This document shows, piece after piece, positions 1 to 64,000 of a stretch of DNA of 64,000 nt (positions within the stretch are counted from its first letter, which is position 1; each line of letters opens with the position of its first letter). The stretch spans positions 513,136-577,135 of the forward strand of contig NZ_KE136481.1 of assembly GCF_000407185.1 (NCBI RefSeq), given 5' to 3'. The DNA is from Enterococcus malodoratus ATCC 43197 (lineage in GTDB: Bacteria; Bacillota; Bacilli; Lactobacillales; Enterococcaceae). The notes below the pieces were generated by a model that was not told the DNA's origin, ran no database searches, and saw only the letters and a list, made by a program, of their open reading frames with translations. A program made the position numbers and the translations under genes.

Positions 1-37
1 ATTCTAAAGTTTTCATTTTGTCTGGGAATTAAATTAA

Positions 38-66
38 TGTGCAAGATTTAAAAAAATCGGTATACT
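38..66 (+). promoter_or_regulatory. possible sigma-A promoter
   Basis: A TATACT -10 hexamer lies at 61-66, with a weak -35 (TGTGCA, 38-43) at 17-bp spacing. It would drive the hydrolase gene and probably mprF with a very short leader. The -35 matches the consensus at only three of six positions, so this is tentative. Confidence 0.35.
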
Positions 67-86
67 TATGACTGGTAGGTGATGTT

Positions 87-809
87 GTGAAAAATGAAAA
101 AAAAATTGCTCAAATGAGCGATGGCTCAGAAATCTATTATGAAAAATACGGTCAAGGACCAGCGCTCTTTTTGCTTCATGGTAACGGCGGCAGCGGTCGA
201 TATTTTTCAAAACAATTAAATAGTTTCAGCAAACATTTCAACGTTTATGTCGTTGACAGCCGTGGTCATGGCCGTTCAACCAATACGCAAAAAGAGACGA
301 GCTTCCAATTAATGGCCAACGATCTCGCTACGATTATGGATCAAGAAAAACTTGATCATGCGGATCTTTTAGGTTTCAGTGACGGGGCCAACTTAGCGAT
401 GGTTTTTGCACGTCTTTATCCCAAGAAAGTAGATCACTTAATTTTGAATGCCGGCAATACTGTACCCAGCGGTGTTCGCACAATTCCGCATTTGTTAAGC
501 TATGTACAATACGCGATTGTCCGGGTGGGAGCTTTCGTCGATACAGGAATGAGGAACTTTCTTCCAATTTTACGCTTGCTTTTCCGAGATATCGGTTTGA
601 CCGCAGAAGATTTGAGTCAGATTCAAGCACCAACGTTGGTCATCGTAGGGAAACATGATTCGATTAAAACTCAACATTCCATGTATATCGCACGATCAAT
701 TCCTAATGCAAGTTTTGCGATTGTTTCAGGGCAAGGTCACATGTTCGCACGAAGAAACCCAAAGCGCTTCAATCAGGAAGTCTTACAATTTCTAATCGAG
801 GAGGAGTAA
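87..809 (+). CDS. alpha/beta-fold hydrolase
   Basis: 240-residue soluble protein with the alpha/beta hydrolase layout. It has an oxyanion-hole motif HGNGG (about residues 31-35), the nucleophile elbow GFSDG with Ser98, an Asp in the VGKHD motif (about 190) and a His in GQGHMF (about 217), so the catalytic triad is complete. The substrate cannot be told from sequence. The start is GTG at 87, preceded by TAGGTGAT at 76-83. The gene ends one base before the mprF reading frame, so the two are almost certainly co-transcribed. A link to membrane lipid or cell-envelope chemistry is only an inference from that neighbour. Confidence 0.85.
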   Translation: MKNEKKIAQMSDGSEIYYEKYGQGPALFLLHGNGGSGRYFSKQLNSFSKHFNVYVVDSRGHGRSTNTQKETSFQLMANDLATIMDQEKLDHADLLGFSDGANLAMVFARLYPKKVDHLILNAGNTVPSGVRTIPHLLSYVQYAIVRVGAFVDTGMRNFLPILRLLFRDIGLTAEDLSQIQAPTLVIVGKHDSIKTQHSMYIARSIPNASFAIVSGQGHMFARRNPKRFNQEVLQFLIEEE

Positions 810-813
810 TTTG

Positions 814-3393
814 GTGGAAAAGTTAATTGAATGGTTCAAAGCACATCTAAGCAAGCTTAAAATGATTTTTTTGATTTCAGTTATCATCATTGTATTATTT
901 GAATTATCTAATATCGCGAAAAAGATTTCTTTCAGCCAACTTTCAACTATTTTTAGCGAGATCAGTATTTGGAATATTTTATTAATGGGGCTGATTGGGC
1001 TGATTTCTGTGATACCTATGATCGGTTACGATTTCACATTAAACAGCATTTTGGAACAAAAGCCCAAGAAATTATATATCTTTGAAACCAGCTGGTTAGT
1101 CAATACTTTAAATAACATTGCTGGATTTGGCGGATTCGTAAGTGCGGGATTGCGTTCAGAGTTTTACGGAAAGCAAACTTCTGGGAAAAAAGTTGTACAG
1201 GCTTTATCAAAAATCCTTGTTTTCACTATGTCAGGATTGTCTATTTACGCTTTGCTTTCTTTTTTTCTGGTAATGTTTGACGATCATAATGCCTATTTAC
1301 GTCAATACTGGATTTGGCTGATTGGCGGCGGACTCTATTTTCCAATCATCTTCTGTCTGAGCCTTTTCGGTAAAGGTGAATATCTTGGCGATTTGAAGAG
1401 CTCTCACAGACTTGAATTGATCGCTACCTCTTTTCTTGAATGGACAGGTGTGTTGATCAGTTTCATTTCTACTGGACTTTTAATGGGTGTCAACGTCAGC
1501 ATTCGTGATGTTGTACCGTTATTTATCGCAGCAACAGTCATCGGAATCGTGTCAATGATCCCAGGCGAACTTGGAAGTTTCGACCTGATGATGATTTTTG
1601 GATTATCTGCCCTTGGGACTCCTCGCGAGACCGTAGTAGCATGGCTTTTATTATTCCGACTTTTTTACTATTTTATTCCTTTTGCCATCGGTTTAATTCT
1701 TTTTTTCAAAAACCTTGGTACGACAATCAATACACGCTACAAAGGAATTCCAGTCAGTTTGTCTAAAGAATTAGCGCACAAACTCGAAAGCTTTCTACTC
1801 TATTTTACAGGGATAATGCTCGTTTTATCTGCAACTATACCTGAGGCATTTATTCGCTTGCCATTCTTACAGCGTCTAAATCCGATTCATTCTAGGGTAA
1901 TCGTTGTCTTTCCAGCCATCCTGCTGGGTTTCTTATTGATTGTTTCTGGTCGTGCAATTTCTGCGCGTGTCAAACGAACTTATATCCCAACGATTATTAT
2001 TGTGACGTTTACTTTCCTGTATTCCTTACTTGCAGGTTTTCGTATTTCAACCGGGATCTTCCTCGCACTCTTGTTACTATTTGTTATTTTTTCGAAGAAT
2101 GAGTTATTTAGGGAGCAACTTGTCTACTCTGCCGAATGGGTAACGATTGATGGAATTATTATGGGCGGTTTGACTATTCTGTATATTATTATTGGTGTGT
2201 ACAACAGTCCGAAAACTCATCATCGTCATCATTTACCGGAATTTTTCCTATTCCCAAGTGAACAAATTTGGATTGTTGGCTTTGTCGCAATCTTGATTGT
2301 CTCTTTCATAATCTTGCTATTAATTCGCTTTTTGAAGAACAAACGCATTCAGGTAGGCGAGACACTCGATGAAGAGCGAGTTCAACATATTTTAGAAACT
2401 TATGGCGGTAATCCGGACAGCCAGCTAGTATTTTTAAAGGATAAAAAAGTTTTCTATTATAATGACGGTGAAGAAGATACGGTGTTTTTCCAATTGGCTA
2501 CCTTTAATAATAAAATTTTAGTAATGGGTGACCCTTCTGGGAAATCAAGCGACTTTGAAGCGGCAACAGAGGCTCTAATCAATGAGGTGGATCGCTATAA
2601 TTACTTACCTGTCTTTTACGAAAATAGTGAAGAAATGGTCATGATCCTCCACGAGTTTGGCTATGACTTTATCAAGTTCGGTGAACGGGCCCATGTACAC
2701 CTTCGTGATTTTACCTTGAGCGGAAAGAAAATGAAGGGTCAGCGCGCCAGCTTCAATAAGGTACTTAAAGAAGGCTATCAATTTGAAGTTCTCAAACCAC
2801 CTTTCTCGGTTGAAACTATGAAGTCATTGAAAACAATTTCTGATGAGTGGCTAGGCAGCCGCAAAGAGAAGGGCTTCTCGCTCGGTTTCTTTTCGGAGGA
2901 TTACTTACAACGAGCACCTATCGCTGTGATAAAAGACAGCGATGGTGAAATTGTTGCCTTCGCGAATTTTATGCCAACCTATACAAACGAAATTGGCACA
3001 ATCGATTTAATGCGTCACAGTCCTGAAAAAGCACCTAATGGAACCATGGATTTTCTTTTTATCAATCTTTTCCAATATATGCGCGATGAAATGGGCATCG
3101 AATATTTTGATTTGGGAATGGCCCCTTTAGCCAATGTTGGAACATCTCGAAAAAGTTTTACTCAAGAACGAGTCGCTTATTTGGTTTACAACTTTGGTTC
3201 TCGTTTCTACTCGTTTGGCGGGTTGAAAGAGTATAAGGATAAATATGCGAATGAGTGGCTTCCAGAATATGTTTTGTATTCTCGTGATAGTTGGATCGGC
3301 TACGTTATGATTGCACTATTGATTACCGATAATGCGCCGATTCAAGGTGATAAAAAATACCGTGGCTTTAAACGTTTTATCTTTAGAGATTAG
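814..3393 (+). CDS. mprF: MprF, phosphatidylglycerol lysyltransferase/flippase
   Basis: About 859 residues. The N-terminal two thirds is a series of hydrophobic segments (UPF0104/flippase type, to about residue 505). The C-terminal third is a soluble DUF2156-type aminoacyl-transferase domain (about 515-855). MprF proteins transfer lysine (sometimes alanine or arginine) from charged tRNA to phosphatidylglycerol and move the product to the outer leaflet, which lowers susceptibility to cationic peptides and daptomycin. The length matches the family. Either TTG at 811 or GTG at 814 could start translation. GTG 814 is chosen because it sits 9 nt after the GGAGG core at 800-804. The amino acid specificity cannot be read from the sequence. 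Confidence 0.92.
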   Translation: MEKLIEWFKAHLSKLKMIFLISVIIIVLFELSNIAKKISFSQLSTIFSEISIWNILLMGLIGLISVIPMIGYDFTLNSILEQKPKKLYIFETSWLVNTLNNIAGFGGFVSAGLRSEFYGKQTSGKKVVQALSKILVFTMSGLSIYALLSFFLVMFDDHNAYLRQYWIWLIGGGLYFPIIFCLSLFGKGEYLGDLKSSHRLELIATSFLEWTGVLISFISTGLLMGVNVSIRDVVPLFIAATVIGIVSMIPGELGSFDLMMIFGLSALGTPRETVVAWLLLFRLFYYFIPFAIGLILFFKNLGTTINTRYKGIPVSLSKELAHKLESFLLYFTGIMLVLSATIPEAFIRLPFLQRLNPIHSRVIVVFPAILLGFLLIVSGRAISARVKRTYIPTIIIVTFTFLYSLLAGFRISTGIFLALLLLFVIFSKNELFREQLVYSAEWVTIDGIIMGGLTILYIIIGVYNSPKTHHRHHLPEFFLFPSEQIWIVGFVAILIVSFIILLLIRFLKNKRIQVGETLDEERVQHILETYGGNPDSQLVFLKDKKVFYYNDGEEDTVFFQLATFNNKILVMGDPSGKSSDFEAATEALINEVDRYNYLPVFYENSEEMVMILHEFGYDFIKFGERAHVHLRDFTLSGKKMKGQRASFNKVLKEGYQFEVLKPPFSVETMKSLKTISDEWLGSRKEKGFSLGFFSEDYLQRAPIAVIKDSDGEIVAFANFMPTYTNEIGTIDLMRHSPEKAPNGTMDFLFINLFQYMRDEMGIEYFDLGMAPLANVGTSRKSFTQERVAYLVYNFGSRFYSFGGLKEYKDKYANEWLPEYVLYSRDSWIGYVMIALLITDNAPIQGDKKYRGFKRFIFRD

Positions 3394-3420
3394 CAGCTTC
3401 GTTTTCGAAGTTGCTTTTTT
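3393..3420 (+). terminator. rho-independent terminator of mprF
   Basis: A 9-bp stem (GCAGCTTCG / CGAAGTTGC, one G-U pair) with a TTTT loop is followed by a run of six T. It starts inside the mprF stop region. Confidence 0.85.
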
Positions 3421-3423
3421 GTC

Positions 3424-3452
3424 TTGACAAGCCCAAGGTATCCGTCTAGTAT
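3424..3452 (+). promoter_or_regulatory. sigma-A promoter of the leader/DHQS-like unit
   Basis: A perfect TTGACA -35 (3424-3429) and TAGTAT -10 (3447-3452) are separated by 17 bp. It lies directly after the mprF terminator and about 40 bp before the leader ORF, so it makes an independent transcript. Confidence 0.75.
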
Positions 3453-3491
3453 TAACAACAATATAAATGAAATCAGTTTGGAGCGCTTATT

Positions 3492-3548
3492 ATGACTCAA
3501 TTAATCTCTTTACAACTGAATAATTTTTACTTTAGCTATTTTAGATAG
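3492..3548 (+). CDS. 18-residue aromatic-rich leader peptide
   Basis: A short reading frame with a proper ribosome-binding site (GGAG, 8 nt before ATG). The peptide is MTQLISLQLNNFYFSYFR, and five of its last seven residues are Phe or Tyr (FYFSYFR). It is followed by three hairpins, the last a terminator, which is the layout of a ribosome-mediated attenuator. The clustered Phe/Tyr codons suggest stalling on low charged tRNA-Phe/Tyr. The alternative is a drug-stalled uORF: the N-terminus also resembles ABC-F/ABC ATPase starts, so a remnant of such a leader is possible. It is read here as a regulatory peptide, not an enzyme. Confidence 0.6.
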   Translation: MTQLISLQLNNFYFSYFR

Positions 3549-3563
3549 GTTTGTATTCATGCT

Positions 3564-3710
3564 TCGTGGATACAGACGTTCAAGTTTGTATCTATGATGG
3601 CTAAGGCTTTTCACGCTGACTTTTCGCCACGTAGATGAAAATCTATTGTGGCTTTATGTTTGTATTATTAAAGCTCATTGTAGATTTTCGAATCTATGAT
3701 GAGCTTTTTT
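3564..3710 (+). promoter_or_regulatory. tandem-hairpin attenuator
   Basis: There are three hairpins. A (3564-3597) has two 14-nt arms and a GTTCAA loop. B (3626-3652) has a GAAA loop and a one-base bulge. C (3671-3706) has a 16-bp stem, a TTCG loop and T6, so it is an intrinsic terminator. The 3' arms of A, B and C share ATCTAT-type cores and the 5' arms of B and C share GTAGAT, so the arms can swap partners. This is expected for terminator/antiterminator switching controlled by translation of the leader ORF at 3492-3548. No T-box motif was seen. Confidence 0.65.
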
Positions 3711-3753
3711 CTTTGGCGATTATGCGGCAATAAAAAAAATTGGAGGAATATCT

Positions 3754-4494
3754 ATGAACACTGTACCTAAAATTATGATTAAACCAGATGGTCTTGCCGC
3801 AATCGGTAGTTACGCAACTTCTTTATGGACAAAACGAAAAGTAGTCTTAATTAGTGATCAGAATAATTTCAACACGTACGGAACAAAGATACTTCAATAC
3901 TTGACTATTTTTGGATTTGACGTACAAACTTTACTATTAAATGAATCACTATATACCACTAACACTGCGAGTTTTGTCTATGAATTTCTGACAAGGCAAA
4001 AGTTCTCCTCATCTGATGGTGTCATTGGTCTAGGGGATGACGCACTCTGCCAGTTAAGTGGCTATATTTCAGCAACTTATCTTGGTGGCCTTTCATTGAT
4101 TCAAATACCGACTACTTTGAGCGCTCAACTAACTGTTTGTACCCAAAGAAAAGCATGTTTAATCAATCTTGAGGCTAAATCTTTACAATCAGTAATTACA
4201 AAAACAGATGGAATCATGATTGATACATCTTTGATCGAAAACTTATCTGATGATGAATTATCCGAATGCCAGGCTCTATTGCTCAGATTAGGAATCTCAC
4301 AAGATCACGAGTGCCGACATGAACTACGTAGAATGGCTCGTATTGTTGGTCATCAATTAAACCAAGAAAATTTATTTAATTCACTAGCCATATCCAATCA
4401 ATCTGCTAGTTGGATAAAACTTGGTGATTCCTCGAATACGACTAAAAAAAATCATAGAACGGCACTTTCACTAAAGGTCAAGAAAAATTACTAA
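3754..4494 (+). CDS. shortened 3-dehydroquinate synthase-like protein, probably non-catalytic
   Basis: 246 residues, against about 350-360 for AroB. The N-terminal NAD-binding part is recognisable: an ISATYLGG segment followed by IQIPTT, aligning with the AroB VAATY...IQIPTT region, and a DGVIGLG segment. The family's GGGVxGDxAGF loop is replaced by GLGDDALCQLSGY, and the SSxGGK loop is lost (TVCTQRKA). The C-terminal metal-binding His region is missing. It is therefore unlikely to make dehydroquinate and may be a sensor, a partner or a decaying gene. The RBS GGAGG precedes ATG 3754. Expression appears to be controlled by the attenuator just upstream. The homology call is good; the function is unknown. 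Confidence 0.65.
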   Translation: MNTVPKIMIKPDGLAAIGSYATSLWTKRKVVLISDQNNFNTYGTKILQYLTIFGFDVQTLLLNESLYTTNTASFVYEFLTRQKFSSSDGVIGLGDDALCQLSGYISATYLGGLSLIQIPTTLSAQLTVCTQRKACLINLEAKSLQSVITKTDGIMIDTSLIENLSDDELSECQALLLRLGISQDHECRHELRRMARIVGHQLNQENLFNSLAISNQSASWIKLGDSSNTTKKNHRTALSLKVKKNY

Positions 4495-4500
4495 AACATA

Positions 4501-4531
4501 AAAAGTCTAGGACAAGGTGTCCTAGACTTTA
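4501..4531. terminator. bidirectional terminator
   Basis: AAGTCTAGGACA and TGTCCTAGACTT arms surround an AGG loop, with A and T tracts on both sides. It ends the DHQS-like gene and probably also the convergent gene at 4567. Confidence 0.85.
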
Positions 4532-4566
4532 ATAAACAAAGAATACTGTTTTGAATTAACTTGAAA

Positions 4567-5556
4567 TTACTCTCGTTCTAATTTTTTATTTATTGTTGCC
4601 AAATCAAATGGCTTCCAAAGCTCATTACCACGTGAATCTTCCATTGGTGTATCTCCCTTTGCCTTGACGCAAATCGCATGGTCATCGTGCATTTCCTCAT
4701 TAATGATAATTTTTTCGACTAAGATCCGATGATCCCAGTCACACCCGAAATCATAAATATATTCGATTTTGACGCCTTCACGAAAGTCCTCGTCAATCAC
4801 CTGTTCTTCTTCAGAAAATCGTGACATCTCTAATTCGCTCGGCCCGATCATTTTTGTACGATCGACAAAGAAACTATGCAGATGACTATCCTCCCAATCA
4901 AAAGCAACCTGTAAAATGCGATGCAAACGTCCATACGTAATGTCAGCTGGGATTTGGAGCCTACGCCAAATTGGCGGTTTATATCCTTTTAGATCAACAC
5001 GTATTAAATAGCTCTTCTCCTGATTCTCCGTATGTTTTTTCTTAGGAAACTTCAAAATATTATTAAGGTTGCTTTTTTGGGGAACTTCCTCAAGTTCATA
5101 ATCATGATGACCGTCCGTATAGGAGTCTTCAACTTCAAAATTCCCTTCACGCCATTCGTCCATAATTCCTAATTTTGTTTTTGACCAAAAATTTGGACTG
5201 CTCATACGTGTCAGAAAGGTCGTTTTGTTAAGATAGATAAAATATTGCATATTTTTGCAATCTTTTTCTGTAATGATTCCCTCATGATAAAGCGCACTAT
5301 AGAGGTCTAATAAAATTTGATAGGCATAAAAACTTTCGTCAATAAACAGCGGCATATGCTTCGGCATGTGATGAATCAATGCATCTCTTACAATTTTTTC
5401 ATCCAATAATTTATTACTAAGCTTTCCTTTATCGACAAAACTTAAAAAAAATTCAACTGTGCGAATAAGTCCATCCGGTTCGGCGAGTCCTCCAGCAATA
5501 AAATAATGCATCATGTCTCTAGTCATTCGGTCAAACAACTTATCTAGTTTATCCAT
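4567..5556 (-). CDS. plasmid pRiA4b ORF-3 family protein
   Basis: 329 residues from the ATG at 5556, which sits just after a strong AAGGAGG; an upstream in-frame GTG would place that RBS inside the gene. The C-terminal part (about 180-325) is a pRiA4b ORF-3-like domain, with the typical LKGYKPPIWRR opening and a DWEDSHLHSF motif. The N-terminal 170 residues are helical and unassigned. The molecular role of this widespread family is not established. It is a single gene between two terminators, with no clear link to the neighbouring heat-shock genes. Confidence 0.75.
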   Translation of the reverse strand: MDKLDKLFDRMTRDMMHYFIAGGLAEPDGLIRTVEFFLSFVDKGKLSNKLLDEKIVRDALIHHMPKHMPLFIDESFYAYQILLDLYSALYHEGIITEKDCKNMQYFIYLNKTTFLTRMSSPNFWSKTKLGIMDEWREGNFEVEDSYTDGHHDYELEEVPQKSNLNNILKFPKKKHTENQEKSYLIRVDLKGYKPPIWRRLQIPADITYGRLHRILQVAFDWEDSHLHSFFVDRTKMIGPSELEMSRFSEEEQVIDEDFREGVKIEYIYDFGCDWDHRILVEKIIINEEMHDDHAICVKAKGDTPMEDSRGNELWKPFDLATINKKLERE

Positions 5557-5599
5557 ACGAACCTCCTTCAACACTTATTCTCTTCTTAATAATAGTAAA

Positions 5600-5640
5600 A
5601 GAAAAAAGAGGCTCAATCAATAGAGAATTGATTGAACCTC
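5600..5640 (-). terminator. terminator of dnaJ
   Basis: On the - strand, arms GAGGTTCAATCAAT and ATTGATTGAGCCTC surround a 5-nt loop, followed by TTTTTTC. It lies directly after the dnaJ stop codon. Confidence 0.85.
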
Positions 5641-5645
5641 AAATT

Positions 5646-6809
5646 TTATTTTTTGCCGCCAAAAGCATCTTTCATTTTTCCAAAGAAGCCTTCTTCTTTT
5701 TGTTCAGTAACAGTTTGCCCGCCAGCCTCAGCGAAAGCATACAAAGCTTCACGCTGCTTTTCGTTTAAGTTCTTTGGCGTAATAATCTTCACGGTTACTT
5801 GTTGATCACCATTGGTATTTCCACGTAGTCTTGGTGCCCCTTTACCGCGAAGTCTAAATTTAGCACCTGTTTGCGTTCCAGCTGGCACTTTTAATTTTAC
5901 ATCACCATGAACAGTCGGTACGTTTATTTCATCACCTAATGCGGCTTGCACAAAGCTTAACGGCAAGGTGTAATAAATCTCTGCACCATCACGATCAAAT
6001 ATATCGCTTTGCTTTACTTTAAAGACAACATATAAATCGCCGTAAGGTCCGCTATTAACCCCAGCTTCTCCTTGATCAGCCAAACGCATTTGTTGACCAT
6101 CCTCAACCCCAGCAGGTACTTTAACCTTCACTGTGTGTGGACGTTTTTCGTGACCTGAACCGTGACAAGTTGGACATGGATCTTTAATTTCTTTACCGGT
6201 ACCATGACAAACATCACAAGTTTGACGACTCATAACACGGCCAAGTGGTGTTTGGTGTTCCACATTGATTGATCCGGAGCCGTGACATTTATGACATACT
6301 TCTGGTTGTGTTCCAGGTTTTGCACCATTTCCGTTACACGTGTGGCAAGTTTCTTCACGATTGTATTTAATGTCTTTTTCCACACCAAAAATAGCTTCTT
6401 CAAACTCCAAATTGATTGAGTATTGTAGATCTGCACCCTGTCTTGGAGCTTTCGGATCCGCTTGACGCGAACCACCACCGCCGAAGAAGGACTCGAATAT
6501 ATCTTCAAATCCAAAACCGCCTGCTCCGCCGCCAAATCCACCAGCACCTCCGAAGCCGCCTGCTCCGCCAGCACCAAAGTTCGGATCAGTTCCTGCATGA
6601 CCATATTGGTCATAAGCAGCACGTTTTTGCGGATCACTTAAGATTTCATAAGCCTCAGAAATTTCTTTGAATTTTTCCTCAGCGTCAGCTTCTTTATTAA
6701 TATCTGGATGGTATTGTTTGGAAAGCTTGCGGTATGCCTTTTTTATTTCATCATCCGAAGCACCTTTTTGCACCCCAAGGACTTCGTAATAATCCCGTTT
6801 TGTAGCCAT
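5646..6809 (-). CDS. dnaJ: chaperone DnaJ
   Basis: 387 residues, a type I Hsp40. The order is a J domain with the HPD motif (YHPDINKE, about 33-36), a Gly/Phe-rich stretch (about 78-110), four CxxCxGxG-type zinc repeats (about 145-215) and a C-terminal substrate-binding domain. It stimulates the DnaK ATPase and delivers unfolded clients in the cytoplasm. It follows dnaK but is separated from it by an intrinsic terminator. It therefore depends on readthrough or on its own promoter; a TACAAT -10-like box is seen near 6860 but lacks a good -35. Confidence 0.97.
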
Positions 6810-6911
6810 TGGCTTCCCTCCATAATTTCATAGAATCGTTAGTATTGTATCACAATCAAAATCGATACGATACTTTTCTTAGTATTTTTCTAAAGGTTTG
6901 ACCAATCTTGA

Positions 6912-6945
6912 AAGAAAAAAGGCCAAAGTGATGACTTTGGCCTTT
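6912..6945 (-). terminator. terminator between dnaK and dnaJ
   Basis: Arms AAAGGCCAAAGT and ACTTTGGCCTTT with a 4-nt loop are followed on the - strand by TTTTTTC. This should reduce dnaJ expression relative to dnaK. Confidence 0.85.
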
Positions 6946-6958
6946 ACCAACGAATCAA

Positions 6959-8821
<1,863 letters not shown>

Positions 8822-8836
8822 TTAATAGTTTACTTA

Positions 8837-9373
8837 TTATTGAGCCACGATCACCATTGCTGGGCGTAGTACACGATCATGTAGTTGATAACCTTTTTGC
8901 AACACATTAACGACCGTTTCAGGTTTTACATCGTCCTCTGCGGCTACAGTTTGCACTGCTTGATGCAGATTTGGGTCAAAGGCTTCACCTTCGGCTTTGA
9001 TCTCTGTAATACCTTCTTCTTTTAAAGCAACAGTCAGACTTTCAAGTACCATCTCTACACCTTTTTTCAGGCTGGTTCCTTGATCATCATTAACTTCAGT
9101 TGCTAAGGCTCTCTCTAAGTTATCGATCGCTGGTAATAATTTCTTACCAAGATCTTGCGAACGATAGCGAACCAACTGTTCACGTTCATTTTTATTACGG
9201 TTGGACATATTTGCAATCTCAGCGCGAGCTCGCAAAAACTTGTCTTCCATTTCATTGAACTTGCTTGTCAGTTCCTCAACTTCAGAAACTTCCGGAATAT
9301 CAATTTCTTCTGTTGCATTGTCCGTCGTTTCTTCTAATTCTTCTTCGACTTCGTTTTTCTTTTCTTCTGCCAC
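8837..9373 (-). CDS. grpE: nucleotide exchange factor GrpE
   Basis: 178 residues starting with GTG. The acidic N-terminal tail leads into a long coiled coil (about 30-85) and a C-terminal beta domain ending with the family signature HDRVLRPAMVIVAQ. It releases ADP from DnaK. It sits between hrcA and dnaK with about 33- and 48-bp gaps, in the normal HrcA operon order. Confidence 0.96.
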   Translation of the reverse strand: MAEEKKNEVEEELEETTDNATEEIDIPEVSEVEELTSKFNEMEDKFLRARAEIANMSNRNKNEREQLVRYRSQDLGKKLLPAIDNLERALATEVNDDQGTSLKKGVEMVLESLTVALKEEGITEIKAEGEAFDPNLHQAVQTVAAEDDVKPETVVNVLQKGYQLHDRVLRPAMVIVAQ

Positions 9374-9406
9374 TACGCGTACTTCCTTTCTTTTTAGGAA
9401 TCGTTT

Positions 9407-10447
9407 CTAGTGATATAAGTCCAATGAACGATAATAATCATCCAATGCACTGGTTAACTCATATCGAAAGACTTCCAATAACCCAAAGATTTTCGAATAT
9501 GGCATTGAGGTCGGACCCAACAATGCGATTGTTCCTCGACCATGCCCACGAATTTCGTAATTTGCCTGAATCATACTCAAGTGATCAAATAGGTCATTAC
9601 CCATCTCTGTTCCAATTCGAACGTGGATATTATTATCAGCTGGCAGCAATAATTGCGTCAGCTCATCGGAATTTTGCATCAATGAGTACATTGACTTCAC
9701 ATGATTAAAGTCTTGATCCGGGTTGAAATTCAAAATGTTCATCCGTCCGCTTACAAACACTTTATCCTCAAAGGCATCATTCAAAATAACATCAAACAAA
9801 TGACTGATTCCTTCGGTCGTCTGAAAATAGCGATGTAAGATCATCGGAATCTCGGTTCTTAATTTTTGATAAACACTCACCAAGGGCTGCCCTACTAAGC
9901 GATCATTGATGATTCGAACCATTTTCTCCAAGTCTTGACTGTCAACATTTTCGGGTATGCGAAAAACTTGGCTCTCAACATTTCCCTTATCAGTGACAAT
10001 AATGGCCAAAATCTGCCGATCATTCAATGGAACAATTCGAAATCCTGTCAGCGTCCGATCTTTCATTTCAGGACCAAGCGAAAACGCCGTATAGCTAGTA
10101 ACTTGTGAAAGCATTTTTGCCGACTGCTGGATGATATCATCAATTTCATGAATATCATTTTTCAACGATCTGCGAATCTGTGCTACTTCTTGATTACTCA
10201 CCTTTGATGGCGTTAGTAGATAATCCACGTAATAGCGATAGCCTAAAGCCGAAGGAATTCGACCAGATGAAGAATGAGTCTTCTCTAATAAGCCTAATTC
10301 TTCTAAAGCTTTCATATCATTACGGATAGTTGCGGAACTTGCTTTTACGCCTTCTTCCATTAAACTTTTTGACCCAACCGGTTGCCCCGTGTTAGTAAAG
10401 TCTTGGATGATCAAGCTGAGAATCAGTTTTTGTCGTTCTGTTAACAT
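9407..10447 (-). CDS. hrcA: heat-inducible transcription repressor HrcA
   Basis: 346 residues from the second ATG (MLTERQ); it is preferred because the GGA ribosome-binding core lies 8-9 nt upstream, whereas the ATG at 10456 overlaps it. The N-terminal winged helix-turn-helix (about 1-75, with SSATIRNDM) binds CIRCE, and a GAF-like domain and dimerisation region follow. It represses its own operon, with GroEL normally needed for activity. Two CIRCE sites lie just upstream. Confidence 0.96.
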   Translation of the reverse strand: MLTERQKLILSLIIQDFTNTGQPVGSKSLMEEGVKASSATIRNDMKALEELGLLEKTHSSSGRIPSALGYRYYVDYLLTPSKVSNQEVAQIRRSLKNDIHEIDDIIQQSAKMLSQVTSYTAFSLGPEMKDRTLTGFRIVPLNDRQILAIIVTDKGNVESQVFRIPENVDSQDLEKMVRIINDRLVGQPLVSVYQKLRTEIPMILHRYFQTTEGISHLFDVILNDAFEDKVFVSGRMNILNFNPDQDFNHVKSMYSLMQNSDELTQLLLPADNNIHVRIGTEMGNDLFDHLSMIQANYEIRGHGRGTIALLGPTSMPYSKIFGLLEVFRYELTSALDDYYRSLDLYH

Positions 10448-10463
10448 TCTTCTCATCCTTTAG

Positions 10464-10490
10464 TTAGCACTCTTTCTTTTTAAGTGCTAA
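10464..10490. promoter_or_regulatory. CIRCE operator 1
   Basis: TTAGCACTC, nine bases, then AAGTGCTAA: one mismatch from the canonical CIRCE. It lies between the promoter -10 box and the hrcA start, where HrcA binding blocks transcription. Confidence 0.93.
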
Positions 10491-10500
10491 CTCGATTATT

Positions 10501-10528
10501 AATATACCACATCTCCTATAGATGTCAA
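10501..10528 (-). promoter_or_regulatory. sigma-A promoter of the hrcA operon
   Basis: On the - strand TTGACA (10523-10528) and TATATT (10501-10506) are 16 bp apart. The promoter is flanked by the two CIRCE operators. Confidence 0.88.
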
Positions 10529-10545
10529 GGGATAAATGCAAAAAA

Positions 10546-10572
10546 TTAGCACTCTCCGTTAGAGAGTGCTAA
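10546..10572. promoter_or_regulatory. CIRCE operator 2, perfect copy
   Basis: TTAGCACTC, nine bases, GAGTGCTAA: an exact CIRCE match upstream of the -35 box. The hemW stop codon (10569-10571) is inside it. The palindrome extends to GCACTCTC/GAGAGTGC and is followed by T6 on the - strand, so the same DNA can act as the hemW terminator. Confidence 0.93.
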
Positions 10573-11717
10573 TTTTCCTTATCAAGTAAAAATTTTTCAA
10601 AAACATCATTTCCTCGAAACAAACCTGTCTTAGTCAAACGAACCCTCGAATCCGTTTCAGCTATCAACTTCTGTTGCTTTAATTTCTCAATCACATCACC
10701 ATAAACATCGGTTAACTTTTGATCGAAACGAGATTCGAAAACAGTTTTATCAACACCTGAAATTTTTCTTAAGCCAAGAAACATTTCCTCTTCGATCTGC
10801 TCTTTTTGAGATAAACGTTCTTCTTCAAGTATCGGTAACTGATTGTCGGTTAATGCCCTCATATAATGTTGAATTGGCCCGCGATTTTTGTAACGTCGAT
10901 TTTCGAGATAGCCACTGGCTCCTGCTCCGAGTCCAAAATAATTCTGATTGTTCCAGTAAACAAGATTGTGCTGACTTTCAAATCCAGGTTTGGCAAAATT
11001 ACTGATCTCATATTGCATCCGCCCTGCTTTTTCCATTGCTTCTATCGTTTCAGCGTACATTTGTGCTTCCAATTCTTGCTCTGGCAGTTGCATTTTTCCG
11101 CGACGAACCCAGTTCATGAACATTGTTTGATTTTCCAAAATCAGCGAATACAATGCATAATGAGGTAAATCTAAGGCCAGTGCACGTTCAACTGTATCAC
11201 GAAAACTTTCTAAACTTTGACCAGGTAATGCATAAATCAAGTCAATAGTTACATTACTAAAATCTTTTTCTTCCAGTAGACGAACCGTATCATACACATC
11301 TTTTGCTGTGTGCTTACGCCCGATTTTCTTCAACAAACGATCATCGAAGGTTTGAACCCCCATCGATAGACGGTTAACACCATAGTTTTTCATGACATCT
11401 AATTTTTCACCTGAAAGATCTCCAGGATTAGCTTCGACTGTAAATTCTCCCTCATTATATGGAAGTATTTCTCGCAGTCCGCTCAACAAACGATCCAGCT
11501 GTGACGCATTTAACGATGTCGGAGTTCCGCCCCCGACATAAAGAGTCTCCATGTTTTTGACAGGATTCTTAATTAAAGACAAACGCGCTTCCTTCAAAAG
11601 CGCTTCTATGTATTCATCCACAGGTTGTCCTTCAAGGAAAACCTTATTAAAATCACAGTAATAGCAAATGTGTTCACAGAAAGGAATATGAACATAAGCT
11701 GAAGTTGATTGTTTCAT
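10569..11717 (-). CDS. hemW: radical SAM heme chaperone HemW (HemN-like)
   Basis: 382 residues from the ATG at 11717, preceded by AGAGGAG; the frame stays open for 20 more codons upstream but without an RBS. The radical-SAM cluster motif CEHICYYC (about 15-22) is intact, followed by GGGTP and the HemN C-terminal domain. It shows the HemW-type sequence beginning with HIPFCxxxCxYC and lacks the N-terminal extension of genuine coproporphyrinogen dehydrogenases. HemW binds heme and inserts it into respiratory proteins. It neighbours hrcA, as in other Lactobacillales. Confidence 0.9.
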   Translation of the reverse strand: MKQSTSAYVHIPFCEHICYYCDFNKVFLEGQPVDEYIEALLKEARLSLIKNPVKNMETLYVGGGTPTSLNASQLDRLLSGLREILPYNEGEFTVEANPGDLSGEKLDVMKNYGVNRLSMGVQTFDDRLLKKIGRKHTAKDVYDTVRLLEEKDFSNVTIDLIYALPGQSLESFRDTVERALALDLPHYALYSLILENQTMFMNWVRRGKMQLPEQELEAQMYAETIEAMEKAGRMQYEISNFAKPGFESQHNLVYWNNQNYFGLGAGASGYLENRRYKNRGPIQHYMRALTDNQLPILEEERLSQKEQIEEEMFLGLRKISGVDKTVFESRFDQKLTDVYGDVIEKLKQQKLIAETDSRVRLTKTGLFRGNDVFEKFLLDKEN

Positions 11718-11802
11718 TTTACTCCTCTTTCTTCTACCTAGTAGTAACAAAAGGTATTCTAACACAGTTTTCAACAATCACAGAACTAGGCTAACTGACT
11801 AA

Positions 11803-11834
11803 ACAAAAAAATAAGAGTGGTTCATCACTCTTAT
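11803..11834 (-). terminator. terminator of the cobalamin operon
   Basis: On the - strand AATAAGAGTG and CACTCTTATT surround a 6-nt loop and are followed by T7. It is the first strong terminator after cobC and marks the 3' end of the 23-kb cob transcript. Confidence 0.85.
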
Positions 11835-11895
11835 TAACTTCGGACTATTCACTTTCACTAACCAAAAAAAGAGCCTTCACACTAAATGGCCCCAC

Positions 11896-12468
11896 TTACT
11901 TATTCCATGCGATAATTTTAAAAACGTCTTTTTCAGCCTCCATCATCGTATAGTTTCCTTGTTCTACAATTATGTTCCAAAAGTCAAACTCAGGAAAACA
12001 GCTTTTCAGAATGACTCGCAGCACACCTAGGTGTCCTACAATTACAAAATCCTGATTTTTTCTGAGTAATTTTTTAAAACAACTCCAAATACGATTTTGA
12101 AAATCTGTATATTTTTCAGCATTCGTTGGCGTGATCTCAAAAGGGGATTCTAACCACCATTCCCATTCTTCCGGAAATTTTTCATTAATTTGATCTGCAC
12201 TCAATCCTTCCCACAAACCAAAGTTCTTTTCATTTAATTCTTCTAATGAAATGCTTGTTTGAGTTGGAAAAATATATTCAGCAGTTTCAATCGCTCTTTT
12301 TAGCTCGCTAGTATAGACAGGTGCCTGAAGTGCTAATTTTTTAAATTTTTCTCTCAGTAAATAAGCTTGTTGGATCCCTGTCTCATTTAATGACACATCA
12401 GTTGTGCCATAAAATAAATGGCGCCGATTAAATTCAGTTTCCCCGTGTCGAATCAAATATATTTTCAT
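11896..12468 (-). CDS. cobC: alpha-ribazole phosphatase (CobC-type histidine phosphatase)
   Basis: 190 residues from the ATG at 12468, which overlaps the cobS stop by ATGA. It has the phosphoglycerate-mutase RHGE motif (LIRHGETEFN, about 5-14) and the second catalytic His in IVGHLGVLR. It would remove the phosphate from adenosylcobalamin 5'-phosphate or alpha-ribazole phosphate at the end of nucleotide-loop assembly. The family is broad; assignment rests on the RHGETEFN type and its place after cobU-cobS. Last gene before the operon terminator. Confidence 0.87.
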   Translation of the reverse strand: MKIYLIRHGETEFNRRHLFYGTTDVSLNETGIQQAYLLREKFKKLALQAPVYTSELKRAIETAEYIFPTQTSISLEELNEKNFGLWEGLSADQINEKFPEEWEWWLESPFEITPTNAEKYTDFQNRIWSCFKKLLRKNQDFVIVGHLGVLRVILKSCFPEFDFWNIIVEQGNYTMMEAEKDVFKIIAWNK

Positions 12469-13226
12469 AGAGAACCTCGCATAATAACTAGAGTTAATAG
12501 AAACACGACTTGGGAAATAGGAGAACACGCACCTAAAGTATCTCCATTAAATCCCTCTACTTTGCTAATGACTAATTTTCGATAAAGAAAGACGATCACT
12601 ACGTTAACAATAAAGCAAACGATTCCGACATCTCTCAAAAAAAGTAGCAGAACAAAGAAAGAAACAAGCTGACAAAAACCTATATCTTGACTCTTCACAT
12701 TTAGAAAGGCTGTTCCTAACCCTTTAGTGTTGCTGCCAGCATATTGCATTTGATAAAACAATAAACTGATTCCGTTTTTTCCAACAAGATTCAATAGCAA
12801 AACAATAATTGCTTGAGACGTATTATTAATATGTGAAAGCAATGCAGAAAAACTGAAAATTAGAAATACATAATAGAAGACAATTGCTAATACCCCATTA
12901 CTGCCTACTCTGCTATCTTTCATGATCTCTAACATTCGTTCCTTTTTGCGTGACGAAAAAAGCCCATCCGCCATATCGGATAGCGCATCCAGATGAAACC
13001 CGCCTGTTAACATCACATCAAACAGCAAAATAAAGATCCATGCAATACTAGGCCCAAACAAATGCTGTAGCGGCCAATATACAACGGCCTCGATAAACCC
13101 AATCATTAATCCAAACAACGAAAAAAAGCGAACGCCAGAACGCATCTTTTTTTCTGGTTCGTCAATTTCTACAGGTATCGGTATTCGAGTAAAAAATTGA
13201 AAATAAAGAATTATACTATCGATCAT
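12465..13226 (-). CDS. cobS: cobalamin synthase CobS
   Basis: 253 residues, multispanning membrane protein. It shows FFTRIPIP near the N-terminus, the acidic metal-binding motif GGFHLDALSDMADGLF (about 76-91) and a C-terminal GDTLGA motif. It joins adenosylcobinamide-GDP and alpha-ribazole (or its phosphate) at the membrane. It overlaps cobU by 4 nt at its start and cobC by 3 nt at its end, showing translational coupling. Confidence 0.95.
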   Translation of the reverse strand: MIDSIILYFQFFTRIPIPVEIDEPEKKMRSGVRFFSLFGLMIGFIEAVVYWPLQHLFGPSIAWIFILLFDVMLTGGFHLDALSDMADGLFSSRKKERMLEIMKDSRVGSNGVLAIVFYYVFLIFSFSALLSHINNTSQAIIVLLLNLVGKNGISLLFYQMQYAGSNTKGLGTAFLNVKSQDIGFCQLVSFFVLLLFLRDVGIVCFIVNVVIVFLYRKLVISKVEGFNGDTLGACSPISQVVFLLTLVIMRGSL

Positions 13227-13810
13227 TTTATCTTCATTGGGATACCTGCTACCACTAGAAATGCAGCATCCGCTTCCTTTCCTATCATTTGGTTGACACG
13301 TCCTAAAACATCCCTAAACCAGCGAGAGAAATCATTTTCAGGAACAATCCCCAAACCAACCTCATTGGTTACAATAACTAGCTGACGAGAATTATTTTTT
13401 ACCGCAGTGAGGATTGATTGCCATTCGTTCAATATTTCTGCTTCAATTACTTGTTTTTCATTTTCAGAAAGTCCTGCAATTTTCTCGTCGATCACTTTAA
13501 AATCTTCACCAAACTTTTTTTTCATCAAATGAAAAAAATAATTTGTGGTCAGCATTGTAGCACAATCCAGTAAATGTATTGATAGTTGTGATTGTTCAAT
13601 CAAATCAGCTACACCTAAGAATATTTCCTTCGTTTGCCAATTTTTAGAACGTCTTTCTTGATGCAGCGACACACGTTTTTTCATTTCATCGTCTTGAGCA
13701 CTGCAATTTGTTGCGATATAACTAATTTTTTCTTCCGTATTAAGTAAACTTTCCGCAAAAGATGATTTGCCACTGCGCGCCCCGCCAGTTATTAAAATTA
13801 TTTCTCCCAA
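13223..13810 (-). CDS. cobU: adenosylcobinamide kinase/guanylyltransferase CobU
   Basis: 195 residues. The P-loop GGARSGKS lies at the N-terminus (about 9-16), and the family motifs LLDCATMLTTN and VTNEVGLGIVPE follow. It phosphorylates adenosylcobinamide and attaches GMP, activating it for CobS. It starts with TTG at 13810, just after GAGGTGAT, and lies 6 bp downstream of the cblS-like gene. Confidence 0.95.
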   Translation of the reverse strand: MGEIILITGGARSGKSSFAESLLNTEEKISYIATNCSAQDDEMKKRVSLHQERRSKNWQTKEIFLGVADLIEQSQLSIHLLDCATMLTTNYFFHLMKKKFGEDFKVIDEKIAGLSENEKQVIEAEILNEWQSILTAVKNNSRQLVIVTNEVGLGIVPENDFSRWFRDVLGRVNQMIGKEADAAFLVVAGIPMKIK

Positions 13811-13816
13811 AACCTA

Positions 13817-14551
13817 TCACCTCTTTTTGAATTCTCCTATTTTTTTCAACTCCGAATACTGAGTCAAAATTCTTGATTCCTCCTTTAAGTTCACTGCCAC
13901 CAAAATAACCGTTGCCGGTCCTCCCGAACAATCAAGTTCCTCCTCTGAAAAAAAATCTGCATAGAAATTCGACCCTTCCGTCATTAATTGTGTCTCATAA
14001 CGAATTCCTTTCGAGCCAACAGGCAGCATATCTAAAACTCCTGACTCTTTTCTTAAAGATCTCACGAGTGGATAAGAAAAAATTTTTTGTTGGTTTTTTA
14101 TAACTTTTTCGCCAACATATGGCGTTCCCAACTTCAGCAAGCTGCACGCTTCTTGCATTTTGAAGCATTCTTTTACTTTGGTCTCAGCAATAACCGTGAT
14201 TCCGATACTGCTCGTCTTGGTGGGCATATTCTCTTCTGTACTACCATTGAGAGAAAGATGAGACAGTTCGGCTTTGATTAATTCTTCTCTTATCCCTTTC
14301 AACATGTTTTTTCCAGTTGGATCATGTTCATTGCCGATTAGATCAACAACAGCAATCGGTTCTGCTCCATAACAAAGTAATTCCATTAATGGGACACGCA
14401 AACAGAAAGCCGCTGTCACTGCTGGATTGACTTGAACAGCGTCTAACTCCTTTTCACCGATGCCCGCACTAGAGTCACAAGCAATCACCAAATCTTTATC
14501 ACTGAAACCAGATAAAATTGAGAGATCACGATATCTTTTTGTTAAATTCAC
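13817..14551 (-). CDS. cblS: AIR synthase/ThiL-like kinase, probable alpha-ribazole kinase CblS
   Basis: 244 residues starting with GTG, with GGGAGGA upstream. It has PurM/ThiL-fold features: a DSSAGIGEKELD motif near residue 26, GAEPIAVVDLIGNE near 85 and a glycine-rich C-terminal CSGGPATVILVAV segment. CblS of Listeria and Geobacillus is a kinase of this fold that phosphorylates alpha-ribazole, bypassing CobT. The position directly before cobU-cobS, the CblT-like membrane gene at the head of the same operon and the lack of cobT here all support that role. The name is from family memory and context, not an alignment. Confidence 0.65.
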   Translation of the reverse strand: MNLTKRYRDLSILSGFSDKDLVIACDSSAGIGEKELDAVQVNPAVTAAFCLRVPLMELLCYGAEPIAVVDLIGNEHDPTGKNMLKGIREELIKAELSHLSLNGSTEENMPTKTSSIGITVIAETKVKECFKMQEACSLLKLGTPYVGEKVIKNQQKIFSYPLVRSLRKESGVLDMLPVGSKGIRYETQLMTEGSNFYADFFSEEELDCSGGPATVILVAVNLKEESRILTQYSELKKIGEFKKR

Positions 14552-14557
14552 AGCGTA

Positions 14558-15304
14558 CTATTCCTCCCGTTTGATTTCTTGTAATAAACATTCATAGAGA
14601 TGGGGCATGTCATAGACTTCCGGCTGAATTACTACACTTTGGGTCTTTTGGATTGCCCTTGCAGTAACTGGCCCAATAGCCGCGATTTTCAACCGTGACC
14701 AAAAGTCAGCAGGAAGTTGTTGGAACTTCTCAACTGTTTGAAAAAAAGATTCCCAAGATGAGGGACTAGCAAAAAGCACATAATCTATGGGAGCATTGAG
14801 TATTAGTTTTCTCAATTTTTCTTGATCTTCTTGATAGAATTCATTTCTATAAATCACTTGCTCCAACACAGTGTGTCCTTGACGAGTCAAAGCGTTGTAT
14901 ATCACACGACGAGCTTGATGTGAATGCGGCCAGAAAACACGCTGCTTATGATTTACAAAACTTGACCATTCCCTTACTAATCCTTCAGAAAAGCCTTCTT
15001 TTGGTTGAAAATCTACATTTAATCCCAAATCTCGTAGAGTCAACGCTGTTTGATTGCCTATAGCCAATATACTTGCCTGATTGTTTAACTGGGCAAAATC
15101 AAAGTACTTCACAGCATTAACACTAGTAAAAAAAATCCAGTCATATTCCTGTTCTAAGCTTTGATAGGGTTGAAAGACTGTCCGATTTAATGGAATAGTA
15201 ATAATTTCAACATCATTTTCTATGAAACTTTGATAAATATCATTCGGCATCGTTGCCTCTCTAGTATATAAAAGTTTCTTTTTGATCGTTCTTGCACTCC
15301 TCAA
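14558..15304 (-). CDS. hemD: uroporphyrinogen-III synthase HemD
   Basis: About 248 residues as drawn. It has two-domain U3S features: KKLLYTREA as the first strand, FFTSVNAVKYF in the first domain, VLFASPSSWESFF and AAIGPVTARAI in the second. It cyclises hydroxymethylbilane to uroporphyrinogen III. The start is uncertain: the TTG at 15304 overlaps hemC by 44 nt, while an ATG at 15250 with GAGAGG would remove the first conserved strand. A second, more diverged U3S domain is fused to CobA at 22333-23763. Confidence 0.88.
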   Translation of the reverse strand: MRSARTIKKKLLYTREATMPNDIYQSFIENDVEIITIPLNRTVFQPYQSLEQEYDWIFFTSVNAVKYFDFAQLNNQASILAIGNQTALTLRDLGLNVDFQPKEGFSEGLVREWSSFVNHKQRVFWPHSHQARRVIYNALTRQGHTVLEQVIYRNEFYQEDQEKLRKLILNAPIDYVLFASPSSWESFFQTVEKFQQLPADFWSRLKIAAIGPVTARAIQKTQSVVIQPEVYDMPHLYECLLQEIKREE

Positions 15305-16205
15305 TCAGCGTAATTGCACCTTGTTTAACCATTTTTGCAGCGACAGTTTTTCCTAAAACTATAGGGTCATTTCCTTTCATCGTTTCTTTCAAAATAATTT
15401 GCCCGTTTTCACTACCGATCATCCCTGTAAGCTCAAATGTGTTTCCCTTCGACTGACAATATGCTCCCACCGGAAAAGTACAACTACCATCCAAACTACC
15501 TAGAAAAGCACGTTCAGCAGTTACTGCAATTTCCGTTGGTGCATGTTCCATTTTTTTAATCATGCTAAGCACTTCGGTATTATCTTTTCGACACTCCAAG
15601 GCCAAAGCACCTTGCCCTATCGCGGGTAACATAACTTGCGGTGGGAGTTCTTGATGGTAAACCGTTTGATCCAACCCTAAACGTTCCAAACCAGCCAAGG
15701 CCAAAACGATCGCGTCATATTGACCTTCATTCATCTTACGAATTCTGGTATCAATATTTCCTCTGATCGGCTGAATATCGAAATCCGGTCGAACATGTAA
15801 AAGTTGCGCCTTTCTTCGAAGACTGCTAGTACCAACGACAGCATTTTTTGGCAATGTTTCTAATCTGACACCAGCCTCTTTAATCAACAATGCATCTGTT
15901 GGTGAATGCCGCTTCATCACACAAGCGAGTGTCAACTCATCATGAATATCAGTTGGAATATCCTTCAAGCTGTGTATCGCAAAATCAATGTTCCCCGCAC
16001 GAAGCTGATACTCTAATTCTCTTACAAAACAGCCTTGTCCCCCAATTGATTGCAGATTGTGCGTAGCTAAATGATCTCCCTTGGTTTTAATTTTTACGAG
16101 TTCAACCTCTACGTCAGGAAAATAACTTTGAAAGACATCTAAAGCTTGTCTTGTTTGTGTCGTAGCGAGTTTACTGCCGCGTGTTCCAACTTTCAGCTTT
16201 TTCAT
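15261..16205 (-). CDS. hemC: porphobilinogen deaminase HemC
   Basis: 314 residues. It opens with KVGTRGSKLAT, has the catalytic Asp region GQGCFVRELE...DFAIHSLKDIPT (about 75-105) and the dipyrromethane-attachment Cys in LDGSCTFPVG (about 240). It polymerises four porphobilinogens to hydroxymethylbilane. It is in the operon with hemD, but hemA, hemL and hemB are not in this window, so the supply of porphobilinogen must come from elsewhere. Confidence 0.96.
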   Translation of the reverse strand: MKKLKVGTRGSKLATTQTRQALDVFQSYFPDVEVELVKIKTKGDHLATHNLQSIGGQGCFVRELEYQLRAGNIDFAIHSLKDIPTDIHDELTLACVMKRHSPTDALLIKEAGVRLETLPKNAVVGTSSLRRKAQLLHVRPDFDIQPIRGNIDTRIRKMNEGQYDAIVLALAGLERLGLDQTVYHQELPPQVMLPAIGQGALALECRKDNTEVLSMIKKMEHAPTEIAVTAERAFLGSLDGSCTFPVGAYCQSKGNTFELTGMIGSENGQIILKETMKGNDPIVLGKTVAAKMVKQGAITLIEECKNDQKETFIY

Positions 16206-16243
16206 TTTCTTCCTTCTTTCACTTGAACAGCTCTTTTTCTAGA

Positions 16244-16810
16244 TCATTTCTTCCTATTAAAAACGGAGACACTGTTTTCATATAATATTTCTGGTTGTTC
16301 AGCTTGCCCGTTGACCCAGCGAGCCAAAGCAAAAAAGTAGTCTGATAAACGATTCAAAAATTTCAGTGCCTCTTCATTAACAGCTTCTTGCTGTTCTACT
16401 AAATCTATTGCATTTCGTTCTGCCTCACGAGTAAAACAGCGGCAAAGATGTAAACTTGCTGCAATAATTGTTCCTCCAGGTAAAACAAAACGATCAATTT
16501 TTGGTGATTCCTCCCAATAGAAATCAATTTTTTCTTCTAACCATTCAATCATTTGCGGTTCAACCTTATAGGGCCGTTTCTCTTCTGGTGTGGCAAAATC
16601 ACTGCCACAGTCAAAGATCCATTGTTGAACTTGAACTAGTTCAGTATATAAGGCGGATTCTTGACCTAATGAAGCGACGGTGAATCCTACCTGAGCATTG
16701 AGCGTATCAATCGATCCATACGCTTGTACACGGGGAACATTCTTTTTAACTCTTTCACCGCCAACTAATCTGGTGAAACCTTGGTCTCCATAGCGCGTGT
16801 AGACATTCAT
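16244..16810 (-). CDS. PduO-type ATP:cob(I)alamin adenosyltransferase
   Basis: 188 residues. It has the PduO/MMAB N-terminal pattern VYTRYGDQGFTRLVGGERV (about 3-21), and the C-terminal region contains RCFTREAERN and LNRLSDYFFALAR motifs for ATP and corrinoid binding. It adds the 5'-deoxyadenosyl group to reduced corrinoid. It lies between cbiP and hemC in the operon. Adenosylation is needed before amidation by CbiP, so the position is sensible. Confidence 0.93.
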   Translation of the reverse strand: MNVYTRYGDQGFTRLVGGERVKKNVPRVQAYGSIDTLNAQVGFTVASLGQESALYTELVQVQQWIFDCGSDFATPEEKRPYKVEPQMIEWLEEKIDFYWEESPKIDRFVLPGGTIIAASLHLCRCFTREAERNAIDLVEQQEAVNEEALKFLNRLSDYFFALARWVNGQAEQPEILYENSVSVFNRKK

Positions 16811-16825
16811 AGATTTGTCCCCTTT

Positions 16826-18319
16826 TTAATTCATAATTTGATAAATCTTTTCTAAATCAATATTTTCTCGAATCAAATCTGCCAGCTTATCGTATTCTTG
16901 ATTTTTATATTCCGAATAGGGCATAGTAACGTTTTCAATCGGCGAAAGTCCTTTGGATTCTCGAACTTGATTCAACAACTTTCGCCTCCACGTACTGTTA
17001 TCAAAAACACCATGAAGATAAGTTCCAAGAACTCTCTTATCCAAGCTGACAGCCCCATCATTTCTTGATACAGCTTTTCCATTGGCAGAGATAATCTGAG
17101 CAAAATAATGCTGCTCATGATTTTCTGACCTGCCCATATGAATCTCATATCCGCTAATCGTTTCTTCTCCAACTTTTGCTTCTACTCTTGTAGTGGTTTT
17201 TTCTCTTTCAAAATAAGTCTCAATATTTAGCAGCCTCAACCCCTGAAGGCTACCATGATTGGACTCTATTTGATTAGGATCATGCAACATTTTTCCAAGC
17301 AATTGAAACCCGCCGCAAATACCAATAATCATCTTCCCCTCATTTCGAACGCGAAGAATTTCTTTTGCTAACCCTGAGTTTTTCAGATATAGGCAATCCT
17401 CTAAGGTATTTTTACTGCCGGGCAAAATAAGAATGTCTGGACTGCCTAGCTGATCGCCAGGAAAAACATAGCGGATAGAAACATCAGGTTCACTTTCCAA
17501 GCTCTTGAAATCGGTGAAATTCGACATTTTAGATAGTCCGATTACTGCAACATCTAATTCTTTTTGCGTATTGTACAAACGGCTTACCTTCGATAAGGCG
17601 ACACTATCTTCATCTTCAATATTCAGCTGTGCATAAGGAATAACACCCACGACGGGTACATTGGTCAAATCCTCAATCATTTTCAACCCCGGATCTAATA
17701 ATGCGATATCCCCGCGAAATTTATTGATAATGATTCCTTTGATTCGTTCTCTCTCCGCTGGTTTCAGCAAATGAATTGTCCCGTAGATAGAGGCGAATAC
17801 TCCACCTTTGTCAATATCTGCTACTAAAAGGACGGGTGCATCGGCAATTTTCGCCATTCCCATGTTGGCAATGTCCCGACTATTCAAATTGATTTCCGCA
17901 GGACTCCCTGCTCCTTCAAGAACTATCACATCATTTTCCTTCAACAACTCTTGGTACAAATCTGAAATTCTCTCGATCAATTGTGGTTTGAATTCATGGT
18001 ATTCCACTGCATCCATATCACAAAGAACCTTGCCGTTAAAAATAACTTGTGACTTGCGATCAGAAGTCGGCTTTAATAAAACAGGATTCATGCGTGCATC
18101 TGGTTCAATTCCGGCAGCCTCAGCTTGAAAAACCTGAGCTCGTCCCATTTCTTTTCCTTGCATAGTAATATAGGAGTTCAATGCCATGTTTTGTGATTTA
18201 AAAGGCATTACTTTCAGCCCGTCTTGATGAAATATACGACATAGACCAGCAACCAAGATACTCTTTCCCGAGTCCGATGCTGTTCCTTGGATCATTAAAC
18301 TTTTTCCCATTCCGCTCAC
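16826..18319 (-). CDS. cbiP: cobyric acid synthase CbiP
   Basis: 497 residues, the normal family length. It starts with a P-loop-like MIQGTASDSGKS motif, has the dethiobiotin-synthetase-type ATPase domain (1-240) and a class I glutamine amidotransferase domain (about 250-440) with the nucleophile Cys in GICGGFQLLG and a His in GTYLHGVFD. It amidates side chains b, d, e and g of adenosylcobyrinic a,c-diamide. GTG start overlaps the cbiO stop by 4 nt. Confidence 0.96.
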   Translation of the reverse strand: MSGMGKSLMIQGTASDSGKSILVAGLCRIFHQDGLKVMPFKSQNMALNSYITMQGKEMGRAQVFQAEAAGIEPDARMNPVLLKPTSDRKSQVIFNGKVLCDMDAVEYHEFKPQLIERISDLYQELLKENDVIVLEGAGSPAEINLNSRDIANMGMAKIADAPVLLVADIDKGGVFASIYGTIHLLKPAERERIKGIIINKFRGDIALLDPGLKMIEDLTNVPVVGVIPYAQLNIEDEDSVALSKVSRLYNTQKELDVAVIGLSKMSNFTDFKSLESEPDVSIRYVFPGDQLGSPDILILPGSKNTLEDCLYLKNSGLAKEILRVRNEGKMIIGICGGFQLLGKMLHDPNQIESNHGSLQGLRLLNIETYFEREKTTTRVEAKVGEETISGYEIHMGRSENHEQHYFAQIISANGKAVSRNDGAVSLDKRVLGTYLHGVFDNSTWRRKLLNQVRESKGLSPIENVTMPYSEYKNQEYDKLADLIRENIDLEKIYQIMN

Positions 18320-19119
18320 TTCACTCTCAACTTTGTGTCCATAAATTCTTGTTCATTTTTGACTAACGGAAATCCCAGCTTCTGATGAACCTTGACTAAC
18401 CAAGGCTGTTCTAATCCTGCAGTTTTCAATACCTCTTCATCCAAAAACACCTGCTCTGGGTCACCTTCTTTAATCATCCTTCCCTTATCGATGACATACA
18501 AGTAGTCGCAAATCTCATACATCAAGTCCATATCATGACTGGATAGAATAATTTTTGTTCCTTGTTGGATTAATCGAGTAATGATTTCAATCATCTGCTG
18601 TTTACCGGCGGGGTCTAATCCTGAAGTTGGTTCATCTAACAGCAGCCATTTTGTTTTTAGCATTAGTACACTAGCGATCGCTACTTTTTTCTTTTGCCCA
18701 TAACTTAAATATTGAACGGGTTTATTTTTTAACTGCTCTATCTTCAATAAAGTAAAAACTTCATCCATTCTTTCTTTTATCTGAGAAGGATCTATACCCA
18801 AATTTTTTAAAGCAAATGCAACATCATCTTCCACGATCGAATAAAAAATCTGATGTTCTGGTTCCTGAAAAACGATTCCCACTTCTTGTCGGTATTGATA
18901 GAGGACGCTCTTCTTATAGTCTAAAGGTATATTTTCATAGATAATTTCTCCTTGAGTAGGTCGTAATAAACCAACAATCGCAGCAAACAATGTCGATTTA
19001 CCTGAACCATTGGCGCCTAATACTCCTACGGCTTTATGATCACTAAAATCTAAGGAAAGATGATGAAGTACATCTGCTTGATTTTCATAACTGACACATA
19101 AATCTGTTACCCTAAACAT
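18316..19119 (-). CDS. cbiO: cobalt ECF transporter ATPase CbiO
   Basis: 267 residues from ATG 19119, which follows GAGGGAG; the upstream 16 codons are probably untranslated. It has Walker A GANGSGKST (about 35), Q-loop FQEPEHQ, signature LSYGQKKKVAIA and Walker B LLLDEPTSGLD. It energises cobalt uptake with CbiQ and CbiMN at the membrane. Its location in the cob operon supports cobalt over nickel. Confidence 0.94.
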   Translation of the reverse strand: MFRVTDLCVSYENQADVLHHLSLDFSDHKAVGVLGANGSGKSTLFAAIVGLLRPTQGEIIYENIPLDYKKSVLYQYRQEVGIVFQEPEHQIFYSIVEDDVAFALKNLGIDPSQIKERMDEVFTLLKIEQLKNKPVQYLSYGQKKKVAIASVLMLKTKWLLLDEPTSGLDPAGKQQMIEIITRLIQQGTKIILSSHDMDLMYEICDYLYVIDKGRMIKEGDPEQVFLDEEVLKTAGLEQPWLVKVHQKLGFPLVKNEQEFMDTKLRVK

Positions 19120-19144
19120 TTTAGCTCCCTCTTTCGTTCGATTT

Positions 19145-19822
19145 TTAAAGCGGAAAATCTCCTTCAAAGAACTTCATTTCAAGCGAAAGGATCATTTTAT
19201 TAAAACGATCAAACGTTTGAAAAAACAGAATTTTGATCAAAACGCCTAGAGACTGATAGCTATTTCTAATTCCTTTGAAGCCAAAACGCATATCCTGTGC
19301 TCGTTTGATAATTAAGAATTCTTCGGCAAAAATGAAAATGAAACGATACATCAACATCGTTAATTCAATCAACAATGCTGGTAAATGGGCCTTTTTCATT
19401 ACCAATAGCAATTGATGAAAGGGAACAGTCAGGATAAAGAAATACGTACAAATCACACAACTGGCTGACCGAAAGAAAAGACGCACTCCTAAATGCAGTG
19501 AAGATTCTGTTATACCTATGAAATGATGAAAGACTGAAATATCAAAAATGAACCCATTGGAATTTGAACTAATTGAAAACAAAATCGTTAGAATACTTAT
19601 TACCAAAAATGGTGCTGGAACCAAAAGCCATTTGAGATATCTTTTGACTTTTACCTTCGCGACATACACCGTTACAGCACCAACGATTACACTAATCACG
19701 ACCTGAATTATTGGTGCCGCTAAAAAACAAAGAGCTAATAGGCATAGATAAAAAATACTTTTGACTCCCGGAGAAAGTTCGATCAATCGATTTTCATAGG
19801 CGATCTTATCAATTAATAGCAT
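19145..19822 (-). CDS. cbiQ: cobalt ECF transporter transmembrane protein CbiQ
   Basis: 225 residues from ATG 19822, which overlaps the end of cbiN by 14 nt and has AAAGGAAAG upstream. About five hydrophobic segments are visible, with the T-component coupling motif RAQDMRFG (about 180), which contacts CbiO. It forms the conserved core of the cobalt transporter. Confidence 0.92.
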   Translation of the reverse strand: MLLIDKIAYENRLIELSPGVKSIFYLCLLALCFLAAPIIQVVISVIVGAVTVYVAKVKVKRYLKWLLVPAPFLVISILTILFSISSNSNGFIFDISVFHHFIGITESSLHLGVRLFFRSASCVICTYFFILTVPFHQLLLVMKKAHLPALLIELTMLMYRFIFIFAEEFLIIKRAQDMRFGFKGIRNSYQSLGVLIKILFFQTFDRFNKMILSLEMKFFEGDFPL

Positions 19823-20108
19823 TTTTCTTCTTTCCTTTGTAATACCCCAAGATATAAGTGATAATTCCAACACCTAGACTTCCTTGAAGTGTAAACAACA
19901 AACTTTCAATTTCGCCGCTTTTAGGTTCCAACAATGAATCAAACCAAGGTGTATAATTTGGATTAATTTCCGTAATAACCGTTTCTGCCTCACCATCCGA
20001 TCCGCCAAATTCGCCCTTCTGATTGATTAACAAAGCACCAATCATCAAGACTACTACGGCCAGTAAAAGAATGATGTTCAAACTAGTTTTTGATTTATTT
20101 TTTTCCAT
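19809..20108 (-). CDS. cbiN: cobalt transport protein CbiN
   Basis: 99 residues with two transmembrane helices, at about 10-28 and 70-90, joined by an extracytoplasmic loop containing the family pattern GGSDGEAE...[15 protein letters not shown]. It is the small auxiliary subunit that works with CbiM in cobalt capture. It overlaps both cbiM (14 nt) and cbiQ (14 nt). Confidence 0.93.
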
Positions 20109-20844
20109 TATTCAAAACGCCTCCTTCTTGAAAAGGAAAATTAGCCGAAATCAAGTTATATGCAACAACGGTCAGAAGACCTTCCGCAATAGCGATCGGA
20201 ATTTGAGTTAACATGAACACACCTGCGAATTTAGCGATTGCTCCAAAAACACCGGATGACGGATCTGGGAAAACAAGTCCTAGCTGCAGAGAAGTGGTAA
20301 AGTAAGTCGCAAGGTCAGCAATAAAGGCGCACAAGAATAAACAAATTGAACTGGAAACATTTATTTTTTTTAAAAGAAGATATACGCCATATCCGACAAA
20401 CGGACCAATTACCGCCATAGAAAATGCATTTGCCCCCAAAGTCGTTATCCCACCATGAGCAAGAAGCAAAGCCTGAAACAATAAACAAATGGTACCTAAA
20501 ACACTAATTACTCCTGGACCAAAAAGAGCCGTTCCAATTCCTACACCAGTCGGGTGAGAAGTAGAACCAGTTACTGATGGAATTTTCAACGCGGATAGAA
20601 TAAAGATAAACGCGCCGCTAAAGGCCAATAGAACTTTGTTTTGCGGATTATCAGCAACTGCTTTTCTGATACTGTACAAACCATAAATAAAAAAGGGAAT
20701 AAATGCCGCATACCAAAACAAACACCACCCAAGAGGTAAAAATCCTTCCATAATATGCATCGCGTGCGCTTTTTGCGGTGTTACTAGAATCAAAAGAAGC
20801 AGTGCAAAGAAGATTTTTTGTACCGTTTTCACTTTGGTTTTCAT
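20095..20844 (-). CDS. cbiM: cobalt ECF transporter substrate component CbiM
   Basis: 249 residues. The first 28 form a signal-peptide-like segment ending AHA, and cleavage there would leave MHIMEGFLP as the new N-terminus. The Met-His start is the metal-chelating end of CbiM/NikM proteins. Six or seven membrane segments follow, with the conserved [14 protein letters not shown] loop (about 97-110). It binds Co2+ for uptake. Confidence 0.95.
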
Positions 20845-20847
20845 CTT

Positions 20848-21561
20848 TTAACTTCCTTTCAATGTTCTATTCTTATAAACAATCATGGTACTGAAATACG
20901 ATAGATGATCTTGCTCGCTTAACTCGTTGAGTCCAATCATTATTTTCTCTGAAGCCATTGATGAATCACTTACTAAGATCGTTTGCTCTAATAGGTTTAA
21001 TTCTGTTAGAAGCTTTAATACTTTAGGCAACGCGATGGAAACTTTCATTAAAATCACTGTAGATAGTTGCTCCAATGCTGTGCGAATAATCTCTTCATTC
21101 GCCGTTGCTGGCAGCACCGCATAACTCTCCTCATCTATGACTAATGGGATTTGCAAATTATTTGAGATTTGACAGAAAGAAGATATTCCTGGAACTGTTT
21201 CCGTTTCAATCTGGTCGATCATTCGCTCCAATAAATAGCTGTATGTGCTATAAACCATTGGATCCCCTAATGTCACAAAAGCAACATTCAGACCTTTCTT
21301 CACATCACTAATTATTTCTTCTGCGATTTCATTCCAAGCATTTCGTTTCTCGTCCCAATCATTTACCATTGGAAAATGACGCTGCTTGATAGTTAGTCCC
21401 TCCTTTAAATACGGGCTGACAATTTGTAATGCAAGGCTTTTTCCACCCTTTTTCGGTTCTGGTGTATAAAGACAGTCAACTGTTTCAATAATCTTTTTTC
21501 CACGGATCGTCAATAAGTCTGAAGCCCCTGGTCCAGTTCCTACTCCATAAAATTTAGCCAT
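20848..21561 (-). CDS. cbiL: cobalt-factor II C20-methyltransferase CbiL
   Basis: 237 residues of the tetrapyrrole methylase fold: GVGTGPGASDLLTIRG at the N-terminus, LGDPMVYSTYSYL near 98 and PGISSFCQISN near 124. The long gap between motif 1 and the GDP motif and the early YTPEPKKGGKSLA segment are typical of CobI/CbiL. It transfers methyl from SAM to C20 of cobalt-factor II. Its start overlaps cbiK. Confidence 0.93.
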   Translation of the reverse strand: MAKFYGVGTGPGASDLLTIRGKKIIETVDCLYTPEPKKGGKSLALQIVSPYLKEGLTIKQRHFPMVNDWDEKRNAWNEIAEEIISDVKKGLNVAFVTLGDPMVYSTYSYLLERMIDQIETETVPGISSFCQISNNLQIPLVIDEESYAVLPATANEEIIRTALEQLSTVILMKVSIALPKVLKLLTELNLLEQTILVSDSSMASEKIMIGLNELSEQDHLSYFSTMIVYKNRTLKGS

Positions 21562-22336
21562 TTCTCGTTCCTTCCATCATCACCGCTGCATGTTCTATAA
21601 ATTGCTGCTGAATTTCCGGGGCTTCTCCCATCCCCTTAAGAACCGCCTCAACAATAAATCCTGCTCTTTCTAATTGTGATTTCCAAGAATTTTCTTCATT
21701 TGATGCCATATCATTTGTGGCGTGATCACCGGCTACTAGCATTAATGGATACAATTTGATTTTTTTATACCTGCTTTTTTTAAGCCGTTCAATTAGCAAT
21801 GAAATCTCCGGATAACTTTCAACCGCACAAACAAAGATTGGTTTCTTCATAAGCATATGATCTAAGCAGGCATATACGGTAAACGCAGAATGCTGACTGC
21901 CATGACCCATCAATACGAGAGCTTCATCTTCGGCTAGTTGACCTGCCAAAGTGTCTAACCAAGCGATAACATTTTGATAATCCTCGATACTGCTAAGTAG
22001 AGGTTTGCCAACTTTGATCGTCTTTAATTGATTTTTATACCTCATCGCTTGGTGCAATGCCTTAGAGTATTCACTTCCACTAATAATGTGCAGCGGTTGA
22101 ACGTAAATTTCTTCATAACCTTCAGCAATCAATTTTTGCATTTGCTGATCCACTGTTAAAATTGTCAGGTTTTCCTGCTCTTCGATTTTTTTGATTACTT
22201 TATTCGAAGTAAATGCTCGAAAAACATCAAAATCTGAAAAAGTTTCTGATAGTCTCTTCTCAACTGCCTCAATCGTCTTTTGTCTAGTTTCTGGGTAACT
22301 CGTACCAAAGCTGACAGCTACTAACGCAGGTTTCAT
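21554..22336 (-). CDS. cbiK: sirohydrochlorin cobaltochelatase CbiK
   Basis: 260 residues with a class II chelatase fold. It has the N-terminal VSFGTSYPETRQKTI, the first metal-ligand His in VLMGHGSQH (about 143) and the second in LMLVAGDHATNDM (about 206). It inserts Co2+ into sirohydrochlorin, the step that defines the anaerobic pathway. Its substrate requires SirC-type oxidation of precorrin-2, encoded on the other strand at 36972-37424. Confidence 0.94.
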   Translation of the reverse strand: MKPALVAVSFGTSYPETRQKTIEAVEKRLSETFSDFDVFRAFTSNKVIKKIEEQENLTILTVDQQMQKLIAEGYEEIYVQPLHIISGSEYSKALHQAMRYKNQLKTIKVGKPLLSSIEDYQNVIAWLDTLAGQLAEDEALVLMGHGSQHSAFTVYACLDHMLMKKPIFVCAVESYPEISLLIERLKKSRYKKIKLYPLMLVAGDHATNDMASNEENSWKSQLERAGFIVEAVLKGMGEAPEIQQQFIEHAAVMMEGTRNG

Positions 22337-23763
22337 CGCTTCATCTCCTCTTTCAATTTTTCTACGACACTCTCATAACTAGGTTCTGCTGTCTGGATCA
22401 CTGGAATCTGATACTGGTCAAAAACCTCTTTTGTTTTCTGCCCCATAACAATAATCTTTTTCTGCTCGGCAATCGTTACCTCTTCTTCGTTCAAAGCGGT
22501 TAAGAAGAGCCGAGCAGCTTTTGAATTGGGAAAATACATAAAATCAGCCGTTTGCCATAAGCCAGGTATTTCGATGATTATTTTCTCATCGTGGCTAAGC
22601 AACATCTCACCTGCAATATTTTGGGATTCCAATGTGTCCTTCATTAATGAATCGCCCAAAAATAAGGTATCTGAGGTGATGGGCATCTCTTGTAAGTAAT
22701 CCGCTAGATCAGTAAAGTCCGCGTCCATTTGAATTCCAGCTTCTTCCAACCCGGTTCTAGTGTGATGTCCAACTGTGATAAATTGCCAATTAGCTAATTT
22801 TCTCCAATCAGTTTTGTGCATTTTCATTGTTCTGATAAACATCTCAACGCTCAGTCGATCCGTGAAGATTACTTGACGCGGGTTGGTAAAATTAATTTTC
22901 CCATCAAAAATCTGTTGACTGCTCGGTGGCAGCTCTATGATTTCTGCACCTAAATCGGTTAAGCGACTAGCAATTTTTTTCTTTTTTGTAAAAGGAATAG
23001 CGATACTAATTGAAAATAGCGGCCGTTCTTCAAAGAAATTTAGATCTGATCTGCGGGTGACCGTTTCTCCAATAACAATTAAACAAGGGGGTTGTAACCC
23101 TGCTGCATGAGCTTTTTCGAAAATTGTTTCCAGTGTTCCTTCTACTGTTTTTTGCTGCTTGCGGCTAGCCCATTGAATGATCGCTGCTGGTGTATTTTTG
23201 TCTTTGCCATGCTTGATCAACTGTTCCGTAATCTCTTTTAAACTCGACATTCCCATCAAAAAGACTAAAGTTCCCTCGACTTTGGCAGCTGTTAACCAAT
23301 CGATTTCCTGTTCTGAACTGTTTAAGTGTCCTGTGTAGACATGGAAGCTTGCTTCCAAATTTCTGTGAGTGATTGGAATTCCCGCATAAGCTAATCCGCC
23401 AATCGAAGAAGTGATCCCTGGAATAACTTCAAAAGAGATTCCAGCTTCTCTTAGTGAAGCCCCTTCCTCACCGCCTCGACCGAAAACATAGGGATCTCCG
23501 CTTTTTAAACGAACCACGTTTAATCCTTGCTGGGCTTTTTGAATCATGATTTCTTGAATCTTTTCTTGTGGGACAGGATGATAGTTGGGCCGTTTGCCTA
23601 CATAAATTTGCTCACATCCAGCCTTGCAAGCATTAAGAATCGCAGGATTGATTAATCGATCATACACAATCACGTCTGCTTGCTCGATTTTTCTTAACCC
23701 CTTGACGGTTAGTAGTTCTGGATCGCCCAGACCGGCACCGACTAAAGAAATTTGTCCAATCAT
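22333..23763 (-). CDS. cobA-hemD: CobA-HemD fusion: uroporphyrinogen-III C-methyltransferase and U3 synthase-like domain
   Basis: 476 residues. Residues 1-245 are a canonical SUMT: LVGAGLGDPELLTVKG, RLKSGDPYVFGRGGEE and GITSSIGGLAYAGIP. Residues 250-476 resemble uroporphyrinogen-III synthase but lack several typical U3S motifs and are diverged. The enzyme makes precorrin-2. The fused U3S domain duplicates the separate HemD at 14558-15304, so one of the two is probably the main catalyst. Overlaps cbiK by 4 nt. Confidence 0.9.
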   Translation of the reverse strand: MIGQISLVGAGLGDPELLTVKGLRKIEQADVIVYDRLINPAILNACKAGCEQIYVGKRPNYHPVPQEKIQEIMIQKAQQGLNVVRLKSGDPYVFGRGGEEGASLREAGISFEVIPGITSSIGGLAYAGIPITHRNLEASFHVYTGHLNSSEQEIDWLTAAKVEGTLVFLMGMSSLKEITEQLIKHGKDKNTPAAIIQWASRKQQKTVEGTLETIFEKAHAAGLQPPCLIVIGETVTRRSDLNFFEERPLFSISIAIPFTKKKKIASRLTDLGAEIIELPPSSQQIFDGKINFTNPRQVIFTDRLSVEMFIRTMKMHKTDWRKLANWQFITVGHHTRTGLEEAGIQMDADFTDLADYLQEMPITSDTLFLGDSLMKDTLESQNIAGEMLLSHDEKIIIEIPGLWQTADFMYFPNSKAARLFLTALNEEEVTIAEQKKIIVMGQKTKEVFDQYQIPVIQTAEPSYESVVEKLKEEMKR

Positions 23764-23764
23764 T

Positions 23765-24508
23765 TTATCGCTCCTTTATTCGATCAATGAGATTTTGAAT
23801 AGAAGAAAACTTTTCGGGATAATCTACTTGTTCACGTGTAAGCACCACGCACGGAATATCTAGTTCTTTACAGGCGTTAATTTTTTCTAGGAAACCACCC
23901 GCTTGACCACTTTCTTTTGTGATCATCACTCCAGCGTGATTATGAATCAGTAACTCTCGGTTCAGTGCCTTTGAAAATGGACCTTTTACAGCTTCAATTT
24001 GATCAGTTGTTAGTCCCAATTTATCAATTGCGGTCAACACTTCAACCGTAGGCAATACTCTAACTATGACACGCTCTTTGGGGAGATATTTTAGAAATTC
24101 TTCTAGGGTTTTACTCCCCGTTGTTAAATAGATGTTGCCTTCGTATTCCCGCGCCTTAATGCTGGCCGCTTTTACTGAGTCAGCAATCAGCATTTCTTCA
24201 GCAATGAGTGATGGTCTTTCAAAACGAAAATAGTCAATTTCAGTCTGTTTGCATGCAGCCATGGCATTCTTCGAAACTTCTACAGCATATGGGTGTGTCG
24301 CATCAATCAAAAGCGTAATTTCCTGATTTTCGATAAAATCGATCATTTTTGCAACAGTCAGGCGTCCTTTAATGACTTGTTTTGCCAGTTTTGCCGCTAA
24401 TTTTTCTCCGTAATCTGAAACAACGGACAAATAAAAATATAAATCGTTTTCATTTAATGCCTCAGCAATTTTCAAACTATCAGAAGTTCCTCCAAGCAGC
24501 AAAATCAT
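23765..24508 (-). CDS. cbiJ: cobalt-precorrin-6A reductase CbiJ
   Basis: 247 residues. It has the N-terminal dinucleotide-binding motif LLGGTSDSLKIA, the DATHPYAVEVSKNA motif (about 70) and a C-terminal ITKESGQAGGFLEK motif, all typical of CobK/CbiJ. It reduces cobalt-precorrin-6A with NAD(P)H. It lies 1 bp before cobA-hemD and overlaps cbiH by 4 nt. Confidence 0.94.
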   Translation of the reverse strand: MILLLGGTSDSLKIAEALNENDLYFYLSVVSDYGEKLAAKLAKQVIKGRLTVAKMIDFIENQEITLLIDATHPYAVEVSKNAMAACKQTEIDYFRFERPSLIAEEMLIADSVKAASIKAREYEGNIYLTTGSKTLEEFLKYLPKERVIVRVLPTVEVLTAIDKLGLTTDQIEAVKGPFSKALNRELLIHNHAGVMITKESGQAGGFLEKINACKELDIPCVVLTREQVDYPEKFSSIQNLIDRIKER

Positions 24509-25230
24509 AGTCGATAACCTCTGGGTGTAATCATCTGATTATCCTCTGTATATGTTTCTTTATTGCCAATTAATACGACCGTCGTCATGTCTACCACTGT
24601 TTCATCCAAATCTGCTATCGTCGTGATAATTGCTTGTTCCTTTTCTCGTCCAACATCCTTGGCTAATCCAATAATCGTATCTTCTGATTTATATTGTTGA
24701 ATGATTGCTAGTGCCTTTTCTAGATGTTTGGGTCTGCCTTTACTGCGCGGATTGTATAAGCAAATGACAAAGTCAGCACTTGCTGCTGCGTGAAGTCGTT
24801 TTTCGATTATTTCCCACGGTGTCATCAAATCACTCAAGCTGATATGACAAAAATCATTCATTAGAGGAGCCCCTAATAGTGCAGCTCCAGCGATACTAGC
24901 AGTAATTCCTGGAATAACTTTAACTGCAAGTTCTTCGTTCATTTGACTGATAAGTTCTAAAATCAGTCCCGCCATGCCATAAACTCCCGCATCTCCGCTA
25001 GAAATTACTGCAACAGTCTTTCCTTTTTGAGCGAGCTCAATAGCTTTTCTACAGCGATCAATTTCTTGCTTCATTCCGGTACTGACTATTTCCTTCTCGC
25101 CAACTAATTCCTTAATTAGGCGAACATAAGTCGTATAACCCACGATTACTTCCACTTTTTTGATAGTCTCAATGGCCTCAAGCGACATTTTTTCCTTCTC
25201 GCCTGGCCCCAATCCTACAACGTACAACAT
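24505..25230 (-). CDS. cbiH: cobalt-precorrin-3B C17-methyltransferase CbiH
   Basis: 241 residues, tetrapyrrole methylase: [16 protein letters not shown] at the start, ISSGDAGVYGMAG (about 77-89), PGITASIAGAALLGAPL (about 104-120) and CLYNPRSKGRP. The GDAGVYGMA variant is the CobJ/CbiH signature. It performs C17 methylation with ring contraction. It overlaps cbiG by 16 nt. Confidence 0.94.
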   Translation of the reverse strand: MLYVVGLGPGEKEKMSLEAIETIKKVEVIVGYTTYVRLIKELVGEKEIVSTGMKQEIDRCRKAIELAQKGKTVAVISSGDAGVYGMAGLILELISQMNEELAVKVIPGITASIAGAALLGAPLMNDFCHISLSDLMTPWEIIEKRLHAAASADFVICLYNPRSKGRPKHLEKALAIIQQYKSEDTIIGLAKDVGREKEQAIITTIADLDETVVDMTTVVLIGNKETYTEDNQMITPRGYRL

Positions 25231-26267
25231 GTGTCGCCTTCATCCTTTCCCAATGCAAAGGTGACTCCTTGATTAGCATAACGCTCTGTCACCACTTGAC
25301 CATTACTCGCTAGATCAGCTGCAGCCAGACTTACACTTCCTACGCCCGTTATCTGCTTTACAAACTCTGATTGCGGATATTTCGCTGATACTTTTGATAA
25401 TTCCTTTGATGTATATGTTTCGAATGGAACCTCAAGCCATTCTGCCAGTTGACAAATTCCAGATTCCTTTTTTTTTAAATCAATGCTGACAATTCTTTTT
25501 ATACTTTGGAAATGAATATCCACCGATCGGCAAAAATTCAAGTATTCTTCTTTAATAATCGAGTAATCAGTGTTCTTTTTTGCCCCAATACCTAAGACAT
25601 AGCGCTTCGGAACAACTTGAATAATCTTGTCAGATCGTTGCTCTAAATTCTTGTCAGAAATGAATAAAATTGCTTCGAAGGAATCATAAGAATCACTTTC
25701 TTCAAGCAACGTTAGACCTCGCAAATCCTTTACCCATTCTTTTTGCTGAATTAACCCTACTTTTTGATGATTTGCCAAAAGTCGATTGACTCTCTTGGTT
25801 GTTTCTTTAAAATCGGCATACCAGCCATTAATGTCTTTACTTAATAAATCAAGAGCAGTAACATTTTGTACATCCGTTGCGGTAGTAATTACTGGACTGC
25901 TGTTCAATAATCTGGCGATTTCCAATGTCAACTGATTTCCGCCGCCGATGTGACCGGACAAGAGACTGATCGTATGCTGCCCTTTTTCATCAATCACTAT
26001 AACCGCCGGATCATTTCGCTTATCTGCCAATACTTCAGCAATACTACGAACTACTATTCCGGTCGCCATAATACAAACCAAAGCATCGTATTGCTTGAAA
26101 AGTGCTTGAATTCCCGTGTTGAATCTACCTGTCGGAAAAACGAATAAGTCTTCCTCTACCTTATCTTCAGAAACAAAGATAGGTATGTCATCATCCCAAG
26201 TCATTCGCAGCTTTTTGGCCAACTCAATCCCAGTTGGAGTCAGTGCTAAAATCGCAATTTTAGTCAT
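25215..26267 (-). CDS. cbiG: cobalt-precorrin-5A hydrolase CbiG
   Basis: 350 residues in three parts: N-terminal domain (with [14 protein letters not shown]), middle domain with [13 protein letters not shown], and C-terminal domain with [15 protein letters not shown] and [17 protein letters not shown]. CbiG opens the delta-lactone and releases acetaldehyde during ring contraction. It is specific to the anaerobic pathway. Confidence 0.95.
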
Positions 26268-27027
26268 CGCTTTTCACATCTCGGTACTCATGCTTAAATG
26301 ATGCATCATATAATTTAGAATAATGGAACTCGTCACCTAGAAATTCTCCAACCATGATTAAGGCCGTTTTGGTAATATCTGCCGCCTCAATTTGATCAGC
26401 AATCTTTTCTAATGTACTAACCACCTTCTTTTCTTCTGGCCAGGTAGCTTTATAAATGACTGCCACTGGTGTTGATGGCGGGTAACCACCTGTCAGCAAT
26501 TCTTCAACTATTCGTTTGATTTCTTGTACAGAAAGAAAGATCACCATCGAGGTTTGATGTTGAGCAAAGGAACGCAAGCTTTCTTTTTCAGGTACTGGCG
26601 TTCTCCCAGCCATCCGAGTGATAATCACACTTTGAGATACTTCCGGAACGGTGTATTCCACTCCTAAACTAGACGCTGCACCTAAAAATGAACTAACACC
26701 CGGTGTACAGGTAAATTCTATTTCACGTTTTTTTAATTCTTCAATTTGTTCGCGAATGGATCCATAGATAGAAAAATCTCCGGTTTGTAATCGAATAACC
26801 TCTTTATTTGCCCGGACCCCGCGCTCCATTTCGTCTATAATTTCAATCAGATCCATGGAAGCACTGTTGAAAATCTTACAGTCTTTCGAACAGTAGTTTA
26901 GAAGCTCTGGATTCACTAATGAACCCGCGTAAATGACCACATCGGCTGATTTCAACAGCTGATAGCCCTTAAAAGTAATCAATTCGGGATCGCCCGGACC
27001 CGCTCCAACAAAATGTACCTTCGCCAT
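26260..27027 (-). CDS. cbiF: cobalt-precorrin-4 C11-methyltransferase CbiF
   Basis: 255 residues from ATG 27027 ([18 protein letters not shown]), placed after AGAGGA; nine further upstream codons lack an RBS. It has [15 protein letters not shown] (about 83) and [20 protein letters not shown] (about 108), the CobM/CbiF signatures. It methylates C11. It starts 4 bp after the cbiT stop. Confidence 0.95.
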
Positions 27028-27031
27028 ACAC

Positions 27032-27586
27032 TTATTCCTCTTTTCTCGTCTCAATAATAATCACTGGGTTTTGCGGTTTGAAATAATGACCTTGGCCTAA
27101 CTTAGTGTATTGACCTGCCTGTAGTTGAATCGCTTGAAATTTATAGTGATTACTCTCCAACCACTCAATAGCTTCAAAGGCATTTTCCAATAAAATAAAA
27201 TTTATTACTAAACGACCGCCGACGTTTAATCGCTGAAAACTCCAGCTAAGTATTTCGTTCATATTTCCTCCCGTTCCGCCAACAAAGATCGCATCAAAGT
27301 AATCGTTCAGCTCTACGGGAGCCTTTCCTAATAGACTATGAATATTTTTCAGTTGAAACTTTTTCTGATTCTGCTTCAATACATCCAAAGCGGTTTGGTT
27401 CGAATCAATTGTGGTCACCTGTAACGTTGGATAAAGATAGGCCGCTTCAATTGCAATGCTTCCCGTTCCTGTTCCAATGTCTAAAAACTTCTTTGCTTCT
27501 CTTAAGTCAAGCTTTGCCAAGCTAACGTTGCGAACCTCTTCTTTCGTCATAGGAACATTGCCGCGAATAAAACAATCATCTCTCAT
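27032..27586 (-). CDS. cbiT: cobalt-precorrin-6B C15-methyltransferase (decarboxylating) CbiT
   Basis: 184 residues, Rossmann SAM-methyltransferase: [16 protein letters not shown] (about 35-50), [13 protein letters not shown], and [16 protein letters not shown] (about 93-108), the last typical of CbiT. It methylates C15 and decarboxylates the ring C acetate, working with CbiE. It overlaps cbiE by 11 nt, like the fused CobL of other species. Confidence 0.95.
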
Positions 27587-28193
27587 TGATTATCACCACC
27601 GCATTCATTTGATAGTCTTCATCGGGAACTTCTGGAGCTGAATAACAGCGAATATTTTCGTTTGGATAGCTGAGATTTTCCCCTATATAAAAAGTCGGAT
27701 TCTCACCTTGCATAATTGCTGCTTGTGCCAACTGATAAGGTCCTATCACTTTATCCGTAACGATTCCGACCTTTGGTAATTTGAAAATTAAGGTAAAATC
27801 AGGCTTTTTACCATGGGAGCTGGTAATAAAACAGTCTTCCATCGGTAGATTTAGGCGATTAAACAAATAATGTAGAGAGCTGATTCCTGGTAAAATCAAT
27901 AATTCATTCGATGAAAATCGCTTAATCAACCAATTCCCAATTCCATAAGTTAATGGATCGCCAGAAGCTAAAAGAACTATTTCATCTTCTATATGGTCGT
28001 TTAAATACACAGCCAGGTCATCTAATTTGCGTGGAGGTCGTTTGCAGCTATGCTGCTTATTTGCAGGAATGATTTCCAATTGCCGTTCACTTCCGATAAT
28101 CAAGTCGGCGGCGGCGATTGCTGCTTGAGCTTTATCAAATAAATAATCTTCCGTGCCTCCTGGCCCTATCCCCACAACGGTAATCATCGCCAC
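27576..28193 (-). CDS. cbiE: cobalt-precorrin-7 C5-methyltransferase CbiE
   Basis: 205 residues: VVGIGPGGTEDYLFDKA at the start, LLASGDPLTYGIGNWL (about 74-89) and LPGISSLHYLFNRLNLP (about 101). Together with CbiT it equals the aerobic fusion enzyme CobL. It overlaps cbiD by 10 nt. Confidence 0.94.
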   Translation of the reverse strand: MAMITVVGIGPGGTEDYLFDKAQAAIAAADLIIGSERQLEIIPANKQHSCKRPPRKLDDLAVYLNDHIEDEIVLLASGDPLTYGIGNWLIKRFSSNELLILPGISSLHYLFNRLNLPMEDCFITSSHGKKPDFTLIFKLPKVGIVTDKVIGPYQLAQAAIMQGENPTFYIGENLSYPNENIRCYSAPEVPDEDYQMNAVVIINER

Positions 28194-29305
28194 TCCTCCT
28201 TCAAAACATCCAACGGTATGGTAGATGCTAAATAGCCTCTTTGAGAGGAAAACAGAACGGCCTCGATGCTGGGTTCATGTTTTCGATATTTTAATAAATC
28301 TTCAGAACGCCTTTTGACTTTTTCTGCGATAACCTGATAAACCTCTTCATACCCTGTTCTAGCAATAATTTCTCCTGCCGCCTCAGTCGTCAAACATTTT
28401 TGGATTCCTTTTAACTGATCCGCAGGCATCCCCAGCAATGCTAAATTTGCAATCAAAATTTCCGTCCGTGCATCAGCATCTTTGCTATGAGTCGAAAAAA
28501 TGCCCGCGGAAACTTTGATCAACTTGCCTAAATGCCCGACCATCAGCACCTTTTCAAACTCTAAACGCTGAACCTCTTTTAGAACATAGCCCACAAAATT
28601 ACTCATAGAGACGATCATTTCTCCATCAAGTTCCAGTGTATTTTGGGCAAAATCTTCTCCATAGTTGCCTGGACAAAGAATCACAGCGGAATGCCCTTGA
28701 CTCTTCTTCATTTCGAGTTCTAAAGAAATGGACCTTTTCCACCCTTCCTCAGACATTGGAGTAACAATCCCCGTCGTCCCAAGAATTGAAATCCCGCCTA
28801 AAACGCCCAAGCGTCGATTCATCGTTTGTTTGGCTATAGTTGTTCCTTCTGGAGCAGAAATCGTTATTTTTGCTCCTCGGTTTGGACCAATCACTCTTCT
28901 AACTGATTCTTCAATCATTTTTCTTGGAACAGGATTAATAGCTGCTTGTCCAACGGGGATCTGTAATCCCACTTCGGTCACTCGTCCAATCCCAGTTCCC
29001 CCATCAATAACAATCTGTTTCTCAGTATTCTGAGTGACCTCTGCGCCGATCAGCATCCCATCAGTCGCATCAACATCATCTCCGCCGTCTTTAATAACAA
29101 AAGCTTTACAACTATCATTTATTCTTTCAATCGAGTCGATAGGAATCAGCAATTTTTCTTTATTTGGCAACTGGATTTGGACTGTTTCATGAGTTTCCCC
29201 TTCAAAGAGAAGAGCAGCAGCCGCAATTGCAGCCGCGGTCGCACAAGAACCTGTTGTGTAACCCTTACGTAATTTTTTACCATTATAGAAAACGAACTCC
29301 TCCAT
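28184..29305 (-). CDS. cbiD: cobalt-precorrin-5B C1-methyltransferase CbiD
   Basis: 373 residues. It has the CbiD N-terminus KLRKGYTTGSCATAAAIAA, then KDGGDDVDATDG (about 72), GGTGIGRVTEVGLQIPVG and ILGTTGIVTPMSEE. It is found only in the anaerobic route. It abuts cbiC (shared boundary base) and overlaps cbiE. Confidence 0.96.
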   Translation of the reverse strand: MEEFVFYNGKKLRKGYTTGSCATAAAIAAAALLFEGETHETVQIQLPNKEKLLIPIDSIERINDSCKAFVIKDGGDDVDATDGMLIGAEVTQNTEKQIVIDGGTGIGRVTEVGLQIPVGQAAINPVPRKMIEESVRRVIGPNRGAKITISAPEGTTIAKQTMNRRLGVLGGISILGTTGIVTPMSEEGWKRSISLELEMKKSQGHSAVILCPGNYGEDFAQNTLELDGEMIVSMSNFVGYVLKEVQRLEFEKVLMVGHLGKLIKVSAGIFSTHSKDADARTEILIANLALLGMPADQLKGIQKCLTTEAAGEIIARTGYEEVYQVIAEKVKRRSEDLLKYRKHEPSIEAVLFSSQRGYLASTIPLDVLKEEWR

Positions 29306-29955
29306 CAGCTTTCCCTTTCTACCAGTTGATAGAGCATCGCATTGATGATTGCAGCCGCCACGTTACTCCCGCCTTTGCGTCCTCTAGCCACAATTGCCGG
29401 AACATCGCCTTCAAATAGAGCTTCTTTCGATTCCGCGGCACCGACAAAACCAACGGGAACCCCAATAACTGCTGCCGCATCCAAGTCTCCTTTTCCAACC
29501 ATTTCTAGCAATTTGAAAATTGCTGTTGGAGCATTTCCGATAACAAAAAGCTTTGGTCCAGCAATCTTAGCCGCGCGTTCGATCCCAGCCATTGAACGAG
29601 TCATCCCTTTTCTTTTTGCTTGTTCTGCAACTTCTGGATCAGCGATATAGCATTCGTATTGAATACCTAATTGATCTAAAATACCTTTATTAATGCCACT
29701 AAGAGCCATGGTCGTATCTGTAAAAATTGTGCCTTGACCTGCCGCAAAAAATTCTTCCAGCCGTAAAATGACATCATTCGTAAAGACAAGATTTTTCAAA
29801 TAGTCAAAATCGGCACTCGTATGGATGACACGCTTAACGATTTTTTCCTCATTGGGACATGAAAAAACATAATTAGGAAATTCTTGATCAATAATTTCTT
29901 GAATAATTGTGAAGCTTTCCGTTTCAATCAATTGAGGATTTCTTATATAATCCAC
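29305..29955 (-). CDS. cbiC: cobalt-precorrin-8 methylmutase CbiC
   Basis: About 216 residues from the GTG at 29955, chosen because AAGAGGGG lies just upstream; a TTG at 29973 would put that RBS inside the gene. It shows RVIHTSADFDY with the catalytic His, FTDTTMALSGINK and GVPVGFVGAAESKEAL, the CobH/CbiC signatures. It moves the methyl from C11 to C12, making cobyrinate. It begins within the last bases of the operon junction with cbiB. Confidence 0.94.
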   Translation of the reverse strand: MDYIRNPQLIETESFTIIQEIIDQEFPNYVFSCPNEEKIVKRVIHTSADFDYLKNLVFTNDVILRLEEFFAAGQGTIFTDTTMALSGINKGILDQLGIQYECYIADPEVAEQAKRKGMTRSMAGIERAAKIAGPKLFVIGNAPTAIFKLLEMVGKGDLDAAAVIGVPVGFVGAAESKEALFEGDVPAIVARGRKGGSNVAAAIINAMLYQLVERES

Positions 29956-29969
29956 ACGTTCCCCTCTTC

Positions 29970-30926
29970 TCAAAAAAAGTAATAGTTGCTGATAAAGGCA
30001 ATGATACTGAATACAATCAAACTTAAAATGGCCGTGGTATATAATAAAGCATTGGCGGTTAAGATATCCTCCGGTTCTGCTGAACGCAGAGGTACGCCAA
30101 TAGTCGGTTTATATATTTCGACTCCATGGTAAAGATGCGTTCCGCCTAATTGAATTCCTAATGCTCCTGCTACAACCGCTTCTGGATAGCCGCTATTTGG
30201 ACTTTTGTGGTTACGGCAATCCGTTTTCCCTACTTGCCAAGCATTCGTGGTGTTTAGCTGCAACAGTTTGGTAGCTGCTAATAAATATAGCCAAGTGAGA
30301 CGAGCAGGAATGAAATTCCATAAGTCGTCCATTTTTGCAGAGAACCAGCCGATTGCTTTATATTTTGGTGTCACATACCCAACCATTGAATCTAGCGTAT
30401 TGACAGATTTGTACATCATCGCCAAAGTAGGCCCTCCTAAAAACAGGCACATTAAGGGAGCAATCACCCCATCGCTTGTATTTTCTGCAACAGTTTCAAT
30501 CGTCGCTTTTGTTATTTCTTCTTTCGTTAATTCATCGGTATCCCTTCCAACGATCATTGCAACCTGCTTTCGAGCATCGGTTAAGCTGTCATATTTCAGC
30601 TTTTGATAAACCTTTTTCCCTTCCAATGACAAACTTTTGGCAGCCAACGTGGTGTACGCTAAATAGATGTAACAAAGTGTTCCCACAAAAGGATGCATTA
30701 GAAAACTCACCCTTAAAAGGCAGTAGGTTGCTAATCCTGATCCCAACACTGTGATCAGCCACAAAACAATACCCAATCGATATTTCTCCTGCTCGCTTTT
30801 CATTTTAGTAAACTTCTGCTGGAACCAAGCGATAAAGTTGCCGATAATTTTTATCGGATGCGGCCAACTATAGGGATCCCCGATTAATAAATCCAGTAAG
30901 AACGCAGCAATAATCAAATGAATCAT
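29970..30926 (-). CDS. cbiB: adenosylcobinamide-phosphate synthase CbiB
   Basis: 318 residues, membrane protein with LLDLLIGDPYSWPHPI near the N-terminus, ETVAENTSDGVIAPL (about 145-160) and the C-terminal GVPLRSAEPEDI. It attaches aminopropanol phosphate to adenosylcobyric acid. It overlaps the cbiA stop by 4 nt. PduX and CobD upstream supply its co-substrate. Confidence 0.95.
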   Translation of the reverse strand: MIHLIIAAFLLDLLIGDPYSWPHPIKIIGNFIAWFQQKFTKMKSEQEKYRLGIVLWLITVLGSGLATYCLLRVSFLMHPFVGTLCYIYLAYTTLAAKSLSLEGKKVYQKLKYDSLTDARKQVAMIVGRDTDELTKEEITKATIETVAENTSDGVIAPLMCLFLGGPTLAMMYKSVNTLDSMVGYVTPKYKAIGWFSAKMDDLWNFIPARLTWLYLLAATKLLQLNTTNAWQVGKTDCRNHKSPNSGYPEAVVAGALGIQLGGTHLYHGVEIYKPTIGVPLRSAEPEDILTANALLYTTAILSLIVFSIIAFISNYYFF

Positions 30927-32278
30927 AGTCCGTTCCTCACTTGTTCTAGTAGATTCTGTAAAAAGTTCTCACTTTGATAAAAATGAAAATGTAGATAGCT
31001 ACCAAACGTATTTTTTTTCTGATAGCCGCCCGTCCATTTTTTTACCACCTCACCATCGCGCTTTTTTGTCATTTTCAACATTGTCGGCTCTAAACTATCA
31101 AATCTCGAATGATGAAATTCATGTCCAACCACAGTTGTGCCTTTTTTACCGATTAACAGATCTTGTTCAAGCTCGCCATAACAGTATCCAAATCGTTGAA
31201 GTCTCGAAGTCATCTCACTGACACCTTCGAAAATCCCTACCATTGGATACAACTGTTCAGCATCTTTAAATCCATCGCCTAAATACATCAGACCTCCGCA
31301 CTCAGCCAGGATAAACGCTCCTTGTTCATGCTTTTCCTTGATGCTTTTTCGCATCTCGTGATTCTCAGCAAGGTGTTGAGCGAATTCTTCAGGATAGCCG
31401 CCTCCAAAATAATAGAGATCAGCTTCCGGTAGTTGATGGTCTCTCAGCGGACTGAAAGGGATCAGCTCCACACCATATGCTGTTAATAACTCAAGGTTGT
31501 CCTGATAATAAAAATGAAATGCTTCATCTAATGCGTAGGCCACTTTGAGACCAGTGAACTGTGGAAATTTTGGTGACTGATAGAATACTTTTTCGTCTGG
31601 CAATTTTTCTAATAAACTATTTAAATCAACTGTTTCCTCTAAGGATTCTGCTACTTGTTGAATCTTTTCTGTTACATCGTTGATCTCTCTGTCTGGTACC
31701 AACCCTAGCTGTCTTGAGGGCAATTCCACACCCTCTGCTCGCTTCAAGTAACCGAAAACTGGAACATCTGTATAAGTTTCTATAGCTTTTTTGATCAATT
31801 GATAATGCGTTTCTGAGGCAACCTTATTGATGATCACCCCGCTAATCATTACTGCTCGATCAAACTCAGCGAACCCCTTTACAACGGCTGCCACCGATGT
31901 CGATGCTGATTGACCATTGACCACTAGTAAGACTGGACAATTCAACTGCTTGGCAATTCCGGCACTAGAACAAAAATCTTTGTCTACACCCAATCCATCA
32001 AAAAGACCCATCACCCCTTCAATCACACAAATATCAGCATGTTGTGCCTCTTTTGCAAATAGTGATTGCAAGCGAGTGCTATCCTGAATCAAAAACATAT
32101 CCAAATTTCGTGAGGGCGTTCCAGTAATCCGAGTATGGTATTCGGTATCAACATAATCGGGCCCAACTTTATAAGGCTGAATTTGATACCCTTGATTTTG
32201 CAGAAGCTTCATCAAACCAAGTGTTATCGTTGTTTTTCCTGAGCCGCTGGAGACTGCGGCAATCATCAGCTTTTTCAT
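30923..32278 (-). CDS. cbiA: cobyrinate a,c-diamide synthase CbiA
   Basis: 451 residues. N-terminal ATPase domain with AAVSSGSGKTTI (about 8-19) and PYKVGPDYVDTEYH; C-terminal amidotransferase domain with FILAECGGLMYLGDG (Cys about 330) and a C-terminal His in GSYLHFHF. It amidates side chains a and c with glutamine. The RBS GAGGGA lies inside the preceding pduX-like frame, which runs 110 nt into this gene. Confidence 0.96.
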   Translation of the reverse strand: MKKLMIAAVSSGSGKTTITLGLMKLLQNQGYQIQPYKVGPDYVDTEYHTRITGTPSRNLDMFLIQDSTRLQSLFAKEAQHADICVIEGVMGLFDGLGVDKDFCSSAGIAKQLNCPVLLVVNGQSASTSVAAVVKGFAEFDRAVMISGVIINKVASETHYQLIKKAIETYTDVPVFGYLKRAEGVELPSRQLGLVPDREINDVTEKIQQVAESLEETVDLNSLLEKLPDEKVFYQSPKFPQFTGLKVAYALDEAFHFYYQDNLELLTAYGVELIPFSPLRDHQLPEADLYYFGGGYPEEFAQHLAENHEMRKSIKEKHEQGAFILAECGGLMYLGDGFKDAEQLYPMVGIFEGVSEMTSRLQRFGYCYGELEQDLLIGKKGTTVVGHEFHHSRFDSLEPTMLKMTKKRDGEVVKKWTGGYQKKNTFGSYLHFHFYQSENFLQNLLEQVRNGL

Positions 32279-33149
32279 TGATTTCCCTCGCTTCTATCAG
32301 CTGTACGCCTTGGTAGCAGCTTTGATGAACACTTACTTTCGAATACCAGCTGCTGAGGCTGGACTGTTTAATCGTCTTTAAAACGGCGGGAATTTCTTCT
32401 AAAGTTTCAATCATTATCCCGACAACGGAACCGCTGTGAGCGACGTTTATCCCTAACCATTGATAATGCTGCTGGAGTTTTATCAGCTCTGAAAAATACG
32501 GTTTAGGTAAAATTTTCTGATTCAATAAAGCACTTTGCATGGCCGCCTCACCTAATCTTTGCAGTGATCTCTCTTTTACTGCTAACAAATAGTGTTGATA
32601 GACTTCTGCAAAACAGGCTCGCTGCTGGTAAAATAATCGATCATTCTCCATTGAATGAAATGTTTCTGTGGCGAGTGTTTCTTCCGGCTCTAAAACTACT
32701 ACATAAAAATGCGGTGCCCATCCGCTGGCCTCTCTTACAGTGCCATCCTTCTGCTCAAATAGTGTGAGTGTTGGAAAAAGGATACTGTCGGTTCGTTCAA
32801 TCGCTAAACAAATAGCTATAATTTCATCTCTCGAGAGTTGTTTTCCAAAATGGGCCGCCGTTGCTTGGCAAGTTGCAGCGATATCTGCCGTACTACTGGC
32901 CATTCCTTTAGCAGTTGGCAAGTCCGAGTCAATCGTAAGCGAAACTCTTTCGATTGGAAGATCCAATTGCAGCATAGTTCGCTGTACTGCTTCTTGAGCC
33001 TTAGATTTGACTGACTCAAAAGGTTCTTTATTATCAATCGTTACTCGCGAAAAGCAGTCAATCCCATAACTAACTAGTTTTTGAGAATCACCGAGCCAAC
33101 CTTGAATGATCTCTCCGCATGATCCTGGGCAGGAAGCTGTCACTCGCAT
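32169..33149 (-). CDS. pduX: PduX-type L-threonine kinase
   Basis: 326 residues as drawn, GHMP kinase family. It shows ASCPGSCGEIIQGWL at the start and the ATP-binding motif LPTAKGMASSTADIAA (about 88-103), with AHSGSVVGIM near the end. It makes L-threonine O-3-phosphate, the substrate of CobD. The last ~37 codons overlap the cbiA start in another frame and look non-conserved, so the gene may have lost its original stop. The start overlaps cobD by 10 nt. Confidence 0.88.
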   Translation of the reverse strand: MRVTASCPGSCGEIIQGWLGDSQKLVSYGIDCFSRVTIDNKEPFESVKSKAQEAVQRTMLQLDLPIERVSLTIDSDLPTAKGMASSTADIAATCQATAAHFGKQLSRDEIIAICLAIERTDSILFPTLTLFEQKDGTVREASGWAPHFYVVVLEPEETLATETFHSMENDRLFYQQRACFAEVYQHYLLAVKERSLQRLGEAAMQSALLNQKILPKPYFSELIKLQQHYQWLGINVAHSGSVVGIMIETLEEIPAVLKTIKQSSLSSWYSKVSVHQSCYQGVQLIEAREINEKADDCRSLQRLRKNNDNTWFDEASAKSRVSNSAL

Positions 33150-34210
33150 AAAATCGCCTCCAGTGCATCAAGTAAAATTTGGTTCTCCGTTCGTGATTTA
33201 ACGGCTATTCGGTAATACTTATGGTCTAATCCATTGAAGCTATTGCAATTTCTGATCAAAATATTTTTTTTAATCATTTCTGCTTGCAGGCAATCCGCAC
33301 CATGGTAAAGAAAGAACAGAAAATTCGTCTGGCTGGGAAATACTTCCAGCTCTTTAAAATTGGATAGACCGTTTACTAAAAATTGCCGTTCTTGTGTGAT
33401 GTACTGTTGGCTATCCTTAATAAACTGATCTTCTTGCAACGCTTGCTGTCCTGCCAAATCGGCAAATGTATTGATATGCCATGGAACGGTTTTCTCCTCG
33501 ATCGCTGCTAAAACCGATAAATCACTAGTCAGTAAGTAACCTAGCCGCAATCCTGGAATCGCAAACATTTTTGTCAATGAACGAAAAATAAATAAGTTCG
33601 GATAGTCTTTGATTTTCGAAACAAGAGAATGTTCTTCCTTCGTGAAATCAACAAATGCCTCATCAATGATCAGAACCAGTTCATTTTCTTGGCAAAATAT
33701 TAGTAGTTCGTCTAGTTCAGACTGTTTTATCAACTGCCCCGTTGGATTATTAGGATTGCAAAGACAAATTCCATTTACCTTTTGCTGCTGTGCAGATTGG
33801 TGCAACGCTGAAAGCGACAATCGAAAATCATGTTGTTCCAAATTGAAATAGCAGAATTCTGTCTTTTGCTGTCCAAAAGCTGCTTCGTACTCCATAAAGG
33901 TCGGTGCAAGCAAAAGTAATCTATCCAGCTTCAATGTTTTTCCCAACATAAATATCGCTTCAGCCGCACCATTCGCTGGGTAAACAAAATCTTCCGAAAC
34001 CTCGTGAAAGCTTGCGATCGCTTGAGTTAACGCACGATAACGAATATCAGGATAATGGATCAGCTCCTCTATTCCTTTGCTCAAAACCTTTTTAACCCCC
34101 TTGGGAATACCTAAAGGATTAATATTTGCACTAAAATCAATCAAGCTATTTTTATCCTTTTGATAAGTTTCACTGATTTCTTGAATATTTCCTCCATGCT
34201 TGACTACCAT
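33140..34210 (-). CDS. cobD: L-threonine-O-3-phosphate decarboxylase CobD
   Basis: 356 residues, PLP aminotransferase fold I. It begins HGGNIQEISE, has DFSANINPLG (about 25), CNPNNPTGQLI (about 150), VLIIDEAFVDF (about 178) and the PLP lysine in FRSLTKMFAIPGLRLGY (about 213). The HisC-like fold with a DFSANINPLG start is typical of CobD. It yields (R)-1-amino-2-propanol phosphate for CbiB. Confidence 0.94.
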   Translation of the reverse strand: MVVKHGGNIQEISETYQKDKNSLIDFSANINPLGIPKGVKKVLSKGIEELIHYPDIRYRALTQAIASFHEVSEDFVYPANGAAEAIFMLGKTLKLDRLLLLAPTFMEYEAAFGQQKTEFCYFNLEQHDFRLSLSALHQSAQQQKVNGICLCNPNNPTGQLIKQSELDELLIFCQENELVLIIDEAFVDFTKEEHSLVSKIKDYPNLFIFRSLTKMFAIPGLRLGYLLTSDLSVLAAIEEKTVPWHINTFADLAGQQALQEDQFIKDSQQYITQERQFLVNGLSNFKELEVFPSQTNFLFFLYHGADCLQAEMIKKNILIRNCNSFNGLDHKYYRIAVKSRTENQILLDALEAILCE

Positions 34211-34231
34211 AACAACGACTCCGATTCTTGA

Positions 34232-34729
34232 TTATTTTAAGAAAATCGCTTCCTTATATTTTTGGGGAATTCCAAATATTACAACCTCAGATAAGCCCAA
34301 ATTTACGACTGTCGCGACAGTTAATGGGACAAAAAGCATAAATACAACTGGTCCCATTAATGGATAAAGCAGCAGTAAATCTAACGGGACATTAATCATA
34401 TAACCGACAAGCATAGAAACTACCGATGCGACAATTTTGTTTTTAGCCAATTTCCTGCGTGTCCAACTGTAGAAGAACATGCATGCTCCCATCAAAACAG
34501 CAATGATCAAATGAATAGGCAAAGTATTTGGGAAGCCGGACAGTAAAGCAGAGATCATGTGTCCGAAGAAACCTAAAAATGCCCCGGCAAATGGTCCGAG
34601 AATAATGGCTCCAATAAATGCCGGAAATGAATCTAGTGCAATTGACCCTAAAATTTTGATGTTCGCGCCAATCACACAGAGGGCTAGCAGTATCGCCAAG
34701 GTCGCCAATTTCTTTGTTGAATGCTTCAT
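34232..34729 (-). CDS. cblT: ECF S-component-like membrane protein, probable alpha-ribazole transporter CblT
   Basis: 165 residues, four to six hydrophobic segments, with an ECF S-component pattern (FPAFIGAIILGPFAGAFLGFFGH, about 36 to 58). CblT is a small S-component-type protein linked to alpha-ribazole uptake in Listeria-like genomes. First gene after the cobalamin riboswitch, with cblS in the same operon and no cobT seen, which supports the call. Three ATGs in a row occur; ATG 34729 is chosen because the AAGGAGGA core is 7 nt away. Confidence 0.68.
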   Translation of the reverse strand: MKHSTKKLATLAILLALCVIGANIKILGSIALDSFPAFIGAIILGPFAGAFLGFFGHMISALLSGFPNTLPIHLIIAVLMGACMFFYSWTRRKLAKNKIVASVVSMLVGYMINVPLDLLLLYPLMGPVVFMLFVPLTVATVVNLGLSEVVIFGIPQKYKEAIFLK

Positions 34730-34752
34730 CATCATTCCTCCTTAAAAAAATA

Positions 34753-34797
34753 AACGCAGCGAGTCCAAAAGATGGGCTCGCTGCGTTTTTTTATTTG
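34753..34797 (-). terminator. riboswitch terminator
   Basis: A 14-bp stem (AACGCAGCGAGCCC type, one G-U pair) with a 7-nt loop is followed on the - strand by TTTATTTTTTT. It lies between the cobalamin aptamer and cblT, so it is the expression platform that stops transcription when cobalamin is bound. Confidence 0.85.
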
Positions 34798-34856
34798 TTC
34801 AAAGATACAAATAAAGCGTCAGCAAAATAATCTTCCCAATCCAATTATTTTTAATC

Positions 34857-34994
34857 CCTGAACAAGGTATCCTGACTTTGCATCAACTTACTTTCTCGCC
34901 TTCCCTAAAAAGTGGCTTTCTGAGAGTTCATCCGCATATACAGTAGAAAGGGGCTGTTGAGGATTCTCACCTCAATTCCCTTGAACAGTTATTA
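34857..34994 (-). promoter_or_regulatory. cobalamin riboswitch
   Basis: On the - strand the aptamer contains AAGGGAAT, GTGAGAATCCTC, ACAGCCCC, GAAAGCCACT and GGGAAGGCG, then AGTCAGGATACC, the AdoCbl-box landmarks in the right order. The ends pair (CTGTTCAAGG with CCTTGTTCAG). It controls the whole cob operon. Confidence 0.93.
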
Positions 34995-35011
34995 GTTATT
35001 CGCTTTTCATC

Positions 35012-35040
35012 ATTATAGCAAACGTTTACAGTGAGACTTG
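35012..35040 (-). promoter_or_regulatory. promoter of the cobalamin operon with overlapping cre
   Basis: An extended -10, TGCTATAAT (TATAAT at 35012-35017), with a weak -35 CAAGTC (35035-35040). Between them is AGCAAACGTTTACA (35017-35030), which on the - strand reads TGTAAACGTTTGCT, one mismatch from the CcpA cre consensus. Confidence 0.7.
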
Positions 35041-35429
35041 ACCTTCGGCGGCAACACAGCCACATTGTGCTATTTTTGAAAGTGAGAGGACAAAATTTTA
35101 CTATTTTTTAAAGAGAACAGGCTTAAAATCACCTTTTTGACTTGATCTGAAATAGCTCATAAACAAGTAGTCAATCAAAATTGAACAGGTAAAGAAAAAT
35201 TGTTGGAAGTGTTGATGAAGGATAGCCAAATTTTGTTATTTTGGGAGAAAACAAAGCAAGATATTGTTATCAATTTCTTTTACGATCTTAAAATCATTGA
35301 TATATCAATCTTCTTCGTTCACTTAACTGATCTCCTCTTTATAGAAATCAACACATTTTGTTCACAAACACTCTTGTCTTTTTTTTTGAAAGAAAATAAG
35401 ATGGAGAAAACGACTACGAGGAGCGGACA
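35041..35429. other. intergenic region, no confident gene
   Basis: The ~390 bp between the divergent cob promoter and the permease gene hold an AT-rich stretch with a 77-codon frame (35200-35433) that has poor codon content. A 14-bp palindrome ATTGATATATCAAT lies at 35296-35309. No convincing promoter or RNA fold was assigned. Confidence 0.5.
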
Positions 35430-36941
35430 ATGACTAAAAAGGGCCCTTCGCAAAATTTGATCTTGATCATAACAAACACCGTATATTCATTTTCCAGTAT
35501 GATATCAGCCTTTTTTATGCTGGGAAGCCAATCACTGATTTGGTTTTTTATTAGTGCGCTTTTTTACTTTATTCCTTATGCTCTGATCGTCGCCCAGTAC
35601 ACAAAAAAATACGCGCATCGTTCAGGAGCAATCTATGATTGGCTGAAAGAATCGCTTTCTCCAAAAGCGGCTTTTACAACTGTTTTTTTGTGGTATAGTA
35701 GTTATTTTATTTGGATGATCAGCTTATTCATGAAGATTCTGATTCCCCTCTCCATTCTTATTTTCGGAAAAGATAGAACGGCAACAATTGACTGGTTGGG
35801 ATTTTCTCCGCAATTTTGGTTGGCGCTGCTTTCAGTTCTGGCAGTGCTTTTTATCACTTGGATGAACAAACGCGGGTTTCAAGTAATTTTTAGATTTTTG
35901 CATATCAGCGGCTATGCGATGGTTGGTTTGCTGGTGCTTTCATTAGCAGGAAATCTGATCTTGATCGTAAGAGATCCCGCTCAAGTATGGATAAATATCC
36001 ATCACAGTGTCTCCATTCCAAGCTTTTTCCAAGAGTCTTCCAACCGATTATTGTCTCAACTGCCCTTTTTCATTTTTTCAATTACTGCCTTTGGTGGTTT
36101 GGATACTATCGCAAGTCTTGCTGACAAAACAAAAAAAAGCCGAACCAGATTTCCGCGAGCGGTAATCATCAGTTCGTTTGTCGTGTTATTATTATATGTT
36201 AGCGGTATCATCATTTGGAGCTGTGCGAATAATATTGAAGGCTTGCGAAATACTACTTCTCTTCACCTCGGAAATTTAATGTACGGTGTCATGGACCAGT
36301 TGGCAAAAACGTTAGCCGTTAGTTTCAATCTATCTGCTAAACATACCTATCTGTTATCGCAAATTTTTATTCGCTATACTGCCTTGACGATGGGACTGGC
36401 CTATATCAGCCTACTTAGTTCTATTAGTTATGGTCCATTAAAGAGTTTGATCAAAAGTACGCCTAAAGTATTTTGGCCAAAATTCTCGGCACTAAATAGC
36501 AATCAAATGCCCGAAAATGCTCTTTGGATTCAAGCAATTCTCATCTCAGTATTTATTGGTCTGCTTTCTTTCAGCAATACCTTTTTGTCTGAATTGTTTA
36601 ATCAATTAACTTATATGACCAATGTTTCAAGAGCAATCCCATACTTTATTGTTGCTGCCAGTTTTCCTTTTTCTATCAAAAAAAGAGTTATCCAACCATC
36701 CTCGTTAATTATCAAAAATAACTATTTGAACTACAGCCTGTCTATCAGTGTATGTGTTTGTATCTTTGTCGCAATTGCCTTTCAAATTTACGAGCCTTTG
36801 AAATTAGGAAATTACCTGAATTTTTCTACATTGCTTTTAGGACCAGTATTCTTTGGTATCCTTTCACATTTTATCTATTTTCGATTTGAACAAAAGAAAG
36901 CGTTGATGCTACTTTCAAAACAGAATGGAGACAATCGGTGA
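35430..36941 (+). CDS. APC-superfamily amino acid permease
   Basis: 503 residues with about 12 hydrophobic segments. It begins with a Gly-poor APC TM1 region, and has KKYAHRSGAIYDWLK in the first cytoplasmic part and FGGLDTIASLADKT (about 225) in the middle, resembling glutamate/GABA-type antiporters. The start is ATG with GAGGAG 8 nt upstream. It is followed 30 bp later by sirC, so the two are probably co-transcribed. A role in feeding tetrapyrrole synthesis (for example, import of a precursor amino acid) is an inference from that pairing only. Confidence 0.75.
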   Translation: MTKKGPSQNLILIITNTVYSFSSMISAFFMLGSQSLIWFFISALFYFIPYALIVAQYTKKYAHRSGAIYDWLKESLSPKAAFTTVFLWYSSYFIWMISLFMKILIPLSILIFGKDRTATIDWLGFSPQFWLALLSVLAVLFITWMNKRGFQVIFRFLHISGYAMVGLLVLSLAGNLILIVRDPAQVWINIHHSVSIPSFFQESSNRLLSQLPFFIFSITAFGGLDTIASLADKTKKSRTRFPRAVIISSFVVLLLYVSGIIIWSCANNIEGLRNTTSLHLGNLMYGVMDQLAKTLAVSFNLSAKHTYLLSQIFIRYTALTMGLAYISLLSSISYGPLKSLIKSTPKVFWPKFSALNSNQMPENALWIQAILISVFIGLLSFSNTFLSELFNQLTYMTNVSRAIPYFIVAASFPFSIKKRVIQPSSLIIKNNYLNYSLSISVCVCIFVAIAFQIYEPLKLGNYLNFSTLLLGPVFFGILSHFIYFRFEQKKALMLLSKQNGDNR

Positions 36942-36971
36942 TTGGATCTTGATTGGTAAAGGAGGGAAAAC

Positions 36972-37424
36972 ATGTACCCCATTTTGATCGATATCAAGCA
37001 GTTTTCGGTCCTAGTGATTGGCGGCGGAAAAATTGCCACCCGAAAAGCTTGCGGATTGATTGAGGCAGGTGCAAAACCAACTGTAATAGCGCCGAAATTT
37101 TCGGAGACATTGTTGAATGCTAAAAGGAACGGTTCTGTCATTTTACGAGAACGGTCCTTTCAATATGGCGATACAGCTGGTTTTCAAGTTATTTTTATTT
37201 GTACAGATAATCAAGCGGTGAATCGAGTTATTTTAAATGAAACTACTCCTCGGCAGCTGGTGAATGATACAACGAAGCAACAAAACAGCAATTTTTTTAA
37301 TATGGCATTTATAAAAGAAAAAGACTTCGGAATCGCTCTAACGACAGCAGGCGAAAATCCAACCAGGACGAAACTGTTGAAACAAAAAATTCGTGCTCTT
37401 TTAAAAAATATTTCTTTGGATTAA
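36972..37424 (+). CDS. sirC: precorrin-2 dehydrogenase (SirC-like)
   Basis: 150 residues. It has VIGGGKIATRKACGLIEAGAKPTVIAP-type Rossmann sequence near 16-42 and FFNMAFIKEKDFGIALTTAGENPTRTKLLKQKIR near the end, the Met8p/CysG N-terminal family. It oxidises precorrin-2 to sirohydrochlorin, which CbiK in the neighbouring operon needs. It is shorter than typical SirC (about 160-200), lacking most of the C-terminal helical part. RBS AAGGAGGG. It is transcribed away from the cob operon with the APC permease. Confidence 0.88.
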   Translation: MYPILIDIKQFSVLVIGGGKIATRKACGLIEAGAKPTVIAPKFSETLLNAKRNGSVILRERSFQYGDTAGFQVIFICTDNQAVNRVILNETTPRQLVNDTTKQQNSNFFNMAFIKEKDFGIALTTAGENPTRTKLLKQKIRALLKNISLD

Positions 37425-37435
37425 CTTATTATAGC

Positions 37436-37494
37436 AAAAAAACGTTTGAATATACGCTTTTCCATTGATCGGAGAAGTGATACTCAAACGTTTT
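37436..37494. terminator. bidirectional terminator
   Basis: Arms AACGTTTGA and TCAAACGTT enclose an inner stem GCTTTTCC/GGAGAAGT. A T7 run follows on the - strand and TTTT on the + strand, so it serves both sirC and the tetR gene. Confidence 0.75.
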
Positions 37495-38068
37495 GTTCAT
37501 TTAAGCCTTCAACAAATTGGGAAACAGCCTGAGAAATAAAGTGCTCTGCTTCTATTTGGTACTGTTTCTTATTGGAGTAAGCATGTAAAAAGGCAAAACC
37601 GATCATACTGGAGAAAATAACCTCAGCAGACGCTTTAGCATCACTGATCTGAAGTTTTTCTCTTTCTTCCATCGCACGTAAATAATCTTCTAACAGTTGA
37701 ACAAAGGCCGTTGGAATTTTGTCCACATAAGGCATTGTTTCCTGATAAATATCCTGTGCGCGAAGCCCTAATGAGAATCGAACAATTTCTGGTGTTACCT
37801 GTTCAAAATAGTCCGCCATAATTACACGCAAATCCTTCGCTAAATCCCATTGAAACTGGTCAGAAATATCACTGCTTACTGAAGGAATCCAATCTGCTTC
37901 TCGTAATGTCGCCAGCAATAATTCTTTTTTACTGCCAAATTGGCGAAACAGCGTGGCTTCATTGACATTAGCTTCTTTTGCGATATCCTTCGTCGTCATA
38001 TCGCTGTAGCCTTTTTCCACGATCAGTTTCTTTGTCGCGGCCATAATATTGGTCCGAGTATTTTTCAT
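37484..38068 (-). CDS. TetR/AcrR-family regulator, likely of ilvBN
   Basis: 194 residues from ATG 38068. An N-terminal helix-turn-helix (about 7-52, MTTKDIAKEANVNEATLFRQFGSKKEL) and an alpha-helical ligand domain follow the TetR plan. It is the last gene of an ilvB-ilvN-tetR unit, overlapping or touching ilvN. A perfect 9+9 palindrome sits at the promoter of this unit (40270-40291), making autoregulation likely. The inducer is unknown. Confidence 0.85.
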   Translation of the reverse strand: MKNTRTNIMAATKKLIVEKGYSDMTTKDIAKEANVNEATLFRQFGSKKELLLATLREADWIPSVSSDISDQFQWDLAKDLRVIMADYFEQVTPEIVRFSLGLRAQDIYQETMPYVDKIPTAFVQLLEDYLRAMEEREKLQISDAKASAEVIFSSMIGFAFLHAYSNKKQYQIEAEHFISQAVSQFVEGLNEQNV

Positions 38069-38078
38069 ACAACTATTT

Positions 38079-38579
38079 TTACTCCTTTGTAAGACTAGAA
38101 ATTGCCACACTCCCGCCGCGAATTACTTCAAATTCCTTTGAGACAAAATCGTGAATACAGTCGATCAACTCATTATTTTCTTTCTCACTAACGATACTCT
38201 CAATCAGGAGTTCCTCGTCAGATTGATCAATCATCGAAAAGTTGCGATCTTTTTGTATTAAAGCCAGTTTCTTTTTTATTTTCTCGGAATAATTAAGCTT
38301 TAGATACATGACTTCTTTGGCATGAATCGGGATAGCTGTATAATCGATCACCTGAATCACTTCGATCATATTACGAAGCTGGTGTTTAACCTGTTTAAAG
38401 GTTCGATCATCGCTGTAGAGGCTAATCGTCATGCGAGAGGTATCCGCAGATTCGGTTTCTCCGACAGTTAAGCTATTTAAATTATACAATTTTCCCGAAA
38501 ATAATCCAGAAACCCTTGCCAATACCCCTATTTCATTTTCAACATACACACTCAACCATCTCTGTTCAGTTTTACTCAT
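38079..38579 (-). CDS. ilvN: acetolactate synthase small (regulatory) subunit IlvN
   Basis: 166 residues. It has an N-terminal ACT domain (SVYVENEIGVLARVSGLFSG, about 10-29) and a DISRMTISL-like strand (TSRMTISLYSD), with a C-terminal region of ALS-regulatory type. It binds branched-chain amino acids and activates the large subunit. It overlaps ilvB by 8 nt. Confidence 0.92.
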   Translation of the reverse strand: MSKTEQRWLSVYVENEIGVLARVSGLFSGKLYNLNSLTVGETESADTSRMTISLYSDDRTFKQVKHQLRNMIEVIQVIDYTAIPIHAKEVMYLKLNYSEKIKKKLALIQKDRNFSMIDQSDEELLIESIVSEKENNELIDCIHDFVSKEFEVIRGGSVAISSLTKE

Positions 38580-40251
38580 AAATAATCATTTCCTTTAAAC
38601 TTTGACCCGGTGCAACAATCGGCAGAACTTTTTGCTCTGTCTCCAGCATGAATTCCAAAACCACTGTTTTCTCCTTGACCGCTTTCGCTTGATTGAAGGC
38701 TTCATCAATTGCTTCTATTCTGGTTATTTTATGACCTTCAGCGCCATAACTGTGGGCTAACGCAACGAAATCAGGAACATACTGTGACGTCTCCTCTTTT
38801 AGCATGGTATAAGAATAGCGTTTATCATAGAACATCTCCTGCCATTGTCTGACATTGCCCAAGCAACCATTGTTGAAAATACAAACAATGATTGGGATTT
38901 TTTCCAGCATTGTCGTGGCAAGTTCTTGCAGATTCATTTGAAATCCGCCATCGCCAGTGATCGTTAGAACATCCATTCCTGGATTTCCTAATTTTGCTCC
39001 GATGGAAGCGGGAAAACCGAATCCCATTGTCCCTAACCCGCCTGAAGTCAATAATTGTCTATCTTTAGTCACTTCAAGAAATTGCGTCGTCCAAAGTTGA
39101 TTCTGCCCTACATCGGTTACAACGATGGCGTTTGTAAAATGTTGATTGATTTTCTTGATAATGATTTCTGGTGTCAATCCTTTTTCTTTCATGTGAACTG
39201 GAACGGATCCGTCCATTTTTTTTACTTCTTGCAGCCAGCAATTGTGATCCTTAACATTCAGCGATTCGGTGATCTTTGGTAAAACAGTTTTTATATTGCC
39301 GACCATTCTGATTGAAGCATCCACGTTTTTGTCTATGATCGCAGGATCAATATCCAGATGAATCAGCTTAGTTGAACGACAGAAGTTCGCTGGATTTCCT
39401 GTCACACGGTCGTTCAAACGCGTGCCAAGAGCAAAGAGGACATCACTATTTATGATTGCTTGATTTGCGGCATAGCTTCCATGAATTCCTACGTTGCCAA
39501 TGTAACTTGGATGGTTACTAGGCAGCGCACCTTTTCCCATGATCGTAGTAACAACGGGGATTCCGCTTTTTTCAACAAAATCCATTAATTCTTTGTGGGC
39601 CTTTCCACGATGCACACCGCCTCCAACGAGCAGGACTGGCTTTTTTGCATTGTTTAATAGTCCGACAACAGATTTGATTTCACTGGTCGGGATTTCCTGT
39701 ATTTTCTGGCCGCCGCGAATCGTGACCGTTTCTGGATATTCTTCTGAACCAAGCTCTTGTTGAACGTTTTTAGGGATATCTACCACAACGACTCCTGGTT
39801 TTCCTGATTGTGCGATCACAAAGGCCTTTTTCAGAATTGTGCCAAGTTCCTCTCTTTTTTTGACAGTAACCGCATATTTGGCTATTGACCGGCTGATTCC
39901 AACCATATCGACCTCTTGAAAAGCGTCCTTCCCAATCAGATGTGTCGAAACCTGTCCGGTAATACAAACCAAAGGTGAAGAATCATACCCGGCTGTCGCA
40001 ATTCCTGTGATTAAGTTAGTCGCCCCCGGTCCACTTGTGACCATACAAACGCCGACTTTTCCTGTTGAACGGGCATAACCATCAGCGGCATGGATCAGTC
40101 CCAGCTCATGCCTTGGCAATACTACTCGAAATTCTTCCCGCTGATAAAGTGCATCAAACAAATCAATCGCCTGTCCACCTGGATAAGCAAAACAAACTTC
40201 AACCTTCTCATTTACTAATGCCTTAACAACCAATTCAGCTCCCGAAATCAT
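38572..40251 (-). CDS. ilvB: acetolactate synthase large subunit IlvB
   Basis: 559 residues, a ThDP enzyme: GxxAFAYPGGQAIDLFDAL region at the N-terminus with the catalytic Glu in PRHELGLIHAADGYAR, SGPGATNLITGIA, and the ThDP/Mg motif GDGGFQMNLQELATTMLEKIPIIVCIFNNGCLG (about 428-460). It is an anabolic (FAD-binding) type by length and by its IlvN partner. No ilvC or ilvD is nearby, so the acetolactate could go to valine/leucine or to diacetyl/acetoin. Confidence 0.94.
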   Translation of the reverse strand: MISGAELVVKALVNEKVEVCFAYPGGQAIDLFDALYQREEFRVVLPRHELGLIHAADGYARSTGKVGVCMVTSGPGATNLITGIATAGYDSSPLVCITGQVSTHLIGKDAFQEVDMVGISRSIAKYAVTVKKREELGTILKKAFVIAQSGKPGVVVVDIPKNVQQELGSEEYPETVTIRGGQKIQEIPTSEIKSVVGLLNNAKKPVLLVGGGVHRGKAHKELMDFVEKSGIPVVTTIMGKGALPSNHPSYIGNVGIHGSYAANQAIINSDVLFALGTRLNDRVTGNPANFCRSTKLIHLDIDPAIIDKNVDASIRMVGNIKTVLPKITESLNVKDHNCWLQEVKKMDGSVPVHMKEKGLTPEIIIKKINQHFTNAIVVTDVGQNQLWTTQFLEVTKDRQLLTSGGLGTMGFGFPASIGAKLGNPGMDVLTITGDGGFQMNLQELATTMLEKIPIIVCIFNNGCLGNVRQWQEMFYDKRYSYTMLKEETSQYVPDFVALAHSYGAEGHKITRIEAIDEAFNQAKAVKEKTVVLEFMLETEQKVLPIVAPGQSLKEMIIYE

Positions 40252-40269
40252 TTTACACGCCTCCTAATA

Positions 40270-40291
40270 AATGCAAGTGATTACTTGCATT
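40270..40291. promoter_or_regulatory. palindromic operator of ilvB-ilvN-tetR
   Basis: AATGCAAGT-GATT-ACTTGCATT is a perfect 9-bp-arm inverted repeat that overlaps the -10 end of the ilvB promoter and lies about 20 bp before the gene. Its length and position fit a TetR-type dimer site. Confidence 0.7.
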
Positions 40292-40319
40292 CTATCATAG
40301 GACTATCATTCTCTGTCAA
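40289..40319 (-). promoter_or_regulatory. promoter of ilvB
   Basis: Perfect TTGACA (-35, 40314-40319). The -10 is either TAGAAT (40289-40294, spacing 19) or an overlapping TATGAT-like box with shorter spacing; the exact one is unclear. Confidence 0.6.
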
Positions 40320-40341
40320 TTACTTTTTATAAAACGCCGAT

Positions 40342-41389
40342 TGTAAAATTAAGCTAGACAACTAAAAAAGCCATTTGTGCTACACTCAAAATAGTTCTGA
40401 CCAAAGAATTATAAGGAGTGAGTACAAATGACCTATACCCATCTTACAACGGATGAACTTGTAATGATAGAGTCTTATTTCAAAATAAATCAATCTGTTG
40501 CGAAAACTGCGCATTGCTTGAATCGTTCAAGACAAACGATCCATAAAGTATACCTATTCTTCAAGCAAGGAAAATCAGCCTTAGAATACTATCAACAGTA
40601 TAAGAAAAACAAATCAAACTGTGGTAGACGCCCGCTTGTTTTACCCGAGGAACAATCAGAATATATTCAAAGAAAGGTTGTTCAAGGATGGACACCCGAT
40701 GTGATTGTTGGTCGTGCAGCGTTTCCTATTCGTTGTTCTGCTCGTACCATTTATCGTATGTTCAAAAAGGGGCTATTTAATCCTTCTGACTTACCGATGA
40801 AAGGCAAGCGTAAACCGAATGGACATCAAGAAAGGCGTGGAAAACAAGCTTTCCGCCGCTCTATTCATGAACGTGAAAAAGATTATAGCCAATTCTCAAA
40901 TGAGTTTGGTCACCTTGAAGGTGACACTATCGTAGGTCTGAAACATAAAAGTGCTGTAATTACCTTAGTTGAACGATTATCAAAAGTTATCATCACATTG
41001 AAACCGTGTGGTAGACAAGCGATTGATATTGAAAAAAAATTAAATCATTGGTTTGAATCTGTACCGAAAAATCTATTCAAATCCATCACTTTTGATTGTG
41101 GAAAGGAATTTTCAAATTGGAAACAAATCAGTAATGCCAATGATATTGCCATTTATTTCGCTGATCCAGGAACGCCGTCTCAAAGAGGCCTAAACGAGAA
41201 TTCTAACGGATTGTTACGTAGAGATGGTTTATTGAAATCTATGGATTTCAATTCAGTAGATGAATCTTTTATTCAATCTGTCACATCTAAACGAAATAAT
41301 ATTCCTAGAAAATCACTGGATTATCGAACACCTTTGGAAGTATTTTTGAGTTACGTAAGTATTGATGATTTGTCTAACTTAATTTGACA
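40342..41389 (+). mobile_element. IS30-family insertion sequence (complete)
   Basis: 1048 bp. The ends are 20-bp inverted repeats, 40342-40361 and 41370-41389, with two mismatches. The flanking dinucleotide AT occurs on both sides (40340-40341 and 41390-41391), a 2-bp target duplication, as expected for IS30. It carries one intact transposase. It has landed between the ilvB promoter and the tenA terminator without breaking either. Confidence 0.88.
40428..41387 (+). CDS. IS30-family transposase
   Basis: 319 residues. The N-terminal helix-turn-helix (about 18-45, LNRSRQTIHKVYLFF) is followed by an integrase-type DDE core: GHLEGDTIVG (first Asp about 167), FDCGKEFSNW (second Asp about 223) and PGTPSQRGLNENSNGLLR with the Glu (about 260). 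RBS AAGGAG. The stop codon lies in the right inverted repeat. The frame is intact, so it may be active. Confidence 0.93.
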   Translation: MTYTHLTTDELVMIESYFKINQSVAKTAHCLNRSRQTIHKVYLFFKQGKSALEYYQQYKKNKSNCGRRPLVLPEEQSEYIQRKVVQGWTPDVIVGRAAFPIRCSARTIYRMFKKGLFNPSDLPMKGKRKPNGHQERRGKQAFRRSIHEREKDYSQFSNEFGHLEGDTIVGLKHKSAVITLVERLSKVIITLKPCGRQAIDIEKKLNHWFESVPKNLFKSITFDCGKEFSNWKQISNANDIAIYFADPGTPSQRGLNENSNGLLRRDGLLKSMDFNSVDESFIQSVTSKRNNIPRKSLDYRTPLEVFLSYVSIDDLSNLI

Positions 41390-41400
41390 ATTAAGAAAAA

Positions 41401-41429
41401 GAAAAAAGACCGTTCTTATTCGAACGATC
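41401..41429 (-). terminator. terminator of tenA
   Basis: Arms GATCGTTC and GAACGGTC with a 6-nt loop are followed on the - strand by TTTTTTC. Confidence 0.8.
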
Positions 41430-41438
41430 TTCTTCGAT

Positions 41439-42095
41439 CTACCATTTTTCTAACTTCGCAGCCATTTCCCAAAATGCGTATTCCATTTTACTGCTGATCA
41501 CAAAGGCGTCGATCATTTTTTGCTGCTCCTCTTTTGGACTTTCCTCGTATAAACGATCTAAGAGAGCACGTTCCTTTTTGATCCCTTCGGCAGCGTCTTC
41601 ACCAGCATAGGTTTCGATCCATCGCTGATACAGAGGGTGCGGTGAACCTGACTCAATCAGGCGAACACCAATCTCTTGATAAAGCCACGCACACGGCAGC
41701 ATTCCCGCAAAAGCCGTATTTGCCGTGCCGTCGATCAGTTGCCGATACATATGAGAAACATAGTGATAAGCCGTTGGCGCAATTGGTGTTTCCTGAATTT
41801 CTTTTTCGTCAATCGCTAATTCTGAAAAGAATTCTTCCCGGATGGCCATCTCGCCTAACTTAAGATGTTCCGCATTTTCTCGCAATTGTGCCTGAACCTC
41901 TTCGTCCTTCGTCTGTTCTGCGATATAGCTATAAAGCTTGCTAAAATGTTCAAGGTAATAACGATCTTGCAGCAAATAATAGCGGAAAATCTCCGGTGCT
42001 AAATCTCCCGTCGCTAGTGATTGAACAAAGGGATGCTCAAAACTCGCCTCCCAATAATATGCCGCTTCTTTTCTTGCCAATTCTGTAAATGTCAT
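41439..42095 (-). CDS. tenA: TenA-type aminopyrimidine aminohydrolase (thiaminase II)
   Basis: 218 residues, all-helical TenA family: HPFVQSLATGDL near 21, YYLLQDRYYLEHF near 39-51 and the active-site Cys in PCAWLYQEIG (about 134), with the last helix carrying YAFWEMA. It salvages 4-amino-5-hydroxymethyl-2-methylpyrimidine from degraded thiamin. It stands alone behind a TPP riboswitch; no other thi gene is adjacent. RBS AAGGGAG. Confidence 0.93.
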   Translation of the reverse strand: MTFTELARKEAAYYWEASFEHPFVQSLATGDLAPEIFRYYLLQDRYYLEHFSKLYSYIAEQTKDEEVQAQLRENAEHLKLGEMAIREEFFSELAIDEKEIQETPIAPTAYHYVSHMYRQLIDGTANTAFAGMLPCAWLYQEIGVRLIESGSPHPLYQRWIETYAGEDAAEGIKKERALLDRLYEESPKEEQQKMIDAFVISSKMEYAFWEMAAKLEKW

Positions 42096-42154
42096 GCCTA
42101 TTCTCCCTTCTTAAAACCTATCAAAAACAAACAACTACTTTTTAATGCAACATA

Positions 42155-42191
42155 AAAAACCTCCTTGATTCTTAGTAGAATGAGCAGGAGG
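42155..42191 (-). terminator. second hairpin in the tenA leader
   Basis: On the - strand CCTCCT...AGGAGG with an inner ATTCT/AGAAT pair, then T6. It is either a second terminator or a folded AAGGAGG that is followed by a three-codon frame (ATG TTG CAT TAA). Confidence 0.5.
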
Positions 42192-42214
42192 CTCTATGCC
42201 TAAAATAGACAGAC

Positions 42215-42249
42215 AATAAGAAAACCCGGCCACAAATAAGCGGTCGGGT
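42215..42249 (-). terminator. TPP riboswitch terminator
   Basis: Arms ACCCGACC and GGCCGGGT (one G-U pair) are followed on the - strand by TTTTCTTATT. It lies between the aptamer and tenA. Confidence 0.7.
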
Positions 42250-42267
42250 ACAAATTTCTTAACATTA

Positions 42268-42342
42268 CACATTCCCTGCGCCAGTCCTAACTGTTTCAGG
42301 TTCAATGGGTATAATCTCAGCTTCAAAAGCACCCCTAGTGTC
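42268..42342 (-). promoter_or_regulatory. TPP riboswitch (thi box)
   Basis: On the - strand: CTAGGGGTGC, GCTGAGATTATACCC, TTGAACCTGA, CTGGCGCAGGGAA, the standard thi-box landmarks. A -10-like TATACT (42357-42362) with extended TGC lies just upstream. Confidence 0.93.
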
Positions 42343-42407
42343 ATTCAATTGATAAAAGTATAGCATACCTATTTATAAAAAACGACTGCTATTTAACCGG
42401 TCGCCGA

Positions 42408-43319
42408 TCATTCATCAAATATTCTTGATTCTTTTACGATTGTTTTACTAGGAGTCACAGTTGCTTCTGCGATTGTTTTGCCAGTATTTTTAAGATACGC
42501 TTTTACCACATGATAGCCGATCGTATAGCCGGCATTTCTTGAAAGACCGACTGGTGAATATCCCTGCTCTTTCGCGACTTCATCGCCATACATATAAGCC
42601 GATACCTGATCAAATCCTCTGGCCTCACGTCCATCTTTCATTACTTCGATCGTATATGCCAGTTCCTCCGCATCGTATTCCTGCACCCACGGACCGCGCT
42701 GATCAACTCCATATAAATCTTCCGCAAAAACTTCGGCTAACCCTTCAATAACTAAATAATCCTCCACGCTGACATCTCCATGATTGAAAGGTTCATAGGT
42801 AAAACGAACATTATGATTGAACTCATGAGCCAAGGCTGATTTCAATCTTGTTTGATTAAAGTCATTCGGGACGACCAGCAGCATAATATATCCCGGTATC
42901 CCGCCAAATCCGCTATACCCTTCACTTGCCATCAATACACCGTTTTCCGGATCACCTAATAAAATGTTCGCGATAAACTCATCGACTGGAATCTGATAGC
43001 CGATCTCACTAAAACGTTGCGCACTTTCTTTGAACACTTGCTGATACTCAGAAAATATATTGGTTCTTCTTAATGGTTCAATTTTTGACTCAATCAAATC
43101 AATACTTTTGCGCGGTGTCCAAATTCCCATCATTTCTGACGCCATCACCACATCGTATCCCCCTGGTGTTTTCGGAAAAAGCGGTGCATTTAAATACTGC
43201 CACATTCCTTCCAGCGGCTGCATCATTTCATAACGAAACACATTCTCGTCGACAGATTCGCGAAGACATTTTTGATAAAACGCCAACGAATCAACGAGCG
43301 TTACCTTAAATTCGTTCAT
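42408..43319 (-). CDS. DUF2268-type putative zinc protease
   Basis: 303 residues from ATG 43319 (MNEFKV), chosen because AAGGAGG lies 8 nt upstream. The metal motif is ALAHEFNHNVRF (HEFNH, about 180), with a downstream EGLAEVFAEDLYG where the third ligand Glu is expected. This matches DUF2268 predicted Zn-dependent proteases. No signal peptide is seen, so it is cytoplasmic. The substrate is unknown. Confidence 0.75.
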   Translation of the reverse strand: MNEFKVTLVDSLAFYQKCLRESVDENVFRYEMMQPLEGMWQYLNAPLFPKTPGGYDVVMASEMMGIWTPRKSIDLIESKIEPLRRTNIFSEYQQVFKESAQRFSEIGYQIPVDEFIANILLGDPENGVLMASEGYSGFGGIPGYIMLLVVPNDFNQTRLKSALAHEFNHNVRFTYEPFNHGDVSVEDYLVIEGLAEVFAEDLYGVDQRGPWVQEYDAEELAYTIEVMKDGREARGFDQVSAYMYGDEVAKEQGYSPVGLSRNAGYTIGYHVVKAYLKNTGKTIAEATVTPSKTIVKESRIFDE

Positions 43320-43423
43320 AGTCATCTCCTCCTTGTCCTTCATCATAAGGGTTGACGCCGCGTGAAGGTCAAGGAAAAGAAAAACAAAATCAATTAAACT
43401 AAAAATGGATTATGCAACCTAAT

Positions 43424-43452
43424 TTGCTAACGATAACGTAATATGTTAGTAT
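43424..43452 (+). promoter_or_regulatory. promoter of the DUF2087 regulator
   Basis: TTGCTA (43424-43429) and TAGTAT (43447-43452) are 17 bp apart. A CTAAC...GTTAG inverted pair spans the spacer and could be an operator. Confidence 0.6.
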
Positions 43453-43473
43453 AGAATTAACGGAGGGAATATT

Positions 43474-44202
43474 ATGGAAAATGAATTGATGATTGAAGAG
43501 ATTAAAAAGGGCTATTCAAAAAAAGGCGATTTTCTTTTTCAATGTTTGTATTGCGATCAAACGTTTGATGACCGTTTCGTGTATCCAATTAATGGCTCAA
43601 ACAGTCAGATGGCGCGAGCTGAAGGCGCGATGATCTATCATTTAAAACATGAGCATGACGGTTCATTTAACGCGCTGCTGAACCTCGATAAAAATCAAAC
43701 GGGTTTAAGCGATACGCAAAAGAACTTTTTGAACTTATTTTCTAAAGGGATCGATGATCAAGAAATCGCGGAGCAGTTGAACATCACAACTTCCGCTGTA
43801 AGAAATCACCGCTTTAAATTTAAGGAGAAGAAGCGTCAGGCAAAAATTTTATTGGCCCTGCTAGAGTCGATCGATGAAAAGGAACAGAGTAATTTTGCCG
43901 CGAACTCCTTAATTGATTCCGATGAACGATTTGTATCCACTAAAAAGGAAAGAGAAAAAGTCTTCAATGTTTTTCTTGACGATCAAGGAAGAGCCACACA
44001 AATTCCAAAAAAGGAAAAGAAGCGGATTATTCTGATTCAAAAATTGGCCGAAAATTTTGTTCCTGAAAGGCACTATACAGAAAAGGAAATCAATGCAATC
44101 ATTTCTGAAATGTTCACAGATTATGTGACGATCAGACGTTATCTCATCGAATATGGAATCTTGGGTCGAACCGTTGATGGAACGACCTATTGGAAAATAT
44201 AA
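43474..44202 (+). CDS. DUF2087 transcriptional regulator with LuxR-type HTH
   Basis: 242 residues. The N-terminal part has a Cys/His pattern (FQCLYCDQTF ... HLKHEH, about 20-62) that may bind zinc. A LuxR-like helix-turn-helix follows (about 80-120, IDDQEIAEQLNITTSAVRNHRF), then a C-terminal DUF2087 domain (about 165-242, PKKEKKRIILIQKLAE ... YVTIRRYLIEYGILGRT). The target genes are unknown. It lies 30 bp before the VOC gene. RBS GGAGGG. Confidence 0.85.
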   Translation: MENELMIEEIKKGYSKKGDFLFQCLYCDQTFDDRFVYPINGSNSQMARAEGAMIYHLKHEHDGSFNALLNLDKNQTGLSDTQKNFLNLFSKGIDDQEIAEQLNITTSAVRNHRFKFKEKKRQAKILLALLESIDEKEQSNFAANSLIDSDERFVSTKKEREKVFNVFLDDQGRATQIPKKEKKRIILIQKLAENFVPERHYTEKEINAIISEMFTDYVTIRRYLIEYGILGRTVDGTTYWKI

Positions 44203-44231
44203 TAGGATTTTTTTAGAAAGGCGGATTAGGA

Positions 44232-44669
44232 ATGGTATTACCGATGAAGATCGATCATATGCAAGTTACAGTGAAGGATATTAATGAAGTTGAGTCATTT
44301 TACGATGGACTGATGGAAGCTTTAGGTTTTGATTTGAAGAAAAAAATCAAAGTTTATTTAGCAGAATTGGATATGAATGTTATCGAATACCTCGACGGCT
44401 CCTATGATTTCGGCATCTGTTCCGCGCTGAAACCTTTTGAAAACGACACTGTACATCGAAGAAAACCTGGAGCGATCCATCATATCGCCTTTAGAGCCTC
44501 CTCTAGAACCGAAGTTGATCGTATCTATCAAAAAGTTCTTGAGCTCGGCGCTGAAATTTTGGATGAACCACAGATTTTCCCTCAGCATGGTCCAAACTAC
44601 TATGCCGTTTTTTTCAATGATCCAGACGGAATTAAATATGAGATTGTGAATAATGATGATCATTATTGA
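44232..44669 (+). CDS. VOC/glyoxalase-family protein
   Basis: About 145 residues with two VOC repeats. It has KIDHMQVTVKDINEVESFYDG at the start, IHHIAFRAS (His about 76) and NYYAVFFNDPDGIKYEIV near the end, carrying the metal-ligand positions of the fold. The reaction (glyoxalase, dioxygenase or resistance type) is not evident. Probably co-transcribed with the DUF2087 regulator. Confidence 0.8.
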   Translation: MVLPMKIDHMQVTVKDINEVESFYDGLMEALGFDLKKKIKVYLAELDMNVIEYLDGSYDFGICSALKPFENDTVHRRKPGAIHHIAFRASSRTEVDRIYQKVLELGAEILDEPQIFPQHGPNYYAVFFNDPDGIKYEIVNNDDHY

Positions 44670-44683
44670 AACCCAATATCAAT

Positions 44684-44732
44684 AAAAGTACCTAGCCCTA
44701 TTTTCTAATTGAGAAAATGGTTTAGGTACTTT
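44684..44732. terminator. bidirectional terminator
   Basis: Outer arms AAAAGTACCTA and TAGGTACTTTT enclose an inner ATTTTCT/AGAAAAT stem. It separates the VOC gene from the convergent CMD gene. Confidence 0.85.
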
Positions 44733-44840
44733 TATGTTTGAATAAGAAAACTTCATTTCCTGTCCTATAGTTAAAAAATGGTCTTTGTTCATTTTTGGAC
44801 AACAGCTAATTCCGTTTAAAAAGAGAGCTCGAACGATTAT

Positions 44841-45179
44841 CTATGATAAAAGTTCTTCTGCTGCCTTGAGTGCTCTCCGCCCAAAAACAGTAGAAGGACC
44901 TCCGCCCATTAAAATGGCCACTTCCACTGTTTCGGCAATCTCATTCATCGAAGCGCCTAACAGAACAGCCGACTCAACATGAGAAAACATACATCCGTCG
45001 CAGCGGACACATATAGCGATCCCCAAAGCCATTAAAGACTTATTCTTTCTTGAGAGAACACCGTCCTTCATCACTGCTCCATGAACTTTCCCAAAAGCGT
45101 CCATCACTTCTAGACAAGTGTTATCTAGTAATTGATTTTCTTCGTCCCGCATCACAAAACTTTCTTTAAGTTTACTCAT
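44841..45179 (-). CDS. carboxymuconolactone decarboxylase-family (AhpD-like) protein
   Basis: 112 residues with the CMD/AhpD fold: CVRCDGCMFSHVESAV (CxxC then His, about 57-73) is the redox/peroxidase motif, and GASMNEIAETVEVAILMGGGPS follows. It is 14 bp after mtnA in the salvage operon. A thiol-dependent protective or disproportionating role fits the family; the specific role here is unknown. Confidence 0.8.
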   Translation of the reverse strand: MSKLKESFVMRDEENQLLDNTCLEVMDAFGKVHGAVMKDGVLSRKNKSLMALGIAICVRCDGCMFSHVESAVLLGASMNEIAETVEVAILMGGGPSTVFGRRALKAAEELLS

Positions 45180-45193
45180 CAGTTTCCTTCCCT

Positions 45194-46249
45194 TTAATAG
45201 AAATTATTTGTTTTATTTTTCTTGAAATAACTTTCTAAATCATAGGGTGAATAAAAGCCCTGATCCGTCACGATGGCTCCGATTAATTCCGGCGGCGTAA
45301 CATCAAATGAAGGATAGATGGCATCCACACCTTCTAAGGTATGCTTAATCCCATTCAGCTCCATGACTTGTTCTGGGTCTCGCATTTCAATTTTTATGCT
45401 GGCTTTATCTTTCTTATCCGCGTCAGGAATACCTGTGACAAAATAAGGTACGCCAAAATGATTAGCCAATAAAGCGATTTGATAGGTTCCGACTTTGTTG
45501 GCGATGTGTCCGTCTTGAGCAATAGTGTCAGCTGCTGAAGTAAACAAATCAATTTGTTGTGAACTTAGCAGATAAGCAACCATATTGTCAGAAATCACCG
45601 TCGTTTCAAATCCCATTTCCGCACAGCAACTAGCTGTTAATCTCGCGCCTTGTAAATATGGCCGTGTTTCTGCGCAGAAGAATTTAATTGTTTTCTTTTG
45701 TTCGATCGCCTCTCTCAATAGCATGCCAATGATAGTCTCACCAAAACATTGTGTTAAGACTGTGCCATTGTCTGGGATTTTATCAATTAAAAATTTCGCA
45801 ACCACATTCATTTTAAAATATCGACGATTTAGCGAATCGATTGCATTTTGTTTGATTGCTTCAGTCGGATCGTTTCCTTCTGCTAAGGCCTTTTTTCCAA
45901 TAACGACACATTTTTCTGTAATCAAGCGCATGCGATTTGCGGTAGTTGGTCGAGCCGTCGCTATTTTTTCACTTGCCTTTTCTAAATAGGCTATTCGATC
46001 TTTGAAAGTCAATTTCCTACTCTGAAAACTAGCTAAAGCCATCCCCATTCCCGCCGCGGTATAAGGGCCTGCACTCTGTGTGACCATATCGGTAATCGCT
46101 TGAGCTACCTCTTGATACGTATGACATTCAACAAAGCTTGTTTCTCTTGGATAAATTCTGCGGTCTAAGATTCGAACGCTACCGTCTTCATACCAGGCGA
46201 CATTTTCATATTTTAACAATGTGGGCATCGTATAATCTTGTCGTTCCAT
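45194..46249 (-). CDS. mtnA: MtnA-like 5-(methylthio/deoxy)ribose-1-phosphate isomerase
   Basis: 351 residues. It has the aldose-ketose isomerase motifs ETRPYLQGARLTA, DNMVAYLL, AADTIAQDG and GTYQIALLANHFGVPYFV, and FDVTPPELIGAIVTDQG near the end. The catalytic Asp is kept in AADTIAQDG and a Cys in LTQCFGETIIG, but that loop differs from the usual LTHCNTG. The divergence may mean a different sugar, such as 5-deoxyribose 1-phosphate. It touches mtnK (1-bp spacing). Confidence 0.85.
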   Translation of the reverse strand: MERQDYTMPTLLKYENVAWYEDGSVRILDRRIYPRETSFVECHTYQEVAQAITDMVTQSAGPYTAAGMGMALASFQSRKLTFKDRIAYLEKASEKIATARPTTANRMRLITEKCVVIGKKALAEGNDPTEAIKQNAIDSLNRRYFKMNVVAKFLIDKIPDNGTVLTQCFGETIIGMLLREAIEQKKTIKFFCAETRPYLQGARLTASCCAEMGFETTVISDNMVAYLLSSQQIDLFTSAADTIAQDGHIANKVGTYQIALLANHFGVPYFVTGIPDADKKDKASIKIEMRDPEQVMELNGIKHTLEGVDAIYPSFDVTPPELIGAIVTDQGFYSPYDLESYFKKNKTNNFY

Positions 46250-47470
46250 CTAAATTCCTTCTTTACATTTGATAAAAGCGTCAATCAAAGATTGTCCATC
46301 TGTCATTGCTTCGCGTTCTTTGATCAATTGAATGCCAGAAGTGATTAAAATTCGTTCGGCCTCAATTTTCTTTTCTTCAGGAATCAACGCGAGCTCTTTT
46401 ACCTTAGAATCTCCTACTACGCGGCGAATAATTTCAGTCCCGGTGTATCCCACAGTATCGGCCATTACATCCGCAAGGTATTTTTGTTTGAACAGTTTAT
46501 TTTGATACAAACCAACACTTACAGTCTCATCATAAACGTTAGATAGTTTCTCTAGAACCTTGTCATACGTCTCTTTGATACTTGTCAGAAGCCATTCTGT
46601 AAATTTTTCATCTGCCGATTCAGCTGTAAGATTTAATACTAGCGGGAAGTATAAATGTGCTAAAACATTTCCGATGTCGTACCCCATCGGACCATAATAG
46701 GCAAATTCTGGATCAATAATTTTGACGCCTGACTGATTAATAAAAATAGATCCTGTATGCAGATCTCCATGTATCAGTGCCTGAGCATTATTCATGTAGT
46801 TATTTCTAAGGTCCGCCACTTCTGCATGAAGCTTTTTATCGTTATACAAATTTGTTTCGACAAATTTTTCATTGCCCGGAGTAACAATATTTTGTTTTCG
46901 GTAGTCATCATAAGGCTCTGTCAGTACAAGATTTTCACTAATATCGCACATATCATTATTAGTGAAAGCTTTTACCCGATTTTTCTTTTCGGCACTGCCC
47001 AAAACCAGATCCGTGGTAGGAATTAGAACCTTTGCGAGAAAATCAGAAATCTCTTCGCTGAAATTTGGAAAAATTTGTTTATCAATCAGCTCATAGCGCA
47101 TATTTTTGTAATCAGAGATATTTTCCATTGTCAGGGCAGCCATCGTTTCATCATAATCATAGACTTCTGGAATATATTCCGGTGCCAGATCCCTTTGAAT
47201 CTTTAAAATTTCAGCTTCAATTCGATTACGAGAAAGGTCAAGTAAACGCCCGGATGAACGTAAATACTTATCTGCTTGCTTTACAATGACTGTTTTGCCC
47301 GTCATCGAGTCTAGCACTTGGTGAACGTAGTTGATATTGCCATCGCCAATTTCAGAAACGACTAATCGGTCTTTATGATCAAACGAATCTAAATGATCAG
47401 CAACATAATCTTTGATCTCTTTCTCCTCCATTAAAAAATGTTCATCATAGCGAACTGTCTTATTCATCAT
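46250..47470 (-). CDS. mtnK: MtnK-like 5-methylthioribose (or 5-deoxyribose) kinase
   Basis: 406 residues from ATG 47470 after GAGGT. It has GDGNINYVHQV (nucleotide loop, about 45), VKQADKYLR (catalytic Lys), ALIHGDLHTGSIFI (catalytic loop, about 235-249) and IDPEFAYYGPMGYDIGN (metal loop), the MtnK pattern. It phosphorylates the sugar left after nucleosidase cleavage of methylthioadenosine or 5'-deoxyadenosine. It is in tandem with mtnA. Confidence 0.88.
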   Translation of the reverse strand: MMNKTVRYDEHFLMEEKEIKDYVADHLDSFDHKDRLVVSEIGDGNINYVHQVLDSMTGKTVIVKQADKYLRSSGRLLDLSRNRIEAEILKIQRDLAPEYIPEVYDYDETMAALTMENISDYKNMRYELIDKQIFPNFSEEISDFLAKVLIPTTDLVLGSAEKKNRVKAFTNNDMCDISENLVLTEPYDDYRKQNIVTPGNEKFVETNLYNDKKLHAEVADLRNNYMNNAQALIHGDLHTGSIFINQSGVKIIDPEFAYYGPMGYDIGNVLAHLYFPLVLNLTAESADEKFTEWLLTSIKETYDKVLEKLSNVYDETVSVGLYQNKLFKQKYLADVMADTVGYTGTEIIRRVVGDSKVKELALIPEEKKIEAERILITSGIQLIKEREAMTDGQSLIDAFIKCKEGI

Positions 47471-47492
47471 TTTTTCTACCTCAATCATTTAT

Positions 47493-48662
47493 TTATAATG
47501 CTAGTTGCAAAATTTTGACAATATCGGTACTGTTCAACGGTTTAAGATGGCCTATTGTTTGTGTATTATTTTTGGTTGCTCGATCAGCCATCTCTTCAAA
47601 GTGAGTTGCGTCAATCGTCAGTTCATTCAATGTCGTCTTCATTCCTAGATTGACAAAAAAGTCTTTTGTCTTATCAATCGCTAGTTCAATAATTTCTGAA
47701 TCGGAATAAATGAGAGGATCGATACCAAAAATACGAATACCGTACTTCACAAATTGTTTAGGGCAAAAGCGACTGACATACTTCATCCATGCCAAAGTTA
47801 TGACGACCATTCCCTCTCCATGAACAACACCATATTGTCCGCTCAATTCATGCTCAATCCGATGGGAGCCCCAATCTGGTTCTCTGCCTAGCTCCAAGCT
47901 ATTGTTATGGGCAATGATGGCAGTTAACGACATCTCTGCTCGCAGATCATAATTTTCTAAGTCATTGATCAATTTGCCTCCATTGATGAGCGTTGATTTA
48001 ATCGCTCCTTCTAAGAGAAAATCGGTAATATCTGTATGCTCAATTTTACTGAAATAACGTTCTAGTAAATGTGACAAAATATCTGCTGTACCGACACCTG
48101 TATAATATTTAGGCAATTTTACTGTGAATTCTGGATTCACAATAGAAAATTTTGGAATAATAATTTCACTTTCTACACCTAACTTATACTCGTTGTTAGA
48201 CACGATTGTTGCAGGAGACATTTCTGAGCCTGAAGAAGCAACAGTTGAGATTGCACCGATCGGCAAAGCTTCACTTACTTCTTTTTTCCCGGTAAAGAAA
48301 TCCCATGTATTTCCTTCATATAGACTTCCCAAGGCGGTAGCTTTAGCAGTATCAATAACGCTGCCTCCACCAACTGCTAGAATAAAATCGATTTGCTTTT
48401 CTTTTACAAAATCACTTAGTTCATTGATTAATGACAACGCAGGATTCGGAACGACCTGACCATTCTCAAAATATTGAATCTCAAATTTTGCTAGTGCTTC
48501 TCGAATCGTCTTAGCAATCTCCAATTTTTCATAATAATCGCCACTAAAAAGAATTAGGACTCTTTTCGTTTTACTCCATTTATTGATTAATTCGCCAACT
48601 CGCTGTTCTTCGTTTTTGCCAAAATAGATATTAGCGGGATTATGATAATTAAAATTCAGCAT
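47493..48662 (-). CDS. iron-containing alcohol dehydrogenase
   Basis: 389 residues from ATG 48662 after AGGAGG. It has the group III ADH features: FNYHNPANIYFGK at the start, ILAVGGGSVIDTAKA (about 92-106), and the metal His residues in HRIEHELSGQYGVVHGEG (about 259-276). In the shunt it would reduce methylthioacetaldehyde or acetaldehyde to the alcohol, keeping the redox balance. A hairpin lies just upstream at about 48690-48730. Confidence 0.88.
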   Translation of the reverse strand: MLNFNYHNPANIYFGKNEEQRVGELINKWSKTKRVLILFSGDYYEKLEIAKTIREALAKFEIQYFENGQVVPNPALSLINELSDFVKEKQIDFILAVGGGSVIDTAKATALGSLYEGNTWDFFTGKKEVSEALPIGAISTVASSGSEMSPATIVSNNEYKLGVESEIIIPKFSIVNPEFTVKLPKYYTGVGTADILSHLLERYFSKIEHTDITDFLLEGAIKSTLINGGKLINDLENYDLRAEMSLTAIIAHNNSLELGREPDWGSHRIEHELSGQYGVVHGEGMVVITLAWMKYVSRFCPKQFVKYGIRIFGIDPLIYSDSEIIELAIDKTKDFFVNLGMKTTLNELTIDATHFEEMADRATKNNTQTIGHLKPLNSTDIVKILQLAL

Positions 48663-48767
48663 GTCTTTTCCTCCTAAAATTGGATAATACAAAACCGATG
48701 AGTTCTTTTATCACTGATCGGCTTTGTATTTTTCGAGTCTGTTTAACTGAATAACTGTTCTAGCTGC

Positions 48768-49421
48768 TTAGACTTTTTCAGCTACTTGACCGTACGTTCC
48801 AAATTTCTCAACGACCACGTCCATTTGTTCTTGATTCAATAATACTGGCTTGCCGATCGCTTCTGCTCGTATTTTTAATTTCGCTAAAAATTCAATATCC
48901 TTTGCAACCGAAAAAGCGTCCGCACAGTTTGAACCAACGGCCAGTACGCCATGATTTCCTAGTAAGATTCCATTATTTTCACCCATTACGCGGTACGCTT
49001 CATCCGCTAATTCTTGCGTTCCAAATGTTTTATAATCACAGCAACGAACCTTATCACCGACAGAGCCGATAATATAATGCAGCGGTTCAATCTCTTGTAA
49101 TAAACAAGCTACCGCGGTTGCATAGTCAGAATGAGTGTGCACGACCGAATTTACATGATCTGTTTTTTGATAGAAGATACAATGCATATGGTATTCGCTG
49201 GAAGGTTTCCGTGTTCCCTCCACCACATTCCCATCTAAATCTAAAACAACGATATCCTCCGGCTCTGTTTCATTGTAGGGAATCCCACTTGGACTAATCA
49301 GCATCACATTGTCTTCACGAATAAAGATCGAGATATTCCCACCGGTACCAGTCGTTAATTTTTCAGTAATTAATTTTTTCCCAAACTCTACAATCTGTTG
49401 TCTTTGCGCCATATACTTCAT
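48768..49421 (-). CDS. class II aldolase (5-deoxy/methylthio-ribulose-1-phosphate aldolase type)
   Basis: 217 residues. It has NISIFIREDNVMLISPSG near 29, SSEYHMHCIFY with the ligand Glu (about 73), HTHSDYATAVA with two metal His (about 92-94) and LLGNHGVLAVG (third His region, about 155). The L-fuculose-phosphate aldolase family includes the Ald2 enzyme of the DHAP shunt, which splits MTRu-1-P to DHAP and 2-methylthioacetaldehyde. ATG lies 2 nt after the FGGY gene stop, so they are coupled. Confidence 0.86.
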   Translation of the reverse strand: MKYMAQRQQIVEFGKKLITEKLTTGTGGNISIFIREDNVMLISPSGIPYNETEPEDIVVLDLDGNVVEGTRKPSSEYHMHCIFYQKTDHVNSVVHTHSDYATAVACLLQEIEPLHYIIGSVGDKVRCCDYKTFGTQELADEAYRVMGENNGILLGNHGVLAVGSNCADAFSVAKDIEFLAKLKIRAEAIGKPVLLNQEQMDVVVEKFGTYGQVAEKV

Positions 49422-49423
49422 CT

Positions 49424-50887
49424 TTAAAATGCTCCAATCTCTTTTTTACTATTTATTTTTTCCCGATACAACAACCAATTTTCCAATTTTTCTCGTAAAT
49501 ACTTGCTCTCCTTGGGTTCAAATTCCATTACGATCGGAATATCACTCAATTGAATTTCTTTTGAAAAACAAATTCTTGCCGCACCAATAAGCGATGCTTC
49601 ATCAAAATTTTCTTTTAAAACGAGCTTTTTCCCAGTCAAATCAGCAATCATCTGACATAAACTTTCCATCCGCAAGCCACCGCCGGCACCAACAATATAA
49701 GGCGATGTTGTTTGACTCAAAACTTCATTTTGACGGATTTTAAAAACGATTGAAAAGGCAATATCCGCCACTACTGCATGAAGCAAATCTATCTTTTCCA
49801 ATTCCTGATTAAACGGAACCGTCATCATGAAGCCGCCATTAGGAAACGAAATATTTTTATATGGGGACTGGCTGGTGAAACTAGCCACACATTTCAAGGC
49901 CTCATAGTGATCATTAATATGCTGATTGATGGACTCATATGTGACCTCTGGCAATAATTTTTCTTTTGCCAGCTGCAGGTTTAGTCCTGTCACGCCAGGA
50001 TTTGTTTCTATCTGGTATCCTTCACCCGCTAAATTGCAGCTGCTCCAAAAATTGAATTCTTTATTCTCTTCATAATTTGGAATCGCCTCTTTGTACTTAA
50101 CAACGGGAGAGGATGTTCCTGAAATTAATCCGATGTCATCCGAACTAAGGGCCATTCCTTTCGCGGCCAGTTGTGTATCCGCGCCGCCCACCACATAGAG
50201 GCACTCTGAGTCGAGATCAAAATTCGTTTTCATTTTAGATAAAATTTCATGAGCCGTACCTGTTTTAGTAATGGTTGGAAGAATTGAACGATCGATTTCA
50301 AAGGCCTCACAAACTTTCTGATCCCAGTCTTTGGTATAAATATTGAAAAGCTGTGTCTCACTGGCTTGCGAGTATTCCATTTCAATTCTCCCAGTAAACA
50401 AGTAGCCCACCCAATCACTCAAACTTATGATTTGAGTGATTGATTCGAAGAACGAGTTCTTTTTTTGTTTTAATCCGTATAATTTCATCGCTCCAAAATC
50501 TTCAGTCAGAGGACGTCCCGTGACCTTTTCAATATATTCTCGTTGTGTTATCTCTCTCAACCATTCTTTTCCACGATTATCGATATTAGGCAATCCATAA
50601 AAGTCATGCCCGGCTTTGTCGAGTAAAATAAAGGATTCTCTTGCAGAGGACGAACTCAAATATTTTATTTTATAGTCCTTAAGCTCGCTTAGTAAATCTT
50701 CTATTCGCGAGAAAATATTTTGCTTCAATTCGTTTGGAAGAAAGTATTTCGCATCGCTATACTCACTGTCTACATAGTAGGTATTTTTGAAACCTTTGAT
50801 CCCGACTATTTTTCCCTCACTTGAAATGACTGCGACTCTGGTGCTTCCTGTTCCTATATCAATAATTAAGGCCGCATCCTGTTTCAT
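49424..50887 (-). CDS. FGGY-family carbohydrate kinase
   Basis: 487 residues with the FGGY two-domain fold: LIIDIGTGSTRVAVIS at the N-terminus (ATP phosphate loop 1), LYVVGGADTQLAAKG (about 230-245, catalytic Asp in GGADTQ) and IVGAGGGLRMESLCQMIAD near 420. The substrate is not evident; FGGY members act on many polyols and sugars. It overlaps the dehydrogenase by 4 nt. It may phosphorylate a side product or a second sugar. Confidence 0.83.
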   Translation of the reverse strand: MKQDAALIIDIGTGSTRVAVISSEGKIVGIKGFKNTYYVDSEYSDAKYFLPNELKQNIFSRIEDLLSELKDYKIKYLSSSSARESFILLDKAGHDFYGLPNIDNRGKEWLREITQREYIEKVTGRPLTEDFGAMKLYGLKQKKNSFFESITQIISLSDWVGYLFTGRIEMEYSQASETQLFNIYTKDWDQKVCEAFEIDRSILPTITKTGTAHEILSKMKTNFDLDSECLYVVGGADTQLAAKGMALSSDDIGLISGTSSPVVKYKEAIPNYEENKEFNFWSSCNLAGEGYQIETNPGVTGLNLQLAKEKLLPEVTYESINQHINDHYEALKCVASFTSQSPYKNISFPNGGFMMTVPFNQELEKIDLLHAVVADIAFSIVFKIRQNEVLSQTTSPYIVGAGGGLRMESLCQMIADLTGKKLVLKENFDEASLIGAARICFSKEIQLSDIPIVMEFEPKESKYLREKLENWLLYREKINSKKEIGAF

Positions 50888-51864
50888 GGTAGCTTACCTA
50901 TTGCCGGTTCGATCAAATGCTCTCGATCCAAAAAGCTGAGAATATTTTGTGTCATAATCTCTGATTGATGATCCACCACTTGATAAGAAGCGCCATAGAT
51001 ATGAGGCGTCAATAAAACATTTGAACAAGCAATTACCGGATCATCTTCAGCTGTTGGCGGTTCAGTATCTAGGACATCCAGAATGGCTCCTCGAATTTTT
51101 TTATTTTCCACTAGTTCATACAAAACCCTATTATCAACCACCGCACTGCGCGATGAATTAATGAAGATACTGTCTTTCTTCATTAGAGTCAATAAATCTT
51201 GATTGATCATCTGCTTCGTTGCATCATTTACTGGTAAATGAATCGTAATGTAATCGGACTCTAGAAAAATTTCTTCTAATTCGACTTTCTTATACTCTTC
51301 TAGCTGGTTAACAAAAGGATCATAAAAAGCAATCTCCACATCAAATCCTTTAAGTAATTTGGCAATATTTCGAGCCACAGCACCAAAACCGACAAATCCA
51401 ATCTTTGATTTATAGATTTCATTGCCTTTCCAAAGATGGTACGGTGTCGTTCCAATCTGCCATTGCTTTTCCTTTGTCCAATTGACAGCATCAACTAAAT
51501 TTCGTTCAAAAGCAATCAGAGTACTGATCCACATTTCTGCAACCGCATTGGCGTTTCGGGCTGGTGTACACAAAATCGGTATATCGTATTTTTCACAAGC
51601 CTTTACATCAATGTTTTCCGGAGAAGCACGACAATCCCCAATAAATACCAAATCCGAGTATTCCTTTAAAACGGTTTCATTAATAACATCTAACTCAGTA
51701 ATTAAGGCATCTGGCCGTTCCCTTAACAAACAATCAATCATTTCTTCCTCATAGAAGCGTTCGCCAGTATCCGTCCAAGGCATATAAATCACTTCATCAA
51801 AGAGTTTTTCCAATTTAATCAGGTTTTCTTCATTAATCGGTGCTCTTACCAATAATTTCTTCAT
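50884..51864 (-). CDS. D-isomer specific 2-hydroxyacid dehydrogenase
   Basis: 326 residues. The NAD domain has KIGFVGFGAVARNIAKLL (about 152-170), then the catalytic Arg region in FINSSRSAVVDNRVL, a Glu in DVLDTEPP and the acid-base His in LLTPHIYGASYQ (about 290). A 2-hydroxyacid or a related ketoacid is the expected substrate. It lies between the FGGY kinase and transporter of the salvage operon. Confidence 0.85.
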   Translation of the reverse strand: MKKLLVRAPINEENLIKLEKLFDEVIYMPWTDTGERFYEEEMIDCLLRERPDALITELDVINETVLKEYSDLVFIGDCRASPENIDVKACEKYDIPILCTPARNANAVAEMWISTLIAFERNLVDAVNWTKEKQWQIGTTPYHLWKGNEIYKSKIGFVGFGAVARNIAKLLKGFDVEIAFYDPFVNQLEEYKKVELEEIFLESDYITIHLPVNDATKQMINQDLLTLMKKDSIFINSSRSAVVDNRVLYELVENKKIRGAILDVLDTEPPTAEDDPVIACSNVLLTPHIYGASYQVVDHQSEIMTQNILSFLDREHLIEPAIGKLP

Positions 51865-51889
51865 TCATTTTCCTCCACGAATGCATGAA

Positions 51890-53248
51890 CTAAACAACGT
51901 CTACCTCTTTCACTTCTTCTGTTTCAACATCAGAAGGATTCGACTGCTTAACATCCAAAACGTCTTTTACTTTAGGAACTTGCAAAATGATCGATAAGCA
52001 TCCTGCGGCGATCATCAACATTGAATACCAGTTGTACGGCATAATACTCACCGGGGATACACCAGCCAAACCGCCAACTACTAATAACTGTCCGGCATAT
52101 GGCAACAACCCATTGAAAGCAGAAGAAAATAGATCGAGGATGCTTGCCGTTCGTGAACGAGAAATATCAAAGCGATCAGCGATATCTCTTGCTAGAGGTC
52201 CTGCTGCAATAATTGAGATCGTATTATTCGTAGTGGCAATATCGATCAAACTGACTAATGCCGCAATCGAAAATTCTGCTCCTCGGCGTGTCTTCACTCC
52301 CTTAGTCAGGTTATGCAGCAGCCAATCAATTCCGCCAAGGTGCTTCATCACGGCCACTAAACCACCTACTAATATGGCAATGATCGCCATATCCTGCATA
52401 CTCATCATGCCTTCATGGATGGTTTTCATAAAACCTGTTAGCCCGAAATCACCATGTATCAGTCCAATTACTAGACCAGATAACACACCCAAAGCCATTA
52501 CGTTGATTACATTCATACCTACTAATGACAAAATAATTACTAACACATAGGGAAGAATATTAACCAAATTATAACTATAGGTTCCTCCAGTAATTCCACT
52601 GGTATCAATTGGCTGAATGGCCAGCAGAATTGCATTGATTAGAACGGCTGGTAAAACGATCAAAATATTGGCCTTGAATTTTGATTTCATTGATACTTCC
52701 TGCGTTCTAGTTGCCGCGATTGTTGTATCAGAAATGAATGAAAGGTTATCACCAAACATCGCGCCCCCAACAACAATCCCACAAAGAAGAGCGACGTTTG
52801 AACCTGTTTTCGTTGCGATATCAATGGCTATTGGAGCTAGTGCCGCAACCGTACCCATTGAAGTACCCATCGCAAAACTTAACAAACAAGCAATCAGAAA
52901 AATTCCCGGTAAAATCATATTAGCTGGTAAAATACTCAGCCCAAGATTTGAAACAGAATCAACCGCGTGCATCGCATTGGCAACGCCATAAAAGGCTCCA
53001 GCCAACATAAAGATGATAACCATTAGAATCAACGTGTGATCGCCTGCGCCCTTACAAAAAATTGTCACTTTTTCATCGAAACTAATTTTCTCATCCTTTT
53101 TGTTCATCATGAGAGCAATTGCACAAGCAATTGTAATCCCAACCATTAACGGCATGTTTTCAAAGCTACCTGTTGATAATCCAGTAAACATGTAAAGTGC
53201 TAAAAAAATGACTAAGGGGAGCATTCCTTTAAAATTGCCTTTTTCCAT
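51890..53248 (-). CDS. NhaC-family transporter
   Basis: 452 residues with about 11-12 hydrophobic segments: AMGTSMGTVAALAPIAIDIA (about 127-146) and GVVxGGAMFGDNLSFISDTTIAATRTQ (about 160-185) are characteristic of NhaC/MleN/MetT-type transporters. Members move Na+/H+, malate-lactate or methionine. As the first gene of the operon it is likely the uptake or export system for the sugar or sulfur compound handled downstream. ATG after AGGAGAAAC. Confidence 0.82.
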   Translation of the reverse strand: MEKGNFKGMLPLVIFLALYMFTGLSTGSFENMPLMVGITIACAIALMMNKKDEKISFDEKVTIFCKGAGDHTLILMVIIFMLAGAFYGVANAMHAVDSVSNLGLSILPANMILPGIFLIACLLSFAMGTSMGTVAALAPIAIDIATKTGSNVALLCGIVVGGAMFGDNLSFISDTTIAATRTQEVSMKSKFKANILIVLPAVLINAILLAIQPIDTSGITGGTYSYNLVNILPYVLVIILSLVGMNVINVMALGVLSGLVIGLIHGDFGLTGFMKTIHEGMMSMQDMAIIAILVGGLVAVMKHLGGIDWLLHNLTKGVKTRRGAEFSIAALVSLIDIATTNNTISIIAAGPLARDIADRFDISRSRTASILDLFSSAFNGLLPYAGQLLVVGGLAGVSPVSIMPYNWYSMLMIAAGCLSIILQVPKVKDVLDVKQSNPSDVETEEVKEVDVV

Positions 53249-53277
53249 CTTGTTTCTCCTTTATTTGGTTTATTTTT

Positions 53278-53291
53278 GGTAAGCGCTTTCC
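53278..53291. promoter_or_regulatory. cre-like site
   Basis: GGTAAGCGCTTTCC is palindromic at its core and differs from the CcpA consensus only at the first and last positions. It lies just downstream of the -10 box of the - strand promoter. Confidence 0.6.
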
Positions 53292-53299
53292 TTATACTT

Positions 53300-53328
53300 A
53301 ATATACAAATTTCCCCAAATAAAGTCAA
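53300..53328 (-). promoter_or_regulatory. sigma-A promoter of the salvage operon
   Basis: On the - strand TTGACT (53323-53328) and TATATT (53300-53305) are 17 bp apart. Confidence 0.8.
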
Positions 53329-53461
53329 GATATTTTAAAAATAAACCAAAATAAGACGAATTTTCCAAAACTAAACGAAAAAAGGCGAAAAGACTCTTAT
53401 TGATTTTCAATTTCAAGCTTGCTATTATTAAATAGATAAATAGTGAAGTGAGGTTCTTAAA

Positions 53462-54223
53462 GTGCTAAAATTCGAGCGTTTACGTATTATTGAAAATCTC
53501 CTAAATGAAAATGGAAGTGTTTCCACTTCTGAATTAAGTAAGATGTTTGATGTAACAGAAGAAACGGTAAGAAATGATTTGGTCGAATTACAAAATGCAA
53601 ATAAGATCAAACGGGTTCGCGGTGGTGCCTTTTTAATCGAAACAGTGGATAATGAAGTCCCGATCACTATTCGAACTGAAATGCTCCTAGACGAAAAAAA
53701 TAAAATTGCCCAAATTTGTTTGGAATACATCAATCCTGGTGACACAATCGCCATTGACTCTTCAACCACAGCCATCAGTCTTGCCAAATTAATCAAAGAG
53801 GCTGAGTTATCGGTTACGGTCATTACCAATTCAATTACCATAGGATCCGTTTTGATGAATGTTAAAAATGTGAATTTAATCATTTTAGGTGGGACCTTAC
53901 GAGGAAAATCGAATTCTTTAGTTGGGAATATTACTAATGAGTCGATTAAAAAGTATGTCATTAACAAGGCATTTGTCAGCTGTTCAGGACTTTCTATGCC
54001 AGCCGGACCCTCTGATACAAATGAACAAGAAGCAAAAATTAGAGAAAATCTTTTTCTCGCCTCCGAAAAGAACTTTCTTTTGGCTGATAACACAAAGTTT
54101 GATTTCAGAACGGTCTATTTAATCTCTGATTTTGATTCAATTGATTACATCATTACCGATCAAAAAGCTTCACAAGAATGGCAAGAGTTTCTGGCAGAAA
54201 GAAACATTGAGTTATTGTGCTAA
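53462..54223 (+). CDS. DeoR/GlpR-family transcriptional regulator
   Basis: 253 residues. A GTG start follows GAGG. The DeoR helix-turn-helix lies at about 6-57 (FERLRIIENLLNENGSVSTSEL, then FDVTEETVRNDL), followed by a DeoRC sugar-binding domain with TIAIDSSTTAISLAKLI (about 98-114) and FLLADNTKFD. It is divergent from the salvage operon, so it most likely controls that operon in response to a phosphorylated sugar. Confidence 0.9.
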   Translation: MLKFERLRIIENLLNENGSVSTSELSKMFDVTEETVRNDLVELQNANKIKRVRGGAFLIETVDNEVPITIRTEMLLDEKNKIAQICLEYINPGDTIAIDSSTTAISLAKLIKEAELSVTVITNSITIGSVLMNVKNVNLIILGGTLRGKSNSLVGNITNESIKKYVINKAFVSCSGLSMPAGPSDTNEQEAKIRENLFLASEKNFLLADNTKFDFRTVYLISDFDSIDYIITDQKASQEWQEFLAERNIELLC

Positions 54224-54246
54224 ATAAATTCGAATCATTTCGTAAC

Positions 54247-54276
54247 AAAAAAAGTCAGCACTCGCTGACTTTTTTC
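54247..54276. terminator. bidirectional terminator
   Basis: AAAAAAAGTCAGC-ACTC-GCTGACTTTTTTC: a perfect stem with A and T tails, serving the DeoR gene and the convergent ureohydrolase gene. Confidence 0.9.
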
Positions 54277-55142
54277 TATTCACTAAATATTTCTACGCTC
54301 TCTAACGTTCTCCGCAGATTTATCGCATCCCACGGTAAATGTTCGCCAATGCTGAAACCGACAATCTCAGTTTTTTCGGAAACATCCTGAATGATTCGTC
54401 CGATTTGATCCAGTGTCATCGTTCCGATCGGCGCTGGGAATTTTTCTAGGTCTAAGTAAGGCTTGCCCGGATTGATCGAGCGGAAATCCTGCGGCGATAA
54501 AACATCCAAATCAAAATGAATCGCCAACTGTTTGAACTGATTCTGATTGATCCACTCGATAAGTAATTGACTATCTTCAGCAAGTTCGGCCGGTGTTAGA
54601 TATTTCATTTTCAAATCATCGACCTGATGATCACATGGGCGGAGCTCCTCGTATTTGAGTCCCGCCAGCATAATCTGCTCGACTTTGAATGGATGTTGAA
54701 CTTTTTCCGAAAACTGCGGTGCTCCATGTCCTAACAAATTACCTAACACCATCATATGGCCTCGCGTACTATCCTTGATCGTTGACATATCCGAGTGGGC
54801 ATCTAGCCAAAGGATACCCAATGATTCAGGATACCTTCCGTGTAAATAATCAAAAGGCGCCTGGGATATGGAGCAATCCCCTCCTAAAGTAATCACTTTC
54901 TCTGGTGCCTTTTCTGCTAAAATCCGCTCAGCTTCTGCCAATTGTTCTAACAGTCCGCTTTCACCGATCACGCCATTTTCCAGCGGCAATTCTTGCGAAA
55001 AATCTTTCTCAACTGTAACTCGAATTGTTTCGGCCTTATTGCTTTGCGGCACGATATGACTCAATAGCTCGGAGCCAAAAACATAGTTTGGATTGTTTCC
55101 TCCTTGCCATTGGGGAAATACCAATCTGAGTGTTTTGCTCAT
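54276..55142 (-). CDS. ureohydrolase (arginase/agmatinase) fold protein
   Basis: 288 residues from ATG 55142 after AAGGAGGAAC. Metal motifs are TLGGDCSISQA (about 84-94), WLDAHSDM (about 112-119) and HFDLDVLSP (about 207-215). The usual GGDHS His is replaced by Cys and the DxDxxDP end is LSP, so metal binding may differ. It is not a clear arginase or agmatinase; formiminoglutamase- or guanidino-type activity is possible. The promoter is at 55218-55247. Confidence 0.8.
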   Translation of the reverse strand: MSKTLRLVFPQWQGGNNPNYVFGSELLSHIVPQSNKAETIRVTVEKDFSQELPLENGVIGESGLLEQLAEAERILAEKAPEKVITLGGDCSISQAPFDYLHGRYPESLGILWLDAHSDMSTIKDSTRGHMMVLGNLLGHGAPQFSEKVQHPFKVEQIMLAGLKYEELRPCDHQVDDLKMKYLTPAELAEDSQLLIEWINQNQFKQLAIHFDLDVLSPQDFRSINPGKPYLDLEKFPAPIGTMTLDQIGRIIQDVSEKTEIVGFSIGEHLPWDAINLRRTLESVEIFSE

Positions 55143-55217
55143 AGAACGTTCCTCCTTCATGCTAACTCCATTGGGACATTGAAAAAATTTCAAACCGATA
55201 CACCACTAATTAGCTTA

Positions 55218-55247
55218 AGTATACTAATTTTCAATCGGCCGAGGCAA
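55218..55247 (-). promoter_or_regulatory. promoter of the ureohydrolase gene
   Basis: On the - strand TTGCCT (55242-55247) and TATACT (55218-55223) are 18 bp apart. Confidence 0.65.
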
Positions 55248-55296
55248 TCGTTCTTGAGGAGATATTTGATCTCATACGTATAGATCCGTAAACGGC

Positions 55297-55322
55297 AAAA
55301 AAAGGACTAGCAATCTAGTCCT
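55297..55322 (-). terminator. terminator overlapping the 72-codon gene stop
   Basis: AGGACTAG/CTAGTCCT arms with a CAAT loop and T6 on the - strand. The TAG stop codon (55307-55309) lies inside the stem. Confidence 0.85.
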
Positions 55323-55525
55323 AATTCTTCATGTACATATAAAAACATCTCTTCGTTTTCGTCTATCAAGTTATAAAAGTAGTTAAGCTGCTCTTCTTTT
55401 CTAGCTGCAACGAAGGCCTCCTGCAAGTCCATGCATTTTTGGATGGCGAAAATCCAGATATCTGCGATGAACTCATCACACATCTTTTGATGAATGATGT
55501 TGAGATTAAAAGTATTCACTGGCAT
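55307..55525 (-). CDS. small hypothetical protein, 72 residues
   Basis: An acidic, soluble, helical-looking protein (many E/D and L) with no recognised domain. A strong RBS (GGAGGTGG, 6 nt before ATG) supports translation. It overlaps the upstream small gene by 20 nt and ends in a terminator hairpin. Function unknown. Confidence 0.6.
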   Translation of the reverse strand: MPVNTFNLNIIHQKMCDEFIADIWIFAIQKCMDLQEAFVAARKEEQLNYFYNLIDENEEMFLYVHEELGLDC

Positions 55526-55781
55526 ATTCTTCCACCTCCTGTCTTTCCTGCTCAGACCGAAAGATGATGACTAGCCCTTTGGTGTCCGCTGATAATACCA
55601 TATCAGCGCCTTTGATTTCATTACCGTATCTCAAGGCATGATAATATAACTGGTCCACACTCCAGCCTTTCGCCGCAAGCGTAACCATTTCTAAACACAA
55701 TTTATCTACTTCTGCTTCAACGTCTGGTGTTGCATACACCATCATGGGTGCGTAGCAACAGATGTTTTTCAATCGATCCAT
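55506..55781 (-). CDS. small hypothetical protein, 91 residues
   Basis: 91 residues from ATG 55781, preferred because AAAGGGG lies 9 nt upstream. It contains CCYAPMMVYATPDVEAEVDKL and, in the C-terminal half, VLSADTKGLVIIFRSEQ. It is a cytoplasmic-looking mixed alpha/beta protein with no family I can name. It forms a two-gene unit with the 72-residue protein downstream. Confidence 0.6.
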   Translation of the reverse strand: MDRLKNICCYAPMMVYATPDVEAEVDKLCLEMVTLAAKGWSVDQLYYHALRYGNEIKGADMVLSADTKGLVIIFRSEQERQEVEEYASEYF

Positions 55782-55977
55782 CACGATCATCCCCTTTTAA
55801 GTATAACAAAAAACAACACCCATTTATTGCCATTATTGCTTCAACAACTTTTAAAAAATAAAAGAAAACACATGGAGCTTACTCTCCGTTGAGCTTTCAG
55901 CTTTTAAATAATAATAAATCTAAACTATTCTTTTTATTAATATTTTGTGCTGAATTCAAATCTGAACTGACTACGCC

Positions 55978-56008
55978 AAAAAAATCTCCTGCTGAATCAG
56001 CAGGAGAT
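55978..56008 (-). terminator. terminator overlapping the UvrA-like stop
   Basis: ATCTCCTGCTG-A-style perfect palindrome (55984-56008) followed by T7 on the - strand. The stop codon at 55997-55999 lies inside it. Confidence 0.85.
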
Positions 56009-58267
56009 GGAATGTTCGATTAATTCACTACTTTTTTTCAAATATTCACCAGTAATCGTTCCACTCTTCAACAAATCCTCGGGAACGCCGCTAAATACAA
56101 CTTCGCCGCCCTTCACACCGCCATCTGGTCCAATATCAATGACCCAATCAGCTTGCTTGATGATTTCGCTGTGGTGTTCGATGATAATCAAGGTATTCCC
56201 TTTTTCTACCATTCGTTGGAACAACGCGTTCAGCTTCTTGATATCTGACAGATGCAGTCCGGTGGTTGGCTCGTCCAAAACAAACACGGATTCATTCTGT
56301 GTGATCGCTTTAGTCAGCTTCAAGCGCTGACGTTCACCGCCCGAAAGAGTCGTCAATGTGCGGCCGATCGGTAAATAAGTTAGACCCGTATCGATCATCG
56401 CCTGCAGTTTCTCAATCATTTTTTTACTGCCGATCCCATGATAGAATTCCTGCAGCTCTTTAGGAGTTTTCGCCAATACCTCTAAAATTGTACATCCTTT
56501 CAGCTTGTAGCTGAGCGCTTCATCAGAGAAGCGTGTGCCGCCGCATGCCTCACACTCATTCACGATCGGGTCCATGAAGACCAGCTCGACAACGGTCTCC
56601 CCTTTTCCATGACAAACTGGACAGGCTCCTGTTGAGTTGAAACTGAACATGCCGACCGGAACTTGATTTGCTTTGCCGAAGGTACGTCGAATTTCGTCAT
56701 AGATCCCCAGATAAGTCGCTGGAGTTGCTCGATTCGTTGCCTTGATTGGTGCTTGATTGATGATGGAAATCTCGTTGGGGTACTGTTCTGGCAGGATTTT
56801 TGTGATTAAAGTCGATTTTCCTGAACCGGCCACGCCGGTAACTACTGTTAAGACATGTTTGGGAATGTCCACCGTCACATTTTTCAAATTGTGCAAGTTC
56901 GCTTCATTGATCGTCATTTTTTCTTGCCAACTACGGGGATGAGTATTGATTGGCAATGTCTGACAAATTTCTTTTCCTGTTAAGCTGTCTGACCGCAGCA
57001 AGGAAGGATAATCTCCGCGAAAGATGATCTCTCCGCCTTGTTTGCCCGCTAACGGACCAATGTCGATCACTTCATCCGCCACCGCAATCACATCTGGATC
57101 ATGTTCCACAACAAAAACAGTATTTTCTTTGTCTCGTAAATCTTGCAGCAGTCGATTGATTCGAGAAACATCGCGCGCATGCATCCCGGTACTAGGTTCA
57201 TCAAAAATATAAAACATTCCATTCAAGGCACTGCCCATATATTTCACTAATTTTACTCGCTGGGCCTCACCACCTGACAAGGTGGGAGTCTGCCGATCTA
57301 GCTGCAGGTAATCGAGCCCAATATCGATCAAGCGCTGAACTTGTCGCTTGATTTCACTGATCACCTCGTTCACTTCCGGATAATCTAAATCATTTAGAAA
57401 CTGAAGCAGTTCGTTCATATCCATTTCCACACAATCCGCAATCGAACGACCGTCGATTTTTACCGACAGCGCTTCTTTGTTCAAACGGCGCCCTTCACAA
57501 TCTGGACACGGTGCTTCAAACAATAATTCTTTTAATTTTTCTTCATACATTTTACTGTGACCAGACAAGTCGCGCTTCAAAATAATCCGTTCGTAGTTCC
57601 GACAAATCCCTTCAAGCTTCGGGTTGACTGGTGTAAGTGCTTGTTCTGGATGTCCATATACTAATTGATTCCATTGGGAAGTGGTCAATTCTTTAAGCGG
57701 TTGATCATTATCAAAGAAGTCCGCCGCTGCGTACTGTTTCCAATACCAATTTCCAACGGCATAGCGCGTGTCTAACACAGCTCCTTGATTCCAAGATTTT
57801 TCGCGGTCGATCAATTTGTCTACATTAATTTGATTGACCCGACCTAAACCAGAACACTTTTGACACATTCCTTGAGGATTGTTGAAAGAAAATTGACCGG
57901 CTGACCCAATCTGAGGCTGACCTACGCGTGAGTATAATAACCGTAATAAAGAATAGGTTTCGGTGATCGTTCCGACAGTTGAACGTTGATTTCCGCCTAG
58001 CGGAGTTTGATCGATCACAATTGCCGGATTCAAATTTTCAATCCGTTCCGCTTTCGGTTTGAGGAACTTAGGCATCCGATTCCTTACGAATGCGGAGTAG
58101 TTCGCATTCATTTGCCGCTGCGCTTCCGCCGCGATCGTGTCAAAGACCAAACTGGACTTTCCTGAACCTGACACGCCTGTAAACACAATCAGCTGGTTCT
58201 TTTCGATCTCTAATGAGAGATGCTGCAGATTGTTTTGTGTGAGACCGATTAATCTTAGTGGTTTCAT
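55997..58267 (-). CDS. short UvrA paralogue (excinuclease ABC subunit A-like ATPase)
   Basis: 756 residues, against about 940 for UvrA. It has two ABC modules: Walker A FTGVSGSGKSSLVF (about 30) and VTGVAGSGKSTLIT (about 475), signatures TLSGGEAQRVKL and TLSGGERQRLKL, and Walker B IFDEPSTGMHARD and VLDEPTTGLHLSD. It keeps zinc-type CxxC sets (CQKCSGLG, CPDCEGRR, CPVCHGKG, CEACGGTR). The missing length suits class II UvrA lacking the UvrB-binding region, often linked to drug tolerance or unknown roles. RBS AAGGGGGA. Confidence 0.88.
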   Translation of the reverse strand: MKPLRLIGLTQNNLQHLSLEIEKNQLIVFTGVSGSGKSSLVFDTIAAEAQRQMNANYSAFVRNRMPKFLKPKAERIENLNPAIVIDQTPLGGNQRSTVGTITETYSLLRLLYSRVGQPQIGSAGQFSFNNPQGMCQKCSGLGRVNQINVDKLIDREKSWNQGAVLDTRYAVGNWYWKQYAAADFFDNDQPLKELTTSQWNQLVYGHPEQALTPVNPKLEGICRNYERIILKRDLSGHSKMYEEKLKELLFEAPCPDCEGRRLNKEALSVKIDGRSIADCVEMDMNELLQFLNDLDYPEVNEVISEIKRQVQRLIDIGLDYLQLDRQTPTLSGGEAQRVKLVKYMGSALNGMFYIFDEPSTGMHARDVSRINRLLQDLRDKENTVFVVEHDPDVIAVADEVIDIGPLAGKQGGEIIFRGDYPSLLRSDSLTGKEICQTLPINTHPRSWQEKMTINEANLHNLKNVTVDIPKHVLTVVTGVAGSGKSTLITKILPEQYPNEISIINQAPIKATNRATPATYLGIYDEIRRTFGKANQVPVGMFSFNSTGACPVCHGKGETVVELVFMDPIVNECEACGGTRFSDEALSYKLKGCTILEVLAKTPKELQEFYHGIGSKKMIEKLQAMIDTGLTYLPIGRTLTTLSGGERQRLKLTKAITQNESVFVLDEPTTGLHLSDIKKLNALFQRMVEKGNTLIIIEHHSEIIKQADWVIDIGPDGGVKGGEVVFSGVPEDLLKSGTITGEYLKKSSELIEHSISC

Positions 58268-58396
58268 CTAAATTCCCCCTTACCTATCCAGTCTAAAGTC
58301 TTCCGCAACTGGAGAGTCAAGGAGAATTCTGCCTCTTTTTAATTCTTTTTTTATAGAATGGTCCCTAAGTTGGATGGCTTTTTTGCTTTTTCCTAC

Positions 58397-58402
58397 TATA
58401 AT
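58397..58402 (+). promoter_or_regulatory. -10 box of the membrane-protein gene
   Basis: A perfect TATAAT about 35 bp before the ATG. A convincing -35 is not visible. Confidence 0.45.
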
Positions 58403-58436
58403 TAATTAAAACCTGTTACATATAGAAAGGTCGTCT

Positions 58437-58883
58437 ATGAAAAATTATCGCATCGGATTTTCTCCCATCGGGTTATTGACCGTCTGCTTAGTCATGCTTC
58501 CAAATCTTTTGTTTCTTTTTATTACGCCTCCAAACAATGTTTTGAGTCAAAATGAATCGAGTTTCTGGCTCTGGAACCTATTGGAAAACGTTGGTCGTTT
58601 CGGAATGATGGGCTCACTTTGCTTTATTTTGAATCGAACACCTGCACGGAAGAATAGCGTTTTGACTATGAGTGCATTGGGTTCATTAATCCTTTATTTT
58701 GTGCTTTGGGGCTTTTATTTTGCCGGAATTTCTAATGGTCTGATGCTGGTTGGTTTGGCGGTTTTCCCCTCGATCTTTTTCCTGCTGACTGCTTGGAAAC
58801 TGCGAAATCCCTTTGCACTTTCTTTCGTGGCACTTTTTGCATTGACTCATATCACAATAACCGCCAGCAATTTTTTATTTTAA
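58437..58883 (+). CDS. small integral membrane protein, unknown
   Basis: 148 residues with four hydrophobic segments (about 9-31, 47-64, 76-99 and 103-145). RBS AGAAAGG precedes ATG. No family is recognised. It is a single gene between the UvrA-like promoter region and the grd terminator. Confidence 0.7.
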   Translation: MKNYRIGFSPIGLLTVCLVMLPNLLFLFITPPNNVLSQNESSFWLWNLLENVGRFGMMGSLCFILNRTPARKNSVLTMSALGSLILYFVLWGFYFAGISNGLMLVGLAVFPSIFFLLTAWKLRNPFALSFVALFALTHITITASNFLF

Positions 58884-58894
58884 TTTTTCGCACA

Positions 58895-58932
58895 AAGAAA
58901 CCGGCCCATTGGATAAGCCGGTTTCTTTTTAT
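58895..58932. terminator. bidirectional terminator
   Basis: AAGAAACCGGC / GCCGGTTTCTT arms with an 11-nt loop and T-rich flanks, ending both the membrane-protein gene and grdD. Confidence 0.85.
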
Positions 58933-60086
58933 AAATATTTGGCTGTTTTCAATTCTGCTTGTGCAGCTGCTAAATTCTTCTCATTGACTAATACAATCGG
59001 TCCTGTACAGCCCATTCCGCTTTCAGCATAAATATCTGCTTCCCACAAAACTTTGACCGCATCCTCCAGCTCCATGATCTCGATTCCAGCAATCTCGCTA
59101 GTGACAATTTCCTTTGGTGGCGGCTCGATCTCTTTGACTTCTGTCGTTGGCACTGCGCTCAACTCCAGACAAATTGGCTTCAAACCCGCTTGATCTGCTT
59201 TTTGATATTCAGTCTGACTGATTTTTCCAAGTTTCCCCTTCGCGAGTTCATACGCATATTCCAACGCATTAGTAATCACTGGTGCACCACTAGCACGAGA
59301 AATAATGCAGATGTTGCGTTCATAATTCCGACCGAGCCCTGGCCCATAGCCCGCACCGACAGTCTCATAATTTCCGCCGCTCGAATAGGCTGAGAAAAGC
59401 TTCATCAAAAGATTGCCTGTTAGACTATCACAGACCACGACATCGACGCTGCCTAAAGGTAAATCGTTGCCGCGTAGAACTTTGCCGCCGTCCTCCCGTT
59501 GACTTTCACCAAAAACAAGCTCATACCCGTTTTCTTGCAAAGTAGTCAACGAACGTTCAACCGTTTTTGCACCTTCAATATTCAAAATACCGATTGTCGG
59601 TTGCTGGATACCGCAGGCCTTCGCAGCAGCGATACCATTAATAGCATTCAGCACCATCGCTTCATTTCGAATACCGCTAGTTGTCCCAGTTGTAGTTGCA
59701 ATAAAAAGCTCACGTCCCAATGCAGGTGTCACTACCTTGCCAACCGTGGAAACGCCGATCGGGAAGTTATAATGCAGCGTCACACAGCCTTGCAGTTCGC
59801 CGCTGTCCAACAGCTCTTCCATCAGCTCAGCAGAATCCTTCTGACAATCAGTCGTTGAATAATGATCAAAATCGGTTACCCAGTCGACGTCCTTTCCAAT
59901 TAAAACCAAATCAAATAGGTTCTTTTGTTTAATTGCATAGGCTGCTTGTTTCATGACTTCTGTGCCTAATTCACTGCCGTCAATGGTCAAACCGATCTTG
60001 ATTCTTGATTCCATTCGTCCCGTTTCTAAACTAGTCGCCAAATCTTCAAAAACCTTTTTTACCGTTTGTTTTACTTGATCAGACAT
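58929..60086 (-). CDS. grdD: glycine reductase complex C subunit alpha GrdD
   Basis: 385 residues. It resembles PlsX/phosphotransacetylase-type proteins, with TIGILNIEGAKTVERSL near 165 and DVVVCDSLTGNLLMKLFSAYSSGG near 210, and a C-terminal GMGCTGPIVLV motif (Cys about 363), a conserved Cys near the GrdD C-terminus. With GrdC it takes the Se-carboxymethyl group from GrdA and makes acetyl phosphate. It is the last gene of the grd operon, 10 bp after grdC. Confidence 0.92.
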   Translation of the reverse strand: MSDQVKQTVKKVFEDLATSLETGRMESRIKIGLTIDGSELGTEVMKQAAYAIKQKNLFDLVLIGKDVDWVTDFDHYSTTDCQKDSAELMEELLDSGELQGCVTLHYNFPIGVSTVGKVVTPALGRELFIATTTGTTSGIRNEAMVLNAINGIAAAKACGIQQPTIGILNIEGAKTVERSLTTLQENGYELVFGESQREDGGKVLRGNDLPLGSVDVVVCDSLTGNLLMKLFSAYSSGGNYETVGAGYGPGLGRNYERNICIISRASGAPVITNALEYAYELAKGKLGKISQTEYQKADQAGLKPICLELSAVPTTEVKEIEPPPKEIVTSEIAGIEIMELEDAVKVLWEADIYAESGMGCTGPIVLVNEKNLAAAQAELKTAKYL

Positions 60087-60096
60087 AGCTCCACCT

Positions 60097-61638
60097 CTAT
60101 TCTGCTGAAAGATTGGCAGCGAAACTTCTCAATGCCTGCGCAACTTCTCGCTTCACCAGCTCTTCTAAATCTTGCTGATTCTCATCTGCAACCTTGCCGT
60201 TGTTGCGCTCCATCAAAATCGACACACCATCAAACAAGTTGGTCATCCGCCCTAAGAAAAGTGAACCTTTCCCAACGATCATCGCGCGATTTTTGTCGCC
60301 GCTGACTAAGTCTTCTGCCGCAAAACCTAAATACGGAATGCCGCTCGGAATATGACCCTGGGTTGGTGCCCAACCGACAAGCGCCTTTTCATTAACAAAA
60401 GCCATCAGATCTTTTTTCTCGATATCCTTACGTAATACTCCGATCGCCCCGATCATTTTCAGATTGGCCAACGGTACATCGCCGGCACCAGCTGGTTTAG
60501 TGATATCGGGATTTTGCATTTCGACAGAATAGACATCCACATCTTTGATCGTTAATTGGGCTTTTTCTAAAATACTTCCGATCAACGCAGTGGTGACTGC
60601 TTGCGGGCTCGATCCGCTGCCAACTTCATGTTTACCAGTCAAATCATGGCGTAAAATTGGACTTACTCCATCATTTTCACTGATCAAGGCCGCAAAACCG
60701 CCCAAAACATCTTCTAAAATCGGCAACCCCTTACCGACATGGGATTTACCGTTCATACCTAATTTAGCGGTTGCCCCGCCTGCTACAAGTACGACATTTT
60801 TGTGAGTACCTGCTGCTACTAATGAAGCCGCAGTGATCAACGCATGAGTCGGTCCGGCACAGAAACTGCGAATGTCTGAACCAGTCGCGTGTTCGCATCC
60901 GCATAATTCAGCGATGGACTTGGCAAAATTTCCGCCGCCCCGCTGATTCATATCTCCGCAAGCTTCCTCACTGCATTCAATTACGTAATCAATCTCTTTT
61001 GGGTCAAGCTGGTGTTTAGCGATTAATTGCCGTAACGCTAAGACTCCGCTAGCCTTCACCACTAGATTTTCCAGCATCACATGCGCATTCAAATTCACGT
61101 CGATTTGATGTGCTGGGCTCACACCGCCAACTAGCTGGCGGTCATAATACAGACCTTCTGCATGATTTTCGGCCAGATCCTTTTCGATCCAGGCTAACGG
61201 TTTGCCCGCTTTGATTTTTTCCACGTCATCCTTGAACAAAGGATGGTTGCTTAACGCCTCGCGAACTTTTGCCGCAAAACTTTCTTCCAGATGAACCAGT
61301 TCAAACACATCAACAATCTGCAACAAACCGTAAAATTCCAATTCCGGCATGATCTCGCCGAATTTGCCTTCACGTTTACCTTCGATTGATTGATTGACCC
61401 ACGGTTGTGGAATTTCTTTTAATTCATGATAGTCCATGTTTCCAATAAAAGTCTGATTAGGCGCATAATTGACTACTTCCTCAAAGCTGCGCAGGTTATC
61501 GTACAGATTCGCCAAATATGGACTATCTGGTGTCGTGATCTTTTCAGTTGTTTGGGTCGTGCCATTATGTTCGATCATATCTGGTGTATGAACTAAAACA
61601 TAGCTCGCCCCGCGTAAAGTCGAATAGTTCATGGGCAT
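60097..61638 (-). CDS. grdC: glycine reductase complex C subunit beta GrdC
   Basis: 513 residues with a thiolase-like fold: LRGASYVLVHTPDMIEHNGTT at the start, YVIECSEEACGDMNQRGGGNFAKSIAEL (about 215) and GSDIRSFCAGPTHALITAASL (about 255-275), with VLVAGGATAKLGMNGK following. These match GrdC, which with GrdD forms the acetyl-phosphate-producing complex C. It lies 5 bp after trxA, so the unit is translationally tight. Confidence 0.94.
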   Translation of the reverse strand: MPMNYSTLRGASYVLVHTPDMIEHNGTTQTTEKITTPDSPYLANLYDNLRSFEEVVNYAPNQTFIGNMDYHELKEIPQPWVNQSIEGKREGKFGEIMPELEFYGLLQIVDVFELVHLEESFAAKVREALSNHPLFKDDVEKIKAGKPLAWIEKDLAENHAEGLYYDRQLVGGVSPAHQIDVNLNAHVMLENLVVKASGVLALRQLIAKHQLDPKEIDYVIECSEEACGDMNQRGGGNFAKSIAELCGCEHATGSDIRSFCAGPTHALITAASLVAAGTHKNVVLVAGGATAKLGMNGKSHVGKGLPILEDVLGGFAALISENDGVSPILRHDLTGKHEVGSGSSPQAVTTALIGSILEKAQLTIKDVDVYSVEMQNPDITKPAGAGDVPLANLKMIGAIGVLRKDIEKKDLMAFVNEKALVGWAPTQGHIPSGIPYLGFAAEDLVSGDKNRAMIVGKGSLFLGRMTNLFDGVSILMERNNGKVADENQQDLEELVKREVAQALRSFAANLSAE

Positions 61639-61643
61639 TCTCC

Positions 61644-61967
61644 CTAAATGTATTTCTGAATCATTTCTTCAATGGATTCTTTGGTACAGTCATCTTTCGC
61701 TACTTCGTCAACTTTTTCACCATTTTGGTAAATTGAGATAACCGGTAATCCTAGTATTTTATGCTGAATACAGAAGCGGCGTACTTTTTTCTGTGATGTG
61801 TTGAACTTCGTAAAACGGATTTTATCGCCATATTGTGCATATAGTTCTTCCACATCAGGCATCAAAGCCAAACAATTTTCACAGGTTTCTCCCCACCAGT
61901 CTACTAAGACTGGTTTGGCTTGCTCTGTAACTTCGGCAGCAAAATTATCAACAGTTAATTCAATCAT
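61644..61967 (-). CDS. trxA: thioredoxin (glycine-reductase type)
   Basis: 107 residues, thioredoxin fold. The active site is ETCENC instead of WCGPC, with WWGETCENCLALMPDVEEL near residue 28. Departures from CGPC are a known feature of thioredoxins serving glycine reductase. It would pass electrons from TrxB to GrdA/GrdB. It overlaps trxB by 4 nt. Confidence 0.93.
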   Translation of the reverse strand: MIELTVDNFAAEVTEQAKPVLVDWWGETCENCLALMPDVEELYAQYGDKIRFTKFNTSQKKVRRFCIQHKILGLPVISIYQNGEKVDEVAKDDCTKESIEEMIQKYI

Positions 61968-62932
61968 GTTGTTGGTACCTCCCTTTTGATTTTCTCCACA
62001 TATTTTTGTGCTGAGAACGCGGCAATTGCCCCGTCACCAGTAGCTGTAACGACCTGACGCAGCACTTTTGGCCGCATATCTCCTGCCGCAAAAACACCGG
62101 GAATTTGCGTGCACATCGCTTCATCAGTAATTATATAGCCGTAATCATTCAATGGAATTTTTCCTTGGTAAAGTTGCGTACTCGGTACATTGCCGATAAA
62201 GACAAAGATCCCAAATAGCCCATCGTCTTCATCCGCTTCAAAACGGGTTAATTCATCTGTCTCTGTATTACGGATAGTCATCGCCTCTACCATGCCGTCG
62301 CCTTCGATACTTTCCACGACTGAATCAAAAATATACTCGATCTTGTCATTGGCTTTCGCTTGCTCAACCGCAATCGCATCAGCGGTCAGATCGCTCAAGT
62401 TTTGAATGATCGTTACTTTACGTGCAAAGGTCGTAATGAACATCGCTTCCTCGACCGCTGAATTTCCGCCGCCGATTACAAATACTTCCATATCTTCAAA
62501 AAAGGCACCGTCGCATGTCGCACAATAAGAAACACCTTTTCCTGCCAGCTCACGTTCCCCAGTACAACCGATCTCTCTTGGAAATGCACCATTGGCACAA
62601 ATCACCGCATGGGATTCGAAAACGCTACCATCTTTACACGTTATTTTTTTGACCGTTCCTTCTAATTCCAAATCGGTAACTTCTTTACGTAATTGAATCT
62701 CCGCACCAAACTGCTGGGCCTGATCCGCCATTCGTTTGATCAATTCCGGACCAGAGGTTTCTTCTTCGCTCATCTTGATCGATCCTGGAAAATTAGCGAT
62801 TTCATGTGTGGAAACAATTTGTCCGCCTAATTTTGTTTTTTCTAAGAGCAACACCTTCAACCGTGCTCTTGCATTGTATAGAGCTGCCGTTAAGCCGGCT
62901 GGCCCGCCGCCGATAATAATCACATCGTACAT
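61964..62932 (-). CDS. trxB: thioredoxin reductase
   Basis: 322 residues from ATG 62932 (MYDVIIIGGGPAGLTAA), preceded by GGGAGGAG at 9 nt; the longer frame has an upstream extension without RBS. The redox-active CATC motif lies at about 134 (SYCATCDGAFF), with VIGGGNSAVEEAMF for NADPH and a C-terminal VFAAGDMRPKVLRQ FAD motif. It keeps the thioredoxin above reduced. The grd context makes it part of the glycine reductase electron path. Confidence 0.94.
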   Translation of the reverse strand: MYDVIIIGGGPAGLTAALYNARARLKVLLLEKTKLGGQIVSTHEIANFPGSIKMSEEETSGPELIKRMADQAQQFGAEIQLRKEVTDLELEGTVKKITCKDGSVFESHAVICANGAFPREIGCTGERELAGKGVSYCATCDGAFFEDMEVFVIGGGNSAVEEAMFITTFARKVTIIQNLSDLTADAIAVEQAKANDKIEYIFDSVVESIEGDGMVEAMTIRNTETDELTRFEADEDDGLFGIFVFIGNVPSTQLYQGKIPLNDYGYIITDEAMCTQIPGVFAAGDMRPKVLRQVVTATGDGAIAAFSAQKYVEKIKREVPTT

Positions 62933-63016
62933 ATCCTTAAGCTCCTCCCATAAATAAGAAAATACTTTTTTCCGTTCTAAGTTGCCTGAATGAACACTCA
63001 CTCAGGCAACCATCAA

Positions 63017-64000
63017 TTATTCAAATACGGTTTGTTCGTCCACTGGAGTCGTCATTGCCTTCAACGCATTTTCAACAATCCCGCGACGAAGTTTTTTCTC
63101 TTCCTTCAAGCTTAGGTTTGGATTTCCTAGTGGATGAGGAATCGCAATAGCTGGGACGATTCGATTGGCTCCAACTGTTTGCGAAATTGGAACTACTGTA
63201 CAGATATGAACTACAGGTAGACCGGTTTTCTCAATTTCTTTTACCATCGTTGCACCGCAACGAGTACAGGTTCCTCAGGTGGATGTCAAAATGACAGCAT
63301 CGACACCATCTGCTAGTAATTTTTGAGCGATTTCGGCCGCGTATTTCTTGGCATTCGCAACAGCCGTTCCATTTCCGACTGTTGTGTAGAAATAATTGTG
63401 CAGGCTGCCGATCAGCCCTTCTTGTTCCATCTCTCTCACTATATCTAATGGCAATACTCGGTTTGGATCTTGGTTTGCATAAACAGGGTCATACCCACCG
63501 TGAGCCGTTTCATAAGAATCCGCAGACAAAGTATCAATATTCTCGATTGAATACGTTCCATACTTTGAAGCACTGCTGGATTCGATACGATCTGGATTGC
63601 CTTTAGGAACAATTCCACCAGAAGTCACAAGCGCAATTCTCGCTTTAGATAGATCACTTATCGCTGTGGCTGGCGCGACGTTATCAAATTCAGGCATAGG
63701 AAATTCGGTCGTAAATTCTTGGTCATTCACTTTCTTAACCAGCATCTCCACGGCTCGTGCTGAACCGCGTTTTTCATCCTGAAAATTTTTCCGATAACGA
63801 ACAAAGTAGTTATCTGCTTCTGGTGAAACCTGTTCCTTTCTCAACAATTTCAACGCGAGATTTGCAATCACAGGCACTGCTTTTCTCATACCTGCCGCGC
63901 TATTTCTAGTCGGCACGATATAGGCACCCTTTTTGTACATTTCTACTCCAGGGTTTTCTTCGTACATCCCGGTCACAGCCGGAATGCCAAGCTCAGTCAT
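63017..64000 (-). CDS. grdB: glycine reductase selenoprotein GrdB (5' truncated by window edge)
   Basis: Two frames, 63275-64000 and 63017-63274, are one gene read through a TGA at 63275-63277. Translation around it gives LTST-U-GTCTRCGATMVKEI, with Sec at the UxxCxxC position of GrdB; the window holds about 327 codons. The first about 110 residues of a typical 436-residue GrdB lie beyond base 64000; the Met at the edge is internal. The YETAHGGYDPVYAN and YFYTTVGNGTAV segments match the glycine enzyme better than the sarcosine (GrdF) or betaine (GrdH) forms, but specificity stays open. It binds glycine as a Schiff base with the help of GrdE. Confidence 0.93.
63241..63277 (-). promoter_or_regulatory. 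bSECIS element of grdB with Sec codon
   Basis: On the - strand the UGA (63275-63277) is followed by TCGTTGC-GGT-GCAACGA (63247-63263): a perfect 7-bp stem with a GGT loop whose G lies 19 nt after the UGA. ACC (63269-63271) and GGT (63243-63245) can extend the stem across an internal loop. Spacing and loop G match bacterial SECIS elements bound by SelB. Confidence 0.85.

Follow-up and report, generated by a model that had tools for sequence, protein, structure and literature searches.

The window analysed here is a stretch of 64,000 nucleotides of Enterococcus malodoratus ATCC 43197, corresponding to C1:513136-577135 of a 4.62-Mb genome in five contigs. At its edge it carries part of a minus-strand grd operon, which is complete on contig C1 and comprises, in this order, a glycine riboswitch (57.1 bits, L017:9825-9720), grdX (128.8 bits, cut-off 40), a grdE-like gene, grdA, grdB, trxB, trxA, grdC and grdD. 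The last 328 codons of grdB, including the stop codon, occupy 63017..64000; 318 further bases lie beyond the window edge, and in the 20 kb surrounding the gene (L017) the 5' end is found at L017:7318, giving a complete product of 433 residues, of which residue 348 alone is specified by UGA. The grdA gene, for which the initial annotation had suggested a search, is located immediately upstream of grdB and contains a UGA of its own within ECFV-U-TAAGAM (261.7 bits, cut-off 130). For the grdE-like component B subunit the best curated match is GrdG (659.7, below the cut-off of 780), and the name grdE thus rests on operon position.

Downstream of grdB follow trxB (61964..63001, minus strand), whose thioredoxin reductase-like product scores just below the cut-off of TIGR01292 (330.8 versus 343.45 bits) and whose true start is probably an ATG within the GTG-started reading frame, and trxA (61644..61967, minus strand), encoding a clostridial-type thioredoxin (NF047697, 154.9 bits, cut-off 140). 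The operon ends with the genes for the component C subunits beta and alpha, grdC (60097..61638, minus strand; NF040746, 786.9 bits, cut-off 450) and grdD (58929..60086, minus strand; NF040747, 555.9 bits, cut-off 350), so that grdA, grdC, grdD and trxA all exceed their curated cut-offs as partners of grdB. Beyond the operon, an opposite-strand ORF of 148 aa stands before a 756-aa ORF (55997-58267, minus strand) that resembles UvrA-type ATPases by eye. Elsewhere in the window, matches above the gathering score were obtained for a cobalamin riboswitch (34847-35041, minus strand), a TPP riboswitch (42255-42346, minus strand) and the Enterococcus sRNA_2410 (3532-3692, plus strand).

The identity of grdB is defined by the curated model TIGR01917, which is matched from residue 5 to 433 of 433 with 680.8 bits (cut-off 602.2) and to whose end the part downstream of the UGA aligns. 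The related sarcosine reductase GrdF (NF040794, 688.8 bits, cut-off 800) and betaine reductase GrdH (NF040795, 549.6 bits, cut-off 775) were rejected as assignments. As initially described, the two minus-strand frames 63275-64000 (241 aa as far as the window reaches) and 63017-63247 (76 aa counted from the first ATG) are joined solely across the TGA at 63277-63275, and the protein around it reads TST-U-GTCTRCG, which includes a UxxC motif. The site was compared among 101 loci (L030-L050 and L060-L139; L051-L059, which are short or PrdB-like matches, were left out), three of which were dropped, namely L045 and L046, which end short of the site, and the PrdB-like L047, which also has TGA. In all of the remaining 98 GrdB/GrdH-type loci, among them the copy from the window itself and duplicate entries for some species, the site is occupied by TGA, a count that covers the best 80 of 320 relatives and is therefore silent on distant ones. 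The motif TSTUGTC is common to these loci, no second stop interrupts the aligned frame in any of them, and neither a tryptophan codon nor the cysteine codon that would have contradicted the initial annotation was encountered in any of the 98. The UGA of grdB is hence very probably read as selenocysteine (Sec), and gene finders that halt at UGA cut GrdB-like selenoproteins short.

The 38 nucleotides following the UGA (63237..63274, minus strand) match the Rfam family SECIS_4 (RF01990) over 38 of 38 model positions with 65.3 bits (gathering score 38, E 2.5e-13), even though this match may not be independent, since the model was perhaps built from such grdB genes. Within this element lies a hairpin (63247..63263, minus strand), TCGTTGC-GGT-GCAACGA, which begins 11 nt past the TGA, has a 7-bp stem and a GGU loop at 63256-63254, and is present in the predicted fold. 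Its folding energy by itself is not significant, neither for 53 nt (z -1.24; 17 of 200 shuffles equally good) nor for 50 nt (z -1.05; 32 of 200), and was rejected as proof of the structure; conservation was used as evidence instead. Among the 74 distinct 45-mers contained in the 98 loci, the pairs 17-29, 19-27, 20-26 and 21-25 (counting UGA as 1-3) are invariant, while pair 18-28 differs in one sequence, that of a distant relative (L113, Carboxydothermus), where both sides have changed in a compensatory manner from U-A to C-G. The sixth pair, 16-30, is kept in 55 of the 74 sequences, the outermost pair, 15-31, in 27, and all seven in 25. Thus the hairpin of the initial annotation, with its seven pairs, GGT loop and spacing, exists in this gene as described and reappears on folding, but the stem that is conserved across relatives amounts to five or six pairs, the inner five forming the family core.

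Counts of paired cells are weak evidence alone, as moving the 3' arm by +3 still leaves 389 of 518 cells paired compared with 452 of 518 in the unslid alignment, and the wobble positions of the stem codons provide the better test. At these paired wobbles CGT is found in 73 of 74 sequences and TGC and GCA in all 74, whereas the codon frequencies pooled over these genes are 0.43 for CGT (of CGN), 0.44 for TGC and 0.31 for GCA. Moreover, when the 63 testable grdB codons are ranked by synonymous constraint (81 loci), the top five (+2, +5, +6, +8 and +9) all fall inside or beside the hairpin, and the mean KL value reaches 0.80 bits at codons +1 to +10 versus 0.11 elsewhere (81 loci). In the sequences compared, the wobble positions of the hairpin are frozen although synonymous change would be possible; since these sequences are related, the frozen codons do not represent independent events.

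The genes required for selenocysteine decoding, which the initial annotation had predicted to lie outside the window, are indeed all present in the genome, and all of them reside on contig C2: selA (C2:6-1343, 580.4 bits), selB (C2:1184960-1186822, 360.2 bits), selD (C2:1182920-1183831, 370.9 bits) and the gene for tRNA-Sec with the anticodon tca (UCA) (selC; C2:11836-11928, 68.2 bits). The joint absence of selB and tRNA-Sec, named at the outset as an observation that would overturn the reading, is therefore not what the genome displays. The sel cluster (L018:7591-11000) additionally holds an ORF of 118 aa, designated DUF3343 in the annotation of E. gilvus, and a class V aminotransferase gene scoring 371.3 bits with TIGR01977 (cut-off 377) and 285.6 with the selenocysteine lyase SclA (cut-off 525); it is possible that both encode selenium-delivery proteins.

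Further genes with in-frame UGA codons were recovered on C2 from the stretches fetched there, rather than by a genome-wide selenoprotein search: a second grdA (270.4 bits, cut-off 130), the betaine reductase gene grdH (803.3 bits, cut-off 775) and the proline reductase gene prdB (402.7 bits, cut-off 300). As in grdB, a SECIS element is found in grdH (SECIS_4, 46 bits). On the contrary, no SECIS was detected for prdB or for either copy of grdA (L017:7678-7629, minus strand; L142:2293-2342, plus strand), the C1 copy of the latter lacking any Rfam SECIS match up to E 1. The folding energies of the two grdA copies correspond to z values of +1.08 and +1.22, and in the 48 nt after the UGA every wobble position except for a Met codon varies among 67 distinct sequences, so that with Rfam, folding and wobble conservation all negative a grdA SECIS was rejected. 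The grdA site itself is uniform, as 73 sites found in 72 of the 82 loci searched all have TGA; one of these loci, L075 of Vagococcus fluvialis, contains two sites that share identical sequence over the 60 nt surrounding the UGA. Synonymous constraint near the grdA UGA is weak (0.29 bits versus 0.17 elsewhere, 69 loci) when set against that of grdB, and among the 44 grdA codons open to testing, constraint is highest at -1 (GTC) and +2 (GCC). PMC1242214 depicts hairpins for Photobacterium grdA. The contrast between grdA and grdB turns the recognition of grdA by SelB into a testable question.

Within the genus, selA exceeds its cut-off in 19 of 20 sampled Enterococcus genomes, this one included, the exception being a genome that is 78% complete; a grdB-type gene of 75-100% identity occurs in 13 of the 20, and a full-length GrdB- or GrdH-type gene in 15, all of which possess selA. 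Given selA here and in 18 of 19 sampled congeners, a group of gut and clinical enterococci can be expected to run selenium-dependent Stickland fermentations resembling those of clostridia. Among 395 sampled genomes of Lactobacillales, selA is over the cut-off in 42, including one with an internal stop (G385), and full-length GrdB-family matches (>470 bits) occur in 27, all of them among the 42 selA genomes, as counted by eye from the match listings. In the genome with the interrupted selA, a member of the same family but of another genus, the gene appears as two matches with stop codons (G385:C2:2281122-2282467) while a PrdB-like match remains, and its selenocysteine system may be decaying. 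In addition, GrdB-like matches of about 175 aa that comprise the N-terminal half only were observed (G019:C2:256178, G146:C11:131177 and others), and several short matches of this kind belong to genomes without selA over the cut-off; these short matches perhaps represent the NF041545 family, 'GrdB_like_no_Se'.

A tree built from 81 GrdB and 3 GrdH rows (84 in total) unites the 25 GrdB proteins of Lactobacillales in one clade (100/97), with 6 from Aerococcaceae and 19 from Enterococcus, Vagococcus and Loigolactobacillus, that adjoins Acidaminobacter within Clostridia and Tissierellia. The 11 rows from the E. avium group are held together as a clade with support of 100/100, the nearest relative of the window's GrdB is that of E. 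raffinosus DSM 5633 (98/89), in keeping with the Enterococcus-like host initially surmised from the letters, and the protein of Loigolactobacillus rennini falls beside one from an Enterococcus (100/89). The simplest reading of this topology would be a single old transfer from a clostridial donor, followed by losses and some sideways movement. A recent import or an assembly contamination, with grdB and sel genes that the organism does not use, would agree with the nesting of the clade in Clostridia as well as with the G+C content of the operon stretch (0.438 versus 0.397 for the window), yet it is improbable in view of the occurrence of selA and grdB-type genes in most sampled genomes of the genus and of the supported E. 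avium-group clade, from which it follows that any import must be old and has been kept intact.

Two further explanations concern the UGA itself and are less probable still. The codon might be a true stop, leaving a broken gene or one that makes two separate proteins, given that the standard code ends the frame there and that an ATG occurs 27 bases into the downstream part. This is scarcely credible for a codon that is TGA at every compared locus with no other stop in the aligned frame, is followed by sequence that aligns with the curated model right to its end and by a hairpin under synonymous constraint, and belongs to a family whose full-length genes are accompanied by selA in all 27 genomes. 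Low-level read-through of UGA occurs in many bacteria, and near-cognate suppression could place Trp or Cys at the site without selenium, but a tRNA-Sec with UCA anticodon next to all sel genes, the frozen SECIS stem and the lack of Cys or Trp codons at the compared loci leave this notion equally remote.

Decoding of the grdB UGA as selenocysteine would connect two parts of the genome, as grdA and grdB of the operon lie on C1 and all four sel genes on C2. Production of GrdA and GrdB would consequently need C2, a contig of 1,188,036 bases (1.19 Mb). When its end is joined to its start, the open selA frame grows from 450 codons on the linear contig to 463, and an ATG then precedes the junction; this fits a circular molecule cut inside selA. 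An overlap of the contig ends was rejected as proof of a circle because no exact overlap longer than 15 bases exists. A 16S rRNA match is absent from C2, the seven matches of the genome being located on C1, C3 and C4. C2 is thus probably a circular second replicon or megaplasmid.

The selA contigs of three congeners (G007, G002 and G012) measure 0.93, 1.31 and 1.41 Mb and lack a 16S match, which is weak evidence because these genomes are in 5, 10 and 10 contigs, respectively; the genomes left out of this placement of selA include five of 2.5-2.9 Mb that have the gene (G008, G014, G017, G018 and G019). A comparison of GrdB with a collection that includes Enterococcus plasmids but not the chromosomes of their host species retrieved six such plasmids with at most 48% identity, representing grdH or prdB; in the species concerned, grdB of the window type therefore presumably lies on the chromosome. 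Elsewhere in the Lactobacillales, four genomes that consist of a single contig (G066, G181, G212 and G226) have selA together with a full-length GrdB gene on it, and the split consequently appears characteristic of the E. avium group. It is considered rather likely, with some reservation, that in this group all Sec genes reside on a second replicon of about 0.9-1.4 Mb while the UGA genes of glycine fermentation are chromosomal, and that the UGA of grdA is read by the same SelB without a recognisable downstream hairpin, i.e., by a signal differing from that of grdB. If so, cells that lost the megaplasmid would make shortened versions of chromosomally encoded proteins, an effect that would contribute to retention of the replicon, and the split offers a direct test of whether a megaplasmid can be maintained through the dependence of the chromosome on the 21st amino acid that it provides.

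Taken together, grdB very probably encodes the selenocysteine-containing subunit of glycine reductase component B, its UGA being decoded via SECIS, SelB and Sec-tRNA, as judged from genomic data. SelA would form selenocysteine on tRNA-Sec using selenophosphate supplied by SelD, and SelB in complex with GTP and Sec-tRNA(UCA) would bind the GGU-loop hairpin downstream of the UGA and decode the latter as selenocysteine. The catalytic scheme of glycine reductase is established for the family. Following this scheme, glycine would be activated by GrdB together with GrdE, the two-carbon unit would be carried off by GrdA on its own selenocysteine, GrdC/GrdD would release acetyl phosphate and subsequently yield ATP, and TrxA/TrxB would re-reduce GrdA. 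The glycine riboswitch probably controls the operon.

The operon shares its components, two UGA-containing selenoprotein genes and the curated-model matches with the clostridial grd operon, and its SECIS element displays no notable difference from Rfam SECIS_4, whereas the host is an Enterococcus and the sel genes are found on another contig, probably a megaplasmid. From its sequence, the E. avium group thus appears to possess a selenium-dependent glycine reductase of the clostridial type, a familiar enzyme family in a host that has been under-appreciated. The closest counterparts of the sel region are found on plasmids of E. gilvus (pCR1A, 919 kb) and E. raffinosus (pCX012922, 985 kb), each complete and circular, both of which feature the order selD-yedF-DUF3343-selB-aminotransferase-selA with tRNA-Sec beyond; nucleotide identity between their sel region and that of the present genome is about 77-79%. 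prdB is present on both and grdH on pCR1A, but where GrdB matched Enterococcus plasmids, six in all, the gene was grdH or prdB and not this grdB. The NCBI annotation of these two plasmids already names selA, selB and selD, along with prdB and, on pCR1A, grdH, and such genes are accordingly already in the databases, while the main text of two papers on E. raffinosus megaplasmids contains no word starting with 'selen'. Among the matches listed, no publication was identified that deals with selenocysteine in Vagococcus or the E. avium group, and PMC8894896 names grdB, selA and selB in Enterococcus durans, with a selenoprotein list obtained by SECIS predictor and BLAST. In their passages on this genus, the surveys PMC1794560 and PMC4561486 describe Enterococcus with SelD and without other selenium markers, the latter extending this description to many Enterococcus species. 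The orphan-SelD trait of E. faecalis (PMC1794560, PMC2432076 and PMC4561486) resembles the present case in being an Enterococcus with selD, and differs in that SelD is here accompanied by SelA, SelB, tRNA-Sec and UGA genes, which constitutes the selenocysteine trait proper. The most interesting points are hence the location of the UGA genes on C1 as opposed to that of the machinery on C2, and the contrast with the surveys that report SelD alone.
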